This document shows positions 1-64,000 of a stretch of DNA of 64,000 nt, one piece after another. This DNA is from Labilibacter marinus (lineage in GTDB: Bacteria; Bacteroidota; Bacteroidia; Bacteroidales; Marinilabiliaceae). Below the pieces are notes generated by a model that worked only from the letters and a program-made list of their open reading frames with translations, was not told where the DNA came from and ran no database searches. Each line of letters begins with the position of its first letter. Position 1 is the first letter of the stretch. The stretch covers positions 90,839 through 154,838 of the forward strand of contig NZ_LXYE02000045.1 in the NCBI RefSeq assembly GCF_001659685.2, written 5' to 3'. Position numbers and translations under genes: made by a program.

Positions 1-330
1 AATCCATTTCTTTAATTTTAACGAGACAAAAAAGAGAGTAGTAGGAATTACAATTAACAACTTTGTCAAAGGGAAAAGGTAAATCAAGATTGAAATACTT
101 AATATACAGAGTACTATTCCAATAATATTTCTAGTCTTATTCTTCAATGTCTCTTTTTTTTCTATGGTTGCCAACGCTAACAATAAGGGGTTGTAAGCTG
201 ATTTGAAAATCCAACCTCCAAAAGCCCACAGAGCCGTAACTAAGGTTTTGGTTATATATTTATTCTTTTCACTAGCCGAAACAAAAGTTTCGGCGAAATT
301 ATTAAACGGAGCAAAACTCCCAGATTTCTG
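1..330 (-). CDS. Partial membrane-protein reading frame without an ATG
   Basis: The minus strand is open for 110 codons from just after a TAG (331-333) to the window edge. The translation looks like a real protein: a soluble start, then GWIFKSAYNPLLLALAT, a basic loop and two hydrophobic stretches near residues 69-86 and 88-104 that could be membrane spans, ending KLKKW. There is no ATG in the frame. The same frame upstream of the TAG begins with an ATG that overlaps the end of the FRG gene, so a gene broken by a nonsense change, a TTG start, or a remnant are all possible. No family was recognised. The 3' end lies outside the window. Confidence 0.4.
275..294. repeat. Perfect 8-bp inverted repeat with AAAA loop
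   Basis: GCCGAAAC and GTTTCGGC flank AAAA. The stem is GC-rich for this region, but no T-run follows on either strand, so it does not look like an intrinsic terminator. It lies inside the partial membrane-protein frame. Confidence 0.6.
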
Positions 331-367
331 CTAACAGCCTATGACCTTTATTTTTTGTTGGGCACTG

Positions 368-1075
368 TTATCTAACGACATTTGGCAGAACTCCCAAATT
401 CTCTACAAAACGATTTAAGTACGTAGACATATGGTCTAAGTCTTGATAAATACTTAATTCATTCACACCATACAACTCTAAAGATTTACTAATTTCACTA
501 AGCCCTTCTTTAGCAATTATTATCTTTTTCATATTTCCACTGTCTTCAATAAGTTCTTCTAAAGGAACATTAGGCTTATGGCTAAATGTAAAAACACCTC
601 TTTGACTTAATATTCTTGAAGTAATACCTTGTGGGTAATATACAGATGAAAAATCTACTTCAAACGGACCAATCATGTCGTGTTTTACAGTGTTCTTAGA
701 TTCAAGAACAAAGACAGCACTATCCTTATTTCCATTATTCCCTAGTAATGCAAAAAAAAGAGCTACTAAAGGATTCTTTGTCCAATCTAAAAGTCTTGTT
801 ACCAAACCATGATGCTGAGCTAAAGCTAACCAATCCCAATCATTTTCTGGTTTTTTGTCAATGAAATTTACAGCATACCTTTTCCAACTTTCAAATATTA
901 TTTTTTCATCAATGTTTTTATCACCTGTAATTACTTTATGATAGTTATCTCTTCCTACTTGTGGAATCAGCTTATATTTAACATCATTTTGTCCTCTAAA
1001 ATGTGTTCTATTGCTACTAAATAATGATATAGTTTCATGAAATTCTGCAAATGATTTTACATATAATTTTTCCAT
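368..1075 (-). CDS. FRG domain-containing protein
   Basis: This 235-residue protein shows the hallmarks of the FRG domain: FRGQ near residue 27, a conserved L.P..R segment, an acidic/aromatic helix, and the block LALAQHHGLVTRLLDWTKNP followed by LVALFFAL near residues 83-110. The name comes from the FRG signature; the biochemical activity is not established, although FRG proteins recur in accessory and phage-defence neighbourhoods. There is no signal peptide or membrane span, so it is probably cytoplasmic. The gene stands alone, is very AT-rich, and its neighbours look unrelated, which fits horizontal acquisition. The first ATG gives a full-length domain and was kept as the start. Confidence 0.85.
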   Translation of the reverse strand: MEKLYVKSFAEFHETISLFSSNRTHFRGQNDVKYKLIPQVGRDNYHKVITGDKNIDEKIIFESWKRYAVNFIDKKPENDWDWLALAQHHGLVTRLLDWTKNPLVALFFALLGNNGNKDSAVFVLESKNTVKHDMIGPFEVDFSSVYYPQGITSRILSQRGVFTFSHKPNVPLEELIEDSGNMKKIIIAKEGLSEISKSLELYGVNELSIYQDLDHMSTYLNRFVENLGVLPNVVR

Positions 1076-1240
1076 ACTATCAAATAATCATTAATGTTTA
1101 CTTAGTTTTTGCATAATTGTGCCCTAACTCCCTAGAGTAAAACAAGCTAAGGTGTTGTTATTTTTCTTTTACTTACCCCTAAAATGTTTTTTTTAGGATT
1201 AATTAAATCTTTCAAAGCTAGAGTTTCACGCTGTTATACT

Positions 1241-1266
1241 AAAAAAAGGCCACCTCTCGGTGGCCT
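1241..1266 (-). terminator. Intrinsic terminator
   Basis: AGGCCACC, a TCTC loop and GGTGGCCT form a perfect 8-bp stem. On the minus strand it is followed by seven T, directly downstream of the gene ending at 1277. Confidence 0.9.
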
Positions 1267-1276
1267 AAATGCTTTA

Positions 1277-1933
1277 TTAACTCCTCACAAAAATGCCTAC
1301 ACTCTCCAGTAGGTCGTTGCGTTTGCCCAGGGCAATTTTTAGTAGGGTTGTAAACTCACGGTTACGCTCAATCATAACTTCCAAGGCTTCGTTTCGTTCT
1401 TGTGTAGCAGCTTGAGCTTCTCCTTTTTCTTGTACTTGCAGGCGTTGTAGCTCAGCTAGCTCCTCTACTTTTTGCTGTTCGGTTTGCAATACTTCAATAC
1501 CCCTGTTAAAACGAGTAAGTAAAGGAAGTAAATTGACATCTGTAGTTATGCCAGCATAAAAAGAACGTAATCGCTCAATCTTTTTACCTATTGCAGCAGG
1601 CAGCTGAATTCCAATTTTTAAAGCGGTATCAAAGTTGGCATTTACCATTACCATACGCGCCAGTTGCATCGTATCATCGTAAATTAGCTCTACCTCCTCT
1701 AACGCAGCATCGCGCCTATCGGTAGCAGTAAGCTTTTCGCTATACTCCTTTTCTTGTTGTTGGCTGGCAGAACGTGCCGTTAAAGCACAAGTTAGCGTTT
1801 GGGCAACATACTCTTCATTTACATTAAACAGGCTTAATTTTTCTAGAATTTCAGGGTTAGCTAGGCTGTTTTTGGCTTTTGTTTCTACTGAAGAAATTTT
1901 TTCATCAATGGTAAGTTTGCTAAAAGACTTCAT
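1277..1933 (-). CDS. Uncharacterised helical protein, 218 aa
   Basis: I do not recognise a family. The protein is almost wholly alpha-helical and charged. A Glu/Gln-rich stretch (LQTEQQKVEELAELQRLQVQ, around residue 150) probably forms a coiled coil, and the end LGKRNDLLESVGIFV looks like a short conserved tail. No signal peptide or membrane span is visible. The start is taken at the ATG at 1933 (MKSFSKLT); the frame stays open 14 codons further, but that stretch (YYIYYSLIKTEII) reads like AT-rich leader. The gene has its own strong terminator, and the 566-bp region upstream is filled mostly by the 21-bp periodic array, so the two may be linked. Confidence 0.75.
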   Translation of the reverse strand: MKSFSKLTIDEKISSVETKAKNSLANPEILEKLSLFNVNEEYVAQTLTCALTARSASQQQEKEYSEKLTATDRRDAALEEVELIYDDTMQLARMVMVNANFDTALKIGIQLPAAIGKKIERLRSFYAGITTDVNLLPLLTRFNRGIEVLQTEQQKVEELAELQRLQVQEKGEAQAATQERNEALEVMIERNREFTTLLKIALGKRNDLLESVGIFVRS

Positions 1934-2095
1934 AATTATTTCGGTTTTGATTAAACTATAATAAATGTAGTACAATTATTTTATTAAATACAAATCTCTT
2001 AACTAATTCATAATTAATCCATATAAGTAAATTATCCACATAATATAATTAAGAACTTACATACATTTCAACGCAATACCACAACAACATCAAAT

Positions 2096-2475
2096 AGTCA
2101 TTTTGTAAGATAAATAAGTCATTTTGCAGAACTAATATTTCTGTTTGCAGGGCAACTAAGTCTATTTATTTCCTCAACAATTCATTTCTTCGTCACTATT
2201 ATTTAGTTTGTAGCTTTTATATATAATTTTGTAGGCATCAGCAGTCACTTTGTAGCATATACCAATGAGTTTGCAGGCCAAAAACATAGACCTTGTAATT
2301 ATGTACAATCATTTTGTAGGCTCGTGTAATGACTTTGCATGTTTAAGCAATCATTTGGCAGCTTTAAGTAGTAATTTCGTAGACAAAAAGAAATGAGTTT
2401 GTAGGCCAACTTATATCTTTTGTAGGCTGCAGTACCCATTTTTCAAGATAGAGTATTGAGTTTGCAGTGTAAATG
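2096..2475. repeat. Eighteen degenerate 21-bp units in near-perfect phase
   Basis: The consensus core is ARTCATTTTGTAGGC plus six variable bases. Units begin at 2096, 2117, 2138, 2159, 2180, 2201, 2222, 2243, 2264, then after one extra base 2286, 2307, 2328, 2349, 2370, and after another extra base 2392, 2413, 2434, 2455. Positions 1, 3, 5, 7, 8, 10, 12 and 13 of the unit are most conserved. Units 4, 5 and 17 are the most decayed. On the minus strand one frame reads as a heptad L-Q-[NST]-[DHE]-x-x-x, but stops and the two one-base steps break it. The region between 1976 and 2541 holds no other gene. Confidence 0.85.
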
Positions 2476-2541
2476 TTCGATAAAATCTGGAAAAATCCCC
2501 TCTAAAACCTTAAACCTTTACACCTTTTCAACCCTTTACCC

Positions 2542-3495
2542 CTATTTCCCAACAACTATCTCCGCTGCTTTTTGCTGCTCAATAATTTTGCGCACATATA
2601 AATTACGGGTGACTTGTCGGCCTAGGCTTACAAGATCTATACTCACTCGCAAGGTATGCTTACCGCCATTGCTAGTAGGTAAATTAGGCATGGCCAGGCG
2701 ACCTCTATCATCTGTTTTTATCTTATCCTGCACTAAATATCCACCCGAATATTTTAAACGAACCGGGCAATTAGTTACTGTAACTTGCTTATCATCATTA
2801 ATCAGAAAAAAGTTATCAGCACTTAAGTTTTGTGTATTGGATGAAATACGAAATGAGTGAATAATTTCATTTATTCGTTTGCTGGATTCCAAGGCTAAAT
2901 TAACCACTTTACCCTTTACCTCAGCCGTGGTCGATTCGTTTAAGTATCCGCTTAAAGCGTCGATGGCTTTGGCATAATGCTCAATGGCGGCAATATGTCG
3001 GCCATGCTCTTGCAGCTCTACCCCGCCCACATAATCCTCCAGGGCCAGTTTTATGGCTTCGGACTTACGCTGTGCCTTAACCTCTTTATACTTTTGTTTC
3101 GATAATCGATAGTACACATATACATTAGATAAATCTTCCCACTTCTCAATATACTCGTAGCCTTCTAAATATTGGGCCGAGGTTGATTTAATACGATTTT
3201 GTAAATACTCATGCACGCCTTGTTTATCCTCAACCTGATAAAACATAGCTTCGGATTTAATGGTAGAATTAATCTGACTCGATATATCTGCTAAAGCGCG
3301 ATCCTTGGCTTTATCCTCGTAAAAAGTAGGCGAACCTACCTTTGAGGTGATACCAATTCCGTAATAATAATCTGGATTTACAGGACGCTCCTTTAACCAT
3401 GCAGGTTTGGTTTGCTCCAATAATTCGGCCTGTTTTTTGGCACCAGAACAGGCCGCTAGTAAGGTGGCTAAAAGTAAAACAATGGCAATGCGCAT
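2542..3495 (-). CDS. LPP20-family lipoprotein
   Basis: The start at ATG 3495 gives MRIAIVLLLATLLAACSG, a lipoprotein signal with lipobox LAAC; the frame opens two codons earlier only with TTG. The segment PAWLKERPVNPDYYYGIGIT followed by a helix with DRALADISSQI resembles the LPP20 family of surface lipoproteins, and the C-terminal part (from about residue 215) looks like an Ig-like beta domain. Role unknown; it is expected to sit in the outer or inner membrane. It follows the TPR-like lipoprotein gene directly, seven bases after that gene's stop, so the two are probably co-transcribed and may work together at the envelope. Confidence 0.75.
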   Translation of the reverse strand: MRIAIVLLLATLLAACSGAKKQAELLEQTKPAWLKERPVNPDYYYGIGITSKVGSPTFYEDKAKDRALADISSQINSTIKSEAMFYQVEDKQGVHEYLQNRIKSTSAQYLEGYEYIEKWEDLSNVYVYYRLSKQKYKEVKAQRKSEAIKLALEDYVGGVELQEHGRHIAAIEHYAKAIDALSGYLNESTTAEVKGKVVNLALESSKRINEIIHSFRISSNTQNLSADNFFLINDDKQVTVTNCPVRLKYSGGYLVQDKIKTDDRGRLAMPNLPTSNGGKHTLRVSIDLVSLGRQVTRNLYVRKIIEQQKAAEIVVGK

Positions 3496-3501
3496 ATACA
3501 A

Positions 3502-4890
3502 TTAATTCTCTGGTTTATAATTCTGAATTTGTTTGGTGATTTGCGATACACAATCCGACATCAAGTCGTTTTCCATATCGGTTAACGAACGTGGTGTTTT
3601 GTTGGCTTCAAACTTTTCTTTTAAAGCACTGATAGAGCTCGCACTATCGTACACCTCATCCTCATCGCTATCCTTGCTCGAATACTTCCAATAACCTGGA
3701 ATCACCTTTTTATAATCACCATCAAACTTGGCATAACTCAATCGCTCCACTTCTTCGTTGTTGTACGAATCGGAAATAGCCAGCTCATCTCTATCGGTTC
3801 TTTTTAAGGAATAAGCCAATGATAAGTATACTCTTCGGGTTAGTTTATACTCGTAATATCTAACCTTATCGTACACCACTTTGGTTTTCATTAAACCTGT
3901 TTCCTTGTCCTTATATTCTATTGTTCTTTTAATAAAACCACGTTTTTCGGTTTTCTGTAGGTTACCCGCACTCTTGCTGTACTTATGCAACATCGACTCA
4001 AATACGGCCTTCGATTTAGGTCGAGCCTCGGCATTAGCCACACCTTTGGTTCTGTCGTATTGAAATGCCTTACCAAAAACATTACTGCTTTTTTGGGTGG
4101 CCGTTCCGGTACCCACTACCTCGTACAAAGGCGATTTAATACCATTAATACCGTTTATCACCTTACTGTTTAACTGTGCTGCTGTGGTTCTATAACCTGA
4201 GTAATTGGTATTCACGGCCGATACATACATGGTTACCTTAGCTTTATCCAAAGAGGTATTCATTAAATCCAGACTATTTTCATATATCTGCACCTGATCT
4301 ACAATTCCCTTAAAAGTAAAATATGCCGAACGATACATCTGATTTTCCATCATTTCGTTTCCACTGCGGTATATCGGTTCGTACTTAGCAATCTTCCATT
4401 TACTTTTGGCATCCTTATAATTATTGTTGATAGACAGAATCTCAGAAAACTGCTTTTCGGAAGTAGTAAATTGTTCCAAGTTCAAGGCTTTTACCGCCTC
4501 TCCATAAAGCTTAGTTAAATAATTATCTTCCATCTCGTTATAATAACTTCTTTGCTCCTCAGGAAATAAAAGTTGAATTCCCACTCCCTTCAACTTCTTA
4601 ATATAAGCTTCGGCATCTCTAAAAGAATATACTGCATCCTTAGCAATACCACTTTGATATTTAGTTTTAAAATCATCAATTTTATCATCCAACACCAATT
4701 GCCCAGTGCGCTGAAGTCCCAGCTTGGCATCTATATTATTGATGTTTTTTTGTAATGAGTTGTAGTAGTTATTGGCTGCATCTAAATACAAGCCTGAGTT
4801 TTCTAGCTCGGTAGCTTTTTTTACAAATCGTTTACTGGCGCAACCAGCCATTAACAATACAAGTGAAATAAGAAGTATAAAATTCTTCAT
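3502..4890 (-). CDS. Lipoprotein with TPR-like N-terminal half
   Basis: The start MKNFILLISLVLLMAGCASK is a lipoprotein signal with lipobox MAGC. Residues from about 25 to 215 form repeated helix pairs with aromatic TPR-like positions (GLYLDAANNYYNSL; EQFTTSEKQFSEILSINNNY; MYRSAYFTFKGIVDQ). The second half is mixed alpha/beta and carries many Lys, Tyr and Asp residues; no family was recognised there. Translation is probably coupled to the LPP20-like gene behind it. The two lipoproteins resemble envelope-biogenesis pairs, but no precise function can be assigned. Confidence 0.7.
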   Translation of the reverse strand: MKNFILLISLVLLMAGCASKRFVKKATELENSGLYLDAANNYYNSLQKNINNIDAKLGLQRTGQLVLDDKIDDFKTKYQSGIAKDAVYSFRDAEAYIKKLKGVGIQLLFPEEQRSYYNEMEDNYLTKLYGEAVKALNLEQFTTSEKQFSEILSINNNYKDAKSKWKIAKYEPIYRSGNEMMENQMYRSAYFTFKGIVDQVQIYENSLDLMNTSLDKAKVTMYVSAVNTNYSGYRTTAAQLNSKVINGINGIKSPLYEVVGTGTATQKSSNVFGKAFQYDRTKGVANAEARPKSKAVFESMLHKYSKSAGNLQKTEKRGFIKRTIEYKDKETGLMKTKVVYDKVRYYEYKLTRRVYLSLAYSLKRTDRDELAISDSYNNEEVERLSYAKFDGDYKKVIPGYWKYSSKDSDEDEVYDSASSISALKEKFEANKTPRSLTDMENDLMSDCVSQITKQIQNYKPEN

Positions 4891-4933
4891 ATAAAGGTTT
4901 TTTGGGTACTGTGTTTATTGTATTCAGATAGTA

Positions 4934-6028
4934 TTACTTCATCATTTCGATAAGGTTACCATCCGTACTTAAAAATTGCTTCATTAAATTGGCCGTTAAA
5001 CAAGAATGAACGGGAATTATCCCCACTACATCTCCTGGTTTAATGTGCTGCAATATATTGTTATTTACAGAAACTATGCCGTGTTCCTGCGATAAGGATT
5101 TAATTTCTCCTATCTCTTCTTCAATATTCCATGTTAAACCACTTAACTTAACCACCTTACCAAAAGAAATAGTACCGTCAGAAAGTTTAATATTATCTTT
5201 GGATAGATGTACGGCGCCTGCATGTAATACTATTTCATTCCTTTCGGGATGAGTAGCAATAACCGGTGCTGCCATACAAACAGCCACATCTTTTAAGGTG
5301 CAACTACCTATTTGCGTTTGGGTGTAATCGTAAAACACAAAGTTACCTGGACGATATTCATCCAAGCCATAAAAATCATTGTACATAGAGCAACTTGGCG
5401 TATCGCCCCACGACAATTGCATCAACGGAAAATGATCTTTTAAAAAGGTTTTCAGCGCCAACGTTTTTTCTAAAGCGGGCTTTACAATGTCATCTAACTG
5501 TTGCTGATTACGTGCATAATAAGTATTGCCTGCATGGGTTAAAAAGCCCATGAAAATAAGTTTTTTGGCTTCTTGCAATGGTGTAAGTAACTTTTTCATC
5601 AGCACTAAATCATCCGCATCAACGCCTGTTCTGTGATAACCAGTATCGGCTTTTATAAAAACACCCACTGGATTATTTAAACAGCCCTCCAATGCATGGA
5701 TGCTTTCCATATCCTCCACCACAATATTTAAATTGATGTTAGAAGCTAACTGATCAATTACCTGCGCTTGTAATTTAGTAACAGAAAGAGCTACCGTAAT
5801 ATCGCTCCAACCATGCTGAGCAAAGTACTCCGCCATTTTTAAGGAGGATACTGTAATTCGTTCTACTCCTGCTTCCCTCAGCCACTCACTCACCTCAGCC
5901 GACTGGTGTGTTTTAAAGTGGGGTCTAAAATCGCCTTTCCACAATTTTACCCGAGCGGCCATTCGCTGAATATTGGCTTTGCAAATAGCTGGATTCAATA
6001 ATAATATAGGTGCTGAAATATGCTGCAT
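4934..6028 (-). CDS. PLP-dependent D-threonine aldolase / D-serine dehydratase-like enzyme
   Basis: The protein has the fold-type III alanine racemase N-terminal barrel plus the C-terminal D-serine dehydratase-like domain. The PLP-binding lysine is in RPHFKTHQ near residue 39. The C-terminal PVHSC supplies the His and Cys that bind the metal ion in D-threonine aldolases and eukaryotic-type D-serine dehydratases. Length (364 aa) matches the family. Likely reaction: metal-assisted cleavage or deamination of a D-3-hydroxy amino acid; the exact substrate cannot be read from sequence. It is preceded by a clear promoter and is followed after 43 bp by the lipoprotein pair. Confidence 0.85.
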   Translation of the reverse strand: MQHISAPILLLNPAICKANIQRMAARVKLWKGDFRPHFKTHQSAEVSEWLREAGVERITVSSLKMAEYFAQHGWSDITVALSVTKLQAQVIDQLASNINLNIVVEDMESIHALEGCLNNPVGVFIKADTGYHRTGVDADDLVLMKKLLTPLQEAKKLIFMGFLTHAGNTYYARNQQQLDDIVKPALEKTLALKTFLKDHFPLMQLSWGDTPSCSMYNDFYGLDEYRPGNFVFYDYTQTQIGSCTLKDVAVCMAAPVIATHPERNEIVLHAGAVHLSKDNIKLSDGTISFGKVVKLSGLTWNIEEEIGEIKSLSQEHGIVSVNNNILQHIKPGDVVGIIPVHSCLTANLMKQFLSTDGNLIEMMK

Positions 6029-6049
6029 GTACTTATATAGTTAGATGCT

Positions 6050-6081
6050 CAAATATAAGCATCGCTTTGTATTATGCCAAA
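6050..6081 (-). promoter_or_regulatory. Bacteroidota-type promoter of the D-threonine aldolase-like gene
   Basis: On the minus strand TTTG (6081-6078) is followed after 20 bases by TATATTTG (6057-6050), an exact match to TTTG-N19/20-TAnnTTTG, ending 21 bases before the ATG. Confidence 0.75.
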
Positions 6082-6187
6082 GTGGAGATAAACACAATTG
6101 TATTTAAACGCAAAGAGAAATCCAATTTCAACTCTCAGCTATGGTAAATATTTATGAGACTAGCATAAGCCCATTAATATGTACCCC

Positions 6188-6327
6188 TTGAGAAGCGCAG
6201 AGGGCGCAAAGGGTTTTAACTGCGTAATAAACCAAAAAAGAATGGACGGCATATTGAGAATCGAAATCCCGAACCCAGCATATTTTAGCGTAGCCAAAAC
6301 ATCTCAGCGTACTCTGCGCCTTCTCAA
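6188..6327. repeat. Intergenic inverted repeat, GAGAAG..CGCAGAG family
   Basis: TTGAGAAGCGCAGAG (6188-6202) is matched in inverted orientation by CTCTGCGCCTTCTCAA (6312-6327), differing by one inserted base, about 110 bp apart. Words such as GGGCGCAAAGGG nearby resemble the repeat-like stretch at 17001-17042. The rest of the 470-bp gap 6029-6499 shows a promoter at one end, a terminator at the other, and no gene. Confidence 0.6.
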
Positions 6328-6423
6328 ATGAATTTAGTCAATAACTTAATCTTTCCGCTCAAACTATGCCAAGCGACTTCAATGCACCCAATTCTTCTCT
6401 GCGTTTAATTTCCTCCTGAAACT

Positions 6424-6453
6424 AAAAAAGGAAGAACCAACGTCCTCCCTTTC
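6424..6453 (-). terminator. Intrinsic terminator of the metal operon
   Basis: On the minus strand GAAAGGGAGGA and TTCTTCCTTTTTT form a stem with a short loop and a T-run, 47 bp downstream of the last gene of the operon. Confidence 0.7.
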
Positions 6454-6499
6454 TCAATTCTATAGCGACTTTCGACTTTATTACTTGATAAACTATCTT

Positions 6500-6988
6500 C
6501 TAGTGATCGTCGTGCTCAATAGCAATTTTAATGAACTCTACCTGTTGGTTTCCGGCTTTATCTAAACAATAAATTCCAAAGTGGTATTCCCCTTCTGCCA
6601 CTTCTTCCATTTCCCCATCATGGTCTATTTCTGTTGGAATTTGAATTTCCATATCTACCTTAACGGACATTTTACCTTCTTCAAATGTCCCATCATAATC
6701 ATAGTCCCAAGGGTGCCCCTCATGGCCATGATCATCCACCACACCTGATTTTAGTTGTGCACTGTGCTCATGACCATCTGAATTAAAATGGATATCAATT
6801 TTATAATTGGCTAATTCTGTATCATCAGAGAAATTACATACAAAGTGAATCTTATCTCCAGGATGAAAGTGATCATCTTCTTCAGGACTAACAACATCTA
6901 TTTCTGGTTTTTTAGTATCTACCTCATCTTTTGTACATGATGATAATGCCATAAAAATGGCTGCTAATATGATGAATGACTTTTTCAT
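6500..6988 (-). CDS. DUF4625 histidine-rich lipoprotein
   Basis: MKKSFIILAAIFMALSSCTK is a lipoprotein signal. The mature part is a single Ig-like beta domain of the DUF4625 type (KPEIDVVSPEEDDHFHPGDK, then LANYKIDIHF). It is unusually rich in His with Asp/Glu (DDHFHPGD, DGHEHS, DDHGHEGHPWD, ending EHDDH), which suggests divalent metal binding. It is the last gene of an operon with a TonB-dependent receptor and a small His/Cys-rich protein, so I infer a role in capturing or handing over a metal such as zinc or copper at the cell surface; the metal is not proven. Confidence 0.8.
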   Translation of the reverse strand: MKKSFIILAAIFMALSSCTKDEVDTKKPEIDVVSPEEDDHFHPGDKIHFVCNFSDDTELANYKIDIHFNSDGHEHSAQLKSGVVDDHGHEGHPWDYDYDGTFEEGKMSVKVDMEIQIPTEIDHDGEMEEVAEGEYHFGIYCLDKAGNQQVEFIKIAIEHDDH

Positions 6989-7064
6989 TTTGATTTTTAT
7001 TTATTCGTTAAAAATTTTAATGATTACCTCCTACTAAAAACGAATAGCTAACTACTATTTTTAT

Positions 7065-9443
7065 TTAAAAAGGCACTTTTACTAATAATTGAAAGTTTCT
7101 ACCAGGCTCAGGTATTTCTACTTGTCGGTAAAAACTAACGTGGTTATAATATTTGGTATTAAAAATATTGCTGGCTTGCAGGGTTAGTTCTAGTTTATGA
7201 CTACCCAAGGCCAAATCTGAAGAAATACCACCTCCAAAAATGACATAACCATCTGTAAGCTCTTCATTATTCGATATTCTATTTTGTGCCGAAGCAAACC
7301 TGCTATTTACAAATAGTCTGGAATTACTCCATCTACTATTACCATTGGTCAGCTTGTAATCCAACTCAACAAAACCATTAAAAGGTGGTGTAAATGGCAA
7401 AGGATATCGCTGCGATTCATCCTCAGAAATCCTCTTATTATAGATGTATTCTAAAGTAACCAACGACCCCACCTTATCATTAAACCAACTTTTATATACG
7501 CTAAACTCAAGCCCCGACAATAAAGCCTCGGTTTGCGAATAGCGATATATTTGTCCGCCATGTGGTAGCTGACTAAACTCACCAGTAGGTTGTAAATACA
7601 AGTAATTAGTGAAGTAATACATGTAAGGGCTCAACTCAATCTCCCAGCCTCTAGTCTTAAATTCGATATTGCCATCTAAATAATAGCCCTTTTCTGAATT
7701 CAGAGTACTATCGCCCATCTCATGCCTAAAAGATCCATGATGAATTCCGTTAGCGCCCAGCTCAATAGCCGTTGGCATTCTAAATGCCTTACCCACATTC
7801 ATACGGGCAATAATGGCATCATTGGGTTTATACACCAAACCCACCAACCAGCTTATGTCGCCAAAATCTTTATCTAAATCATAGCTTCGCTGTGCATAGG
7901 CTATAGCATCCTCCTCACTATCTCCTCTAGAAATAAAATAATCGTACAGCACCTCATCAAAATAACCTAGTGTTTTCACATTGCTCTGGTCGTAGCGAAT
8001 ACCACCATTCAGCTTTAGCTTATCGGTAATTTTCTTCTCTACTTGAGCAAATGCACCCACACTATACGCATCATATTGGGGCAAAAAATAATTGTAACCA
8101 GCCACATCATTATCTTTTAATTGATATTGAAGACCAGCACTTAATTTACCCAAAGGCTGCGTATTTACTTGATATTTTAAATTGGCACTATAGGTTTTTA
8201 AACGAAAATCAAGTTCCAGATTCTCATCCACATCAGGTATAGGTTGATTAGGATAATGCGTATGAAATGCACTCCATTCCTGCCTCTTATTATCCTGAAA
8301 ACCTAAATCTAATATGGCATGACCTTGCGGTAAAAACAACTTGGTTTGGCTCAACACTTTAAAGTGATTGGCCTTTTGATAAGGATAATCCACGTTGCGA
8401 TAATCGCCATCATGTTTCACTCTATCATTATCTGGTATACCATGTGCCCCAGGAAAAAAGCCCGACTTTTGATTGACATTACTCACTGACAATGTTGTTT
8501 TATACTTGTCGCTGACACGGCCTACTAAAGCAGAAAAATCCTTTTCGTTACCCGCAGTATTTTTCAATCGGTTATTGTAAATAGGCATCTTTTGACTCAA
8601 ATAAACTATCTGGTCAGTAGGTACTCTATAATCTCCAAAATCCAAGGCAGAAAGACGCAGCTTAAAAAAGGTCTTCTCCTTACGACCTTGCAAAAACACA
8701 GAACCGCCATAGGTATCGTTTACCGATTTGGCCAACAAACTGGCTTCTCCCGACAAGGAATTTTTAACGGGTACTTTGTTATTGGTGACATTAATATATC
8801 CTCCAATAGCATCGCTTCCGTATTCAAGTCCCGAAGCACCTTTAACCACCTCGGCGGTTTCAATGCTAAACGGATCTAGTTCCAGCCCATGGTCTGCTCC
8901 CCATTGCTGGCCTTCTTGCTTTACGCCATTTTCACTCACCACAACCCTATTAAACCCCATACCACGTATAATTGGCTTAGAAGATGTTGCTCCTATATCC
9001 ATGGCATTAACACCTGCAATACGTTCGATGGATTTAATAAAAGTTCCGGTTTGATTTTTGCGCATAAAGCTGGCATCTACCACCTCATTTTTCTTAGATT
9101 TGGTGGTACTGATACCTGTGCCAACAACAGCAATTTCGTTGATTAATTGATTTTCTGAAACTAGCTGCACATTCATATCAACATCGTGTGTAACCACAAA
9201 CGAAGTATCTTTTTTATCATAGCCAATAAAGGAAAATATAATATGTATATTCCCTTCATTCACCTCGTGAATAAAAAGACCTTCTAAATCTGTTACACTA
9301 CATTTATCTTGATAATGAACATGACATCCCGGTAAGGGAATACCTTTTTCATCCAGTACTTTACCGGTAACAGTGTACAACTGCGCATTACTAACTACCG
9401 AACAAAACGATATTAGTAAGCACATGATCATGTACTTCTTCAC
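7065..9443 (-). CDS. TonB-dependent outer-membrane receptor
   Basis: A signal peptide (MKKYMIMCLLISFCSVVSNA) is followed by a carboxypeptidase-regulatory-like domain (VTGKVLDEKGIPLPGCHVHY, about residues 23-105), the plug domain (GTFIKSIERIAGVNAMDIGA; KPIIRGMGFNRVVVSENGVK; GASGLEYGSDAIGG) and a beta barrel to the C-terminal Phe. Length (792 aa) is typical. The plug and barrel are richer in His than usual (GADHGLELD, SAFHTHYPNQ, GIHHGSFRHEMGD). Its neighbours are two His-rich proteins, so import of a metal ion or metal complex is the best inference; sugar transport is unlikely because no SusD partner is present. Confidence 0.9.
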   Translation of the reverse strand: MKKYMIMCLLISFCSVVSNAQLYTVTGKVLDEKGIPLPGCHVHYQDKCSVTDLEGLFIHEVNEGNIHIIFSFIGYDKKDTSFVVTHDVDMNVQLVSENQLINEIAVVGTGISTTKSKKNEVVDASFMRKNQTGTFIKSIERIAGVNAMDIGATSSKPIIRGMGFNRVVVSENGVKQEGQQWGADHGLELDPFSIETAEVVKGASGLEYGSDAIGGYINVTNNKVPVKNSLSGEASLLAKSVNDTYGGSVFLQGRKEKTFFKLRLSALDFGDYRVPTDQIVYLSQKMPIYNNRLKNTAGNEKDFSALVGRVSDKYKTTLSVSNVNQKSGFFPGAHGIPDNDRVKHDGDYRNVDYPYQKANHFKVLSQTKLFLPQGHAILDLGFQDNKRQEWSAFHTHYPNQPIPDVDENLELDFRLKTYSANLKYQVNTQPLGKLSAGLQYQLKDNDVAGYNYFLPQYDAYSVGAFAQVEKKITDKLKLNGGIRYDQSNVKTLGYFDEVLYDYFISRGDSEEDAIAYAQRSYDLDKDFGDISWLVGLVYKPNDAIIARMNVGKAFRMPTAIELGANGIHHGSFRHEMGDSTLNSEKGYYLDGNIEFKTRGWEIELSPYMYYFTNYLYLQPTGEFSQLPHGGQIYRYSQTEALLSGLEFSVYKSWFNDKVGSLVTLEYIYNKRISEDESQRYPLPFTPPFNGFVELDYKLTNGNSRWSNSRLFVNSRFASAQNRISNNEELTDGYVIFGGGISSDLALGSHKLELTLQASNIFNTKYYNHVSFYRQVEIPEPGRNFQLLVKVPF

Positions 9444-9504
9444 AATAACTTGTATTAAGCATAAATAGAATAGCTTATCGCGGAATGGATAAACTTAAAA
9501 AGAA

Positions 9505-9867
9505 TCACGTGAAGAGATGATAGGGTGGTCCCCTAAGTTTTATAATGAAAATATGTTTATCCGATACAAAATTTTGTACAAGCGGATAATCTATATCGAA
9601 GTAATTAAAAGCAACACCTTGTAAAACGGAGTGATTTGCACTATTAAAAACGGCAAATTCGAACTCACAGACTGCACAAGCTTCTTCCGTTTTTTGCGGG
9701 TAAGTAAAACTCACTTTACCAGCTGGTACAACATCGTGCTTACAACTGCAATGGTGTACCTCTGATTTTTGCCAATGCTTATGTACGACGTGACCTGCCT
9801 GATATACGCTTGGAAAAACGAATATCAACGCAAACAGAATCGATATATAAATTTTGGCCTTTTTCAT
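9505..9867 (-). CDS. Small exported His/Cys-rich protein
   Basis: A signal peptide or anchor (MKKAKIYISILFALIFVF) is followed by a His/Cys-rich segment, GHVVHKHW, EVHHCSCKHD and EACAVCEFEF, and a tail ending KLRGPPYHLFT. The RGPP tail and a CxxC in this context are seen in other small Bacteroidota proteins found beside metal-linked TonB receptors (recalled, not searched). It is the first gene of the operon, 61 bp ahead of the receptor. Metal sensing, binding or transfer in the periplasm is inferred from composition only. Confidence 0.7.
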   Translation of the reverse strand: MKKAKIYISILFALIFVFPSVYQAGHVVHKHWQKSEVHHCSCKHDVVPAGKVSFTYPQKTEEACAVCEFEFAVFNSANHSVLQGVAFNYFDIDYPLVQNFVSDKHIFIIKLRGPPYHLFT

Positions 9868-9874
9868 TGAGTTG

Positions 9875-9909
9875 CAAAAGTACGATGAAAAAACATAGCT
9901 CGGCTCAAA
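9875..9909 (-). promoter_or_regulatory. Probable promoter of the metal operon
   Basis: TACTTTTG on the minus strand (9882-9875) fits the TAnnTTTG element and lies only 7 bases before the ATG, implying a very short leader. A TTTG-like -33 element (9909-9906) is 23 bases further upstream, longer than the usual spacing. Confidence 0.45.
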
Positions 9910-10013
9910 ATGTTTATTTTCTTTTTATGAATAAGCTTTAATTTAAACTAAATGGTGTTACGAAACCTTATATAGTTAATAGTATTTATCGCACCAGACA
10001 AAAACAAACCAAA

Positions 10014-11189
10014 ATGTTAGTTAAAGATTTTATTATTATAGGCGGCGGAATAGCAGGTTTTTCGGCTATTAAAGCCATACGAGAAGAGGATGCCACTAGC
10101 AGTATTCTTTGGATTACAGATGAAGACCGCATTCCTTACAAAAGAACGCAAGTAAACAAACATATTGCCAGTGGGTTTCATAAAGAGGAATTCGCTATTA
10201 CCAGTCACGAATGGCTTGTTAACAATCATGTTGAACTATTATATGACAGCGTTGAAGCTATTGATACAGAGAAAAACGAATTATCCTTTTTACAAAGAGG
10301 ACATCTGCGATATAATAAATTGATTATAACAACAGGTAATAGTCCGCGAAAATTATCCATTGAAGGTTTAGCTGATGAAGATATTTTTCATGTGAATACA
10401 GCTCGTCAGGTGGAAAATATCATACGAGCCTCTGCCAAAGCAAAACGCTTTTTAGTTTTTGGAGCAGGTGTTGAAGGTGTTGAAACCGCTTCTGAATTAA
10501 TTAAAATGGGTAAAGAGGTAACATTGATAGACCAAGGCTCCAGGGTTCTTCAGCAATTTTTTACGCCTGAGTTTTCTGGTTTTATTCAAGAAGCCATTCT
10601 TCAAACTAAAGTTAAGCTGGTACTCCATGCGAAGGAGGTCAAATATATTCAGGATGACTTAGGCAAGGATAACATACAAATTGATGGCATCAATTATCCT
10701 TACGATGCAATTATAGCAAGCATTGGATATTCTCCTAACATTCATCTGGTAAAAGAAACTGAGGTAAAACATCATAGAGGCATCCTTGTAAATCAGTATT
10801 TACAAAGTTCAGTGTCTAATATTTATGCAGCTGGCGATGTAGCCGAGCATCCATCAGCTGAAGTAACTGGATTATGGCATGCCGCGGAGCATCAAGGTAA
10901 GATAGCAGGACTTAACGCTTGTGGTCACCAAATAGAGTTGGAGTTAAAGCCTTTTCGAATGAAAACTAGTGTATTCGAGCAATTTTTCTTTTCCTTTCTG
11001 CCAAAGGAGAAAAATACCGAATTACTTAAAGAAAGTAACAACGGCATCATCAGGCATCTTTATTTAAATAATGATGGAAAACTAATAGGTGTTTTAATGC
11101 AAAACGATAAAGAAAGAGCCAAAATTTACCAAAAGGCCTTAATGGAAAAATGGACTTTGCCGCAGATTCATGAATTACTTCCCATTTAA
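10014..11189 (+). CDS. FAD/NAD(P)H-dependent oxidoreductase, rubredoxin/ferredoxin-reductase type
   Basis: The N-terminal FAD-binding loop is GGGIAGFSA (residues 9-17), the NAD(P)H loop is VFGAGVEGVETASEL near residue 153, and the second FAD motif is IYAAGDVAEH near residue 278. This is the two-dinucleotide-binding-fold flavoprotein family that reduces rubredoxin, ferredoxin or nitrite reductase partners. At 391 residues it lacks the redox CxxC of thioredoxin reductases, so electrons probably go to a separate partner protein that is not adjacent. The gene is divergent from the metal operon and shares its 146-bp upstream region. Confidence 0.8.
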   Translation: MLVKDFIIIGGGIAGFSAIKAIREEDATSSILWITDEDRIPYKRTQVNKHIASGFHKEEFAITSHEWLVNNHVELLYDSVEAIDTEKNELSFLQRGHLRYNKLIITTGNSPRKLSIEGLADEDIFHVNTARQVENIIRASAKAKRFLVFGAGVEGVETASELIKMGKEVTLIDQGSRVLQQFFTPEFSGFIQEAILQTKVKLVLHAKEVKYIQDDLGKDNIQIDGINYPYDAIIASIGYSPNIHLVKETEVKHHRGILVNQYLQSSVSNIYAAGDVAEHPSAEVTGLWHAAEHQGKIAGLNACGHQIELELKPFRMKTSVFEQFFFSFLPKEKNTELLKESNNGIIRHLYLNNDGKLIGVLMQNDKERAKIYQKALMEKWTLPQIHELLPI

Positions 11190-11289
11190 TGGGTTTCTTT
11201 TAAAAATTAGCTAGTCCATCTGCAAAAAATCATCTTTTGATGGGTTTGGATTATTTACTTTCGTACTCAATGAACAAATACTTGATTTT

Positions 11290-12552
11290 ATGACCGAGGC
11301 TATAAACATTGGTGTACATTCCGAATTTGGAGAAATTGAAGGTGTAATTTTACATACTCCAGGTAGCGAAGTTGAAAATATGACTCCTGGTAATGCAGAG
11401 AGAGCTTTATATAGTGATATCTTAAACTTATCTGTTGCCGAAGAAGAATACAGGCAATTGAGTCAAGTATTGGGTAAAATAACCCAGACGTTTCAGGTAA
11501 AGGATTTATTGAGTGAGATATTAGAAATACCTGAAGTTAAAGAAAACTTGGTTTCTCAAATTTGTAAAAGAGAAGAAGTTAAGCCCATTAAAAATAGCTT
11601 ATTAGAGTTAGCTCCAAAGGAATTGGCCAATCAAATTATTGAAGGAGTTCCTTTACAAAAAGATACGCTGACTGGCTTTTTATCAGACGAAAGAAATGCT
11701 TTACGTCCGTTGCATAATTTCTTTTTTACTAGGGATGCATCTATGACCATGTACGACCACGTTTTAGTTGGGAAGATGGCCAACAAAGTGCGCGAAAGAG
11801 AATCAATGGTGATGGAGGCAATCTTTAATCATTCTAAACATTTTGTAACCAACACGCTTAATCCCGGCAGCTCAAAACATCATAAAAAAGATATTACTAT
11901 TGAAGGTGGTGATGTATTAGTCGCCCGTGAAGATATACTAATTGTGGGCACCGGTGTTAGAACAAGTACACAAGGCATTGATTACATCATGAAACAAATC
12001 ATGAAGAATAAAGGCAAGCATAGCATTGTGGTGCAACAGCTCCCCTCTAAGCCCGAGAGTTTTATTCATTTGGATATGGTTTTTACTTTGCTGGATAGAG
12101 ATTTATGCATGGTTTACGACCCGATTATAATGCAACCTAATAAATTCCAAACCATTTTAATTTCTATTGAAGATGGTAAAGTGAAAAATATTGAGAAACA
12201 ATCTAATTTGGTGAAATGCCTGAATGATTTAGGAATGCCTTTAAAACCTGTTTACTGCGGAGGACGAAAAGATATATGGATTCAAGAGCGCGAGCAATGG
12301 CATAGTGGAGCTAACTTTTTTGCAGTTGGCCCTGGTAAAGTTATTGGATATGCCCGTAATGTTTACACCATGGAGGAGATGAACAACAATGGTTTTGAAA
12401 TAATTCCAGCCTCTGATGTGATTGAAAACAAAACCAATTTGTCTGATTACGAAAAGTATGTGATTACAATTAGTGGTGCTGAACTAGCCCGTGGTGGCGG
12501 TGGTGCCCGATGCATGACCATGCCTATTAAAAGGAAAAAAGTTGAGTACTAG
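11290..12552 (+). CDS. arcA: Arginine deiminase
   Basis: Hydrolyses arginine to citrulline and ammonia in the cytoplasm. The guanidine-modifying pentein fold is recognisable: HSEFGEIEGVILHTPG at the start, FTRDAS near residue 154, EGGDVLV near residue 203, SFIHLDMVF near residue 256 with the catalytic His, and the C-terminal GGGGARCMTMP with the nucleophile Cys408. Length (420 aa) is normal. No ornithine carbamoyltransferase or carbamate kinase gene is adjacent, so the rest of the pathway, if present, is elsewhere. A strong terminator follows. Confidence 0.9.
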   Translation: MTEAINIGVHSEFGEIEGVILHTPGSEVENMTPGNAERALYSDILNLSVAEEEYRQLSQVLGKITQTFQVKDLLSEILEIPEVKENLVSQICKREEVKPIKNSLLELAPKELANQIIEGVPLQKDTLTGFLSDERNALRPLHNFFFTRDASMTMYDHVLVGKMANKVRERESMVMEAIFNHSKHFVTNTLNPGSSKHHKKDITIEGGDVLVAREDILIVGTGVRTSTQGIDYIMKQIMKNKGKHSIVVQQLPSKPESFIHLDMVFTLLDRDLCMVYDPIIMQPNKFQTILISIEDGKVKNIEKQSNLVKCLNDLGMPLKPVYCGGRKDIWIQEREQWHSGANFFAVGPGKVIGYARNVYTMEEMNNNGFEIIPASDVIENKTNLSDYEKYVITISGAELARGGGGARCMTMPIKRKKVEY

Positions 12553-12586
12553 TCATACGATTACAACGAAAAAACTATAATACTTT

Positions 12587-12626
12587 TATACCCGACAAGT
12601 TTTAAAACCTGTCGGGTATATTTTTT
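12587..12626. terminator. Bidirectional terminator between arginine deiminase and serpin genes
   Basis: TATACCCGACA and TGTCGGGTATA form an 11-bp perfect stem around a short AT loop. T-runs follow on the plus strand, and the convergent serpin gene ends at 12639, so it can serve both. Confidence 0.9.
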
Positions 12627-12638
12627 CAACTCTCAGCG

Positions 12639-13865
12639 TTACTGAGGCATCATCATCTTACCCATAAATAATATGGTGTTGGTATCCCTTTCGGTGATAG
12701 CAAATACAAATGGTTTATTAACTACAAATTCCTTTGGCGAAGGATCTGCTGAAGTCATTCTTATTTCTACACTAGTAACTGCTGCAGCTTCGGTTCCTTT
12801 TTCATCCACCTCCATAAAAGTTTTATGACGCACCTGAGAAATAGCAATACCTCCTCTTGGATTAATGCCTGTAAAATCTGCTGCACCTGTAAATGCTGTT
12901 GGCATCCCCATTTGCATTAATGGCTTCTTTAATTTATACTCTGCCTCTAACTTAAACTTAGGGAATGAAAGATTCACTTCGCTTGTAACCAGATTTTGCA
13001 TCCAACTATCCCACGCCTCATCAGTCATTGCATCAACAATATCTGCCACTTTTTTGCCTTCATTAGGCAGTAAAACCATCATGTTAAAATGGCCATTACC
13101 ATAAGGCATCTCAACCGAGCTAAAAATATCATTACCGCCTACTCTTAATGAGCTAGTCTGATGCATCATTTTTACATCTTGCTCCTCTCCGCTCTCGGAA
13201 TAGAATAGTTCAGATTTCGTATTTTTAGCATCAAAAGAATTTTGCCATTCTCCATACAAATAGATGGCATTAATTAAAAACATCACATGATCTGATGAAA
13301 CTTCCTTAACAATTTCAGGAATTTTCCCTCTGGTTTGCTTATCCACCCAATCGTTAATTGTTTTCTTGGCCGCTTCACCTTGAGAGAAATCCAATGCAGT
13401 CACTTCTGCATTATAATATTGTTGATTGGTTTGAATAAAATCTGGCAATACTTCAAATCCATCTCTATACCAAATGCTATTGGCAATATCTAAATCAAAT
13501 TTATTATCTGCTTTTAAAAGTGCATTTACCAATTTTTGTTGGTATATATTTACATCTGAACTAAAATCCTGTACTGCTAATACTTGATTCATTTCGTCCA
13601 AAGTTGTTTCCTTGGCTCCATTTCTGGTCATAGCTAAGGCCTGAAAAACACTTAAAGGTGAAATCAAAACATTCTTATTAGCATCTTCAACCTCAAGTAC
13701 TTCTTTAAAAATTTGAGTACCAAAAACATTAGAAGACTTTACCAATTCTTTAGACTTCAAACTTAATTCAATTGGCACATAAGGGCTATTGGGTTCTTCA
13801 ACCTTATCGTTACATGAAGAAAATAAAACTATTATAGCTAGTAGTAATACGTTAAAACTTCTCAT
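12639..13865 (-). CDS. Lipoprotein serpin (serine protease inhibitor)
   Basis: MRSFNVLLLAIIVLFSSCND is a lipoprotein signal, so the inhibitor is membrane-anchored. The rest is a full-length serpin: NVLISPLSVFQALAMTRNGA, FLINAIYLYGEWQNSFD, the shutter region, and the reactive-centre hinge EKGTEAAAVTSVE near residue 360 with small residues at P12-P10, as in inhibitory serpins. Counting from the hinge Glu places P1 around the RMTS segment, so a trypsin- or chymotrypsin-like target is possible. Bacterial serpins are thought to protect cells from foreign or self proteases. It is a single gene, convergent with arginine deiminase. Confidence 0.9.
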   Translation of the reverse strand: MRSFNVLLLAIIVLFSSCNDKVEEPNSPYVPIELSLKSKELVKSSNVFGTQIFKEVLEVEDANKNVLISPLSVFQALAMTRNGAKETTLDEMNQVLAVQDFSSDVNIYQQKLVNALLKADNKFDLDIANSIWYRDGFEVLPDFIQTNQQYYNAEVTALDFSQGEAAKKTINDWVDKQTRGKIPEIVKEVSSDHVMFLINAIYLYGEWQNSFDAKNTKSELFYSESGEEQDVKMMHQTSSLRVGGNDIFSSVEMPYGNGHFNMMVLLPNEGKKVADIVDAMTDEAWDSWMQNLVTSEVNLSFPKFKLEAEYKLKKPLMQMGMPTAFTGAADFTGINPRGGIAISQVRHKTFMEVDEKGTEAAAVTSVEIRMTSADPSPKEFVVNKPFVFAITERDTNTILFMGKMMMPQ

Positions 13866-13940
13866 ATTAAAAAAATTAGTTATTAAATTTCTAATATATA
13901 GAAGAGAAATATTAGTGAGGGTTGCTTTTGAAAGTATATT

Positions 13941-14324
13941 TTAATGACTGACCCATTCCATAGCCGCTTCATTTGTACAAAAAGCTTTATGTTTAATATC
14001 TGCATAATTATTCTCAAACATCAACAATATCGCCACTCCTGGGCTATCTAAAACAACTCCATGTTTAAAGTGTCTAAAAATATCAAAATGACTTTTATAA
14101 AAGTCCGATATCTGACTTAGTTCACTCATCGTTGCATTATTCTTACAGTTGGTAAAGTCGGTTACAACTCCTTTTAGCTGTGTATTTACAATCCCACTAC
14201 TGATATCTTGTTTCCAAGCATCGATAACATCTTCCATTATTACACTACCTGCGAATTCTCGAACTAAAATTCTTTTCTTCTCATCTAAAATGTGATTTAC
14301 AGTGTAAGTACTCATAGTAATCAT
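13941..14324 (-). CDS. STAS/SpoIIAA-like single-domain protein
   Basis: The 127-residue protein has an alternating strand-helix pattern that fits the SpoIIAA-like (STAS-type) fold: YTVNHILDEKKRILVREFAG at the start, LKGVVTDFTNC as the central strand, then helix and FKHGVVLDSPG. There is no signal peptide. Fold assignment is from pattern only. Three residues (MIT) precede a second possible start at 14315. The gene stands alone, so no partner kinase or anti-sigma factor can be named from context. Confidence 0.6.
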   Translation of the reverse strand: MITMSTYTVNHILDEKKRILVREFAGSVIMEDVIDAWKQDISSGIVNTQLKGVVTDFTNCKNNATMSELSQISDFYKSHFDIFRHFKHGVVLDSPGVAILLMFENNYADIKHKAFCTNEAAMEWVSH

Positions 14325-14519
14325 ATTAAATTAACATTACTTAATATGAAGCTAAGACATAGTAAATAACATTGTAAAGGAATTACGCTGACGTATAAAT
14401 TCCTTAGACGAAAAAAGAATAGCAATATTTTTTCATTACTCATTGCTACACAATACAACTGCAATCTACTGATTATATGCACATATAAACATTTACTATA
14501 TCACCATAGAAACATTCGA

Positions 14520-14551
14520 TTTGATTGATATCAGGACTTGAAGTACTTTTG
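14520..14551 (+). promoter_or_regulatory. Promoter of ahpC
   Basis: TTTG (14520-14523), 20 bases, TACTTTTG (14544-14551): an exact Bacteroidota promoter, 48 bp before the ahpC start. Confidence 0.8.
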
Positions 14552-14599
14552 AATCAGAAATAAAAACAAATAAATATCAAATATTTAAAACTTAGTATT

Positions 14600-15163
14600 A
14601 TGTCACAAATTGGAAAAGAGATTGTAGATTTTGAAGTTCAAGCTTTTGTAAATAATGGATTTGAAACAGTAAATAAAGAGAGTGTATTAGGTAAATGGTC
14701 TGTGTTTTTCTTTTACCCTGCCGATTTTACTTTTGTATGCCCTACTGAGCTAGAAGATTTAGCTAACAAATATGATGAGTTTAAAGCTGCTAACACCGAA
14801 ATTTATTCTGTTTCTACGGATACGCACTTTGTACACAAAGCATGGCACGACACTTCAGATACCATCAAAAAAATTAAATACCCAATGCTTGCTGATCCAA
14901 CAGCTGTTATTTCAAGAGGGTTTGATGTAATGATTGAAGAAGTTGGTTTGGCCGAGCGAGGTACCTTTATTGTAAATCCGAAAGGAGAAATTGTTGCTTA
15001 TGAAGTATTAGCTGGGAATGTAGGTAGAAATGCAGACGAGCTTTTACGTCGCTTACAAGCATTACAGTTTGTAGCTGAAAATCCGGCAGAAGTATGTCCT
15101 GCAAAATGGGAAAAAGGTGGCGATACCCTTAAGCCAAACATCGACTTAGTAGGTAAGATTTAA
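14600..15163 (+). CDS. ahpC: Peroxiredoxin AhpC
   Basis: A typical 2-Cys peroxiredoxin that reduces hydrogen peroxide and alkyl hydroperoxides in the cytoplasm. The peroxidatic Cys is in FYPADFTFVCPTELEDL near residue 48, and the resolving Cys is in ENPAEVCPAKW near residue 168. Length (187 aa) and the C-terminal tail match AhpC. Its reductase partner AhpF is encoded 231 bp downstream on the same strand. A consensus promoter precedes it; the spacer to ahpF contains a long hairpin. Confidence 0.97.
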   Translation: MSQIGKEIVDFEVQAFVNNGFETVNKESVLGKWSVFFFYPADFTFVCPTELEDLANKYDEFKAANTEIYSVSTDTHFVHKAWHDTSDTIKKIKYPMLADPTAVISRGFDVMIEEVGLAERGTFIVNPKGEIVAYEVLAGNVGRNADELLRRLQALQFVAENPAEVCPAKWEKGGDTLKPNIDLVGKI

Positions 15164-15256
15164 TTAGTGCTTGCCCGAAAAGTCCAATTCAAGCACTTGA
15201 GAAAATATAATTTTCTTACAAAAACGAATTATTATTTACGATAAAAACAAAAACAC

Positions 15257-15307
15257 TTTTGGCTCTTCCCTTTGCTCATGAAAGCAAGGGGAAGTAAGCT
15301 GCCAAAG
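15257..15307 (+). other. Long hairpin in the ahpC-ahpF spacer
   Basis: An outer stem TTTTGGC / GCCAAAG encloses an inner 12-bp stem CTTCCCTTTGCT / AGCAAGGGGAAG with one mismatch and a six-base loop (15277-15282). No T-run follows. It may slow transcription or protect the end of the ahpC message, setting the AhpC:AhpF ratio; that role is inferred. Confidence 0.6.
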
Positions 15308-15394
15308 GCGTTGATAAGGGGATTTAACAAACCTATATTATAAACTTTAAATACTTTCCCTTCTTTAGTATTCACCATTTAATCCATTCAAGAT

Positions 15395-16954
15395 ATGTTA
15401 GAACAAGCTTTAAAAGACCAGGTAAAAGGATTATTTGCAAGTCTTAAAAATCAGTATACTTTTAAAATACAAACCTCCCCATCACATGCCAGCAAATCTG
15501 AGCTAATTGAATTACTTGAAGATGTAGCTTCATGCTCAGATAAGGTAAGCGTAGAAATTCAAGAGGCGGAGGATTTACGTTTTAGCATTCTTAAAAATGG
15601 TGAGGAATCGTCTTTTATCTTTAGGGCTATACCCAATGGGCACGAGTTTACAACCTTGCTTTTGGCTGTATTAAATATGGATGGAATTGGAAAAAACCTA
15701 CCAGACGAAACATTCATACAGCGTATTAAAGCACTAAAAGGTAGTATTACTATCAAGAGCTATATTTCATTAACTTGTACCAATTGCCCCGATGTAGTTC
15801 AGGCATTGAATATTATTTCAATGATGAACCCAAATATTAAACACGAGATTATTGATGGCGCCATTTATCAGGATGAAGTAGATGCTTTAAATATTCAGGC
15901 CGTTCCCTCGGTATATGCCAACGGTAAAGTACTGCACGTGGGTAGATCTTCTATGGCAGAATTATTAGGCAAGTTAGAGGACGTTTTAGGCAGCGATTTT
16001 AGTGCATCTGATGCTGAAACAAAAAACTACGATGTAGTAGTTGTTGGTGGTGGGCCAGCAGGCGTTTCTTCCGCAGTATACTCTGCCCGTAAAGGTTTTT
16101 CAGTAGCCATTGTGGCCGAAAAAGTTGGAGGCCAAGTCACCGAAACAGTAGGTATTGAGAATATGATATCTGTACCTAAAACCACTGGAACAGAACTAAG
16201 TGCTAACCTTAAATCGCATTTAAATGATTATCCCATAGATATTCTTGAAAACCGAATGGTTGAAAAGGTAGAAATGGTGGATGGCGTAAAAAGTATTAGC
16301 ACCACCCTAGGTGAAAAGATACATACTCCCGCCTTGATTATTGCCACTGGAGCCAGTTGGAGAAAGCTTAATGTACCTGGCGAAACAGAATACATTGGTG
16401 CTGGTGTTGCTTTTTGCACACATTGTGATGGACCGTTTTACAAAGGCAAAAGAACTGTTGTTGTGGGTGGTGGAAATTCAGGTTTGGAAGCTGCCATCGA
16501 TTTAGCTTCTATTGCCACAGAAGTTACCATATTGGAGTTTATGCCAGAAGTAAAAGGAGATCAAGTTTTACAAGATAAAATAAGTCAATTATCTAATGTA
16601 AAAATTATAACCAACGCGCAAACCATAAACGTTGAGGGTGATGGCAAAAAAGTAATTGGACTAAAATACAAAGACCGAATTAGGGAGCAAGAACAGTTAA
16701 TTGAAACAGATGGTGTTTTTGTACAGATTGGTTTAAAAGCCAATAGCGACGTTTTTACTGATGTAGTAGAAACCAACAGAGCTGGAGAAATTGTAATTGA
16801 CCAAAACTGTAGAACAAACAAGGCTGGTATTTATGCCGCAGGTGATGTTTCAATTGTTCCTTTTAAGCAAATTGTGATTGCCATGGGCGAAGGTGCCAAA
16901 GCCGCACTCTCCGCATTCGATGACCAAATTAAAGGGTTACAGTTGGCTAATTAA
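15395..16954 (+). CDS. ahpF: Alkyl hydroperoxide reductase subunit F
   Basis: Passes electrons from NADH to AhpC. The N-terminal double thioredoxin-like region carries the CTNC redox motif (SLTCTNCPDVVQAL, near residue 130). The C-terminal thioredoxin-reductase-like region has the FAD loop VVVGGGPAGVSSAVY, the second disulfide CTHCDGP near residue 346, the NADH loop VVGGGNSGLEAAIDL and the FAD motif IYAAGDVS. Length 519 matches AhpF of other species. It is downstream of ahpC with its own 231-bp leader. Confidence 0.97.
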   Translation: MLEQALKDQVKGLFASLKNQYTFKIQTSPSHASKSELIELLEDVASCSDKVSVEIQEAEDLRFSILKNGEESSFIFRAIPNGHEFTTLLLAVLNMDGIGKNLPDETFIQRIKALKGSITIKSYISLTCTNCPDVVQALNIISMMNPNIKHEIIDGAIYQDEVDALNIQAVPSVYANGKVLHVGRSSMAELLGKLEDVLGSDFSASDAETKNYDVVVVGGGPAGVSSAVYSARKGFSVAIVAEKVGGQVTETVGIENMISVPKTTGTELSANLKSHLNDYPIDILENRMVEKVEMVDGVKSISTTLGEKIHTPALIIATGASWRKLNVPGETEYIGAGVAFCTHCDGPFYKGKRTVVVGGGNSGLEAAIDLASIATEVTILEFMPEVKGDQVLQDKISQLSNVKIITNAQTINVEGDGKKVIGLKYKDRIREQEQLIETDGVFVQIGLKANSDVFTDVVETNRAGEIVIDQNCRTNKAGIYAAGDVSIVPFKQIVIAMGEGAKAALSAFDDQIKGLQLAN

Positions 16955-17000
16955 TAGCATGAAGGCAGAAGCATGAAGTCCGCAGAATAATAGAAATTAG

Positions 17001-17042
17001 TTTGCGGCACTTTGTGTTTTACTTACTTTGCGCACTTTGCGT
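17001..17042. repeat. Intergenic repeat-like stretch, ACTTTGCGCACTTTGCG family
   Basis: TTTGCGGCACTTTGTG is followed by ACTTTGCGCACTTTGCG. The two words are related to each other and to GCGCAGAGGGCGCAAAG around 6194. Non-coding, between ahpF and galM. Confidence 0.45.
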
Positions 17043-17055
17043 GAAATTTTCTTAT

Positions 17056-18183
17056 TTATTCCTTCACGCTAAACTTAAAAATAGTAAGCGACTCAAATGT
17101 ATCATCTGGGCGCAATACTGTAGATGGAAAATGACTTTGATTAGGACTATCCGGAAAATGCTGTGTTTCTAAACAGACAGACTCTCTTCTTTTTAAAGGC
17201 TTACCAAACTTCCCAGTATCAGAGCCATTTAAATAATTAGCCGTATACAACTGCATTCCTGGCTCGGTGGTATAAACTTCCATTACTCTACCCGATATGG
17301 GTTCTGTTAATGTGGCAGCATGACTAAGTTCATCTTCTTCTTTATTCAACACAAAATTAATATCATAACCTTTACCCATTATCAATTGATCAAATGGCTT
17401 ATTAATTCTAGCTCCTAAGTCTATTGCTTTTTTAAAATCATATGGCGTATTAGATACCGCTGCAATCTCTCCAGTTGGTATTTGCACAGAATCTAGTGGC
17501 GTGTAGTAATCCGCATTAATATAAAGTTGGTGGTCTAAAGCCGTGCCACTTCCCTCTCCGGCCAAATTAAAAAAGGCATGATTGCAGATATTAATCACCG
17601 TGGTTTTATCGGTAGTTGCTTTTGTAGAAATTTTAAGTGCATTATCCTCTGTCAACTCATAAACCACATTTATTTTCAAAGCTCCAGGAAAACCTTGATC
17701 ACCATTCTCCGAAAGGTAACTCAATTCCAATTTATTGCTGGTAGAACTCACAAAATCCCACACCTTTTTATTAAATCCTTCGGGTCCACCGTGTATATTA
17801 TTTACACCATTATTAAGTGCCAGCTGAATGGTATCCTCCTCTACAACAAAACGGCCTTTAGCTATTCTATTGGCATACCTACCAATCATAGCACCAAATG
17901 CTGTTCCATTAGCGTTTAAATAATTGTCGGCACTTTTAAAGCCCAGGTTAACATCTGCAAAAGAACCATCTTTACCCTTAACCCATATAGAAACAATCCG
18001 AGCACCATAATTGGTTATCTGCACCGTCATATCATGGCTATTTGTCAGCGTAAATAACTCCAAAGCCTTTCCATTTAATTCCCCTTTAAATGATGTAGGA
18101 TCAATAATATTATATGGAGTTTGTTGTTGGGTGCATGATACAACTGTCATCAACACCATTAAAAATATAGTAAGAATTCGCAT
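17056..18183 (-). CDS. galM: Aldose 1-epimerase (galactose mutarotase), lipoprotein form
   Basis: Interconverts alpha and beta anomers of aldoses. MRILTIFLMVLMTVVSCTQQ is a lipoprotein signal, so this form acts outside the cytoplasm. Family motifs: GARIVSIWVKGKDG, MIGRYANRIAKGRF, NNGVNNIHGG, the catalytic His in NICNHAFFNL, GYDINFVLN, and the catalytic Glu in VCLETQHFPDSPN. Length 375 is typical. It is a single gene with no sugar-utilisation cluster in the window, so its physiological substrate is not shown. Confidence 0.92.
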   Translation of the reverse strand: MRILTIFLMVLMTVVSCTQQQTPYNIIDPTSFKGELNGKALELFTLTNSHDMTVQITNYGARIVSIWVKGKDGSFADVNLGFKSADNYLNANGTAFGAMIGRYANRIAKGRFVVEEDTIQLALNNGVNNIHGGPEGFNKKVWDFVSSTSNKLELSYLSENGDQGFPGALKINVVYELTEDNALKISTKATTDKTTVINICNHAFFNLAGEGSGTALDHQLYINADYYTPLDSVQIPTGEIAAVSNTPYDFKKAIDLGARINKPFDQLIMGKGYDINFVLNKEEDELSHAATLTEPISGRVMEVYTTEPGMQLYTANYLNGSDTGKFGKPLKRRESVCLETQHFPDSPNQSHFPSTVLRPDDTFESLTIFKFSVKE

Positions 18184-18380
18184 TGTTTATTTTTATTAGT
18201 TAAGAGACTGATTATGTTTGGGAGTGTGATTTAGCATTTTTTCATTAAATATCAAAAAACACACAACTGTGACTATCCAATTAATCATTATTGTAGAATC
18301 ATTCCAAATACACCATTAACTATTTGATTCAGCCCTAAAGTTCAGTAACTTAAAGCTCGTTACGACTAAAAACTCATCTT

Positions 18381-19544
18381 ATGAAAGGCTTAAACAGAAG
18401 AAACTTTTTACGAACCTCAGCTGCAGGCGTTGCTGGCATTGCGCTTACGAACAATATGAACGCTTCTAATACAGCTAAAGAACCGAATCAAACTTCTATC
18501 ATTACTAGAAAGCTAGGCAATACCGGCATAGAATTACCTGTACTAAGCATCGGTTGTGGTGAGGTAGATAGTCCTGCTGTGATAAAAGCTGCCTTAAAAG
18601 TGGGCATCACGCATTTTGATACAGCTTACAGGTATCAGCAAGGAAATAGCGAAAAGATGTTAGGTAAAACATTAAAAGATGTGGATAGAGATTCATTTAT
18701 TATTTCCACAAAAGTGGTTCGTCAGGATACGGATGAGAAATTTCTGGAAATGCTGGATGAAAGTCTTGCTCGCTTACAAATGGATTATGTGGACATTTTG
18801 TATATGCATGGAATGTCTAAAGCTGAAGCAATAAAAAACCCTGCAAACATAGCTCAACTGCAAAAAGCAAAAGATTTAGGCAAAGCTAAACATATCGGTT
18901 TCTCAACACACAAAAATGAACCTGAAGTAATAGAGGCTGCTATTGAGGCTGGAGCTTATGAGGTTATTTTAACCGCTATTAATTTTAAACATGATGATGC
19001 AGATGCCATCAAAAAGCAAATAGCACTAGCCTCAAAAAAAGGGATTGGTATTGTTGCCATGAAAGTAATGGCAGGAGGTTATTTAGATAAAGAAAAAACA
19101 AAGACGGTTAATCATGCAGCAGCTTTAAAATGGATACTAGAAGATGAGCACATTTGCACTACTATTCCAAGCATGGTAAACCTAGAACAATTACAAATCA
19201 ATATGGCAGTACTAAAGGATGTGCAGCTATCCTCGGATGAGAAAAACGACTTAGCGCTTGCTAAAAATGAGCAAGGTTTATTTTGCAATGATACTTGTAA
19301 CACATGCGTTACGGATTGCACAAAGAATTTGCCTGTTCCTGAATTGATGCGTGCATACATGTATTCGTATGGATATAGAAACCCGCTTCAGGCCAAAGAG
19401 TTAATTACAACATTAAATATCGAAAACAACCCATGTGATGATTGTGGTTCATGTACGGTGAGTTGCACAAAAAGCTTTGATGTGGCAGCAAAAATAAAAG
19501 ATATTAGCAGGCTAACTATTATACCAAATGACTTTTTGGCTTAA
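18381..19544 (+). CDS. Aldo/keto reductase with Tat-like signal and C-terminal ferredoxin domain
   Basis: The N-terminus NRRNFLRTSAAGVAGIAL has a twin-arginine-like motif, suggesting folded export. The aldo/keto reductase barrel follows: LSIGCGEVDSP, HFDTAYRYQQGNSEKMLGK with the catalytic Asp and Tyr, TKVVRQ with the Lys, and YVDILYMHG with the His. The C-terminal 80 residues contain cysteine clusters (CNDTCNTCVTDC and CDDCGSCTVSC) of a 4Fe-4S ferredoxin-like domain. Such fusions occur widely in anaerobes. The substrate is unknown. Confidence 0.85.
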   Translation: MKGLNRRNFLRTSAAGVAGIALTNNMNASNTAKEPNQTSIITRKLGNTGIELPVLSIGCGEVDSPAVIKAALKVGITHFDTAYRYQQGNSEKMLGKTLKDVDRDSFIISTKVVRQDTDEKFLEMLDESLARLQMDYVDILYMHGMSKAEAIKNPANIAQLQKAKDLGKAKHIGFSTHKNEPEVIEAAIEAGAYEVILTAINFKHDDADAIKKQIALASKKGIGIVAMKVMAGGYLDKEKTKTVNHAAALKWILEDEHICTTIPSMVNLEQLQINMAVLKDVQLSSDEKNDLALAKNEQGLFCNDTCNTCVTDCTKNLPVPELMRAYMYSYGYRNPLQAKELITTLNIENNPCDDCGSCTVSCTKSFDVAAKIKDISRLTIIPNDFLA

Positions 19545-19628
19545 CCCTATAATAAAAACATTAAAAGAATAACGATACTCTTAGCTCTATTTATTCAACG
19601 CTAAGCTCTGCAAAAAAATAAAAACTAT

Positions 19629-20468
19629 ATGTTGAAACATAAATGGCTATTATTACTGATTTTGATTGGTACAACACTAACCCATGCTCAGGTAAAATTT
19701 CCAGAATTAGATAAGTGGGAAAAAGCAAAACAAACCGACAGTTACACTACGGAAACACTTTGGGAATATATTAATGGCGCCGCGGCTTCCTATATTAAAT
19801 ATGGTTTTCAGAAAATGGAAATAATAGAGTACACATCAGGTTCCGATTACATTAGCCTTGAAGTTTACTTGCACGAAAGTCCCATTACTGCTTTTGGCAT
19901 GTATGCCTTTGAGCGCCCATCAACAACCAATTACATTAAACAAGGCGTTGAAGGTTATCTTGAACCATCGGCTCTTAATTTTTGGGTAGATGAATATTAC
20001 GTAAAGATCTCAGCTAATAATGAGAAGCATCAGAAAGCTATGCAAAACTTGGCCAATAATTTCATTGCCAGAAACAAGCTCATGATTATTCAGCCAGACT
20101 TTTTAAAAGCTTTCCCCTCTGAAAATAGAGTTCAACATTCGGAGAAATACTTTCCTAAAAACTACCTGGGCCATCAATTCTTAAATAGTGTGTTAGAAGT
20201 AAGTTATAAAAACGACGATGCTAAGCTTAATCTTTTTACTATTGAATGCGAAGATCATCAAGCAGCAAAAGCCACCATTGAGCTATATCAGGATTTCGCT
20301 AATAATAAAGAACTCATCGAGCCTGGCAAAGTTTTAATTATAGAAGATATGTTTAATGGCAAGGTCTCTTTATCTAATGTTGATAATATTTTAGTGGGTT
20401 GCTATAACTTTAGTAATGATACTATCGGTATTGAATACACGCAAAAATTAATGAAAGAATTACAATAA
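19629..20468 (+). CDS. DUF6599 family exported protein
   Basis: MLKHKWLLLLILIGTTLTHAQ is a signal peptide. The mature protein matches the DUF6599 pattern: a start with ETLWEYINGAAASYIKYGFQ, then EVYLHESPITAFGMYAFERP and a second similar half. These proteins are found in sulfur- and iron-associated operons of Bacteroidota and other phyla, but the activity is unknown. The gene is 84 bp behind the ferredoxin-fused aldo/keto reductase on the same strand and may be co-transcribed. A terminator follows. Confidence 0.75.
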   Translation: MLKHKWLLLLILIGTTLTHAQVKFPELDKWEKAKQTDSYTTETLWEYINGAAASYIKYGFQKMEIIEYTSGSDYISLEVYLHESPITAFGMYAFERPSTTNYIKQGVEGYLEPSALNFWVDEYYVKISANNEKHQKAMQNLANNFIARNKLMIIQPDFLKAFPSENRVQHSEKYFPKNYLGHQFLNSVLEVSYKNDDAKLNLFTIECEDHQAAKATIELYQDFANNKELIEPGKVLIIEDMFNGKVSLSNVDNILVGCYNFSNDTIGIEYTQKLMKELQ

Positions 20469-20489
20469 AATCCCTATCAGTTTTGTGGT

Positions 20490-20528
20490 GAAGGGTTAAT
20501 TTCTGCGGAAGTTAACCTTTCATTTTTT
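20490..20528 (+). terminator. Intrinsic terminator after the DUF6599 gene
   Basis: GAAGGGTTAA and TTAACCTTTC form a 10-bp stem with one G-T pair, followed by TTTTTT. Confidence 0.8.
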
Positions 20529-20558
20529 CAGCAAACTGATGATTGATTTTCAGGCTTT

Positions 20559-20590
20559 TTTGTCTGTACGATGTATTACTTGTATCTTCG
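20559..20590 (+). promoter_or_regulatory. Promoter of era
   Basis: TTTG (20559-20562), 20 bases, TATCTTCG (20583-20590), one base away from TAnnTTTG, 21 bp before the ATG. Confidence 0.7.
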
Positions 20591-20611
20591 CACAATAATT
20601 AAAAAATAAGA

Positions 20612-21496
20612 ATGAAGCATAAAGCTGGATATGTAAATATTGTTGGTAACCCTAATGTGGGTAAATCAACCTTAACCAATAAGTTAGTTGGTGAAAAATT
20701 ATCTATTATTACCTCTAAAGCGCAAACTACTCGCCATAGAATTTTAGGTATTGTGAACGAGGAGGATTATCAAATAGTTTTTTCTGATACGCCAGGTGTA
20801 CTGAAACCTAACTACAAATTACAGGAATCCATGCTTCGCTTTTCAAAAACTGCTTTACAGGATGCAGATGTGGTTATTTATATGACAGATGTAGTTGAGA
20901 AGATGGATAAAAATAGCGAGTTCCTGAATAGTGTAAAAAAAACAGACTCACCTGTTATATTGGTCATTAATAAAATTGACGAATCTAATCCTGAACAATT
21001 AGATAAGTTGGTTTCTTTATGGCAAACAGAACTTCCTAAAGCAGAAATCTATCCAATGTCGGCATTAAGAGGTTTCAATACCGATAATTTAATGACTCGC
21101 ATCAAGGAATTATTACCTGAATGCGAACCTTATTTTGATAAAGATGTGTTGACGGACAAGCCAACTCGCTTCTTTGTTTCCGAAATCATTCGAGAAAAAA
21201 TTCTTCTATATTATCAAAAAGAAATTCCTTATTCGGTAGAAATTGAAGTGGAGGAGTTTAAAGAAAGTAACAAGCGAATTGACATTAGAGCGATTATACA
21301 TGTGGCACGCGATTCTCAAAAAGGAATTATTATTGGGCATCAAGGAAACGCGCTAAAAAAGACAGGTACAGAAGCTCGAAAAGACATAGAGAAATTTGTG
21401 GATAAAAAAGTTTTCTTACAGCTCTACGTTAAGGTAAACAAAGACTGGAGAGACAAAGACAATTCGTTAAAAAACTTTGGTTACGACCAAAAGTAA
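20612..21496 (+). CDS. era: GTPase Era
   Basis: Essential GTPase of 30S ribosome assembly that binds the 3' end of 16S rRNA. The G1 motif is GNPNVGKST near residue 12, G3 is SDTPGVL, G4 is NKID, and the C-terminal KH domain includes HVARDSQKGIIIGHQG and LYVKVNKDWRDK. Length 294 is standard. It is separated from der by a hairpin and a new promoter, although the two genes are neighbours on the same strand. Confidence 0.97.
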   Translation: MKHKAGYVNIVGNPNVGKSTLTNKLVGEKLSIITSKAQTTRHRILGIVNEEDYQIVFSDTPGVLKPNYKLQESMLRFSKTALQDADVVIYMTDVVEKMDKNSEFLNSVKKTDSPVILVINKIDESNPEQLDKLVSLWQTELPKAEIYPMSALRGFNTDNLMTRIKELLPECEPYFDKDVLTDKPTRFFVSEIIREKILLYYQKEIPYSVEIEVEEFKESNKRIDIRAIIHVARDSQKGIIIGHQGNALKKTGTEARKDIEKFVDKKVFLQLYVKVNKDWRDKDNSLKNFGYDQK

Positions 21497-21516
21497 AATA
21501 TTTCAATCATCACATT

Positions 21517-21543
21517 GAGAAGCTTCTTTTTAAGAAGTTTCTC
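21517..21543 (+). terminator. Hairpin after era
   Basis: GAGAAGCTTCTT and AAGAAGTTTCTC pair over 12 bp (one G-T) with a TTT loop. Only a weak T-rich tail follows, so termination may be partial. Confidence 0.6.
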
Positions 21544-21616
21544 CCTCTTTGAACGTACAATTAAAATAACTTAGCGTTTATTAACTTACTATGTGCCTAA
21601 GTGGTAAATAAATAGT

Positions 21617-21624
21617 TATCTTTG
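21617..21624 (+). promoter_or_regulatory. -7 element of the der promoter
   Basis: TATCTTTG followed by CA is the classic Bacteroidota -7 form, 39 bp before the ATG. The -33 element is only a weak match (TGTG). Confidence 0.6.
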
Positions 21625-21663
21625 CACGCTTTTTATTTTTGAATATCACAAAACCAGATTAAA

Positions 21664-22968
21664 ATGGGAAATATAGCAGCCATTGTAGGGCGACCAAACG
21701 TAGGAAAATCAACACTGTTCAACAGGCTTACGGAAACACGTACGGCCATTGTTAATGAAGAGAGTGGAGTTACGCGCGATCGTATTTATGGAAAGAGTAT
21801 ATGGAACGGACTTGACTTTTCTGTAGTAGATACTGGTGGATATGCCATAGGTTCTGATGATATCTTTGAGGAAGAAATCAGAAAACAAGTAATGATAGCG
21901 ATTGAAGAGGCCGACGTTATCTTATTTATGCTGGATGTAACCACTGGCATTACCGACTACGATGAGATGGTGGCTGATATTCTTCGAAAAACGCAAAAGA
22001 AGGTTTTGATGGTTGCCAATAAAGTAGACAATCCTGAACGCCTTGCTGAAGCTAGTTATTTTTACGCTTTAGGTTTAGAAGAAATGTTTCCTGTTTCATC
22101 TATCAACGGCTCAGGAACTGGAGAATTATTAGACAGACTTGTTGAAGTTTTTCCAAGCGCCGAAAGTATTGAAGAACTAGATATTCCAAGATTTGCCATT
22201 GTGGGTAGACCTAATGCAGGTAAATCATCTATTGTAAATGCTTTTATTGGTGAAGACAGAAATATTGTAACTCCTATCTCCGGAACAACCCGAGATTCGA
22301 TATATACACGTTATAACAAGTTTAATCACGACTTTTACCTGGTTGATACAGCTGGGGTTCGTAAAAAATCGAAAGTACACGAGGACTTAGAATTTTATAG
22401 CGTAATGCGTGCCATCCGAGCCATTGAAAATTCGGATGTTTGTATGCTAATGGTTGATGCTACACGTGGTGTTGAAAGTCAAGACCAAAAGATTTTTCAG
22501 TTAATTCAGAAAAATAAAAAAGGTTTAGTAGTGTTGATTAACAAGTGGGATTTGATCGAAAAGGATACCATGACTACCAAGAAATTCGAGGAAGAAATAC
22601 GAAGCAAATTTGCGCCTTTTGTAGATTTCCCTATCGTATTTACTTCGGTTATCAACAAACAACGTATTCACAAGGCATTAGAAATGGCGGTTGAAGTTTA
22701 TGAAAACAAGACACGTAAAATACCAACCTCAAAATTAAACGAAGCCATGCAACAAGTGGTGAGTGACAACCCACCACCATCAACAAAAGGTAAATACATC
22801 AAGATTAAATACATTATGCAGTTGCCAACTAATACACCTGCATTTGCATTCTTTTGCAATTTACCTCAATACGTGCGCGACCCATATAAACGTTTTCTTG
22901 AAAATAAGCTTCGGAAAATGTATGATTTTTCAGGCGTACCAGTCCAGATTTTTATGCGTAAAAAATAA
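21664..22968 (+). CDS. der: GTPase Der (EngA)
   Basis: A tandem-GTPase ribosome assembly factor acting on the 50S subunit. The first G domain has [11 protein letters not shown] and DTGGYA, the second has GRPNAGKSS and DTAGVRKKS, with NKVD and NKWD as the two G4 motifs. The C-terminal KH-like domain spans roughly residues 350-434. Length 434 is normal. The gene has its own promoter and terminator, so it is a single unit. Confidence 0.97.
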
Positions 22969-22974
22969 TATACA

Positions 22975-23007
22975 AAAGGAGTTAACATTAGTTAGCTCCT
23001 TTTTTTT
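22975..23007 (+). terminator. Intrinsic terminator of der
   Basis: AAAGGAGTTAAC, an ATTA loop and GTTAGCTCCTTT form a 12-bp stem (one G-T) followed by further T, six bases after the stop codon. Confidence 0.9.
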
Positions 23008-23048
23008 GCCCTAAACCAAACCTTTTAACTATTCTTAAAAGGTAGTTA

Positions 23049-23080
23049 TTTGGAAAGATTTTAAATAAGCCTTAGCTTTG
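23049..23080 (+). promoter_or_regulatory. Promoter of the hemerythrin-regulator pair
   Basis: TTTG (23049-23052), 20 bases, TAGCTTTG (23073-23080): an exact match to the Bacteroidota consensus, 16 bp before the ATG. Confidence 0.8.
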
Positions 23081-23096
23081 CGACAAATCTGATATT

Positions 23097-23822
23097 ATGC
23101 TTATTACTGCGGATATGAAAATGGCTGACTTAATCCATATGGATTTTCAGCTTTTGGCATTCATACAACGAATTGGAATTCCTTTGGGATTTAGAGAAAA
23201 AACAATTAACGAAGTGTGTGAACAACATGAAGTTAATGTAGATTTTTTTCTGCAACTGGCGAATGCGTTTCACGATACCGACTATTTTCCTAAAGAAAAA
23301 TTACTTCAGTTTAAAGCAGATTGGTTAGTTAAGTATCTGCGCAGGACGCATCAGAATTATCTGGAACAAAAAATTCCTGACATTCAGGCTAAAATTATTC
23401 AGCTAGAGGAAGACCTAAAGGAGACTACGCAAAGTTACGAGCTCATAAAAAACTTTTTTAAGGAATATATTGGTGAGTTTAGTACACATATAGAACTGGA
23501 GGAAAAAACAGTTTTCCCCTATGTGTTAGAATTATCTAATTGCATTGAATTAGGCAAAAAAACCTGTGAATTCAATGAGCAATTTGAAGATTTTAATATC
23601 AATCAGTACCTCGAAGAGCATAACGACATTGAAGAAAAGCTGTTTGATTTAAAAAATATCCTTATAAAATACCTTCCTCCACCTACCGATAATGGCAAGT
23701 ATAACAGTTTGCTATTTGACATTTTTAAGCTAGAGCAAGATTTAAAGGACCACTCCAGACTGGAAGAAAAGGTACTCATACCAAGAGTAAAAAAAATGGA
23801 AGAAGAACTAGAAAACCTTTAA
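23097..23822 (+). CDS. Hemerythrin-like di-iron protein (RIC/ScdA-like)
   Basis: The N-terminal 70 residues (DMKMADLIHMDFQLLAFIQR, LGFREKTINEVCEQ) resemble the ScdA N-terminal domain. The rest is a four-helix hemerythrin fold with the expected ligands: His in LRRTHQNYLEQ, His and Glu in STHIELEEKTVFP, His in YLEEHNDIEEK, and His with a following Glu in KDHSRLEEKVLIP. Relatives (RIC, YtfE) repair iron-sulfur clusters after nitrosative or oxidative damage or bind O2/NO. It is transcribed with a LuxR-type regulator ten bases downstream, so a sensing role is possible. Confidence 0.85.
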   Translation: MLITADMKMADLIHMDFQLLAFIQRIGIPLGFREKTINEVCEQHEVNVDFFLQLANAFHDTDYFPKEKLLQFKADWLVKYLRRTHQNYLEQKIPDIQAKIIQLEEDLKETTQSYELIKNFFKEYIGEFSTHIELEEKTVFPYVLELSNCIELGKKTCEFNEQFEDFNINQYLEEHNDIEEKLFDLKNILIKYLPPPTDNGKYNSLLFDIFKLEQDLKDHSRLEEKVLIPRVKKMEEELENL

Positions 23823-23832
23823 CAAATAGGAT

Positions 23833-24411
23833 ATGGTACAGATATTAGTAGCAGAGCCGTCCTACTTGGTACGAAAGGGACTTTCAACCATTCTACAGGA
23901 GCTAAAAGCGGTCACCAAAATTGAGGAGGTGCAAAGTATGGAGGAATTAATAGATTCGCTTAAATCGTCTACGCCTCATATTTTAATTATTAACACCACT
24001 TTAAGCAGTGTACCCGAGGTAGATGAATTTATTAAAAAATATACTTCGGATGTTCAGGTGATTTCTATTTTTAATACACCAATACCCGATGATGGAAACG
24101 AACTGGTTCTATCGGTCTTCGATTCAAAATCAGTGCTATTAAATAAGCTTCGTAATCAGGTTAAATCAGTTCAGCAATCAGTTACTCAACAGGATAATTC
24201 TGAAGAACTTAGCGACAGAGAAAAGGATGTTTTGAAAAAGGTGGCTTTGGGTAAAACCAACAAAGAAGTAGCCAATGAACTGTTCATCAGTACGCATACT
24301 GTAATATCGCATCGTAAAAACATCACACGTAAGCTTGGTATTAAAACGATTTCAGGACTTACCGTTTATGCTATTTTAAATCAACTGATAAAGCTTGAAG
24401 ATATATCGTAA
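23833..24411 (+). CDS. LuxR-type regulator with degenerate receiver domain
   Basis: The N-terminal 110 residues follow the receiver fold, but the phosphoacceptor position is Asn54 (HILIINTTLS) and only one acidic residue remains in the pocket (LVAEPS), so normal Asp phosphorylation is not expected. A linker leads to a LuxR/GerE HTH (LSDREKDVLKKVALGKTNKE onward, about residues 127-182). It lies ten bases behind the hemerythrin gene and shares its promoter. I infer phosphorylation-independent control, perhaps tied to the hemerythrin protein; the targets are unknown. Confidence 0.85.
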   Translation: MVQILVAEPSYLVRKGLSTILQELKAVTKIEEVQSMEELIDSLKSSTPHILIINTTLSSVPEVDEFIKKYTSDVQVISIFNTPIPDDGNELVLSVFDSKSVLLNKLRNQVKSVQQSVTQQDNSEELSDREKDVLKKVALGKTNKEVANELFISTHTVISHRKNITRKLGIKTISGLTVYAILNQLIKLEDIS

Positions 24412-24439
24412 CTACATTTAGCCAAAACTAAATGTAGTT
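24410..24439. terminator. Inverted repeat between convergent genes
   Basis: AACTACATTTA and TAAATGTAGTT are perfect 11-bp arms around GCCAAAAC. It sits between a plus-strand gene end (24411) and a minus-strand gene end (24453), so it probably terminates both. The T-run is short. Confidence 0.65.
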
Positions 24440-24452
24440 CGTTTAAATCGCT

Positions 24453-27400
24453 CTACTCTCCATACGAAGGAAATTCCACAAAAAACTCAGTCCCCACATT
24501 TTCTTCGGTTTCAAACCATATATTACCCTTGGTATTTTTAACTATATTTTTAACTATCGCTAATCCCAAACCCATACCAGACGTTTTGGTGGTGAAGTTT
24601 GGAACAAATAGCTTTTCCTGAGCCTCTTCTGATATTCCTTTGCCGTTATCTTTAATCTTAATCAGAACCGACTCTTCTTTCTTTTCGATAGTTACGTTCA
24701 CGCAACCTTCTCTATTACTTGGTATAGATTGAATAGCATTTTGCAAAAGGTTATTAAAAACACTAATCATTTGCTCACCATCCGCATATATAGAGTAACT
24801 ATCTACACCATTATCTTTTACAATTATATCAGCCTCTTTTGATTTATCAAACAAGTTAACACACTGCATCAAAGATTCTATCACATCAATTCTTTTTCGT
24901 TTGGCAATAGGCATTGTGGCAAAATTTGAAAACTCAGAAGCAATAGACGAAAGTTTGTCAATCTGGTCGATTAAAGTGGAAGAAACCCTTTTAAGTTTAT
25001 TTTCAAAGTCGGCATCATTATTTCTTTGCGCCATTTCTAAGTATTGAATGCTTAGCTTCATTGGCGTAAGTGGGTTTTTAATTTCATGCGCAATCTGGCG
25101 AGCCATCTCCCTCCAAGCCGATTCTCGTTCTGACTTTGCTAATTTTTCAGCACTTTCGGCCATCTCATCCACCATGCGGTTATACTGCGTAACCAACTGC
25201 CCTATTTCATCATTCCCTTTATATTCAATTTTCTCATTTCTGCCACCTAGTTTAAGCTGACTCAATTTACTCTGAATCACCATTAAAGGGTGCGTTATCC
25301 TTTTGGAAACCACCACCGTTAATCCAATAACAATGATTAAAAATATTAGATAAAAATTTACGATAGCCATTACTAAAGAAGATACTTCCTCTCGCAATTC
25401 ACTCGTACCTACAAAGTACGGCATATTCAAGTAGGCCAACAACTGATTATTAACATTGTACAAAGGAACATAAGCTGATAAATATTCGAGCTTACCAATG
25501 GATTCGCGCTGAATAAATTCAAGTTCGCCTTTTTGCCTTAACTCAATATATCCCTTGCTATCCATTAAATGCCCAGAAAGCCCTCTATCAAAGAGTTCAG
25601 GACGCGATGTGGCCAACAAGCGACCATCTACATCATACATATTGATATCGGTATAAAAAACGCTTGAAAATTTCTTGAGCAAGCCCGTTAAATACTCTTC
25701 CATTGCTGGCGTTAGTTCATTCTGACTTCCTATTTTATGCTCTAATTCCATCAGTACCGAACGTGTTTTTTCGGATAACATCTGATTGTTCTTAATCTCA
25801 AAACGACGAATGGTTTGCCATACAGAACCTCCCGCAATAATAATTAACAAGGCCAACATCAGTCCAATAAATGCAATCTGAATCCTTTCCTGAACAGAAA
25901 ACACATAAATCAACCTCTCACGCTTGGCTCTGGTAAATGCCAGTAGAATAGCTCCAAAAATAAAAAATGAGATAAAAAAGATAGAGAATGCTACCAATAA
26001 CATAGCTAAACCTACTTTAGGTTTTGAAAGCACCACGCAAACATTTTCAACGGGGTGAAATGGCATATGCGAAAAATCCTCATATTCATACACCCCTAAA
26101 TCATTCTGTACCTTTGTAATTCGCTCCAGATGTATTGGGTAAGCATATTCGCCTGTCTGTTTTACTAACACATCGTCTACATACTTACCATACGAGTAAT
26201 TAGACAAAGACTCCTTTAGCTTCGCCTCTCTTTGCGATAGTAATAATTCAGGATAACCTGGCCCTTCAAAGTAAGGTTTTGAGACTAACTCAATATACAT
26301 GCACACTTCCTTTTCTGGATCCCCTTCATTTATTTTAAATACGCCAAAATAGGTTATCTCACCCGTGTTATTTTTTAAAAAATAATAATGCTGACTCCCC
26401 AAAACCTGCGTACCATATTCTTGTATAAGACTATTGAAATAATCATAACAATCGTGTGTTTCTCCATTCTCCTCAACCTTAACTTCCCCCTCTGGCCAAC
26501 ATGGTATTACCTGTATTTCGTATCGCTTTAAATATCTGATTAAATATTTTTTAGAAATATATTTTCCCAACTTAGCATCGTTAATCACCTCCTTTTCCAA
26601 TTCTCTAATGATGATAGAATCTTGCTCAATCAAATCTTCCGATTCTTTTAACATCAACTCAGTCAAAGGATCTTCCTCCTGCAAAAGCTTAAAAGATAAA
26701 TTTTCAACTAATAATTTACGTTCTTGTCTTTCGTTGTGAACGTTATGGTAATAAAAAGAGTATACCGCATATGCAGCAAACACAAAGACAAACCAAATAA
26801 ATGTATTATACGCATGTTTACTTTTCTTTTTAGTTACCCAAAACAGCATATAAGTAATTACCATATAAGCAGCAACAGACAATAGATACATGGGCTTAAA
26901 ACTAAAACAAGCCACAACAACCATGCTAGCCAATAAGTGAACTATTAATTGCTTTCTGGACAGTTGTATTAGGAAAACCTTTATCGCTTTTTCAACGACT
27001 AAAACAACCGAAAGCCATAGTAAACAAGTCACAAATAACCTTACCACGTCTAGCACTCCTATATCCGTAATTCGAAAAACTATGGGTGCAGATGCAGAGT
27101 TGGATACTAAAAGGGTAACTATACTATTTTGTATATACCAATAGAAAAAAGTGGCTAAAAATATTAAGCCAATCGTAACTGACTTCCGTATGTTTGATGT
27201 AGGGAGCTTCACCTCGTAAGACGAAGGCAATAGATATTTATAGAAAATAAAGGCCTCGCTAAATACCAATATGGCAAATATCAGCATACTCCCCATATTT
27301 GGAAACATATCAGAAGCACCAAAATACAATGGCGAGAAAAGTGGGGTTTGAGATATAATTTTTGGAAAAAGATAACTGATGTGCAGATAATAAAAGATGG

Positions 27401-28139
27401 CACTCATCAAGATACTCAATAAAAAGACGATAATATTATATCTTAAATCATCTTGCCTTTTTATGGTATGAATGATTAACTGAACGTATAAAAGAATGGT
27501 AATAAAAAGGAATAATACCGCCCAATTGGCATACAACGGGTTGGATGATGCACACTCCTGAGCCGTAAAAAGATAATTCCCCTTTATATCTTTTACTTTA
27601 ACTCCCTTTTCATTTTTATCTACAACAATATCATGGCATAAATCCAATGGTAAATTAATGGCGTATTCGTCGCTTAAAAAGTCATTATTATATGGATACT
27701 CTGTTTTAACACTAACCAAAGTAAATAAATCCCATTCTTTATAGGGTATTCGGTTAATGATATACCATGTATTGGTCAGTTTTACTACTCGCCTACTTAA
27801 TATTGAAACACTTTCTTTTTTATATGGCAACACTTGATTTGTCCATGCACACAAAGAATCCTCTTTATACACCAACACTTCAATTCCTTTAGGTTTGGAA
27901 TTATCTGTCGAATCCACTGCAAACCACTCCTCATTTGCTCTCAGTTTTTCAACAAATTTATCGGCATATATTTCAGCCTCTTTACTTTTTTGGTGCAAGG
28001 CATTCTGAAAACGCAAGGCATTAAATGAATGATGGTTATAATTTTGATAAGCCCAAGAAAACAGCACAACTAATAAAATAGAAACTAAAAAAAGTATGTA
28101 CTGCCAACTTAAAAAATAAAACTTGTGTAGCCTTTGCAT
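24453..28139 (-). CDS. Large NtrY-like membrane sensor histidine kinase
   Basis: At 1228 residues this is a very large kinase. The N-terminal part has one membrane anchor and a periplasmic-type segment, then six or more hydrophobic spans around residues 205-450, then a second extracytoplasmic region, a span near 730, another sensor region with a span near 925-945, and HAMP (KRITHPLMVIQSKLSQL). The H box is WREMARQIAHEIKNPLTPMK, an NtrY-type sequence, and the ATPase motifs are NNLLQNAIQSIP, IKDNGKGISEE and GMGLGLAIVKNIV. No response regulator is adjacent; it follows rlmH by 17 bp. The signal is unknown. Confidence 0.9.
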   Translation of the reverse strand: MQRLHKFYFLSWQYILFLVSILLVVLFSWAYQNYNHHSFNALRFQNALHQKSKEAEIYADKFVEKLRANEEWFAVDSTDNSKPKGIEVLVYKEDSLCAWTNQVLPYKKESVSILSRRVVKLTNTWYIINRIPYKEWDLFTLVSVKTEYPYNNDFLSDEYAINLPLDLCHDIVVDKNEKGVKVKDIKGNYLFTAQECASSNPLYANWAVLFLFITILLYVQLIIHTIKRQDDLRYNIIVFLLSILMSAIFYYLHISYLFPKIISQTPLFSPLYFGASDMFPNMGSMLIFAILVFSEAFIFYKYLLPSSYEVKLPTSNIRKSVTIGLIFLATFFYWYIQNSIVTLLVSNSASAPIVFRITDIGVLDVVRLFVTCLLWLSVVLVVEKAIKVFLIQLSRKQLIVHLLASMVVVACFSFKPMYLLSVAAYMVITYMLFWVTKKKSKHAYNTFIWFVFVFAAYAVYSFYYHNVHNERQERKLLVENLSFKLLQEEDPLTELMLKESEDLIEQDSIIIRELEKEVINDAKLGKYISKKYLIRYLKRYEIQVIPCWPEGEVKVEENGETHDCYDYFNSLIQEYGTQVLGSQHYYFLKNNTGEITYFGVFKINEGDPEKEVCMYIELVSKPYFEGPGYPELLLSQREAKLKESLSNYSYGKYVDDVLVKQTGEYAYPIHLERITKVQNDLGVYEYEDFSHMPFHPVENVCVVLSKPKVGLAMLLVAFSIFFISFFIFGAILLAFTRAKRERLIYVFSVQERIQIAFIGLMLALLIIIAGGSVWQTIRRFEIKNNQMLSEKTRSVLMELEHKIGSQNELTPAMEEYLTGLLKKFSSVFYTDINMYDVDGRLLATSRPELFDRGLSGHLMDSKGYIELRQKGELEFIQRESIGKLEYLSAYVPLYNVNNQLLAYLNMPYFVGTSELREEVSSLVMAIVNFYLIFLIIVIGLTVVVSKRITHPLMVIQSKLSQLKLGGRNEKIEYKGNDEIGQLVTQYNRMVDEMAESAEKLAKSERESAWREMARQIAHEIKNPLTPMKLSIQYLEMAQRNNDADFENKLKRVSSTLIDQIDKLSSIASEFSNFATMPIAKRKRIDVIESLMQCVNLFDKSKEADIIVKDNGVDSYSIYADGEQMISVFNNLLQNAIQSIPSNREGCVNVTIEKKEESVLIKIKDNGKGISEEAQEKLFVPNFTTKTSGMGLGLAIVKNIVKNTKGNIWFETEENVGTEFFVEFPSYGE

Positions 28140-28156
28140 GAAGCGCTTTTTTAAAA

Positions 28157-28630
28157 TTAATCGTGATGATAAGGTTGATTCTTTAGAATGGTCATTGCTC
28201 TATATAGTTGCTCTGTAAAAATTAAGCGAACCATCTGATGCGAGAAAGTCATCTTAGACAATGACAACTTCCCTACCGCTTTCTGATAAACATCTTTAGA
28301 AAAGCCATAAGGTCCTCCTATTACAAATACCAAACGTTTAATACCTCGTAACATTTTTTGTTCCATAAAAACAGAAAATTCTCTCGAAGAAAGCAACTTT
28401 CCACCTTCATCCAACAATATCACCTCATCTCCAGGCTGAAATTGCTGCATAATCAATTCTCCCTCTTTATTTTTTTGCTGTTCTTCTGATAGTTTTTTAG
28501 TATTTTTAAGATCAGGTATAACCCTCATTTCAAATGGAATATAGTGTTTTAACCTGTCTATATATTTACCAATGCCTGTATCTAAATAGGCCTCATCTGT
28601 TTTTCCTATTAAAACTAATATTACTTTCAT
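28157..28630 (-). CDS. rlmH: 23S rRNA (pseudouridine1915-N3)-methyltransferase
   Basis: A SPOUT methyltransferase that modifies pseudouridine 1915 in helix 69 of 23S rRNA. The start is set at the ATG at 28630 (MKVILVLIGKT), which gives the usual 157 residues; the frame is open 17 codons upstream but that part is AT-rich leader. The SAM-binding knot shows LDEGGKLLSS, FVIGGPYGFS and the C-terminal LSKMTFSHQMVRLIFTEQLY. It is co-directional with the sensor kinase immediately downstream. Confidence 0.95.
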   Translation of the reverse strand: MKVILVLIGKTDEAYLDTGIGKYIDRLKHYIPFEMRVIPDLKNTKKLSEEQQKNKEGELIMQQFQPGDEVILLDEGGKLLSSREFSVFMEQKMLRGIKRLVFVIGGPYGFSKDVYQKAVGKLSLSKMTFSHQMVRLIFTEQLYRAMTILKNQPYHHD

Positions 28631-28713
28631 GCGTATACATGTATATTTTTTAAAAATGTAAAAATAAAAATACAAAATCAACCATGCTATATGGTTTAAT
28701 ATTTGTATTAATT

Positions 28714-28721
28714 TATTTTTG
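28714..28721 (+). promoter_or_regulatory. -7 element upstream of DUF4783-nadC
   Basis: TATTTTTG fits TAnnTTTG and lies 20 bp before the ATG. No good -33 element was seen. Confidence 0.45.
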
Positions 28722-28741
28722 TCGAACCAAAAGATGAAAGA

Positions 28742-29149
28742 ATGAATATTCTAAGATCGATAACAACACGGGGATTAGTATTAATTAGTTTTTTATTTAC
28801 TATTTCTGTGAATAGTTTTGGGCAGTTTCCTGATGAAATAATAAGCGCTACCAAACAAGGAAATGCGGTTGAATTGGCCAAACACTTTAATGATAAAATT
28901 GAATTGGTTTTACCTCAAAAATCGGGCGTTTTTAGTAATGCTCAGGCTAAACTTGTTTTAAGCGATTTTTTTAGCCGAAACAAGGTAAACACCTTTAAGA
29001 TTATCCACCAAGGAATTAGAGAGAGCTCTTCTTTTGCTATTGGTAAATATCAATCGAATACTTCAACGTATCGATTTTACTTTTTAACAAAGAATAAAGG
29101 TTCAGTAACCTATATTCATCAATTAAGAATAGAAAAACAAGATGATTAA
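28742..29149 (+). CDS. DUF4783 family exported protein
   Basis: A signal peptide (up to NSFGQ, about residue 27) is followed by a single small domain, DEIISATKQGNAVELAKHFN, KIELVLPQKSGVFSNAQAKL, and GKYQSNTSTYRFYFLTKNK, which matches the NTF2-like DUF4783 pattern of Bacteroidota. The function is not known. The last 8 bases overlap the start of nadC, implying translational coupling, a gene order that recurs in Bacteroidota. Confidence 0.85.
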   Translation: MNILRSITTRGLVLISFLFTISVNSFGQFPDEIISATKQGNAVELAKHFNDKIELVLPQKSGVFSNAQAKLVLSDFFSRNKVNTFKIIHQGIRESSSFAIGKYQSNTSTYRFYFLTKNKGSVTYIHQLRIEKQDD

Positions 29150-29987
29150 AGAAGAAGTGCTTAATAGCATTATTGATAACGCCATTAGAGAAGATGTTGG
29201 CGATGGCGACCATTCCTCACAGGCTTGTATTCCTGACACAGCCATGGGCAAAGCTCATCTACTAGTAAAAGAAGAAGGTATTTTGGCAGGTGTTGATATC
29301 GCACAACGCGTTTTTAAAAAATTTGATTCTAACATTAACATTGTGGTATTCATTAAGGATGGTGCCGAAGTTAAACCTGGCGATATTGTATTTATTGTTG
29401 AAGGTAAAGTGTTAGATCTTTTAAAAGCAGAAAGGCTGGTTTTAAACATCATGCAGCGTATGAGCGGCATTGCTACTCGCACATCCGTATATGTAAAAAA
29501 GCTAGATGGTCTTAAAACACGCGTATTAGATACTCGCAAAACAACTCCAGGACTTCGTGAAATTGAAAAATTAGCGGTTAAAATTGGAGGTGGAGTAAAT
29601 CATCGTATTGGTCTATACGACATGGTTATGCTAAAGGATAACCATATTGATTTTGCGGGTGGTATTGAAAAAGCGGTACACTCCGTTCAAGAATACTTAA
29701 AAGCCAACAATAAGGATCTTAAAATTGAGGTTGAAGTAAGAGATTTCAAGGAGCTTGATGAAGTGCTTAAAGTAGGAGGAATTCATCGCATTATGCTGGA
29801 TAACTTCACACATGAAGAAACGCGTAAAGCAGTTAAAATAATTGATGGTAGATTTGAAACAGAATCTTCAGGTGGTATTACCCTGGAAACTCTTCGAGGA
29901 TATGCCGAATGCGGAGTCGATTACATTTCAGTAGGAGCTCTCACACACCATATAAAAAGTCTAGACTTAAGTTTAAAAGCAATTTAA
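29142..29987 (+). CDS. nadC: Nicotinate-nucleotide pyrophosphorylase (carboxylating)
   Basis: Converts quinolinate and PRPP to nicotinate mononucleotide in de novo NAD synthesis. Signature sequences: REDVGDGDHSSQ at the start, LDTRKTTPGLREIEK with the substrate-binding Arg and Lys, GGGVNHRIGLYDMVMLKDNH, IEVEVRDFKE and the phosphate-binding end YISVGALTHH. Length 281 is normal. Overlaps the upstream DUF4783 gene; nadA and nadB are not in the window. Confidence 0.97.
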   Translation: MIKEEVLNSIIDNAIREDVGDGDHSSQACIPDTAMGKAHLLVKEEGILAGVDIAQRVFKKFDSNINIVVFIKDGAEVKPGDIVFIVEGKVLDLLKAERLVLNIMQRMSGIATRTSVYVKKLDGLKTRVLDTRKTTPGLREIEKLAVKIGGGVNHRIGLYDMVMLKDNHIDFAGGIEKAVHSVQEYLKANNKDLKIEVEVRDFKELDEVLKVGGIHRIMLDNFTHEETRKAVKIIDGRFETESSGGITLETLRGYAECGVDYISVGALTHHIKSLDLSLKAI

Positions 29988-30002
29988 ACCTAAAAATATA
30001 AC

Positions 30003-30035
30003 AAAAGCCGACACACTAACATTTGTCGGCTTTTT
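30003..30035 (+). terminator. Intrinsic terminator of nadC
   Basis: AAAAGCCGACA and TGTCGGCTTTT form an 11-bp stem followed by T, 16 bases after the stop. Confidence 0.9.
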
Positions 30036-30130
30036 CATTTACCCACAATCCACTTTCCATTACTGGACTTTTTCGTTCGTTTTTTATATATTTAAGATAG
30101 TATTAACATTACATTTTATGTAATGCATAC

Positions 30131-30541
30131 GTGTTGAGAGAATTTGACTTACCAAAACAGCATTTTATGAAGAACGGTTACATTGAACTAATGGATTTAG
30201 AGTTTGAGTACAAACTGTGGAAAAGAAGATTAGATTTATTTTTACAAGAGATTGAATTATTACTCAATCAGAATAAGATTTTACCTGAAAATGATAAACG
30301 AAAATCTTTAAATTCAGTTGAGATTATTGCGCTTGAAGAACACATAAGTGAGGTGAATAAGCTAAAGAGTAGGATTAAAGTTAAAGAACAAGAGCTTACC
30401 TTTTACAATAAAGACTTCCCCATCACAGAAGATCATGACTTTTTTAAAGATCATATAGAGCTACGTTTAGACAATAGTAGGATATTACAAATACATCTAG
30501 ACCGTGTAAAAGATGTAATTAGAATCATAGGCACAAGCTAG
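30131..30541 (+). CDS. Uncharacterised helical protein, 136 aa
   Basis: No family was recognised. The protein is charged and nearly all helical; FEYKLWKRRLDLFLQEIELL, then a helix with VEIIALEEHISEVNKLKSRI suggests a two-to-three-helix coiled bundle, and DFPITEDHDFFKDHIELRLD is a possible metal-binding or conserved patch. There is no signal peptide. The longest start is GTG at 30131; an ATG at 30167 (MKNGYIELMD) is an alternative. It stands alone between a terminator and a lipoprotein gene. Confidence 0.6.
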   Translation: MLREFDLPKQHFMKNGYIELMDLEFEYKLWKRRLDLFLQEIELLLNQNKILPENDKRKSLNSVEIIALEEHISEVNKLKSRIKVKEQELTFYNKDFPITEDHDFFKDHIELRLDNSRILQIHLDRVKDVIRIIGTS

Positions 30542-30702
30542 ACCAAATGGTCTATTTAAATCAAGATATCCCAATCATCATTCAAACACTCCATTCACTT
30601 TAGATACATTAAGCTATTATTAATTAACAACATTTACTTTTTAGCATGGCAAAATAAATGTAAATTGCAGTCGCTTATAAAATATTAAATTGTTAAACAA
30701 CC

Positions 30703-31749
30703 ATGCAGCGAATTCTTATTTTGTCATTTATAACTCTGCTTGTTTTTAGTTGTACTACTAACTCTAAAAAACAGACAGAACTACACAAACCAACGGCTCA
30801 TATTATAGCTTTTTACAATCTTGAAAATCTGTTTGATACTATTAACGATGTTGGAGTACGAGATGGTGAATTTACACCAGAGGGCTCTAAACAATGGGAC
30901 TCGGAAAGATACAGAGCAAAACAGAACAATATGAGCAAGGTAATTGCTGATATAGGTTCAGAAATGAATATAAATGGCCCTAGCTTAATTGGTCTTTGTG
31001 AAGTTGAAAATAGAGGCGTGCTAGAAGATTTAATAAAGACTAAACTTCTTCAAGAGAAGAATTACAGTATAATACATACAGATTCGCCAGACGAAAGAGG
31101 TATAGATGTAGCTATGCTGTATGATCCAAATTCATTTGAACTTACTTCAACAAAATCATACCCATTAATTATATACAAAAACGAAGATGGCAAAAGACTG
31201 TATACCAGAGATCAACTTTTAGTTTCAGGTAAATTAGAAGGAGATTTAATTCACTTCATCGTTAACCATTGGCCTAGTCGATATGGCGGATTAAAAAGAA
31301 GTATTCCATCCAGAAAAGCAGCCGCTCTTTTAAACAGACAGATCATTGACTCTTTATTAACAATCGATGCAAACGCCAAAATAGTGACGATGGGTGATTT
31401 AAACGACGATCCAACTGACGAATCTATAATAACTCATTTAAAGGCACATGGACAAAAAGATTCTCTAGAAAGCAAGGACTTATATAATCCGTTAGCTAAT
31501 GATTTTGAACAAGGGAAAGGAACCTTATACTATAGAGGAAAATGGAACCTGTTTGATCAAATTATAGTTACACAAGGATTATTAAGCGCAGATGAAGGTC
31601 TCCGTTTCGATTCTGCATATATATTTAAAAAGCCATATTTAATTCAGCAAGATGGCGATTTCAAAGGGTACCTTCATAGAACCTACGGAGGAAAAAAATA
31701 CTTGAATGGCTATAGCGACCACCTGCCTGTATATATGGTTTTAAAATAG
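30703..31749 (+). CDS. Endonuclease/exonuclease/phosphatase-family lipoprotein
   Basis: MQRILILSFITLLVFSCTTN is a lipoprotein signal. The EEP (DNase I-like) fold is clear: FYNLENLFDT, GLCEVENRGVLEDL with the metal-binding Glu, HFIVNHWPSR, MGDLNDDPTDES with the catalytic Asp/Asn pair, and YSDHLPVYMV with the catalytic His. Length 348 fits. The substrate could be nucleic acid or a phosphorylated small molecule; extracellular or periplasmic action is implied by the signal. Confidence 0.88.
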   Translation: MQRILILSFITLLVFSCTTNSKKQTELHKPTAHIIAFYNLENLFDTINDVGVRDGEFTPEGSKQWDSERYRAKQNNMSKVIADIGSEMNINGPSLIGLCEVENRGVLEDLIKTKLLQEKNYSIIHTDSPDERGIDVAMLYDPNSFELTSTKSYPLIIYKNEDGKRLYTRDQLLVSGKLEGDLIHFIVNHWPSRYGGLKRSIPSRKAAALLNRQIIDSLLTIDANAKIVTMGDLNDDPTDESIITHLKAHGQKDSLESKDLYNPLANDFEQGKGTLYYRGKWNLFDQIIVTQGLLSADEGLRFDSAYIFKKPYLIQQDGDFKGYLHRTYGGKKYLNGYSDHLPVYMVLK

Positions 31750-31753
31750 TGAA

Positions 31754-31784
31754 TTTGATTTTATGATGGCTTGATTTATATTTG
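31754..31784 (+). promoter_or_regulatory. Promoter of the FKBP gene
   Basis: TTTG (31754-31757), 19 bases, TATATTTG (31777-31784), 20 bp before the ATG. Confidence 0.75.
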
Positions 31785-31804
31785 TGCCATAAACTAGTAT
31801 TAAT

Positions 31805-32239
31805 ATGGCAAGAGGCAAGGGTAAAAAGGCAAGCGGAGGTTCATCAGGACAGAATAGAAAAAAAACAGAAGATTTCTTATTACAAAACTTGAAGAAACCC
31901 AATATCATCGAAACAGAATCGGGACTTCAGTATGAAATCATAAAGGAAGGTTCTGGTGAATCGCCACAACACGATAGCTTGGTAAAAGTAGACCAACGCG
32001 CCTTGCTACTTGGTGGCAAAGTACTGGATGACACCTATAAAGATAATACCCCATTAGAGTTTAAACTCGATGAAGTAATTGAAGGTTATCAGGAGGGCTT
32101 GATGATGATGAAGCTCGGCAGTCGCTTTAAATTGTATGTTCCGCCTGAGTTAGGATGGGGTAAAAAAGGCTCTGGTGGTAGAATAGGCCCTTTTGCTGTA
32201 GTTATTTTCGACGTTACTTTATTGGAAATTCTTTACTAA
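31805..32239 (+). CDS. FKBP-type peptidyl-prolyl cis-trans isomerase
   Basis: The C-terminal 95 residues form an FKBP domain (SGLQYEIIKEGSGESPQHDS, PLEFKLDEVIEGYQEGLMMM, RFKLYVPPELGWG, VVIFDVTLLE). The N-terminal 45 residues are Lys/Arg/Gly-rich and probably disordered, with no export signal, so it is likely cytoplasmic and may bind ribosomes or nucleic acid. Its last 21 bp overlap the 3' end of the convergent btuD gene. Confidence 0.88.
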   Translation: MARGKGKKASGGSSGQNRKKTEDFLLQNLKKPNIIETESGLQYEIIKEGSGESPQHDSLVKVDQRALLLGGKVLDDTYKDNTPLEFKLDEVIEGYQEGLMMMKLGSRFKLYVPPELGWGKKGSGGRIGPFAVVIFDVTLLEILY

Positions 32240-33250
32240 AGCTTCTTGTTTACCAAGCTCTTCCAATAAGGCTTCAATTGAAGCGTACTCGCCCAATAAT
32301 TCCTCTTTAAAATGAATACTATATTTTTTAGAGGTATTGGAAACCTGTATTTGCCAATCGCATTCTTTTAGAACAGGTTCAAAGCCTACCCTATATAAAG
32401 CACGACTCACCCATGTACTTGCCAGCCCAGTTCCTTTAATGGTAATTTGCTGTCTTTCTACACGGTGATATAAAAATGTACCTGTTACATTATCAAATTC
32501 AATCCCTTCTCTTTCGAAAAAACATTTAAAATCATTGGACAAAACTAGATCCTCAGGAATTCCTTTTTGTAAGGTTCGACCTTGAGCCAATAGCCATATT
32601 TTATCGGCAATTTGTAAGGCCATCTCCAAATCGTGTGTTGACAGCAAAATACCTCTCTTCTTTTCGTGCGATAAGCGACGAAGCAATTGCATGATCTCTA
32701 TTTTGGCTGGCAAATCTAAGAATGCAGCAGGTTCATCTAAAATAATAAAAGGCGTTTCCTGTACTAAAGCTTTTGCGACCATCGCTTTCTGCCTTTCTCC
32801 ATCACTCATTTTGTCAATGGATTTATTGGCATAACCAGCTAAGCCAACTTCTTCAATGGCCTTATGTACTTTATCAACATCCTCCTTTTGTAGCTTACCG
32901 AAAAAACCTGTATACGGCGTTCGCCCCAAAGCAACCAATTCAAACACAGTTAAGTTTTGTATTTCTACCCTATCGGTTAATACAACACTAACTTTTTTAG
33001 CTCTATGCGCTTCCGAAATATCTTCAATTTTATCTTCTCCGTACCAGACCGAACCATTTATGGGCTTTAGAAAACCCGATAATGTTTTTATAAGCGTGGA
33101 CTTACCTGCACCATTAGGCCCTAATAAGCAAATAAACTCACCTGCTTTTACCTTAACATTAATATCTTGATGCAAGGGCGGGTTAATTTTATCATATCCT
33201 ACCGCTAAATTATCTGTTCTTAAAGACAAGGTATCTGGATTTTCCATCAC
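32219..33250 (-). CDS. btuD: Cobalamin ABC transporter ATP-binding protein with C-terminal extension
   Basis: The first 255 residues are a FecCD/BtuD-type ATPase: Walker A GPNGAGKS, LSG-like signature MSDGERQKAMVAKAL, Walker B FIILDEPAAFLD, switch His in LLSTHDLEMAL. About 85 extra residues follow (from YHRVERQQITIKG), with a strand-helix pattern reminiscent of a small alpha/beta domain not present in E. coli BtuD. It is last in the btuFCD operon behind a cobalamin riboswitch, 5 bp after btuC, so vitamin B12 or cobinamide import is well supported. Confidence 0.9.
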   Translation of the reverse strand: MMENPDTLSLRTDNLAVGYDKINPPLHQDINVKVKAGEFICLLGPNGAGKSTLIKTLSGFLKPINGSVWYGEDKIEDISEAHRAKKVSVVLTDRVEIQNLTVFELVALGRTPYTGFFGKLQKEDVDKVHKAIEEVGLAGYANKSIDKMSDGERQKAMVAKALVQETPFIILDEPAAFLDLPAKIEIMQLLRRLSHEKKRGILLSTHDLEMALQIADKIWLLAQGRTLQKGIPEDLVLSNDFKCFFEREGIEFDNVTGTFLYHRVERQQITIKGTGLASTWVSRALYRVGFEPVLKECDWQIQVSNTSKKYSIHFKEELLGEYASIEALLEELGKQEALVKNFQ

Positions 33251-33255
33251 TACAG

Positions 33256-34302
33256 CTACTGTGTTAAACTTCTTCTTTTTAATATCACAGAAACAACAAT
33301 CGGAGCACCAATTAAAGAAGTAACTGCATTTATAGGTAGGGTTCCATCAAAACCGGGCATACGGGCAATTAAATGGCATAACAAAGCTAAGGCTCCGCCA
33401 AATAACATAACTGCAGGAATCAGCACCGAATGGTCGGCCGTTTTAAAGATACCTTTGGATAAATGAGGTACAGCTAAACCCAAAAAAGCCACTGGTCCGC
33501 AAAAAGCAGTAATAGTAGCAGTAAGTAAACCTGTAATAACTAAAATACTTAATCGAGAACGCTTAATATTTAAACCTAGATTAGCTGCATAGTTTTCGCC
33601 TAACAATAAAACATTTAAGGGTTTAATTAAAAACAAGGACCCAACTAAACCTATTACAACCATTGGAATAAAAATGGTATGTCTATCCCACGTGAGATTA
33701 TTAAACGAACCCAAACCCCAAACTACAAAAGACTGAATATCTTCCTTGGTACTCAAAAACTGCAAAAGTCCAACTATAGCACTAGATGCATATCCCACCA
33801 TGATACCAACAATCAGCAGCATGGCGTTATTTTTCAATTTCCGGGCTAAAAACAAAACCATAAACAATACCCAGATAGCACCTAAAAAAGCTGCCGCAGT
33901 AATGGTTAAAGAACCAAACCAACCTAAACCGGCTAACGAAATTCCTTGAATAGCTCCAAACAATAGCACAACAATAGCCACCCCTAATCCCGCACCTGAA
34001 CTAATGCCTAATATGGATGGACCTGCCAATGGGTTCCTGAATAAAGTTTGCATCTGCAAACCACCGGCTGCTAGTCCAGCCCCTGCCAACAATGCTGTTA
34101 CCGCTTGGGGCAATCTGGATTTCATGAGAATATTTTCCCAAATTTCATTCGAAATTTGGAAGCCAAACATCCACTTAACGACCGCCTGAAATGGAATATA
34201 AACCGAACCCAACGAGATATTTAATACAAATAGTACAAATAGTGATATCCCCAACAAGATAAATGCAGATCGCTTTCTTTGCTTTGTCTCCCCCTTCTGC
34301 AT
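33256..34302 (-). CDS. btuC: Cobalamin ABC transporter permease
   Basis: A FecCD-family permease with about ten membrane spans. Family landmarks: SRLPQAVTALLAGAGLAAGG, QTLFRNPLAGPSILGISSGA, FCGPVAFLGLAVPHLSK (the coupling region contacting the ATPase) and GTLPINAVTSLIGAP. Length 348 is typical. It is the middle gene of btuFCD, with 5-bp spacers on each side, and the riboswitch upstream points to a corrinoid substrate instead of a siderophore. Confidence 0.92.
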   Translation of the reverse strand: MQKGETKQRKRSAFILLGISLFVLFVLNISLGSVYIPFQAVVKWMFGFQISNEIWENILMKSRLPQAVTALLAGAGLAAGGLQMQTLFRNPLAGPSILGISSGAGLGVAIVVLLFGAIQGISLAGLGWFGSLTITAAAFLGAIWVLFMVLFLARKLKNNAMLLIVGIMVGYASSAIVGLLQFLSTKEDIQSFVVWGLGSFNNLTWDRHTIFIPMVVIGLVGSLFLIKPLNVLLLGENYAANLGLNIKRSRLSILVITGLLTATITAFCGPVAFLGLAVPHLSKGIFKTADHSVLIPAVMLFGGALALLCHLIARMPGFDGTLPINAVTSLIGAPIVVSVILKRRSLTQ

Positions 34303-34307
34303 ACAGA

Positions 34308-35441
34308 TTATTCCTTGGTTAGTTTTTGGTAATATACCAACTCCTTATCCAAACCTAATTCTGGATGCAAGAGCTGAACTAAATCTTGTAAAATTACATC
34401 CGGCTCCATCAATCCCTTTTCATAAATCATGGATTTATTAGAGTTGGAATAAATGACATTCTTTTCTTTAAAGGCTCTAAAATCGGCATACCTTTCATCT
34501 TCTTGCGAGAGTAAAGAATAACCGTATGTCTCAGGCGAATTAACAATTAAGGACCAAAACTCACTATTGGCAGCTGATTCGTATACTGTTTCAAAATCAT
34601 AACTTAAGGAGCCCGTTCCATGCCTATCCTTAAAAATATAATTCACATTGGCATCCTTTAAAAAGTTAGCATTATAACTTTCGGCAGCAGCGGTATACCA
34701 TACGCCTTGATAAGTTTTCCCTGTAAAAACAGTTGGTTTCGAATCCGCTTTTAAAGCGATTTCTTTAACATCGTGATATCTTTTTGCAATTTCTTCCACA
34801 ATGCTTTTGGCCTGCTCCTCTTTATTAAAAAATGTAGCCACATACACCAGCCATTCTACTCTTCCAAGCGGTGTATTTTCCAGATAACTGCAATTGGTTG
34901 CAATCTTGATTCCCGCACTTCTAACAGGACCATAAAAATCTTCCTTAAAAGGAGAAATCATCATCATATCAGGATGTAGCGCCATTAGTAATTCTGCATC
35001 TGGAGCAAAAGCACTTCCTATATTCCTAATTGTCCCCTCTCTGATTCCCTTTTGCACAATTGGATTCGAAACATACTGAGGCTCAGCCATACCAACAACT
35101 TGTTGCAACACCTCTAATTCATTTGCATAACTAATTTGAGTAGAAGTAACAGACACCCACCTTTCAACGGGTATTTTTATAGCATCAGGATTTTCTTGTA
35201 AGAATAAAGAATCTTCTGAAAGAATACTGACTATAGGTGCTTGTGTAGAATCCCATGGATGAACCACCTCAACTCTTTTATGATCCTTAAAATATTCAAC
35301 TTTGAACCTGTTGGCGTAGGATGGTTTGTAGGTTGCAATCGGGGTATTTTTTTGCATCCCCTTATCCGCTTCAGTTTTCCTCTGCTTACAAGCCACTAAA
35401 GCCACCAAGGCCAAAATAAATAATCCACTTTTTTTAATCAT
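34308..35441 (-). CDS. btuF: Cobalamin ABC transporter substrate-binding lipoprotein
   Basis: The start is placed at the ATG at 35441: it gives MIKKSGLFILALVALVACKQ, a lipoprotein signal, and GGGAGA lies 8 bases upstream; the earlier ATG at 35474 would add 11 residues of poor signal sequence and sits close to the riboswitch. The mature part is a type III periplasmic-binding fold (VSVTSTQISYANELEVLQQV; IGSAFAPDAELLMALHPDMM; YLENTPLGRVEWLVYVATFF). First gene of the riboswitch-controlled operon. It was called BtuF because of that control; by sequence alone a siderophore-binding protein would be equally possible. Confidence 0.88.
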   Translation of the reverse strand: MIKKSGLFILALVALVACKQRKTEADKGMQKNTPIATYKPSYANRFKVEYFKDHKRVEVVHPWDSTQAPIVSILSEDSLFLQENPDAIKIPVERWVSVTSTQISYANELEVLQQVVGMAEPQYVSNPIVQKGIREGTIRNIGSAFAPDAELLMALHPDMMMISPFKEDFYGPVRSAGIKIATNCSYLENTPLGRVEWLVYVATFFNKEEQAKSIVEEIAKRYHDVKEIALKADSKPTVFTGKTYQGVWYTAAAESYNANFLKDANVNYIFKDRHGTGSLSYDFETVYESAANSEFWSLIVNSPETYGYSLLSQEDERYADFRAFKEKNVIYSNSNKSMIYEKGLMEPDVILQDLVQLLHPELGLDKELVYYQKLTKE

Positions 35442-35479
35442 TACTTTAATCTCCCGAAAGTTAAACGAATTCAAATTAT

Positions 35480-35640
35480 TTTGCGGCAGATTTTCCGACT
35501 TTCATATTGAGCACCTTCCCATCTATTAAAAATAGATAGTGATTATTTACTCACCTTAAATAGGCTGAATACGGCTGCGGGTACAGTTCCTGACTCCTTA
35601 TTAAATAGCTACAGGATTCCCTTTTAAGTTAATATTTAAC
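35480..35640 (-). promoter_or_regulatory. Cobalamin riboswitch
   Basis: On the minus strand the conserved blocks occur in order: GGGAATCC at the 5' side, CAGGAACTGTACCCGCAGCC (core junction, about 35592-35573), GGTGAGTAAATAATCAC, GGGAAGGTGC, and the B12 box AAGTCGGAAAATCTGCC (about 35501-35485). The B12 box lies about 45 bp before the chosen btuF start, so ligand binding probably blocks translation or transcription of btuFCD. Confidence 0.92.
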
Positions 35641-35654
35641 ACCACAATTGCGTG

Positions 35655-35662
35655 CAAAAGTA
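35655..35662 (-). promoter_or_regulatory. -7 element of the btu operon promoter
   Basis: TACTTTTG on the minus strand, just upstream of the riboswitch 5' end. The nearest -33-like CAAA/TTTG is only 15 bases away, so the upstream half is weak. Confidence 0.5.
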
Positions 35663-35678
35663 CATTATTTTTTAACAC

Positions 35679-35712
35679 AAAAAAAGGTTGTTACCTTGAG
35701 GCAACAACCTTT
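35679..35712 (-). terminator. Intrinsic terminator of the small Cse60-like gene
   Basis: AAAGGTTGTT and AACAACCTTT form a 10-bp stem extended by CC/GG, and the minus strand runs into seven T. It insulates the riboswitch promoter from the gene upstream. Confidence 0.9.
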
Positions 35713-35733
35713 ATCTCTCTAATATTTTATTTA

Positions 35734-35925
35734 TTAAGCCTCGTATATCAATAAAGCAGAATAAGTATTTACACCTTGACTAGAGTGAGCCGAATATTTA
35801 ACATCAATTAAATTTTCAGATTCAATCTTTTGATCATTAATAAACTCATTAATTTGCTCATCTATTGCTTGATCAAAATCATCAACTCCTGTATATTGAA
35901 AATGTTTTGTCTTTACCTTACCCAT
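35734..35925 (-). CDS. Small Cse60-like protein, 63 aa
   Basis: The sequence resembles the Cse60 (DUF2758) family: a start with KVKTKHFQYTGVDDFDQAID, helix EQINEFINDQKI, then LIDVKYSAHSS and the end YSALLIYEA. Members have a short beta-alpha-beta-beta pattern and no known activity. It has its own strong terminator and no close operon partner. The presence of clean regulatory signals supports a real small gene. Confidence 0.75.
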   Translation of the reverse strand: MGKVKTKHFQYTGVDDFDQAIDEQINEFINDQKIESENLIDVKYSAHSSQGVNTYSALLIYEA

Positions 35926-36076
35926 AACTATTTAGATTTTAAAATTTGTAACTTCTAATAAAAGATACGCAAAGGTTTGCAATTAGATTCACTTTTTATA
36001 AACTAAAATTAACATGTTGATGTAATACACAATTTCTAGGATGAAAATAAATCATCTACTACTCTGTGCACAACAT

Positions 36077-37111
36077 CTACTGCACTTCCATCCAACTTGT
36101 AAAGCGCTGAAATTCTTGGTGATTATCCGACATCCATAAAAGAACATCCGAATTATACCTGCAAGAACTAATAAAATAACTAAAAGGTTCTGTTAGGTCA
36201 TTCTTATCTATTTTAGAGAAGAAGTTTACATAGAAATCCCACCAGAAACCTTCTTTATCTTCCGATTCATCCTTTAATATTTTAAAGAACACTTTACTAT
36301 TATTGGCAAATTTAACAAGCAAACTATTACCGGTATCAGAAAGATTATTGCCTTCTTTTGCCATTGACTCGCTTGCCTTAATCATACTCACAGCCAATTC
36401 TACTGAAGCAAAATCATTGTACTTAAAACCGGCCTCTACCAACTGTATATCACGCTGCCCCTTGGTTCTAACTCCTTGATTCCACAGAGAACCTAATAAC
36501 TCATAGGCCGTTTCGCTTCTATCACTATCTTGCTCTAACAATAAAAAGTAATACAATGGCAACATGCTCTGAACCCGCTCTCCTTTATCAAACATGATAT
36601 ACGATAACAGAAGGTGACTACTAGCATGTGCTGGATAACTTTCAATTGCTCTTACTACATACTCCTGTGCCTTATCATATTTACCATCATTAAAAAACGA
36701 TAGCGCTAAGTTGTATGATAAAAGATAATTATCTGGATATATTTTTAAAGCCTCCTTATAAATCCTTCTAGCCTTTTCTGTTCTTCCTAAATTTTCCCAA
36801 GCAGAACCATTGATTAAATAAGCATCTTCTTTGTATTCCTCATTACGCTCTATCACCTTATAGCTATACATAGCAGCTTTCTGGTCGTCGTGAAGCGCTA
36901 ATTGAGTTAAGGCTAATTGATAACAAGCTAACTCCGACTTTTTGTCCATTTTGTAAGCCTGCTCAAACCATGTTAATGCACTTTCGTATTTTCCTGATTC
37001 GTAATCTATAATACCTCTTGAGACGATGGTCTCGAAATCTGAAGATTGTGCAAATAATGCCGAGTTCAGCACTATCACAAGCAATAAAACCAATAATCTA
37101 TTTCCCTTCAT
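36077..37111 (-). CDS. Exported TPR protein
   Basis: A signal peptide (MKGNRLLVLLLVIVLNSALFAQ) is followed by about five tetratricopeptide repeats over residues 30-190 (YESGKYESALTWFEQAYKMD; GRTEKARRIYKEALKIYPDN; GKYDKAQEYVVRAIESYPAH). The C-terminal 150 residues are helical and not recognised. TPR proteins serve as protein-protein scaffolds; the partner here is unknown. It lies 100 bp downstream of the DUF4837 gene on the same strand. Confidence 0.8.
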   Translation of the reverse strand: MKGNRLLVLLLVIVLNSALFAQSSDFETIVSRGIIDYESGKYESALTWFEQAYKMDKKSELACYQLALTQLALHDDQKAAMYSYKVIERNEEYKEDAYLINGSAWENLGRTEKARRIYKEALKIYPDNYLLSYNLALSFFNDGKYDKAQEYVVRAIESYPAHASSHLLLSYIMFDKGERVQSMLPLYYFLLLEQDSDRSETAYELLGSLWNQGVRTKGQRDIQLVEAGFKYNDFASVELAVSMIKASESMAKEGNNLSDTGNSLLVKFANNSKVFFKILKDESEDKEGFWWDFYVNFFSKIDKNDLTEPFSYFISSCRYNSDVLLWMSDNHQEFQRFTSWMEVQ

Positions 37112-37212
37112 TCCTTTTCCAAATTGTAAATTATTGCAAAATAACTAATTAATAAGCTATTTACGCAGCAAATTGACAAAAGTTAGTCACAAAAGCTGTA
37201 CCAATGGTTGAA

Positions 37213-38223
37213 TTATATATTTTTAACGGAATGCAAAATCGATTCCATTTGACGTACATAATATGCTTTGTTCTGTTTCTGAGGAGCATATACAAATCCA
37301 TCAATTAGTAATAATTTGTTATTTTCTAAGTCAGGAATGCAGTAACTTACAAAAGGACCTCCCATAAAAAAGCCTTCTACCTTCCATAAGCCTCTGAGCT
37401 CAATCACATCAATGCCATTAACCATTAAACGGTTAGTTAAAACGGGAAGCTGAGTCTCTGTTTGCATAAAGGTTGTTTCTGAAGGACCTGGTATATAAGT
37501 TTCCCCTACATAATTTCTTAGCTCTATTAAATTATCACTATTTAACGCCCCAACACTATCTAAATCAAACGTATGGATTACAACGTGCAAAGCCGTTTCT
37601 AATCGATCAAACCTAAACCAACTAAAATTGGCGGTATCCTTAATTAATTTATATCCTTTGGGTAAAACAATATTAACTCCATATTTATCATTAACAAAAC
37701 GTTGAGTTGCTGCATCGGCTCCTTTCAAATTAGCTTTTTGCAAAGTTCTAATGTCGCCGTAGTATAAATACTCCAACACTTGGGTTCTATTTTCTTCAAA
37801 TACAGTTTTGAATTTAGTTTCATCTGCAGCATTAATTTCAACTACCTGTTGATGACTTGCCCATAAATTATTTTTGTATTTTACCGCTGGCTCAGCTTGA
37901 TTTTGTTTTACAATTAGAATATTTCTATACGCTTTAAAGTGGCCTTCGAAATCATTTGGAGTAATTATGGTTAATCTAAAAATTGGCTCTGGCTGCGGTA
38001 TACATGGAAATTCCTCTTTTGCAAAATCAACTAACACACTTTTTATGGGACTTTGCTGAATATCTTTATCCATCACGATAAGTAATTCTCCTGGAGCGCC
38101 AATAGATCTACTTTTAATGCTAGATTCCGTTTTGCACCCTGATAGGTAAATAAAAATGGCAACAATTATAAACAGAGCTTTATAAACAGAACTACTTGGC
38201 TGGGTATTATTAAATGCTTTCAT
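37213..38223 (-). CDS. DUF4837 family lipoprotein
   Basis: A hydrophobic signal ends in IYLSGCK, a lipobox-like site at Cys30. The mature protein matches DUF4837: GAPGELLIVMDKD, RNILIVKQN, then a repeat-like second half with VNIVLPKGYKLIKDTANFSW, LVNGIDVIELRGLW-type strands and FFMGGPFVSY. The family is restricted to Bacteroidota and has no known activity. Downstream of the tonB-like gene, with a hairpin between them. Confidence 0.85.
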   Translation of the reverse strand: MKAFNNTQPSSSVYKALFIIVAIFIYLSGCKTESSIKSRSIGAPGELLIVMDKDIQQSPIKSVLVDFAKEEFPCIPQPEPIFRLTIITPNDFEGHFKAYRNILIVKQNQAEPAVKYKNNLWASHQQVVEINAADETKFKTVFEENRTQVLEYLYYGDIRTLQKANLKGADAATQRFVNDKYGVNIVLPKGYKLIKDTANFSWFRFDRLETALHVVIHTFDLDSVGALNSDNLIELRNYVGETYIPGPSETTFMQTETQLPVLTNRLMVNGIDVIELRGLWKVEGFFMGGPFVSYCIPDLENNKLLLIDGFVYAPQKQNKAYYVRQMESILHSVKNI

Positions 38224-38252
38224 GGCTTCGATGTTTAAAGGATAAATTAAAG

Positions 38253-38281
38253 CTGCCTCGTAAAAGGGAAAAACGAGGCAG
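38253..38281 (-). terminator. Hairpin downstream of the tonB-like gene
   Basis: CTGCCTCG and CGAGGCAG form a perfect 8-bp stem with a 13-base loop. The downstream minus strand is T-rich only weakly, so it may be a partial terminator. Confidence 0.55.
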
Positions 38282-38351
38282 ATATATCTAAGAATTTTTT
38301 ATTGCTTTTAAATTGGGAATTACATCCAATTAAATATTTGTAGTATCAACT

Positions 38352-39026
38352 TTATTGTAACGTAAACTTGATAGGTACTTGGTAAGAAACCGCCACCTTG
38401 CGTGTTCCTTGTTTACCAGGTGTCCAATCAGGCATTGAGGCAACAACTCTCATGGCTTCTTTGTCAATCGACGAGTCAACACCTCTTAGAATTCCAACAT
38501 TTTCCACTTTACCCGTTTTGCTAATAACAAAATTTAAATAAACCGTTCCTTGAATGCCATTTTCTTGAGCAATTACAGGATACTTAACTGATGATGAAAG
38601 ATACCTTAATAAGGCTTTTTCACCGCCAGGAAATTCTGGTTTATTCTCTAATGAAAAAAATGGAATGGGGGCTCCATCATCCTCTTCTTCTTCTTCAACG
38701 AAATTAATTTCCATATCCTCATCCGAATCCGTTGAAAAGTCAAGATCTTCTTCAATATCAGTATCATCTTCAACAATAATCAACTGTTCCAAAACAATTT
38801 GCTTTGGCTTAACTAATTCAACTTCAGGCTCAGGTTCTCTGGTAATAGGAATCATTTCTTCTTCCTCCATCGGAATACCTGCATCAACTAATTCACCGGG
38901 ATCCTCCCTAATTGACTTCCATTCAAAGGCGACTAACGAAGCTCCTAATGCTACAACGAATCCAATTTGCAAAAACATGGAACGCTTTTGCTCTAGGTCT
39001 GCATTTTTAGATTTTTTTACTTCCAT
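38352..39026 (-). CDS. TonB-family energy transducer
   Basis: One N-terminal membrane anchor (MFLQIGFVVALGASLVAFEW, near residues 18-37), a strongly acidic periplasmic linker instead of the usual Pro/Lys-rich one, and a C-terminal TonB domain (KPEFPGGEKALLRYLSSSVK, IQGTVYLNFVISKTGKVENV, then DWTPGKQGTRKVAVSYQVPI). It would transmit proton-motive force from ExbBD to outer-membrane receptors such as the one at 7065-9443 or a BtuB outside the window. It is divergent from the sigma-54 activator gene and shares its 272-bp upstream region. Confidence 0.9.
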   Translation of the reverse strand: MEVKKSKNADLEQKRSMFLQIGFVVALGASLVAFEWKSIREDPGELVDAGIPMEEEEMIPITREPEPEVELVKPKQIVLEQLIIVEDDTDIEEDLDFSTDSDEDMEINFVEEEEEDDGAPIPFFSLENKPEFPGGEKALLRYLSSSVKYPVIAQENGIQGTVYLNFVISKTGKVENVGILRGVDSSIDKEAMRVVASMPDWTPGKQGTRKVAVSYQVPIKFTLQ

Positions 39027-39117
39027 AATCCAACTTTTTAAAGGTTACGTAACTGAAATATTCAACTACACCTTTTTATAGCCAACTCCCGTACCAAAAA
39101 AACCACAAGCAAAAACA

Positions 39118-39135
39118 CAAAACACTACACACTGA
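39118..39135 (+). repeat. 18-bp word, copy 1, upstream of the sigma-54 activator
   Basis: CAAAACACTACACACTGA occurs here and again, identical, at 41100-41117. This copy lies in the region shared by the divergent tonB-like and activator genes. Confidence 0.75.
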
Positions 39136-39195
39136 ACTATAGACGATTACAACAACACCCACTACGATTACAAATAGATGTCAGCCTATATAAAA

Positions 39196-39211
39196 TCGCC
39201 CGATTGGGCGA
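39196..39211. promoter_or_regulatory. Palindrome upstream of the sigma-54 activator, operator candidate
   Basis: TCGCCC and GGGCGA flank GATT, a perfect 6-bp inverted repeat unusually GC-rich for this AT-rich intergenic stretch, 88 bp before the activator start. An autoregulatory or enhancer site is a guess. Confidence 0.45.
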
Positions 39212-39271
39212 AATAGCCCGCCCAACAGCCACTTTTCACAAAGCCTAAATCCTATTAATCCTAATTTTAAC

Positions 39272-39279
39272 TAGTTTTG
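39272..39279 (+). promoter_or_regulatory. -7 element of the activator promoter
   Basis: TAGTTTTG fits TAnnTTTG, 19 bp before the ATG. No good -33 element was seen at standard spacing. Confidence 0.45.
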
Positions 39280-39298
39280 CATCTCACTTTCATCATTT

Positions 39299-41014
39299 AT
39301 GAAAACACTAAATATCCACGACACCATTGAAGCTATTGTTTCTTTTATGGATAACCAGCTCCAAAAGGAAATTCAAAACCCTTGTGTGACAATTCTGTTA
39401 GATGAAGAAAAGAAGAAACTATATGAGAAAGCATATGGCGATAAAAACACCACGAAAGAAATAAGTGATTATCTACTAGAAGTAAACCTTCAAAATACGG
39501 CGAAGTCAGAAGGCATCGAGATTTCCTACTTTATAAAACCTATAGAAGGTACTAAACTCAGCTTTTTATTTGCCAGCAAGCAAGATGCTCATACAACTCA
39601 ATCGTACCTTACCTTAATTTATCTTAGCATCATAGAGTACCTAAAACAAACTGGAGCAATAAAAACCATTTTAAAAAACGAGGCCTATCTCACTGCAATG
39701 ATTGATGCGGTAAAAGCAGGAATGATAGCCATTAACCTTAGCGGAGATATTATATATGCCAACAAGTTTATTTGCAAAGAGCTTAAAACCGACAAAACAT
39801 TTTTCTTTAGTCAAAATATTCGAAGCCTAATTCCAAATTGGAATTCAATTTTTAAGATGGTTAGTGCAGGTAACATGGTTAAAAACGAGGAAACCTTCAT
39901 TAATACTTCCAGCATATCTTTAAAATTAAATATTGATGTAATTGCCATTAATGACAAGCACCAAAACAAATTAGGTTTTTGCATTATTTTTCGCTCCTTA
40001 GAAAAAATTACTTCCTCTAAAACTGGTGCTAGCGGAATGACTGCTCGATATTATTTTAAAGATATTATTGGCAAGAGTAAAGCCATGAAACAGGTGATTG
40101 AATATGCTCAAACCATATCCAATAGTCCATCTACCATTTTAATTGAGGGAGAAAGTGGAACTGGGAAAGAAGTATTTGCACAAAGTATACATAATGCAAG
40201 CAATCGAAAAAATAATGGGTTCGTGGCTATAAATTGTGCCGCTATTCCAGAAAACTTAATTGAAAGTGAACTATTTGGTTACGATGATGGTGCATTTACG
40301 GGTGCTAAAAAAGGTGGGCAACAGGGAAAGTTTGAATTAGCCAACAAAGGCACTCTGTTTTTAGATGAAATTGGAGATATGAAACCCGACATGCAGGTTA
40401 AGCTTTTGCGCGCCATACAAGAAAGTAGCGTAACCAGAGTGGGAGGAGAAAAACTAATTCCTGTAGATGTAAGAATAATTGCAGCTACCAATAAAAACTT
40501 AGCCGAGGAAGTTGAGAATGGAAATTTTAGGATGGATCTTTACTATCGTATTAGTGTAATTCCTTTGCATATTCCATCACTTAAAGAGCGCAAAAGTGAC
40601 CTTCCGTCGCTCATTCGATTTTTTCTGAATGAAAAGAGTATTAAGCTGCAAAAGGATATTCCACAGATGGGTTATTCTATGCTACAACAATTATTAGATT
40701 ACGATTGGCCAGGAAATGTGCGTGAATTACAAAACTTTATAGAACAACTAGTAAACTTTAATGGGAAAATATCTTTAGACAGTTTTCAAAAGTTAAAACA
40801 AGAAGAACAACTCATCACGCATATTCCTGTAATTCAAAACGATTTTAGCTATACTCCTTCAATATCCTTAAAAGATTTAGAAAGAAAACACATTATCAAT
40901 ACCTTGTCGCAACATAATGGCAACATGACTAAAACTGCTAAATCATTAGAAATTAGCAGAAACACGCTCTACCTAAAACTTAAAAAATACAACATCAATC
41001 ATAGACTGTCCTAA
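39299..41014 (+). CDS. PAS-containing sigma-54-dependent transcriptional activator
   Basis: 571 residues in three parts. Residues 1-125 are an unrecognised alpha/beta sensor; 126-240 look like a PAS domain (LTAMIDAVKAGMIAINLSGD, IIYANKFICKEL). The AAA+ domain has Walker A GESGTGKE (283-290), the sigma-54 contact loop GAFTGA (331-336) intact, Walker B LFLDEIGD (353-360) and the WPGNVRELQNFIEQ segment. A Fis-type HTH ends the protein (MTKTAKSLEISRNTLYLKLK). There is no receiver domain, so the signal is read directly. It sits just before the hydrogenase operon and shares an 18-bp upstream word with it, so it is the likely regulator. Confidence 0.93.
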   Translation: MKTLNIHDTIEAIVSFMDNQLQKEIQNPCVTILLDEEKKKLYEKAYGDKNTTKEISDYLLEVNLQNTAKSEGIEISYFIKPIEGTKLSFLFASKQDAHTTQSYLTLIYLSIIEYLKQTGAIKTILKNEAYLTAMIDAVKAGMIAINLSGDIIYANKFICKELKTDKTFFFSQNIRSLIPNWNSIFKMVSAGNMVKNEETFINTSSISLKLNIDVIAINDKHQNKLGFCIIFRSLEKITSSKTGASGMTARYYFKDIIGKSKAMKQVIEYAQTISNSPSTILIEGESGTGKEVFAQSIHNASNRKNNGFVAINCAAIPENLIESELFGYDDGAFTGAKKGGQQGKFELANKGTLFLDEIGDMKPDMQVKLLRAIQESSVTRVGGEKLIPVDVRIIAATNKNLAEEVENGNFRMDLYYRISVIPLHIPSLKERKSDLPSLIRFFLNEKSIKLQKDIPQMGYSMLQQLLDYDWPGNVRELQNFIEQLVNFNGKISLDSFQKLKQEEQLITHIPVIQNDFSYTPSISLKDLERKHIINTLSQHNGNMTKTAKSLEISRNTLYLKLKKYNINHRLS

Positions 41015-41075
41015 TCAAGGACGATGTATTTATTTAGGACATTTGCATTTCATATAATCGACCTATTTTAGGACA
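41007..41075. promoter_or_regulatory. Repeated TGTCCTAA / TTAGGACA half-sites upstream of the hydrogenase operon
   Basis: TGTCCTAA (41007-41014) overlaps the activator stop codon. Inverted copies TTAGGACA lie at 41034-41041 and 41068-41075, 34 bp apart. The first copy also forms GTCC-N7-GGAC. They lie 108-176 bp before the first gene, a distance suited to sigma-54 enhancer sites. Confidence 0.5.
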
Positions 41076-41099
41076 GTTAGGTTCACATCAATATTAATA

Positions 41100-41117
41100 C
41101 AAAACACTACACACTGA
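41100..41117 (+). repeat. 18-bp word, copy 2, upstream of the hydrogenase operon
   Basis: Identical to 39118-39135, located 66 bp before the first gene of the operon. A partial echo, CTGCACACTACC, follows directly. Confidence 0.75.
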
Positions 41118-41182
41118 TCTACTGCACACTACCCCAATTGGCATGTAATTAGATATACAACCTATATATAAACACGGTTGTT

Positions 41183-41437
41183 ATGGATAAAACTCAAGAA
41201 AAAGCAAAAATCAGAATTTGTTTAGGTAGCTCATGCTACACTAGAGGTAATGCCGAAAATCTTAAAATTATTCAAGCTTTTGTAGAAGATAAACAAATTA
41301 ATGCTTCTATCGATTTTAGAGGACACCTATGCAATGAGAACTGCAATAAAGGTCCTGTTATTAACATCAATGGGGTTTCTTACGAAGAAGTTCAAGCTTT
41401 TCAAATAGAAAAAATTCTTGAAGAAACACTTATTTAG
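41183..41437 (+). CDS. Thioredoxin-fold [2Fe-2S] ferredoxin
   Basis: An 84-residue protein with the NuoE/HndA-type ligand pattern: Cys13 and Cys18 (CLGSSC) and Cys50 and Cys54 (HLCNENC), the C-x4-C and C-x3-C spacing of thioredoxin-like [2Fe-2S] clusters. It ends with the strand PVININGVSYEEV. It probably passes electrons to or from the hydrogenase-like protein encoded two bases downstream. First gene of the operon; about 168 bp separate it from the activator gene. Confidence 0.9.
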   Translation: MDKTQEKAKIRICLGSSCYTRGNAENLKIIQAFVEDKQINASIDFRGHLCNENCNKGPVININGVSYEEVQAFQIEKILEETLI

Positions 41438-41439
41438 GC

Positions 41440-43173
41440 ATGAATACTAAACCCATTTACACCATAGAAAACGATTGTAAGGATTGTTATAAATGCATTA
41501 GAAATTGCCCATCTAAAGCCATTAAAATTACGGAGCAGAAGGCTTCTATTATTGATGAGCTATGCGTGTACTGTGGACATTGCGTTTCTATTTGTCCGGC
41601 TGAAGCCAAACAGGTAAGAGATGGAGTATCTAGAGTTAAACAACTTATCAATTCGGGTACAAAAACCGTGGTTTCACTGGCCCCTTCGTACCGAACCGAA
41701 TTTAAAAAGATTAGCGACAAAGAATTAATATCAGGGTTAACAACAATGGGTTTTAACTACATTTCGGAAACTGCCTTAGGTGCTCAAGTTGTAACTGAGC
41801 ATACTGAGCAGTTTCTGAAAGCCCGCAAAAAAGGCATCTACATTTCGTCTGCCTGCCCTGGAGTTGTTGAGCTCATTAAAAAATATTACCCGCAAAACAT
41901 TCCCAACATTACGCCATTTCTTTCTCCTATGCTAACGCATGCAAAAATGCTTAAGCAGGAATTAGGTGAGGATACTAAAGTAGTGTTCATTGGCCCTTGT
42001 ATTGCAAAAAAAGCTGAAGCCGACAACTGGCCAAAATTAATAGACACAGCCATATCTTTTAAAGAACTAAAGGATTGGATGCAAGAAGAAGATGTGTGGA
42101 GTAAGGAAAAACAAGAAAGTCAATTTTTTCCGCACAAAGCTAACAATGGCAAATTATACCCCATTGATGGTGGCATGATTAATACCTTTTCAGACCAATC
42201 GAATAGTAAACTCTTAAACCTTTCCTTTTCTGGCATTAACGAAGTAAAGCGGGTTTTAAATGATTTAAACGAAATTAATCACGATGGCCCCGTATTCTTA
42301 GAGCTGTTATTATGCGAAGGCGGATGCATTAATGGTCCTGGCTGTACTTCGGAAGCCAACCCTGTTCAAAAAAAGATTGATGTTCTATATAGCAATAAAA
42401 ATGAAGAATCAATCCAACAGAAAACACCCCTTATTAATATTGAATGTGATTATTTTGGATTAGAGCCAATTCAGGAAAGTAATTTTTCACCAGAAGAAAT
42501 CCGTGAAACCTTATACAGTATTGGTAAAGCAGATAGCACGCAAGAGTTAAACTGCGGAAGCTGTGGTTATAATACTTGTAGAGAATTTGCCAAAGCAACA
42601 CTGGCAGGAATGGCAGAAACCAACATGTGCGTATCACACCTAAAAAAGATAGCACATAATCAAGCTGCTGTTTTGTTGAAGAAAATTCCTTCAGGCGTTA
42701 TTATCATTAACCACGAATTTAAGGTGGTTGAGATGAATATGAGCTGTGCTAAAATGCTTGGAGATGATATTGAAAAAGCCTATTACGAAACAAACGAGTT
42801 AAAAGGGATAAGCATCAACGACCTTGGATACTTTAAGGAACATTTTAAAACAGCCATTCATACAGGAAAAGAATACAATCAGATAGCCATCAATCAAAAT
42901 GGAGCTAATTTTCAGCTATCCATATTTAATATTCAAAAACATAAGCTTATCACAGGCATTATCCAAAACTTTAAAAACAAAGAATTTAAAGCTGATATTA
43001 TTGAGAACAGAACAAGGGAGGTGATTAAAAAGAACATGGAAACGGTTCAGAAAATTGCAGCCTTATTAGGTGAAAATGCTTCGCATACAGACTCTTTATT
43101 GAACTCTATTTTGAACGACCATTCGGTAGATAAAGCTATTCCTGAAACCCATAATGCTACTGTGAATGAATAG
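41440..43173 (+). CDS. hydS: Sensory-type [FeFe]-hydrogenase with PAS domain
   Basis: N-terminal 2x[4Fe-4S] domain (Cys13, 16, 19, 23; Cys42, 45, 48, 52), then the H-cluster domain with ligands Cys139 (SSACPG), Cys187 (IGPCIAKK), Cys292 and Cys296 (CEGGCINGPG). The position before Cys139, normally the proton-transfer Cys in TSCCP, is Ala138; this is known for sensory-type enzymes. A further Fe-S domain follows (Cys372, 375, 380, 397; NCGSCGYNTC) and then a PAS domain (about 410-520). It ends in a helical tail. I infer a hydrogen or redox sensor that signals to the phosphatase whose gene overlaps its end by 8 bp. The symbol follows sensory hydrogenases of other phyla. Confidence 0.88.
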   Translation: MNTKPIYTIENDCKDCYKCIRNCPSKAIKITEQKASIIDELCVYCGHCVSICPAEAKQVRDGVSRVKQLINSGTKTVVSLAPSYRTEFKKISDKELISGLTTMGFNYISETALGAQVVTEHTEQFLKARKKGIYISSACPGVVELIKKYYPQNIPNITPFLSPMLTHAKMLKQELGEDTKVVFIGPCIAKKAEADNWPKLIDTAISFKELKDWMQEEDVWSKEKQESQFFPHKANNGKLYPIDGGMINTFSDQSNSKLLNLSFSGINEVKRVLNDLNEINHDGPVFLELLLCEGGCINGPGCTSEANPVQKKIDVLYSNKNEESIQQKTPLINIECDYFGLEPIQESNFSPEEIRETLYSIGKADSTQELNCGSCGYNTCREFAKATLAGMAETNMCVSHLKKIAHNQAAVLLKKIPSGVIIINHEFKVVEMNMSCAKMLGDDIEKAYYETNELKGISINDLGYFKEHFKTAIHTGKEYNQIAINQNGANFQLSIFNIQKHKLITGIIQNFKNKEFKADIIENRTREVIKKNMETVQKIAALLGENASHTDSLLNSILNDHSVDKAIPETHNATVNE

Positions 43174-44350
43174 CGCTTTTGTTATAGAGGCTGAAAACAT
43201 TAGTCAAGCTAAAGCAGGCGAGGCCATTTGCGGCGATGCTATCCTCTTTAAAAAGATTAAGGAAGAGAATAGGCTTGTTGCGGTAGTTGCCGACGGCTTA
43301 GGTAGTGGTGTGCAAGCCAATATTTCGGCTACCATGACCAGCACCATGGCATTACAATTTACCATAGCTGGCGAACCTGTAGAAAGAACGGCAGAATTCA
43401 TCACCAACACCTTACCCTTAGATTCAAAAAGAAAGGTTAGTTACTCCACCTTCTCTATTTTAGATATTAATTACAGAGGAGAAGTAAAAATAGTTGAATA
43501 CGACAATCCTCCCATATTAGTATTGAGAAACGGTGAATTTCTGGATTTAGAGAGACAAGAAAAAGTATTGGATAACCTTCAATCTAAGCGCAACAAAGTT
43601 TATCAATACAATTTTATTCTTGAAAAAGAAGACCGCATAATAATGGTGAGCGATGGCGTTACACAATGCGGAATGGGAAGCGACGATATGCATTTTGGAT
43701 GGCAATTAGCTGGTCTTAAAAGTTATATTCAAGAAACGGTTCTAGAACGACCTCATATATCTGCAAGGGAACTCGCGGATAATATCATCAATAAAACTTG
43801 TTCTATAGATAACGATAGACTGAAAGACGATGCTTCGTGTTGTGTTTTATATTACCGCAGGCCACGAAAATTATTGATAGTTACTGGGCCTCCATTCCAT
43901 AAAGAGAATGACTCGGTATTGGCGAGTGAGATATCTAATTTTAATGGAAAGAAAATTATCTGCGGAGGAACCACTTCTAAAATTGTAGCAAAAAACCTAA
44001 ATGCAAATGTAGAAATAGACTTAAGCAACTACAAACCAGGCCTACCTCCACAAGCCCAAATGCAAGGTGTCGACTTGGTAACTGAAGGTATCATAACCCT
44101 AGCAAAAGTATCGGAAGAACTTAATATTATTCATTCCATTACCGAAACTAAGGATTCACTATCTGGACAGATCATTAGAATGATGTTAGAAAGCGATGAA
44201 ATAAATTTTATTTCTGGTACACGAATTAATAACGCCCATCAGGATCCCAACCTTCCTGTTGAGCTAGAAATTAGACGCAATGTTATCAAACGCATTGCGC
44301 ATCATCTTGAAAATAAATTCTTAAAAAAAACCTCTACCAAATATTTGTAG
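43166..44350 (+). CDS. SpoIIE-type PP2C phosphatase with unrecognised C-terminal domain
   Basis: Residues 1-230 are a PPM/SpoIIE phosphatase: GEAICGDAILFKK, VAVVADGLGSGVQA with the metal-binding Asp43, IIMVSDGVTQCG, and the C-terminal metal Asp in LKDDASCCVLYY. Residues 235-394 form a second domain (LLIVTGPPFHKEND, KKIICGGTTSKIVAKNLNAN, LPPQAQMQGVDLVTEGIITL) that I cannot assign. Such phosphatases dephosphorylate anti-sigma antagonists or other Ser/Thr-phosphoproteins; no matching kinase or antagonist is in the operon. Its start overlaps the sensory hydrogenase gene by 8 bp, so the two are likely made together. Confidence 0.88.
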   Translation: MNSAFVIEAENISQAKAGEAICGDAILFKKIKEENRLVAVVADGLGSGVQANISATMTSTMALQFTIAGEPVERTAEFITNTLPLDSKRKVSYSTFSILDINYRGEVKIVEYDNPPILVLRNGEFLDLERQEKVLDNLQSKRNKVYQYNFILEKEDRIIMVSDGVTQCGMGSDDMHFGWQLAGLKSYIQETVLERPHISARELADNIINKTCSIDNDRLKDDASCCVLYYRRPRKLLIVTGPPFHKENDSVLASEISNFNGKKIICGGTTSKIVAKNLNANVEIDLSNYKPGLPPQAQMQGVDLVTEGIITLAKVSEELNIIHSITETKDSLSGQIIRMMLESDEINFISGTRINNAHQDPNLPVELEIRRNVIKRIAHHLENKFLKKTSTKYL

Positions 44351-44351
44351 C

Positions 44352-44612
44352 ATGAAAAAAGAAATTGAAGTAAAGGTTTGCTGTGGCACTAATTGCTACA
44401 TCATGGGAGGTTCGGAGTTACATTTAATAAAGGAGCATTTGACCGAGGAAATCGCTCAATTGATCTCTTTAAAAGGAGAAAACTGTAGTGGAAATTGTCA
44501 TGATTTTTCCAGGACACAAAAACCTCCTTTAGCATGGATTAATGGAGAAATGATAGAAAATGCTTCAATAGAAAAACTAAAGAAAGAAATTGTTGCAAGA
44601 AGCCACAAATAA
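44352..44612 (+). CDS. Second thioredoxin-fold [2Fe-2S] ferredoxin
   Basis: 86 residues with Cys10 and Cys15 (CCGTNC) and Cys45 and Cys49 (ENCSGNC), the same ligand spacing as the first small ferredoxin but little other similarity. Cys11 is an extra cysteine next to the first ligand. One base separates it from the phosphatase gene. It probably serves as electron carrier for the catalytic hydrogenase that follows 36 bp later. Confidence 0.88.
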   Translation: MKKEIEVKVCCGTNCYIMGGSELHLIKEHLTEEIAQLISLKGENCSGNCHDFSRTQKPPLAWINGEMIENASIEKLKKEIVARSHK

Positions 44613-44648
44613 AAAAATAATAACTGATATATAAACTTAGATTACCGA

Positions 44649-46094
44649 ATGACCTATTTTAACAATGCGATTCAAACCAAACGTGAATTATTAACCCGAT
44701 TAATTAAATTATTAAAGGAAGATCAATTATTCGAGAAGATAGATCGTATTCCTTTGGATATGCGCCCAAAATCTAAAACTCCTATCAGATGTTGTGTGCA
44801 TAAAGACCGTGCTGTCATCAAATACAAATCAATGGCCATTATGGGTTTTTGCACCAAAGATGAAGAGGACGAACTGACACCTTTAAGCGATTATGCTAAA
44901 GAGGCCGTTAATAAAAAAGGATTTTCTGCGGAACACCTGACTGTTATTGACGAAGCATGTAGCTCGTGCGTTCAGGTTAACTATACGGTAAGCAATCTTT
45001 GTCAAGGGTGTGCTGGGCGCGCTTGTCAGGTAAATTGCCCTAAGGATGCTATTCGTGTAGTCAACAGCAAGGCCATTATCGATAACCAGAAGTGTGTAAA
45101 CTGTGGTTTATGCCAAAAGGCCTGTCCATTTCATGCTATTGCATATTTACCAGTACCTTGCGAAGAGGCGTGCCCTGTAAAAGCCGTTAAAAAAAATGAA
45201 GATGGTATTGAAGTGATTGACATGGATAAATGTATTTACTGCGGTAAATGTATGACGGCCTGCCCTTTTGGAGCCATCATGGAAAAATCACAGGTACTTC
45301 AATTAACCAGTTCGCTAAAAAAGAAAGAAGAAACAGTAGCCATGGTTGCCCCTGCCATCCTTGGTCAGTTTAAAGCTAGCCCAGAACAAATATTAGGTGC
45401 ATTAAAACAACTTGGCTTTACACATATAATGGAAGTTGCTGAAGGAGCTGATATTACCGCAAAAAATGAAACTGAAGAATGGATTGAAAGTGTTCAGAAA
45501 AACGACCCTTTCATGACTTCCTCTTGCTGCCCAGCCCATACACTATTGAGCGAAAAACATATTAAAACATTACAACCTTTTGTTTCGCACACTAAGTCCC
45601 CGATGATTTATACGGCGGAACTAGCCAAAGAAAAGTTCCCTAATGCACAACGTGTATTTATAGGTCCTTGTTTGGCCAAAAGGCACGAAGCAGAGCAATC
45701 GGGCTTAATCGATTATGTATTGACCTTTGAGGAGTTGAACTCATTTTTTACAGCTTACGAAATTGATTTTGCTAGCACTGAAAACATGGCTTTAATGTCA
45801 AGTATTTCGTCTGATGCGAGAGGATTTGCATTAAGCGGAGGAGTAGCTGAAGCTATTAAAAACAGCGTTCCGAATGGGTATGCCTTTAAAGAGTTTTTAA
45901 TTGATGGCTTACACAAAAAGAACATCAAATTATTAAAAGCCTTTAGTGCAAAAGCACCTGATTACAACTTTATTGAGGTGATGGGATGTGAAGGAGGCTG
46001 TATGAATGGCCCAGGAAGTGTGACTTCGTTTAAACCAGGCCAAGCTTTACTTAAAAAAGCTATTAAAGCACAAGAAGAGCTGGCAAACGCTTAA
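44649..46094 (+). CDS. [FeFe]-hydrogenase, group-B-like
   Basis: 481 residues. The N-terminal 100 residues are unrecognised and include CCVH and GFCTKDEE. The Fe-S region (104-206) has several cysteine sets: CSSC, CQGCAGRACQVNCP, CVNCGLCQKACP, CEEACP and CIYCGKCMTACP. The H-cluster ligands are Cys294 (SSCCPAH), Cys341 (IGPCLAKR), Cys447 and Cys451 (CEGGCMNGPG), and the proton-transfer Cys293 is kept, so it should be catalytic. Domain layout fits the group B (monomeric, ferredoxin-linked) class common in Bacteroidota and Clostridia. It is last in the operon; the hydEFG maturation genes are not in the window. Confidence 0.9.
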   Translation: MTYFNNAIQTKRELLTRLIKLLKEDQLFEKIDRIPLDMRPKSKTPIRCCVHKDRAVIKYKSMAIMGFCTKDEEDELTPLSDYAKEAVNKKGFSAEHLTVIDEACSSCVQVNYTVSNLCQGCAGRACQVNCPKDAIRVVNSKAIIDNQKCVNCGLCQKACPFHAIAYLPVPCEEACPVKAVKKNEDGIEVIDMDKCIYCGKCMTACPFGAIMEKSQVLQLTSSLKKKEETVAMVAPAILGQFKASPEQILGALKQLGFTHIMEVAEGADITAKNETEEWIESVQKNDPFMTSSCCPAHTLLSEKHIKTLQPFVSHTKSPMIYTAELAKEKFPNAQRVFIGPCLAKRHEAEQSGLIDYVLTFEELNSFFTAYEIDFASTENMALMSSISSDARGFALSGGVAEAIKNSVPNGYAFKEFLIDGLHKKNIKLLKAFSAKAPDYNFIEVMGCEGGCMNGPGSVTSFKPGQALLKKAIKAQEELANA

Positions 46095-46162
46095 GTTTTC
46101 TTCTTTTAATTTGTATAATTTGGCCATTAATTTGGCGTTATTATAGTTTGTAAATCGTTAGG

Positions 46163-46200
46163 AAACAGCTTACAGAAACGTCTGTAAGCTGTTTTATTTT
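46163..46200. terminator. Bidirectional terminator after the hydrogenase operon
   Basis: AAACAGCTTACAGA and TCTGTAAGCTGTTT form a perfect 14-bp stem around AACG, followed by TTATTTT on the plus strand. The convergent regulator gene ends at its right edge. Confidence 0.92.
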
Positions 46201-47578
46201 ATATGATACTCTTATCTATCTCTATACCAAACTTCTTAATTTTACGCTTTAGTGCATCTCTGGATATACAGAGCAATTCTGCCGCTTGAGTTTGATTCAT
46301 TTCGCAGCGTTTTAGTGCTTCAATTATTAACTTCTGTTCATTCCTCTCTAAATCCAAAGTATCAAAAGAAAATGCTTCTTTTTTATGATCCCCTTTAATC
46401 GGAAAGTCATCAGGCAATAACACATTACCTTCCAACAAAATCAAAGCTCGCTCCACCATATTTCTTAATTCACGAACATTTCCTGGAAAGTAATATTTCT
46501 GAAGTTTCTTAATTAACTCTTCACTAATTATAGGTGCCTCAATATTCTTTTTACGCGCAAAAGAAGCCACAAAATGCGTTAATAAGGGTTTTATATCTTC
46601 CGGCCTTTCTCGCAATGGTGGAATATGAATTTCGATGGTATTTATACGATGATAAAGGTCAATTCTGAATTTATCTTCTTCAATTAACTTTTCAATATTT
46701 TTATTAGTAGCCGAAATAATTCGAACATCAACAGGCAACTCTTTGCTCCCTCCAATACGCTTTACCTTATTTTCTTCTATAGCCCGCAATAATTTTGCTT
46801 GCAACGAAAAAGGCATATCTGCAATTTCATCTAAAAACAAAGTACCATTATTGGCTAACTCAAAGTATCCTTTTTTATCTTCTCTGGCATCGGTAAACGA
46901 CCCTTTCATATGACCAAAAAACTCGCTTTCTAACAAAGTAGCAGGAATAGCAGAACTATTTACTGGAGCAAAAACCTGCTCATTACGGGGACTTCCATAA
47001 TGTATAATTCGAGATATGATTTCTTTTCCCGTTCCGTTCTCTCCCGTCACCAATACGTTTACATCTTTATCTTTAGCAGCCTTTAATGCTATTTTAATCA
47101 CATTTCTAATCGCGCCACTTTCTCCAATAAAGTCCTTTTCAATCATCCCTTCTAACTCGCGCGAAACCAAAGAACCTCTATTCTCAGCTTTCTCCAATTT
47201 CTGCTGAAGCTCAACAAACTTACCTGTTCGTTCTACGGCCACCTGAATATCCATCACCTGAAAAGGTTTTCGAATAAAGTCGGATGCACCTTTACGCATG
47301 GCCTCAATTACCATGTCCATATCACCGTAACCACTAATCATAATAACTTCGGTATTAGGAAAGTCTTCTTTTACTCTTTTTAGCACTTCCAAGCCATTCA
47401 TTCCAGGCAACATAACATCTAGTATCAAAATGCCAGGCTGTTCCTTTTCTAACAAAGCAAATCCTTCATTGGGCATATTGGCGGTATATACTTCAAAGTT
47501 TCTTTTATCGAGATGATATTTTAGTTTCTCTGTAATTCTAACCTCATCATCTAGAATTAATATTTTAAGATTACTCAT
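46199..47578 (-). CDS. NtrC-family response regulator
   Basis: The receiver domain (phosphoacceptor Asp54 in LILDVMLPGMNG, Lys104 in FIRKPF) is followed by an AAA+ domain with Walker A GENGTGKE (179-186) and WPGN-like FPGNVRELRNMVER, then a Fis-type HTH (NQTQAAELLCISRDALKRKI). The sigma-54 contact loop reads GSFTDA (226-231) in place of GAFTGA, which could weaken or alter the use of sigma-54. Its partner kinase is encoded 8 bp upstream. The targets are not shown. Confidence 0.93.
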   Translation of the reverse strand: MSNLKILILDDEVRITEKLKYHLDKRNFEVYTANMPNEGFALLEKEQPGILILDVMLPGMNGLEVLKRVKEDFPNTEVIMISGYGDMDMVIEAMRKGASDFIRKPFQVMDIQVAVERTGKFVELQQKLEKAENRGSLVSRELEGMIEKDFIGESGAIRNVIKIALKAAKDKDVNVLVTGENGTGKEIISRIIHYGSPRNEQVFAPVNSSAIPATLLESEFFGHMKGSFTDAREDKKGYFELANNGTLFLDEIADMPFSLQAKLLRAIEENKVKRIGGSKELPVDVRIISATNKNIEKLIEEDKFRIDLYHRINTIEIHIPPLRERPEDIKPLLTHFVASFARKKNIEAPIISEELIKKLQKYYFPGNVRELRNMVERALILLEGNVLLPDDFPIKGDHKKEAFSFDTLDLERNEQKLIIEALKRCEMNQTQAAELLCISRDALKRKIKKFGIEIDKSII

Positions 47579-47586
47579 GTGCTTAA

Positions 47587-49674
47587 TTATAATATTTTTG
47601 AAGTTTGGTTAACATCCTCATTCGTTTTTGGAAAAATTACTTTCATGATAGTACCTTCCATTACTCGGCTCTGAATCTCAATCCTTCCATTCATCTCTTT
47701 TACTAACCTATAAGAGATGGATAATCCTAAACCAGTACCTTGCCCCAATTGCTTGCTGGTAACAAAAGGCAAGAAAATATCAGTCTGTTTTTCGTGTGGA
47801 ATGCCCACTCCATTATCTCTCACTTTAATAAAAACCTCATTCTCCTCTAGACCCGTTTCAATTCTAATTTCTTTATTATATGCGCTATCATTTTCGGCTC
47901 GCTCATCTACAGCATCTCTGGCATTAGATAGCAAGTTATGGATAACCTGCTCTACTTTGTGAGGGTTCCCCAGAATTTCAGGAATATCATTTTGTAGGTC
48001 AAGAACAAGATTAACATTATGGTTTTGATACTGACGCGTGATAATAGAAGTAGCTGAATTCACACATTCCGAAACAGAGAATCTTTCGTAAACACTTTCT
48101 TTTTGTCCACTAGAAAACACCCTTATATGATCCACAATTTCGCGCACCCTTAAAATATCTTCAAACACCTCGTCTATCGATTGTTTTACAAAACCCAAGT
48201 TGGGCTCTTCCTCTATCAACTCAAACTTAATCCCTTCCGCCGAAAGCGAAATGTTTTGAATAGGCTGATTGATTTCATGCGCAATACCCGCTGCCAGCTC
48301 CCCTAACGACGACAAACTTGCCTGATGTACAATGATTTGCTGTTGCTCTTCTTGTTTTTGCAAAGCCTCTTTTACCTTAGCTGCCAAATTCTGATTCTCT
48401 TCTCTCTTTAGATAATAACGGTAATAAATAATAAAAACCAATATCAGTACTACCATTATAGTAAAACCAAAGGAAAGTCTCCATTTAGTTAAGTTTTCCT
48501 TCTCCAACCTTAAGCGATAATTATCGTTTTTAGCCTCCAGTAGCTCATTCTGACGATTCTTTTTCTCCAAGTCATTTACCGCTAGCGTACTTACAAACTG
48601 ACTTACATTTTGCTCACTCCTTAATCTATCAGAAACACTGGAATACAAAACTTGATATTCGTAGGCCTTTTTGTAATCTCCTAGCTCTTTATAAACGATA
48701 GATAACATTCGGTAATTATCTCTTATTACATCTCTATTACCAATTACTTTAGCAAGCAAAATACTATTTTCACTATGCGTGATGGCCTTCTTTCTATTAC
48801 CTAACTTGTTATATATTCTGGACAGATTTAAAAAAGAAACCGAAGCGCCGTAATGATCATCCTTATCAATTTGCAAAGCTAACGCCTGCTTGTATTTCGT
48901 TTCCGATTCCTCTAATTGATTTCTCCTGTAGTATACACCACCCATGCTATTTAAAGCCGAAGCAATATTTAAACTATCACCACGTTTCACATACTCACTA
49001 TGCAATAAAGTATAATATTCAAGGGCCTTTTCGTAATCCTCTGAGGTAAACCAAATCTCCCCAATACTTTCCCATAATGCTGTTTTTTCAAGCTCGTAAC
49101 GACTGGCTGTATCAGGAATATATTCCAAAGCCATAGTATAATTTTCTAGTGCAATTTGGTTGTCGCCCAAATTTTTGTGCACATTTCCCATATTCAAATA
49201 GGTTTCTATAATTTCTGGCACCTGGTTTTTACTTAAATAAATTAGTAAAGATCGCTTATAATTATCAAGCGATTTTTGAAATTTATCAAGTCGATAGAAC
49301 TTAGTTGCCAAAGCTGTCACTCCGCTTCGGTCTCCAATAGAATCATAAGTATCCAATGATTTTTGGTAATAAGAAAGTAAACTTTCGTAATCGCTCAAAA
49401 AGTAATACCCCATCCCTAGATTACCGTATGCTTTTGCCTTCCCTTCTTGATCGTTTAGCTTTTTGGCTAATTTTAAGGCTTGATTTGCATATTCAATGGC
49501 CTTTTCTGCATCGGATGAAATATAATACGAAGATAATTGATTGTATACTTCAACCTTTTCTGGTAGCGAAGAATTTTTTAGTTTACGATAAAGCTGGTTA
49601 ACAACAGATTCTTCTGCCTTTAAAGCGGTACATACAAAAAATAGCAAGACGCTTACCTGTACCAAATATTTCAT
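47587..49674 (-). CDS. TPR-containing sensor histidine kinase
   Basis: A signal peptide and about eight TPR repeats (residues 25-360) are followed by one membrane span (LSFGFTIMVVLILVFIIYYR, near 400), a coiled coil, and the kinase core. The H box is ELAAGIAHEINQPIQNISLS; the ATPase shows VIHNLLSNARDAVDE, VRDNGVGIPHEKQ and GTGLGLSISYRLVKE. Together with the NtrC-like regulator 8 bp downstream it forms a two-component pair. Sensing is expected through the periplasmic TPR region, probably by protein contact. One TPR helix near residue 110 is shortened. Confidence 0.92.
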   Translation of the reverse strand: MKYLVQVSVLLFFVCTALKAEESVVNQLYRKLKNSSLPEKVEVYNQLSSYYISSDAEKAIEYANQALKLAKKLNDQEGKAKAYGNLGMGYYFLSDYESLLSYYQKSLDTYDSIGDRSGVTALATKFYRLDKFQKSLDNYKRSLLIYLSKNQVPEIIETYLNMGNVHKNLGDNQIALENYTMALEYIPDTASRYELEKTALWESIGEIWFTSEDYEKALEYYTLLHSEYVKRGDSLNIASALNSMGGVYYRRNQLEESETKYKQALALQIDKDDHYGASVSFLNLSRIYNKLGNRKKAITHSENSILLAKVIGNRDVIRDNYRMLSIVYKELGDYKKAYEYQVLYSSVSDRLRSEQNVSQFVSTLAVNDLEKKNRQNELLEAKNDNYRLRLEKENLTKWRLSFGFTIMVVLILVFIIYYRYYLKREENQNLAAKVKEALQKQEEQQQIIVHQASLSSLGELAAGIAHEINQPIQNISLSAEGIKFELIEEEPNLGFVKQSIDEVFEDILRVREIVDHIRVFSSGQKESVYERFSVSECVNSATSIITRQYQNHNVNLVLDLQNDIPEILGNPHKVEQVIHNLLSNARDAVDERAENDSAYNKEIRIETGLEENEVFIKVRDNGVGIPHEKQTDIFLPFVTSKQLGQGTGLGLSISYRLVKEMNGRIEIQSRVMEGTIMKVIFPKTNEDVNQTSKIL

Positions 49675-49760
49675 GAGTTTGTATTTTCGTTATGCTTGAG
49701 CAGCATTTTCCTATCCATATAACTAGTTACGATTTTTAAATATTATAGAAAAGCTCTTAA

Positions 49761-50114
49761 TTATCGGTTTGACCCTGATAAAACAAAGCTCATTTCTCCT
49801 GGGAATCGAACAGACTGTTCTGTTTTGGCTTCAATTTCAACACTTTCTACTCTAGGAAATTCTAAAATTGTATTTAGTAACATTCTTGTAAAAGCCTCCA
49901 ACAAGTTAAAATGGCTATTATCCGCTCTACCCATAATTTCCTTAATCAGCTTATTTACTTGAAAGGCATCTGCGGGATTATCACTCTCTTCTTCAACAAA
50001 ACTATTGTAGTTAATACTTAAATTCACTACTAAATCTTGACGATAGTCAGAAACATGTGGGTCGAACCCAACATTACTTCGCACTATTAAGTTTTTCACT
50101 TTTAAGGTTCCCAT
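49761..50114 (-). CDS. FolB/FolX-like dihydroneopterin enzyme
   Basis: 117 residues with the tunnelling fold: TLKVKNLIVRSNVGFDPHVS, YRQDLVVNLSINYNSFVEEE and HFNLLEAFTRMLLNTILEFP with the Glu that holds the pterin, ending EMSFVLSGSN. RQD and NLLE resemble FolX (dihydroneopterin triphosphate epimerase) as much as FolB (aldolase), so the exact reaction in folate synthesis stays open. It lies 57 bp downstream of the methionine sulfoxide reductase gene on the same strand. Confidence 0.85.
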   Translation of the reverse strand: MGTLKVKNLIVRSNVGFDPHVSDYRQDLVVNLSINYNSFVEEESDNPADAFQVNKLIKEIMGRADNSHFNLLEAFTRMLLNTILEFPRVESVEIEAKTEQSVRFPGEMSFVLSGSNR

Positions 50115-50170
50115 AAAAACAGATGCTTTAGTTAATTAAGAATAAAGAAACTGTTTAAAAATAATCAATT

Positions 50171-50632
50171 CTATTTATAAATCAACTCTAAAAGCATCTC
50201 CAGTCCTTCTTTGTCTTCATTATCAAATTGCGCTAAATCACGACTATCTACATCCAACACCCCTACTACTTTATCTTTATTCTTTAAGGGAACAACAATT
50301 TCTGATTTTGATAAGGAGCTACATGCAATGTGACCTGGAAATTCTTCAACATCATCCACAACGACCGTTTCCTTTGTATTAACACCTGCCCAACAAACTC
50401 CTACATCTTTTTTTAATCGTAAACATGCAATAGGGCCTTGATATGGACCTACCAACAATTCCCCCTCATCTAACAAATAAAAGCCAGTCCAAAAAAAGCC
50501 TTTCATTTTATGATGCAATATAGCCACCAAGGTTGCCATTCGAGATATCGGGTTATTAATAGGGCTAGTTAATTCTTCAATCTGTTTATATAACCTATTA
50601 TATTTTGCAAGTTTCGATGATTTCTTCTCCAT
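50171..50632 (-). CDS. msrC: Free methionine-(R)-sulfoxide reductase, GAF type
   Basis: A single GAF domain of 153 residues. The three family cysteines are all present: LVGPYQGPIACLRL, VGVCWAGVN and GHIACSSLSKSE, with GVLDVDSRDLAQFD near the end. It reduces free L-methionine-(R)-sulfoxide in the cytoplasm, an oxidative-stress repair step that fits AhpCF elsewhere in the window. Length and motifs are complete. The symbol follows common use for this family. Confidence 0.9.
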   Translation of the reverse strand: MEKKSSKLAKYNRLYKQIEELTSPINNPISRMATLVAILHHKMKGFFWTGFYLLDEGELLVGPYQGPIACLRLKKDVGVCWAGVNTKETVVVDDVEEFPGHIACSSLSKSEIVVPLKNKDKVVGVLDVDSRDLAQFDNEDKEGLEMLLELIYK

Positions 50633-50774
50633 AAATTTTCATTTAGTTCCTTAGTAAATTGGGTATGATTTGAATTCACGAACCACTATAAACACGCTTA
50701 TACACAAAAAGCAGAAACATCCCCAAATCCTGTTAATTAAGCTATTTATTATCATTTTACGACTTACATAAAAC

Positions 50775-50812
50775 AAAAAATGCAAGATAAACATTAATCA
50801 GTTTATCTTGCA
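50775..50812 (-). terminator. Intrinsic terminator of the ECF sigma gene
   Basis: TGCAAGATAAAC and GTTTATCTTGCA are perfect 12-bp arms around ATTAATCA; on the minus strand TTTTTTG follows. Confidence 0.9.
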
Positions 50813-50842
50813 CATATATAAAAAACTATGTCATTGTTTTTT

Positions 50843-51340
50843 CTAATCCTCAAGCATACTCTGTAGCTTTTTACGCGTAAAGAAAATTCTACTTTTAACT
50901 GTACCAATTGGTAATTCAAGCTTTTCTGCTATTTCTTTATACTTATAACCTGAAGTATGCATTGTAAAAGGAATTTTAAACTCATCCTCTAACTTCTCAA
51001 TACTTTGGTTCATTTCATTTACAGACTGAACCATTTCAGGTGTTTCAGAAGCATAATTCCCCTTAAAGGCAACTCTGTATGCATCTTCTGCCGATTCAAA
51101 TGTATTTCTGGTTTTTTGAATCCTTCTATAATTATTAATAAAGGTGTTTTTCATGATGGTAAACACCCAAGCTTTAAAATTTGTATTAGATACAAACTGC
51201 TTTCTATATGTTAATGCCTTCAATGTTGTTTCTTGTAACAAATCATTTGCATCTTCTTCGTTTGCGGTTAAACTAAGCGCAAAATACCTTAGCTTGTCTT
51301 GTAAGCCAAGTAGGCTTTCGTTGAATTGCATTGCTGTCAT
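50843..51340 (-). CDS. ECF-type RNA polymerase sigma factor
   Basis: 165 residues. Region 2: LRYFALSLTANEEDANDLLQ and FKAWVFTIMKNTFINNYRR. Region 4: FTMHTSGYKYKEIAEKLELP with GTVKSRIFFTRKKL. No anti-sigma factor gene is adjacent, which is common for Bacteroidota general-purpose ECF factors. A second possible ATG is three codons in (MQFNESL). A consensus promoter lies upstream and a strong terminator downstream, so it is a single-gene unit. Confidence 0.95.
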   Translation of the reverse strand: MTAMQFNESLLGLQDKLRYFALSLTANEEDANDLLQETTLKALTYRKQFVSNTNFKAWVFTIMKNTFINNYRRIQKTRNTFESAEDAYRVAFKGNYASETPEMVQSVNEMNQSIEKLEDEFKIPFTMHTSGYKYKEIAEKLELPIGTVKSRIFFTRKKLQSMLED

Positions 51341-51384
51341 GGTGTAATATTTTTGGCTTGTTTGTTATTGTTTTAATTGTTTAA

Positions 51385-51415
51385 CAAATATAGTTGATTC
51401 ATAAACGCTACCAAA
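51385..51415 (-). promoter_or_regulatory. Promoter of the ECF sigma gene
   Basis: On the minus strand TTTG (51415-51412), 19 bases, TATATTTG (51392-51385), 44 bp before the ATG. Confidence 0.75.
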
Positions 51416-51565
51416 AGATTTTAAACTCTTTTATTATTCTATTTTAACTCATTCTAAATAAGAATTATCGCAACTCACTGATTATCTGAATAAATCAAAA
51501 CTAACCTTTGTTAAATCTAAATTAACACAATTTTCTATGGCAAAAAAACTTTGTTCAACATTAAA

Positions 51566-51600
51566 CAAAAAAAAAGGATGCCTTATTAGGACACCCTTTG
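51566..51600 (-). terminator. Intrinsic terminator of the large propeller gene
   Basis: As RNA, AAGGGUGUCCU and AGGCAUCCUU pair fully with two G-U pairs around AAUA, then nine U. It lies 23 bp after the gene end. Confidence 0.85.
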
Positions 51601-51622
51601 TTTTCAAGCACTTACACCTGAT

Positions 51623-54600
51623 TTATTTTACCCTTACTTTTTCTGAAATTTCCGAATTATTCATGCGAATTTTCAACAAATATAATCCTTGTGGTATTTC
51701 AGATAAATCTATCTGCTGTTCATACTGCTCTGAACCTTTAAAGTAGGTGCGATTCATTAATTGCTTACCCGAAGTATCATATATAAATACTGAGAATGAA
51801 CCTATATATGGATCCGTAATTTTTAGATTGGTTGCACCATTACTTATAGGGTTAGGGTATATCGAAATCTTTATTCCTGATTCCAAACCATCATTGACAC
51901 TTGATATCCTACCTTGAATTCGTAGATTATCAATCACCCATCCCCAACCATTTGTTAATTGATCAGACCTTAATTTAAAACGAATTAAAATTGTATCGTT
52001 AGCTTCGAAAGTATCATATAATTCTATGTGATGGTCTACAAAGTCAGTTTCAGCAGGCGTTCTCCCAATAGTCCCTCCTACAGACCAAGAAGCTTTATAA
52101 TCATAATCATATCCCGGACTTAATGCTTTCCAGTTTAAACCATCTTTAGTTCCCTCAACCACTACATAATCATAAAAATCCTCTTGTGGATAGGCTGAGC
52201 CAGACTCACCAACTTCTACAAAGGCAATATCATAATATTTCATGAATGCTAAAGCTGGATCTTCTGAAATAATAACAGGTGTTTTTAAGTTATAGTACAG
52301 ATCCTTGTTTTCTGGATAAGGATGCGGTGAATGAATGGCTTTATTACTAAACGAACCCTCTTTTATTATAAAATCATCTCCTATAAAATCAAGGTTAATA
52401 TCTGTATCACTAAAATCTGTTAAGTAACTACTTACTGGCTCCTTAACTTGATTAAACCCTAAAGACACAATATTGGAAGCATACTTTACTTTATCTTTAT
52501 ACCCAAAAATAGAAACCTTCTCTAACTGGCCATTTTCTGCAAAAATAGTATCAATTCTCTCCTCTACTGGAATATTATAATAAGTTCTCACTAAACTATT
52601 ATCAGCGTATAATTCAAACGAATCTAAAGCAGCTTCAAATAATGTACTTAGCACATAATCCCCTTGAGGATTAATTCCTGCATTTTGAATATATGGATTT
52701 CTTAATTCATTACTTAAACCATTCACCTTTACAGTCCATATTCCCAAACCATGGGTTCCAAGAATAATTTCGTCTCCAACTATTTTAATATCCCAAATAG
52801 ACACTGCTGGAATCCCATTATCCGCATATTCCCACGTAGTACCATTATCGTAACTAATAAACAATCCTATTTCCGTACCTGCCCATATTATATCCGTATT
52901 GTACGGCATCACTTGTAAGGTATTAACCACAACATCCGGAAAACCATTACTACTTTCATCACTACCATTGATGCCAAAACCAGTAATATCTTCCCAACTC
53001 TGACCTAGATCAGTAGTTCGGAATATTTTTGGAAAATTAGAAAACGAGAATAATGCATAGGCAGTTTCAGGATCGGTTGGATGCGTTAATATATTGGTAA
53101 CAGCACCCATGTCCCTTATCACATCTAATGCTACAAAAGAATCTCCTCCGTTTGTAGAAACATGCAATCTACCCGTGCTATAGTCCTGGTTATCATTCAT
53201 TCTAACACCTGCCCAAACTATATTCGGGTTAGCTTCACTAATTGAAATTTTTGGAGATGAACCATCATAATATCCCCAATGAGAGCCCATGTTTATATTT
53301 TTCCAACTATCACCAAAGTCACTTGACTTCCATATACCGGAACGACCGCCAGTAAATAATAAGTCTGGATCAGATATACTACTTGCTATTCGGGTTATAA
53401 AAGGAGCATCTCCTCCATCTCCATTATCCCCAATTCCTGCTCCAATATTCATCCATCGAAGTCCGCCATCCTCAGTTTTCTGTAACTGATTATAATAATA
53501 ACAACCAATCATTTTATTGGTTTCTCTAGGGTGCCAAACAACATCGAACCCATCCCCTCCTAACACTTCTGTCCAATCGGATAACATCTCAGGATTTTCT
53601 CCAGATAATGCAGATCCATTATCTTGCATTCCTCCAAAATATATATTCTTACTAGGATGTCTTGTTATTCCATAAAACTGTGAAGTAACATAACCATTCG
53701 ATTTAGAGGTCCATGTAGAACCTCCATTCGATGAATATCCTATACCTCCATCATTACCTACTAGCACTTGAAAAGTTCCATCTTCGTTATCAATAATGCT
53801 AATATTATGATGGTCGGCATGCGAATAAGTTGCACTATTTGAGTTTTGCCAATTGCTAATTTTAGATGCTGTTAATCTTCTATTTTTTAATTTATATGAA
53901 GATAAGTTAATAGCTGCAGTAGGAAGAGTAGCTTCATCCCAAATAGCTCCTGAAACAAGTCTTGGATACAAACCTGCCATTACACTGTAATTACCATTAG
54001 CTGCACTAATATTAACATGTTCTGTTCCGTCATAAATAACATTGTTAATAATAATTACTTCGTAACTATCCGCTGTTACATCAAACTTACCGTTTTTATT
54101 CTCATCAATAAAAGATGCGTTTAACTGTTCTCCCGATGTTTTATTCTGAACCACAAAAGGTACATCTATAAGGTCTGTATAATCCAACAGTTGTAAATCT
54201 TTCTCAAAATTTTTCTCAAAGTCTGCCGAACCTCCATCATGAATTAGTCTATGCGCTTTCTGTGATTTTCCTACTCCAAACTGAACTTCAATCTCTTCAT
54301 AAATATTATTATAACCCGACTTAAATTGCACTCCTCCATTGGCATGAGTTCCTCCAAAATAATCAAATCCTAATAAAGCATTCATTCCATTAACGATTGC
54401 AAAGGCTTGCCTATCTGTTGCAGCTTCCTCAATACCTAATTCAAACGAATACAGGTCTATTCCTCCAATAAATCCTTTATTGCTATTAGTTGGGTTTATA
54501 GCCATTGTACTATTATACCATCCCTGCCCTCCTAAAAATTCTGTTGCCTCACCTGACTCTGTTGCTTTTGCCCATTCCGTTCCTCCATCTTTAGAGTAAT

Positions 54601-55597
54601 AAACCTGAGAATTGGAATCAATAGCATATAATTTCTCCGGATCATTAGGAGAAACTACGAGCTCAATTCTACCTACGCCGTCTAAATCATATACCAAAAA
54701 CCAGTTTTCACCACCATTTTCGGTTTTATAGATACCTACATCATTAGATGTTACCCAAAGGGTGCTTTCATCCGTAGGATGTATAACTACTTTTTGATAT
54801 CGATTCCCTAATGGAGCTCCATCAACATACCAAGTATCTCCACCATCTGCTGACTTTACAATACCTGAATTAGTAGCTGCCCATATAACATTTTCATTGG
54901 TATGAGAAACCACAAGACTATTTACATAGTAAAAACCACTCTTACCTTTAGTTGATTCTAATTGCGTCCAGTTCTCTCCTTTATCAGTACTTTTGAAAAT
55001 TCCATCACCTCTTACTGCATCTAGGTTATAATATCCTTCGCCAGTACCTGCATAAATAACATTTGAGTTAGATGGAGCCATAGCTAAACACACTGTTGCT
55101 AAATTGGGTAAGTCGGGTGAGATAATATTCCAAGAGTCTCCTGCATTGGTTGTTTTCCAAATACCTCCAGCGACTGAACCCGCAAACCAAGTTTGTTTTG
55201 TAGCATCATCTGGGTCTACAATAATGCCTCTGGTTCGCCCTCCAATATTTCCAGGTCCACGATTAATCCAAGGTAAGGTTGCTGTCGCAGATTTTAATGA
55301 AGACTTATGAGCAATCGCAGATTTTAACTGCTCCATTTTATAATTGTTGCTGTAGGTTGTATTTTCTACACCAGTGATGAGCGAACGATAATACTCAACA
55401 TATTTGTCTGGTTTATCTGATTTTGCATAACCATTTTTTCTACGCTCAATTTTCCCATTTATTTCCTGCTGAATAATTTCTTCAGAAGATAAGGATTGGC
55501 TGGTTTTTCGCCTTTGAGATTCATTGTCTTTTTTACTTAAAAAAATACCTATGCCAATTAATGTCAATAGGGGGATAAAATAAAGTACTTTCTTCAT
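51623..55597 (-). CDS. Secreted beta-propeller (sortilin/BNR-type) protein with T9SS type A sorting domain
   Basis: 1324 residues. A signal anchor starts MKKVLYFIPLLTLIGIGIFL. From about residue 110 to 960 run many Asp-box/BNR blades (DGIFKSTDKGENWTQLE, GIVKSADGGDTWYVDG, GIYKTENGGENWFLV, GIWKSSDFGDSWKNIN), the VPS10/sortilin-like propeller. Between about 380 and 530 an insertion with calcium-like DENKNGKFDVTAD interrupts the blades. The region 1090-1240 resembles a galactose-binding-like beta domain. The C-terminus (SIYPNPISNGATNLKI onward, ending ISEKVRVK) is a type A sorting domain, so it is secreted by T9SS and attached or released at the surface. Confidence 0.9.
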   Translation of the reverse strand: MKKVLYFIPLLTLIGIGIFLSKKDNESQRRKTSQSLSSEEIIQQEINGKIERRKNGYAKSDKPDKYVEYYRSLITGVENTTYSNNYKMEQLKSAIAHKSSLKSATATLPWINRGPGNIGGRTRGIIVDPDDATKQTWFAGSVAGGIWKTTNAGDSWNIISPDLPNLATVCLAMAPSNSNVIYAGTGEGYYNLDAVRGDGIFKSTDKGENWTQLESTKGKSGFYYVNSLVVSHTNENVIWAATNSGIVKSADGGDTWYVDGAPLGNRYQKVVIHPTDESTLWVTSNDVGIYKTENGGENWFLVYDLDGVGRIELVVSPNDPEKLYAIDSNSQVYYSKDGGTEWAKATESGEATEFLGGQGWYNSTMAINPTNSNKGFIGGIDLYSFELGIEEAATDRQAFAIVNGMNALLGFDYFGGTHANGGVQFKSGYNNIYEEIEVQFGVGKSQKAHRLIHDGGSADFEKNFEKDLQLLDYTDLIDVPFVVQNKTSGEQLNASFIDENKNGKFDVTADSYEVIIINNVIYDGTEHVNISAANGNYSVMAGLYPRLVSGAIWDEATLPTAAINLSSYKLKNRRLTASKISNWQNSNSATYSHADHHNISIIDNEDGTFQVLVGNDGGIGYSSNGGSTWTSKSNGYVTSQFYGITRHPSKNIYFGGMQDNGSALSGENPEMLSDWTEVLGGDGFDVVWHPRETNKMIGCYYYNQLQKTEDGGLRWMNIGAGIGDNGDGGDAPFITRIASSISDPDLLFTGGRSGIWKSSDFGDSWKNINMGSHWGYYDGSSPKISISEANPNIVWAGVRMNDNQDYSTGRLHVSTNGGDSFVALDVIRDMGAVTNILTHPTDPETAYALFSFSNFPKIFRTTDLGQSWEDITGFGINGSDESSNGFPDVVVNTLQVMPYNTDIIWAGTEIGLFISYDNGTTWEYADNGIPAVSIWDIKIVGDEIILGTHGLGIWTVKVNGLSNELRNPYIQNAGINPQGDYVLSTLFEAALDSFELYADNSLVRTYYNIPVEERIDTIFAENGQLEKVSIFGYKDKVKYASNIVSLGFNQVKEPVSSYLTDFSDTDINLDFIGDDFIIKEGSFSNKAIHSPHPYPENKDLYYNLKTPVIISEDPALAFMKYYDIAFVEVGESGSAYPQEDFYDYVVVEGTKDGLNWKALSPGYDYDYKASWSVGGTIGRTPAETDFVDHHIELYDTFEANDTILIRFKLRSDQLTNGWGWVIDNLRIQGRISSVNDGLESGIKISIYPNPISNGATNLKITDPYIGSFSVFIYDTSGKQLMNRTYFKGSEQYEQQIDLSEIPQGLYLLKIRMNNSEISEKVRVK

Positions 55598-55868
55598 ACA
55601 AATAATTTTTACACAGTCGGGGGAGACTACTCTTTAAAAAATTAATCCTCTCTATTAACGCATAAAATGCCTACTAATTATGGTATAGTTATTAGTTCTA
55701 CACAATTAACTAGAATTATTAAAGATTGGGATTGGATAATATTACATACTAAACAATTAGCGCAGAGGTCTAGTTCAAAACTAAATTATATATTCTATAT
55801 TGAACTAACCCTAAGCTCACTATTTAAAGCAAAGCTATTTAAAATAATATAAAATAGAACTCATTTTG

Positions 55869-57395
55869 CTAATATTCTTCAAGTGAAATAATATTAAGCG
55901 CTTCTTTACCATTACTATCGTAAGAAATAGACAATTTATTTTCGTAAATATCGTGGTAACGCTTTTTAACCTGAAGCTTCAAATTCTCATTGTAATCTAT
56001 AAAAAATGAGATTTTTCCTTCTTTGTCAGTTTTCTTTGTAACTATAACTTCACCATTTGAAATTACTTTTACTTCTGCACCTTGAATGGGCACCTCACCT
56101 TCTTTGGATTTTACAATAGCGGAATAGTATTTATAATTTGGAAATCTTTTTTGATCAAATGCATAAATGTCATCTTTCCCAATTCCACCAGGTCGGTTAG
56201 AACTAAAATACCCCGACTGACCTACCTTATCATAAATAAGGCTAAAATCATCGTATGAAGTATTAATTGGGTAACCCATATTAAAGGATTGAATAAAACC
56301 TTCTTTACTTGGTAATGAAAAGAAAACATCCATACCTCCAAGTCCTCCAATCTTATCCGATGAATAAAATAACCTACCTAATTCGTCAATGAACGGAAAC
56401 ATTTCGTTGGCTTCTGAATTTACCGCTGGCCCAAGATTTTTTGGCTGACTTAAAAAACCATTTTTATAGGTAGAAACATAAATGTCTAAACCACCAAAAC
56501 CACCTGGCATATCCGAAGCAAAATAGAATCGCGTATCTTTTTGTGCCAAACAACCATGCATAATACTATAATTACCTTGCCTTAATGGAACAGGAGTCGT
56601 TTCGGGTTTCCACTCATCACTTCTTTTATAAGAAATAAATACATTTAAGTATGATTTCTCATCCTTACTTGCCTCAACATTTCTTGTTATAAAAGCTATG
56701 GTGAAATCTTTGCTAAATGATATGGGACCATCATTATACTTGGTAGTCAACTTGTTTTCAAACAGCTTCACCTCATCTGTATTTAATACGCTATTAACCC
56801 CTATTTTATAAATCTTATAAAACCCACTCCCATCTCTTATATCATTTCTTTTTATAGCGGAAATATTCTTTCTATCCGATGTAAATATTAACTTATCATT
56901 ATATACAACAGGAGAGATATCTGAAAACTTACTATTAATACCCAAAGAGTGAATTTCGTAATTCAAGGAATCTTTTAATAAGCGATCAATCAGCTGTTCT
57001 GAGTTTAGTTTTAACCCTTGCGTTTCTTTTCCTGATAAATCAAGATACTCTTCCATATATTTATCCGATTCATCATATCTGTTTAGCTTTCGCAGCTCCA
57101 AGGCAAGAACATAGTACGCACTATAGTCTACTTCCGAAAATTCAATGGCTTTTAAATACCAATCAACAGAAAGTTTAGTGTTTCCTATATGCCTATAGCA
57201 ATCCGCAATTCTATGGGTGAAATAATACATAGAACTTCCTCCTTGTTCTTCCAGATCGAGGAATAACTCTAAGGCCTTATTATAATTGAAGGAATCGTAA
57301 TAGTTATCTGCTTTTATAATCTCTTTGGGCTGTCCCAAAACTAATGTTGACATAGAGATTAGGGCAAGTATATAAAGGGTAGTTTTTAACTTCAT
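55869..57395 (-). CDS. TPR/PD40 repeat protein of the T9SS-adhesin operon
   Basis: 508 residues: signal peptide (to LGQPK), two or three TPRs (NYNKALELFLDLEEQGGSSM; GNTKLSVDWYLKAIEFSEVD), a six-bladed PD40/WD40-like propeller (LIFTSDRKNISAI, RFYFASDMPGGFGGLDIYVS, RLFYSSDKIGGLGGMDVFFS, GYFSSNRPGGIGKDDIYAF) and a C-terminal carboxypeptidase-regulatory-like beta domain. It looks like PorE-type proteins but has no OmpA peptidoglycan-binding end. It follows PorP/SprF and the giant adhesin, so it is likely an envelope accessory for that adhesin. Confidence 0.85.
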   Translation of the reverse strand: MKLKTTLYILALISMSTLVLGQPKEIIKADNYYDSFNYNKALELFLDLEEQGGSSMYYFTHRIADCYRHIGNTKLSVDWYLKAIEFSEVDYSAYYVLALELRKLNRYDESDKYMEEYLDLSGKETQGLKLNSEQLIDRLLKDSLNYEIHSLGINSKFSDISPVVYNDKLIFTSDRKNISAIKRNDIRDGSGFYKIYKIGVNSVLNTDEVKLFENKLTTKYNDGPISFSKDFTIAFITRNVEASKDEKSYLNVFISYKRSDEWKPETTPVPLRQGNYSIMHGCLAQKDTRFYFASDMPGGFGGLDIYVSTYKNGFLSQPKNLGPAVNSEANEMFPFIDELGRLFYSSDKIGGLGGMDVFFSLPSKEGFIQSFNMGYPINTSYDDFSLIYDKVGQSGYFSSNRPGGIGKDDIYAFDQKRFPNYKYYSAIVKSKEGEVPIQGAEVKVISNGEVIVTKKTDKEGKISFFIDYNENLKLQVKKRYHDIYENKLSISYDSNGKEALNIISLEEY

Positions 57396-57470
57396 TGTTC
57401 AAATATTTACTTTCATTGCCACATCGAATTCACTAGTGAATTAATGCACTAAACTGAAAAAATAATGCCA

Positions 57471-58418
57471 TTAAAAATATCTAGGGTTAAGCACTTTCTT
57501 TTTATCGAAATTAAACTCGTAGTTCAACATTATTTCGTGACTACCACTATTGTATGAACTTAGCTCATTAGTATTCATATCAAAGGCATACCCAAATCTA
57601 AACTGCGGAGATATCTGGTATTGTACGATGCCTCCAAATGATTCATTTAAGCGATACATAACTCCCAACCAAAACTTATCTTTAATAATAGAATTGATGT
57701 TTAAATCAACATTTAACGGCGACCCTTCAGCTAATCGAGTTAAGATGGATGGCTTTAACACCAACCAGTCATTAGTTCTGATTGCCATTCCCATCATTCC
57801 GTAATAATGTCGAAACTCCTTTCCTTCTCCATAACTAGACCCGGCTTCTTCGTAGGTATTTTCTATTATTTTAGGAACTGATAATCCAAAATAAAACTTA
57901 GATGAATACAAATAAACACCAAACCCAAAATTAGGCATTAAAGAACTTTCTGCATAATTACTATAGGCATCATCCGCATAAACTGTTCGTTGCAGACTAT
58001 TGTAATCTATAGAATAATAATTCATTCCTCCTTTTAAGCCTAAGGACATTTTCAGTTTTTCATTTAGTTTTAAATGATAGGCATAGTCCACAAAAAATGA
58101 AGTCTGATTAACAGGACCATATGAGTCGTAAATAATACTTCCTCCTACTGCCATATTACTGTAAACAGGTGAGTGAGCCGTAAAAGTTCCTGTTTTAGGA
58201 GCCCCATCAAATCCAACCCATTGCTGTCTGGCTAATAACATTAAACTCAACACTTCTCTCGAACCAGCATAGCCTGGGTTTATGGATAAGGTATTGAACA
58301 TGTACTGTGTATAAAGTGGGTCTTGCTGAGCATTGAGATTCCCAAAACAACACGATAGGAGTACAACTACCACCGTTATTAATCGCTTCATCCTATTTAT
58401 GATATTATAATTGTTCAT
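57471..58418 (-). CDS. sprF: PorP/SprF-family outer-membrane protein
   Basis: A signal peptide (RLITVVVVLLSCCFGNLNAQ) is followed by the family start QDPLYTQYMFNTLSINPGYA and an outer-membrane barrel with REVLSLMLLARQQWVGFDGA and repeated amphipathic strands. PorP/SprF proteins are partners for T9SS cargo with type B sorting domains. It is encoded 4 bp downstream of just such a cargo gene, as expected. The ATG at 58391 (MKRLITV) is an alternative start giving a more standard signal peptide. Confidence 0.93.
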   Translation of the reverse strand: MNNYNIINRMKRLITVVVVLLSCCFGNLNAQQDPLYTQYMFNTLSINPGYAGSREVLSLMLLARQQWVGFDGAPKTGTFTAHSPVYSNMAVGGSIIYDSYGPVNQTSFFVDYAYHLKLNEKLKMSLGLKGGMNYYSIDYNSLQRTVYADDAYSNYAESSLMPNFGFGVYLYSSKFYFGLSVPKIIENTYEEAGSSYGEGKEFRHYYGMMGMAIRTNDWLVLKPSILTRLAEGSPLNVDLNINSIIKDKFWLGVMYRLNESFGGIVQYQISPQFRFGYAFDMNTNELSSYNSGSHEIMLNYEFNFDKKKVLNPRYF

Positions 58419-58422
58419 TGGA

Positions 58423-61400
58423 TTATCTTTTAATATACACCATACCTTTTAGCACATTCCCATTACTCAGTTTTACCACATAATAATAGGTTCCTTGAGG
58501 TAATTCCTTTGAACCAATGGCTGAATTAGCAGAAGTGCCATCCCATGAGTTATCGTAGTTTTGCATTGAAAACACCTCTCCTCCCCATCTGTTATAAACG
58601 TATATTGTACTTCCTTCAATATCTCCCAAACCTGGGATAGTAAATGTATCATTTATACCATCTCCATTTGGTGAGAAAGTTTCCGGCGCATCAATACGTT
58701 CAGCACAATCGTCAAAATTATCTCTAAAGTCAGGTATGCCATCATTATCACAATCATCACTTCCCTCCTCTTCATCTGGCACCAAATCATTATCACTATC
58801 TAAATCTCTATAGTCAGGTATACCATCATCATCTGTGTCCAGAGGTAAATCAACACACGGATCTGCAATGCCTGCTTCAATAGCATCAGATATGCCATCA
58901 TTATCAGAATCTTCATCATTAAAGTCTGGCCATTCATCAGTATCCGAATTACCATATTGCGCTTCTATAAATGTTGGTATTCCATCATTATCCTGATCAT
59001 CCGCACTAATTGCAAACATTATTTCGGCTTCATCGCAATTTCCCATTTCGTCACAGGCCTGATACGAAACTATTTCCTCAATACAATACTCTCCAGCTAA
59101 AGAAGCATAGGTAATAAGTCCATTTTCACCTTCTTCTAATAAACCATTTAACAAAGTATAATCTCCTAATAATATGGTAAGTGTAGATGGATTTTCATCA
59201 GTTACATGATCTAATAAATTTACTTGCACATTCTCACCATCAACCATATTTACTAAAACATCCTGACATACAGGAGGCGCATCTTTAGGAGCTACGGTTA
59301 TTGTAACTGTTGCTTCATCACAAGCTCCATTAGTATCACAAATACTATATACCAGAATATCTGTTCCTGCAAAATCGCTATTGGCGGTATAAATAATTTC
59401 TCCATTTATACTCTCTACTGTAAAAGTTCCATTTATTGGTGGAGTGGTTACGTTAATAGAAGTAATGTCCAAGTTGCCATCTATATCAATATCATTATCT
59501 ACAACGCTTATAGACCTTGGAATACCTCCTGTAGCTATGCTCACATCATCTTCCGCAACTGGTGCATCATTTACAGCTGTAATAATAATGGTAACACTCT
59601 GCTCCTCAGAACACCCTCCTTCAGCATCACATAAAGTGTAAACGAACTCATCCATACCGTTATAGTCATCATTAGGTGAGTAGATGATCACCTTATTTAT
59701 TTCATCCACGGATGCTGTTCCATTTGCAGGCTGACTATTCACAACTAGAGTCATTAAACTAAAGTCAGAATCTATGTCGTTATCATTATCCAATACATCA
59801 ATTGAAATTTCTACATCTTCCTCCGTTTCTACTTCATCCTCTACAGCAATTGGCAAGTCATTTACTGGCAATACTGTTATTGTTACAGGAGCTTCGTCAG
59901 AGTATCCATCCGTATCTGAAATCCTATAAGAAATAGTTTCAGTACCAGAGAAGTTTGCATTAGGTGTATACGTTAACTCACCTGTTGTGTTATCAATAGT
60001 CGCTTGTCCATTTATTGGGTTAAGCACAATAACTAAGGTTGAAACATCTAAATTATCTTGAGGATCTACATCATTGGTTAGTACATTAAAGACAACGCTT
60101 TCATCTTCATTAACACTAAATGCATCATCAATGGCATTGGGCGCTTGATTGGTTACATTAATGATGACTTGCGATTCATTACTTTGTAAGCCATCTGTGT
60201 CTGTAAATATAAAATTAAAAGAATCCTCTCCTGCAAAAGGAGGATTGGAATTGGGAATGTAAGTAACCGATAAATTAATTAAATTTATATCGAGGGTTCC
60301 ATTCAAAGGTTCCGAAGTATTTTCAAATGAAGATAAATCAATATTATCATCAACATCGCTCACCATATTTTCAAATGGGATGGTTACGGATACATTTTCC
60401 TGTGTAGATCGGTTAATTATATTAGCCACAGGTGCATCATTTACTGGATCTACCCGAACTACTAAATTATAAATTCTACTACGCTCATTAATATCCTCTT
60501 GGTCATCAACATAAATAGGTACATTTAAACCTCCATAATAATTCTCAGCTGGTGTAAGCTCGGTTCCATTAACCGTATAATTTAAGCCTGGTAATAATAC
60601 CAATACAAAATCATCTGGATAGTTGTTATCTGGGTCAATTATGGTAAGGTCTGTTATATTAATTTCTATTGGTGTATCTTCTTGCGTTGTCAACGAAACC
60701 TGATCTTCTATGATAGGCTTATCATTAACTCCAGTAACTTCAATGGCTATAGAATAAACCTCACTTAAATTATTCTCTGCACTTTGATCATTAACCAATA
60801 CATTAACACTTAATTCACCAGCAAAATCATTATTTGGCGTTATGGTTGTACCTGTATACGTATAATTTGCACCTGGCTGAACTTGCAAAATAAAATCATT
60901 CGGATAGTTATTATCGATGTCAGAAACCGTTAAATCATTTAAGCTAATGGTCAATTCATTATCTTCAACCATAACCAAACTATTTTGCCCAGTAATAACT
61001 GGTTGGTCATTTATCGCAGCAACCTCATAGCTAATTCTAGCCGATGTACAATAACCATCATCATCACATACTTCAAACATCAGTTCATCCAAACCAAAAT
61101 AATTTGCATTTGGTGTATATTGAATTCTACCTCCACTTAAAATACTTGCTGTCCCATTATCAGGTGAAGTAATAATTCTTAGAGTATTTAAATCAATATT
61201 ATTTTGAGGATCCGACACATTATCCATCACATTTACGATTGATACATTATCCTCATTTAAATTCACCTCCGAATCAGTTGATGATGGAGCCTCATTTGAT
61301 ACCGTTATTGTAACTACACCTGAACTACAGGCTCCATCGGTATCACAAACTTCATATGTTAATTCATCGACGCCAAAATAGCCAGCCACAGGCATGTATG

Positions 61401-64000
61401 CTATTCTTCCCAAGGTAGTATTTACACTTGTTGTTCCGTGCGACACATCAGACACTATTCTTAAGGTACTTATGTCCAAATTATCATCAACATCACTCAC
61501 ATGGTTTGCAATGTCTATATTAAGATTTTGATTTTCAGCAGTACTTAAAGCGAAGTTTTCACTCTCTGGAGTATCATTTTGAGCAATAACTAGAATCGAA
61601 ACTGTAAATCTATTACTCAAATTGTTTACTGTTTCCTCATCTGAAATAGCTACATCAACAGAAAGAAGACCTGAATAGTTTTCATCAGGAACAACGGCAT
61701 TAGCCACAACAGAATAATTATCTCCTTCGTACGTTGTCAGCACGAAATCCGAGACTACATTATCAGGATCCGTAATAACAAGGTCAGAAATATTTATACT
61801 CACCTGTTCATCTTCGTTTATTGAAATACTTGATGATTGCCCAGTAATTACTGGAGCATCATTTATCGAATTTACAGTTACTACTAGGTTAAATGAGTTA
61901 CTCAATGAATTCTCTGTTCCAATATCTTCTACTGTAATTGGAATAGTTAATGTCCCATTATAATTTTCATTTGGGGTTACACTACCATTACTTACCGAAT
62001 AATTAGCTCCATCAGAAATGTTAATAGTATGTTCGGTTGGGTATTCGTTATCAACATCCGAGACATTTATAGTATTAGGGATAAGGGAATAGACCTCATC
62101 CTCATCAATTTCAATTGGACTTTGTCCTGTAATTATTGGAGCATCATTAACAGCATTAATCAAAAATACAGATTCATCATTTGCTGATAATTGCCCATCA
62201 CTTGCTGTAAATGTTATAGTAGCAGAACCGAACCAATTGGCATTTGGAGCAGAAACAGAAGCAATATTTGAAGGACTGATATTTACTTCCAGTTCTCCAT
62301 TACCAGCATAAGTCCAAGATATTTCAGAATCTACATTATCAACATCATCTACATAAATATTTAAATCAACGGTAGCAAAGTTTTCTCCTTCATTTATCGT
62401 GAAATTTGGAATGTCAATTAACTGAGGTGCATCATTAACACCAGTTACTGAGAACTGAACCAAATCACTATCTTCAAGATCTCCATCGCTTACCGTGAAA
62501 GTGATAGTTTCTGCTTCATCCCAATCTAAAGAAGGTGCTGAAATACTTACTTCATGAGTAATTTCATCAATATTAACTATCAAATCGGTTTGACCTGCAG
62601 CAATAATAGTAAGTTCGGAATCTAAGTGGTCAACATCTGATATGTAATCGTCTAAATCAAAGCTAGCAAATGTATTCCCTTCTGTAATATTAACATTGGC
62701 AATATCTGCAAACACAGGAGCATCATTCACATTTTGAACAGTAAAAGTGACATTCTCCGTATCTGTTAATACTCCATCATTGGCTATAAAACTTATTATC
62801 TCCGAACCAAACCAGTCTGTATTTGGTATATTTACCGTGGCAATATGGCTAGTAGGGTCAATTGTTACAATAAGATTGCTCTGACCTGTTGCTGTCCAGC
62901 TAATTTCAGAATCCGATTGCTCAGAATCCGTTACATAGTCATCTAAATCAAATGTGGTAAATATTGCTCCTTCATTAATGCTTTGATCCGAAATATCTGA
63001 AATTACGGGTGCATCATTATCTACTTCAAGTACAGTAAATATTACTTCCTCCGTATCACTTAATACTCCATCACTTACAGTAAATGTAACCGTTTCCGAT
63101 CCAGTCCAGTTTTCATTGGGAGCTGTTATAGTTACTTCATGAGAAACTGAATTAATAACTACAGAAAGTTGAGACTGGCCTGTTGCAACCCAAGTAAGAA
63201 CATCATTTGAATGATCAGGATCAGAAACATAAACATCTAAATCAATCAAATCAAAATTATCTCCTTCCGAAATTGTAACATCTGCAATCTCAGTAATAAC
63301 TGGAGGGTCATTATCTGAATTTGAGACTGTAAAGGTGATTTCTTGTGTATCTGACAGGGAACCATCAGTAACCGTTAAAGTTATAGTTTCCGCTCCTATC
63401 CAATTTGTATTAGGTACAGTTACAGTTAGCTCGTGTGAAGTCGAATTAATTTCTACAGAAAGTTCAACTTGTCCAGTTGCTTGCCAACTAAGAATCTCGT
63501 CTGAATGGTCAGGATCAGAAACTGAAGCATCCAAATCTATCACATTAAAATTATTACCTTCAGAAATTGAAACATCGGAAATTTCAGTAATAACCGGGGG
63601 GTCATTATCTATATTGGAAACTGTAAACACGACATCTTCGGAATCAGACAAATCTCCATCACTAACTGTAAAAGTTATAGTTTCTGTTCCAGTCCAGTTT
63701 TCATTAGGAATATTAATCGTAGCAATATGCGTTATATCATCTATATCAACTTTCAGTTCCGAGTCGTCATCATTAACGGACCATGTCAGGTCAGCATCTA
63801 AATGGTCAGCATCTTCTACTAAATCATCTAAATCGAAACTATTAAAAGGCATTCCTTCACTAATGGTTTGACTTGGTATACCAGAAATAACGGGGGCATT
63901 ATTAATTGCACCCACCGTTACTGAAAGGTTAAACGTATTACTTACTGAGTTCTCCGCCTCTCCGTCATCAATCGTAACTGGTATGGTTAAGGTCCCGTTG
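58423..64000 (-). CDS. Giant modular adhesin with T9SS type B sorting domain (5' end outside the window)
   Basis: The frame is open to the window edge, so at least 1858 residues are present and the true start is beyond it; the GTG at 63915 is internal. About 17 Ig/cadherin-like modules begin with N-D-x-P: six similar ones (type IPSQTISEGMPFNSFDLDDL), several VITGQ-type, then tandem-95-like modules (DDAFSVNEDESVVFNVLTND). A segment of calcium-type repeats follows (DTDDDGIPDYRDLDSDND). The end TFSPNGDGINDTFTIPG to GMVYIKR is the gliding-motility-associated type B sorting domain. Likely a surface adhesin, exported by T9SS and paired with the PorP/SprF encoded next. Confidence 0.95.
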   Translation of the reverse strand, partial: NGTLTIPVTIDDGEAENSVSNTFNLSVTVGAINNAPVISGIPSQTISEGMPFNSFDLDDLVEDADHLDADLTWSVNDDDSELKVDIDDITHIATINIPNENWTGTETITFTVSDGDLSDSEDVVFTVSNIDNDPPVITEISDVSISEGNNFNVIDLDASVSDPDHSDEILSWQATGQVELSVEINSTSHELTVTVPNTNWIGAETITLTVTDGSLSDTQEITFTVSNSDNDPPVITEIADVTISEGDNFDLIDLDVYVSDPDHSNDVLTWVATGQSQLSVVINSVSHEVTITAPNENWTGSETVTFTVSDGVLSDTEEVIFTVLEVDNDAPVISDISDQSINEGAIFTTFDLDDYVTDSEQSDSEISWTATGQSNLIVTIDPTSHIATVNIPNTDWFGSEIISFIANDGVLTDTENVTFTVQNVNDAPVFADIANVNITEGNTFASFDLDDYISDVDHLDSELTIIAAGQTDLIVNIDEITHEVSISAPSLDWDEAETITFTVSDGDLEDSDLVQFSVTGVNDAPQLIDIPNFTINEGENFATVDLNIYVDDVDNVDSEISWTYAGNGELEVNISPSNIASVSAPNANWFGSATITFTASDGQLSANDESVFLINAVNDAPIITGQSPIEIDEDEVYSLIPNTINVSDVDNEYPTEHTINISDGANYSVSNGSVTPNENYNGTLTIPITVEDIGTENSLSNSFNLVVTVNSINDAPVITGQSSSISINEDEQVSINISDLVITDPDNVVSDFVLTTYEGDNYSVVANAVVPDENYSGLLSVDVAISDEETVNNLSNRFTVSILVIAQNDTPESENFALSTAENQNLNIDIANHVSDVDDNLDISTLRIVSDVSHGTTSVNTTLGRIAYMPVAGYFGVDELTYEVCDTDGACSSGVVTITVSNEAPSSTDSEVNLNEDNVSIVNVMDNVSDPQNNIDLNTLRIITSPDNGTASILSGGRIQYTPNANYFGLDELMFEVCDDDGYCTSARISYEVAAINDQPVITGQNSLVMVEDNELTISLNDLTVSDIDNNYPNDFILQVQPGANYTYTGTTITPNNDFAGELSVNVLVNDQSAENNLSEVYSIAIEVTGVNDKPIIEDQVSLTTQEDTPIEINITDLTIIDPDNNYPDDFVLVLLPGLNYTVNGTELTPAENYYGGLNVPIYVDDQEDINERSRIYNLVVRVDPVNDAPVANIINRSTQENVSVTIPFENMVSDVDDNIDLSSFENTSEPLNGTLDINLINLSVTYIPNSNPPFAGEDSFNFIFTDTDGLQSNESQVIINVTNQAPNAIDDAFSVNEDESVVFNVLTNDVDPQDNLDVSTLVIVLNPINGQATIDNTTGELTYTPNANFSGTETISYRISDTDGYSDEAPVTITVLPVNDLPIAVEDEVETEEDVEISIDVLDNDNDIDSDFSLMTLVVNSQPANGTASVDEINKVIIYSPNDDYNGMDEFVYTLCDAEGGCSEEQSVTIIITAVNDAPVAEDDVSIATGGIPRSISVVDNDIDIDGNLDITSINVTTPPINGTFTVESINGEIIYTANSDFAGTDILVYSICDTNGACDEATVTITVAPKDAPPVCQDVLVNMVDGENVQVNLLDHVTDENPSTLTILLGDYTLLNGLLEEGENGLITYASLAGEYCIEEIVSYQACDEMGNCDEAEIMFAISADDQDNDGIPTFIEAQYGNSDTDEWPDFNDEDSDNDGISDAIEAGIADPCVDLPLDTDDDGIPDYRDLDSDNDLVPDEEEGSDDCDNDGIPDFRDNFDDCAERIDAPETFSPNGDGINDTFTIPGLGDIEGSTIYVYNRWGGEVFSMQNYDNSWDGTSANSAIGSKELPQGTYYYVVKLSNGNVLKGMVYIKR

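What the first reader, a model, noticed from the sequence alone, without database searches (positions are those of the whole stretch)
39118..46200. Compact H2/redox-sensing module: sigma-54 PAS activator plus sensory hydrogenase, phosphatase and catalytic hydrogenase
Seen: an activator without receiver domain and then five genes with overlaps or gaps of 36 bp or less. Known: PAS-linked [FeFe]-hydrogenases are viewed as sensors in the hydrogenase classification, and PP2C phosphatases occur near them in other phyla. Inferred: the sensory enzyme reads H2 or electron pressure from the small ferredoxin, the phosphatase relays this, and the activator controls synthesis of the catalytic enzyme. Two hydrogenases, two small ferredoxins and an enhancer-binding protein in one unit make a possible complete sensing-response loop, with no kinase visible.
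Basis: partly seen in the sequence, partly recalled or inferred. Interest (0 to 1): 0.75.

Follow-up and report, generated by a model that had tools for sequence, protein, structure and literature searches.

The report
Separable switch and sensor controlling hydrogenase
In one family of Bacteroidota, genes for a hydrogen-making enzyme and for a hydrogen-sensor-like protein pair sit behind a dedicated activator gene that likely switches them on through three conserved DNA sites, and a relative that has no sensor pair keeps the activator, the sites and the enzyme, so the two controls probably work separately.

Summary
Observation confirmed: a sigma-54 activator gene (39299-41014), a 168-bp gap, then five genes (41183-46094) with gaps of 36 bp or less. 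The five match the known hfs operon kind: small ferredoxin, PAS-linked [FeFe]-hydrogenase (HydS), SpoIIE-type phosphatase, second small ferredoxin, group B [FeFe]-hydrogenase. New here: the gap holds three TGTCCTA-N3-TAGGACA sites and a -24 element (its -12 box is imperfect). In 30 activator-linked regions of six families the site triple exceeds the maximum of 600 shuffles in 29, and its distance to the promoter moves in steps of about 10 bp. The link from activator to operon is well supported by sequence. The relay sensor-phosphatase-activator is not: genome G337 (same genus) has activator, three sites and hydrogenase directly joined, and searches found no HydS and no such phosphatase in it. 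In five other families the cassette heads operons that start with Fe-alcohol dehydrogenase, Nfn-like or Rex-like genes and run into HydS. Best reading: a one-component activator of fermentative electron sinks, plus a separable HydS-phosphatase branch with an unknown target. New variant of a known kind; no bench test exists.

The parts
39299..41014 (+). Sigma-54 enhancer-binding activator, 571 aa: N-terminal domain (1-125, poorly conserved, GAF-like in some relatives), PAS-like region (about 128-235), AAA+ with GAFTGA, Fis-type HTH; no receiver
41007..41023 (+). Predicted upstream activator site 1, TGTCCTAATCAAGGACG (12 of 14 consensus positions); overlaps the last codons of the activator gene
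41025..41041 (+). Predicted upstream activator site 2, TGTATTTATTTAGGACA (11 of 14), 18 bp from site 1
41059..41075 (+). Predicted upstream activator site 3, CGACCTATTTTAGGACA (12 of 14), 34 bp from site 2
41139..41154 (+). Predicted sigma-54 promoter TGGCATGTAATTAGAT, 80 bp from site 3; -24 box good, -12 box GA instead of GC
   Evidence: sigma-54 gene present in the genome
41183..41437 (+). FdN: small thioredoxin-like [2Fe-2S] ferredoxin, 84 aa
   Evidence: PF01257; not found in 3 of 20 relatives
41440..43173 (+). HydS: PAS-linked (group C type) [FeFe]-hydrogenase, 577 aa; H-cluster Cys 139, 187, 292, 296; Ala138 at the CpI C299 position; FeS Cys 372, 375, 380, 397; conserved C-terminal helix
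43166..44350 (+). SpoIIE/RsbX-type PP2C phosphatase with conserved Asp 24, 43, 163, 221, 222 (metal-binding role recalled for PP2C), plus a conserved C-terminal domain (about 232-394) without an assigned fold
44352..44612 (+). FdC: second small thioredoxin-like ferredoxin, 86 aa (PF01257 23.7 bits, just under the 24.8 cut-off)
   Evidence: not found in 8 of 20 relatives
44649..46094 (+). Group B [FeFe]-hydrogenase, 481 aa, predicted ferredoxin-dependent H2 producer
   Evidence: TIGR04105 518.4 bits against cut-off 450
46162..46195 (.). Terminator-like hairpin (15 pairs) between the operon and the convergent response-regulator gene
   Evidence: 10 terminator-like sites in the scanned region against 5.8 expected

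Best explanation
The locus is an hfs-type hydrogenase operon headed by a one-component sigma-54 activator that likely switches it on by binding three conserved upstream sites, while the sensory hydrogenase and phosphatase inside the operon form a separable branch predicted to report H2 or electron pressure to a target that is probably not the activator. Shown from sequence: gene order, domains, the three-site-plus-promoter geometry in six families, a genome with activator, sites and group B hydrogenase in which no HydS and no such phosphatase was found, and sigma-54 and HydF genes in the own genome. Inferred: (1) the activator senses a fermentation or redox signal through its N-terminal/PAS region; (2) it binds the three sites and remodels sigma-54 polymerase at 41139; (3) the group B enzyme then discharges ferredoxin as H2; (4) HydS reads H2 or reduced ferredoxin at its H-cluster and passes the state through its FeS/PAS/C-terminal helix to the phosphatase; (5) the phosphatase acts on an unidentified Ser/Thr-phosphorylated protein as a feedback layer. 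In five other families the same cassette heads Fe-alcohol dehydrogenase, Nfn-like or Rex-like operons that run into HydS, so the signal is probably fermentative redox load.
For: Activator directly upstream in 19 of 20 family stretches; the 20th is cut by a contig end. Co-occurrence: of 71 family genomes, 22 have a close HydS (51% identity or more); 21 of these match the activator at 1e-140 and the 22nd, G336, has a partial one at a contig end; 2 have the activator without a close HydS; 47 have neither at these thresholds. Site triple above the maximum of 600 pooled shuffles (25 of 42) in 29 of 30 regions, including 9 of the 10 not used to derive the motif; site 1-2 spacing 18 bp in 28 of 30; site 3 to -24 box 71-72, 80-82 or 90-92 bp in 29 of 30. 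In 20 relatives scanned genome-wide for the full palindrome with up to 2 mismatches, 12 of 22 hits lie in this one gap. G337 and G029 keep activator, sites and B1 without the genes between; no HydS or such phosphatase was found in G337. Precedent: hfsB deletion raises hydrogenase activity and adhE expression (PMC5707799, passages); a sensor-bearing cluster of R. albus falls 111-fold in co-culture (PMC6776011, passages); N-terminal domains of Clostridiales sigma-54 activators include Fe_hyd_lg_C (PMC6615313, section 5); group B enzymes reoxidise ferredoxin (PMC12578642, passages).
Against: The -12 box is weak in the window's genus (GA or GT for GC); an exact GC at the expected place is present in 8 of the 30 promoters listed, and each element was the best-scoring one in a 45-bp range, so its presence in all 30 is partly by choice. 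A generic sigma-54 score alone does not single out the window. The motif was derived from the 20 family regions, so only 10 regions are independent tests; one of them, L043, only equals the shuffle maximum and has a 75-bp spacing. Relatives are not statistically independent. The palindrome is not enriched genome-wide (controls as high or higher). In L044, L064 and L070 another gene lies between activator and sites. No binding, transcript or H2 data exist. The HydS-less case rests on one genome for whole-genome absence (G337); G029 still has a second HydS-phosphatase pair. The activator could have been rewired to a new input in G337.
Confidence: 0.66

Rival explanations
1. One reading: HydS senses H2, drives the phosphatase, and the phosphatase gates the activator, which controls the operon (feedback without a kinase).
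For: Co-occurrence and order of activator, HydS and phosphatase in the family; the cassette also heads operons running into HydS in five other families; Fe_hyd_lg_C among the N-terminal domains of Clostridiales activators (PMC6615313, section 5).
Against: G337 keeps activator, sites and B1, and no HydS or such phosphatase was found in it. The activator has no receiver domain. In 22 of 30 loci outside the family no activator was seen near HydS, some cut by contig ends.
Confidence: 0.17
2. HydS is not a sensor but a low-activity catalytic subunit, and the phosphatase gene is only co-inherited.
For: H-cluster and FeS cysteines are invariant in 22 aligned HydS, so it may turn over H2; TmHydS does have some activity (PMC10055695, passages).
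Against: PAS-like region and a strongly conserved C-terminal helix; Ala138 in place of the proton-relay Cys; neither HydS nor the phosphatase found in G337 and G338; regulatory phenotype of hfsB deletion (PMC5707799, passages).
Confidence: 0.08
3. The convergent NtrC-type response regulator and TPR histidine kinase (46199-49674) control the operon instead of the one-component activator.
For: They lie next to the operon in the window and in many relatives.
Against: They are absent beside the operon in the fetched stretches L105, L110 and L121 and L160 and L161, all five of which keep activator, B1 and the site triple. The sites track the one-component activator into five other families.
Confidence: 0.05

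Closest known systems
hfsABCD operon of Thermoanaerobacterium (Firmicutes); hydS/hydA2 cluster of Ruminococcus albus
   Same: PAS-linked hydrogenase (HfsB/HydS), serine-phosphatase homologue (HfsC, PMC11837493 passages), group B hydrogenase (HfsD, PMC8924675 passages)
   Different: No sigma-54 activator with three upstream sites is described for it in the passages read; here the activator stands before the operon in 19 of 20 family stretches
HoxBC-HoxJ-HoxA H2-sensing system of Ralstonia eutropha
   Same: Works alike in outline: an H2 sensor and an activator govern hydrogenase genes (HoxJ/HoxA in PMC5707799 passages; HoxBC as sensor and the NtrC type of HoxA recalled)
   Different: [NiFe] sensor and a histidine kinase there (recalled); [FeFe] sensor, phosphatase, no kinase gene in the operon and a receiver-less activator here; not a family member
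One-component sigma-54 activators of Clostridiales (AdhR, PrdR and others)
   Same: PAS domain, Fis-type HTH, TGT-N10-12-ACA sites, multiple sites upstream of a -24/-12 promoter; AdhR with adhA (PMC6615313, passages, section 5)
   Different: Different target (group B hydrogenase operon); fixed 18 / 32-35 bp triple-site geometry; NCBIfam PrdR matched at 393.5 bits against a cut-off of 795, so not PrdR
RsbU/RsbX/SpoIIE phosphatases
   Same: Sequence match, predicted fold and conserved Asp residues
   Different: Extra conserved C-terminal domain; no STAS or anti-sigma kinase gene in the operon, although an RsbW-like HATPase lies in the second HydS cluster

Membership tests
hfs-type operon | PAS-linked HydS-type hydrogenase followed by serine phosphatase | tested here: met
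   (PAS match below the Pfam cut-off in the window)
hfs-type operon | Group B catalytic hydrogenase in the same operon | tested here: met
   TIGR04105 518.4 bits, cut-off 450
hfs-type operon | HfsA homologue | not tested
   HfsA was not compared with FdN or FdC
Group C sensory [FeFe]-hydrogenase | Four H-cluster cysteines and the FeS domain | tested here: met
   C139, C187, C292, C296 and the FeS Cys invariant in 22 sequences
Group C sensory [FeFe]-hydrogenase | PAS domain | tested here: inconclusive
   window protein matches PF00989 at 0.0058, below its cut-off; 15 of 22 aligned members match PAS_8 at 0.01
Group C sensory [FeFe]-hydrogenase | H2-responsive signalling output | not testable with these tools
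   needs experiment
One-component sigma-54 activator | AAA+ with GAFTGA, HTH, N-terminal regulatory region, no receiver | tested here: met
   (G337 has GAYTGA and L121 GAFSGA)
One-component sigma-54 activator | Upstream sites plus -24/-12 promoter at the target | tested here: met
   three sites in 29 of 30 regions; -12 box imperfect in the window
PP2C (SpoIIE/RsbU) phosphatase | Conserved Asp set and PP2C fold | tested here: met
HoxBC-HoxJ-HoxA | [NiFe] regulatory hydrogenase, histidine kinase, receiver-bearing activator (recalled) | tested here: not met
   [FeFe] proteins, no kinase in the operon, no receiver

The most novel reading that the evidence does not exclude
A kinase-free hydrogen-sensing circuit: HydS passes its H-cluster state through its conserved C-terminal helix to the PP2C phosphatase, and this pair and a one-component sigma-54 activator act as two independent sensors converging on one group B hydrogenase, one controlling its transcription and one its post-translational state or a shared phosphoprotein.
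Probability: 0.3. Interest if true: 0.78.

Novelty: new variant of a known kind. Interest (0 to 1): 0.56.

Why it matters
Group B hydrogenases are reported to drive most gut H2 production (PMC12578642, abstract start, passages), and the sensory role of PAS-linked [FeFe]-hydrogenases is still called putative for lack of physiological evidence (PMC8924675, passages). This locus gives a transcription switch with predicted binding sites and a natural comparison (same genus, with and without HydS-phosphatase) that makes the role of the sensory hydrogenase directly testable. It also ties H2 formation, alcohol dehydrogenase and Nfn/Rex-like genes to one predicted activator group in six families.

Tried and rejected
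A genome-contig scan with a single HydS query found one relative only, Labilibacter sediminis; whole-genome searches replaced it. A generic sigma-54 consensus score was not discriminating: the window's best was 11.5, other loci reached 12.0, so the claim rests on conservation and geometry. The two exact paired-site patterns each mark one place in the own genome, but their backward-read controls also hit (2 and 4 hits), so uniqueness alone proves nothing. The palindrome with up to 3 mismatches in the own genome gives 22 hits against 43 for the control, and with up to 2 mismatches in 20 relatives 22 against 50, so no wider regulon is claimed. The 50 rows listed for the phosphatase model were phosphatases or their complexes, so its C-terminal domain stays unassigned; the 50 rows listed for the activator model were sigma-54 activators or their AAA+ domains. 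Sigma-70-like promoters were at chance level (24 against 25.3). Literature searches listed no title or abstract start on a sigma-54 activator of hfs-type operons in Bacteroidota; this covers the held open-access library only, and the R. albus paper tried by id (PMC4248817) is not held. A paper on sigma-54 regulons mentions [NiFe] hydrogenases of Proteobacteria (PMC12316311, passages).
Full report
Observation. The activator (39299-41014) is separated from the unit by 168 bp. A terminator-like hairpin follows at 46162-46195. The genome (6.03 Mb, 81 contigs) holds seven Fe_hyd_lg_C proteins, a sigma-54 gene and HydF. The only named relative found by the genome-contig scan is Labilibacter sediminis (Marinilabiliaceae).

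What the five genes are. HydS has a Fer4 dicluster domain, the hydrogenase domain, an FeS domain and a weakly scoring PAS region. In 22 aligned sequences the H-cluster cysteines 139, 187, 292 and 296 and the FeS cysteines 372, 375, 380 and 397 are invariant (their cluster roles are by alignment and recall). Position 138 is Ala, where CpI has the proton-relay Cys299; Ala is the commonest residue there in sensory enzymes, about 43% (PMC10055695, passages). The phosphatase is of the SpoIIE/RsbX kind. The last gene passes the NCBIfam cut-off for group B [FeFe]-hydrogenase (518.4 against 450 bits). The set resembles hfsB-hfsC-hfsD of Thermoanaerobacterium, where HfsC is called homologous to serine phosphatases (PMC11837493, passages) and HfsD group B (PMC8924675, passages). 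So the core is known in kind.

Gene order elsewhere. In the order-level sample 122 of 295 genomes have a HydS-like match at 1e-60. Of 31 loci then examined (L012 plus 30 from other families, chosen mostly from the best matches), 17 keep all five genes FdN-HydS-PP2C-FdC-B1, 3 keep HydS-PP2C-B1 without FdC, and the other 11 differ or are cut by contig ends. An activator of this group was seen near HydS in L012 and in 8 of the 30 (L043, L044, L054, L057, L060, L061, L064, L070). In the family, 43 of 71 genomes have some HydS-like match at 1e-50; 22 of them, the own genome included, have a close one (51% or more). Twenty stretches were fetched: the activator is immediately upstream of the operon in 19 (L117 and L118 with short reading frames), and in the 20th (L116) the contig ends there. 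The activator search at 1e-140 finds it in 23 of 71: 21 of the 22 close-HydS genomes (the 22nd, G336, has a partial one), plus G337 and G029. FdN was not found in 3 and FdC in 8 of the 20 stretches.

The regulatory region. Aligning the 20 activator-to-operon gaps (window included) shows a TGGCA-type -24 element and three copies of TGTCCTA-N3-TAGGACA. With at least 10 of 14 matching positions, 51 such sites occur in the 20 gaps against a mean of 1.6 and a maximum of 5 in 200 shuffles. A fixed-geometry test on 30 regions (these 20, G337, G029 and 8 from five other families) gives a triple score above the maximum of 600 pooled shuffles (20 per region) in 29 of 30; L043 equals it. Site 1 to site 2 is 18 bp in 28 of 30, site 2 to site 3 is 32-35 bp in 29 of 30, and site 3 to the -24 box is 71-72, 80-82 or 90-92 bp in 29 of 30, steps of about 10 bp, close to a helical turn. 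The clustering at a 10.5-bp period has R 0.85 over 30 regions and 0.66 over the nine distinct distances; relatives are not independent. The motif came from the 20 family gaps, so the independent test is the other 10, of which 9 exceed all shuffles. In the window the -12 box reads GA instead of GC; GC is exact in 8 of 30. The palindrome is not enriched genome-wide, but in 20 relatives 12 of 22 hits with up to 2 mismatches lie in this one gap. TGT-N10-12-ACA sites and multiple sites per promoter are typical of Clostridiales one-component activators (PMC6615313, passages).

The decisive comparison. In G337 (same genus) and G029 (same family) the activator is followed directly by the group B hydrogenase, with all three sites and a -24 element between them, and without HydS, phosphatase or ferredoxins. 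G337 shows three Fe_hyd_lg_C proteins, in open frames of 591, 459 and 485 aa, none of which matches HydS at 1e-50, and no match to the phosphatase at 1e-10. G029 still has a second HydS-phosphatase pair elsewhere. The activators of both keep AAA+, HTH and a PAS match. HydS (1e-50) and phosphatase (1e-10) numbers agree in 6 of 8 genomes; in G335 and G313 a further hydrogenase of HydS length lies beside the extra phosphatase. This supports their being one pair.

Other families. The cassette lies before a 388-aa gene that is Fe-alcohol dehydrogenase by Pfam in L043 and L060 and by length and place in L057 and L061; before an Nfn-like pair in L044 (Pfam) and by length in L070; and before a Rex-like gene in L054 and, by length and place, L064. 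In L044, L064 and L070 another gene lies between activator and cassette. In all eight the same strand runs on into HydS; the phosphatase is seen in six, the contig ending inside HydS in L064 and L070. 'Rex-like' rests on a CoA_binding match in 4 of 5 proteins tested, one of them just under its cut-off, and on recall. In Firmicutes, hfsB deletion raises hydrogenase activity and adhE expression (PMC5707799, passages), and the R. albus cluster with the sensory hydrogenase and an alcohol/aldehyde dehydrogenase falls 111-fold in co-culture (PMC6776011, passages). This fits a common theme of choosing between H2 and ethanol as electron sinks.

Mechanism and limits. The step from activator to operon is strongly supported by sequence but untested at the bench. 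What the activator senses, that HydS responds to H2, that the phosphatase is active, and what it acts on are inferences.

Noticed in passing
39122-39135 and 41104-41117: Exact 14-bp direct repeat ACACTACACACTGA upstream of the activator and between site 3 and the -24 box; none in 100 shuffles of the window.
   Followed up: partly
L010:1401-17217 (own genome contig C4): Second cluster with two HydABC-like sets, a second HydS-phosphatase pair, DRTGG proteins, an RsbW-like HATPase and a PHP-like protein (HydABC and PHP labels recalled from sequence); a possible home of a kinase for these phosphatases.
   Followed up: partly
L011:4853-6739 (own genome contig C1): Hydrogenase domain fused to a methyl-accepting chemotaxis signalling domain, 628 aa.
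   Followed up: no
43859-44347 (phosphatase residues about 232-394): Strongly conserved C-terminal domain of the phosphatase with no Pfam match at 1e-3 and no assigned PDB match in the rows listed.
   Followed up: partly
46199-49674: Convergent NtrC-type response regulator and TPR histidine kinase, next to the operon in many but not all family relatives.
   Followed up: partly
L044:2091-4307 and L070:4467-6683: A 738-aa protein, antiporter-like by my reading of its sequence in L044 (label recalled), between the activator and its predicted target operon in one other family.
   Followed up: no
39299-39673 (activator residues 1-125): N-terminal domain hardly conserved between close relatives although the PAS, AAA+ and HTH parts are; 7 of 18 aligned activators match GAF.
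   Followed up: no
G338 (same genus): A hydrogenase of B1 score and length (516-aa frame, C3:5559735) with no HydS, phosphatase or activator above the thresholds used: the enzyme may also stand alone.
   Followed up: no
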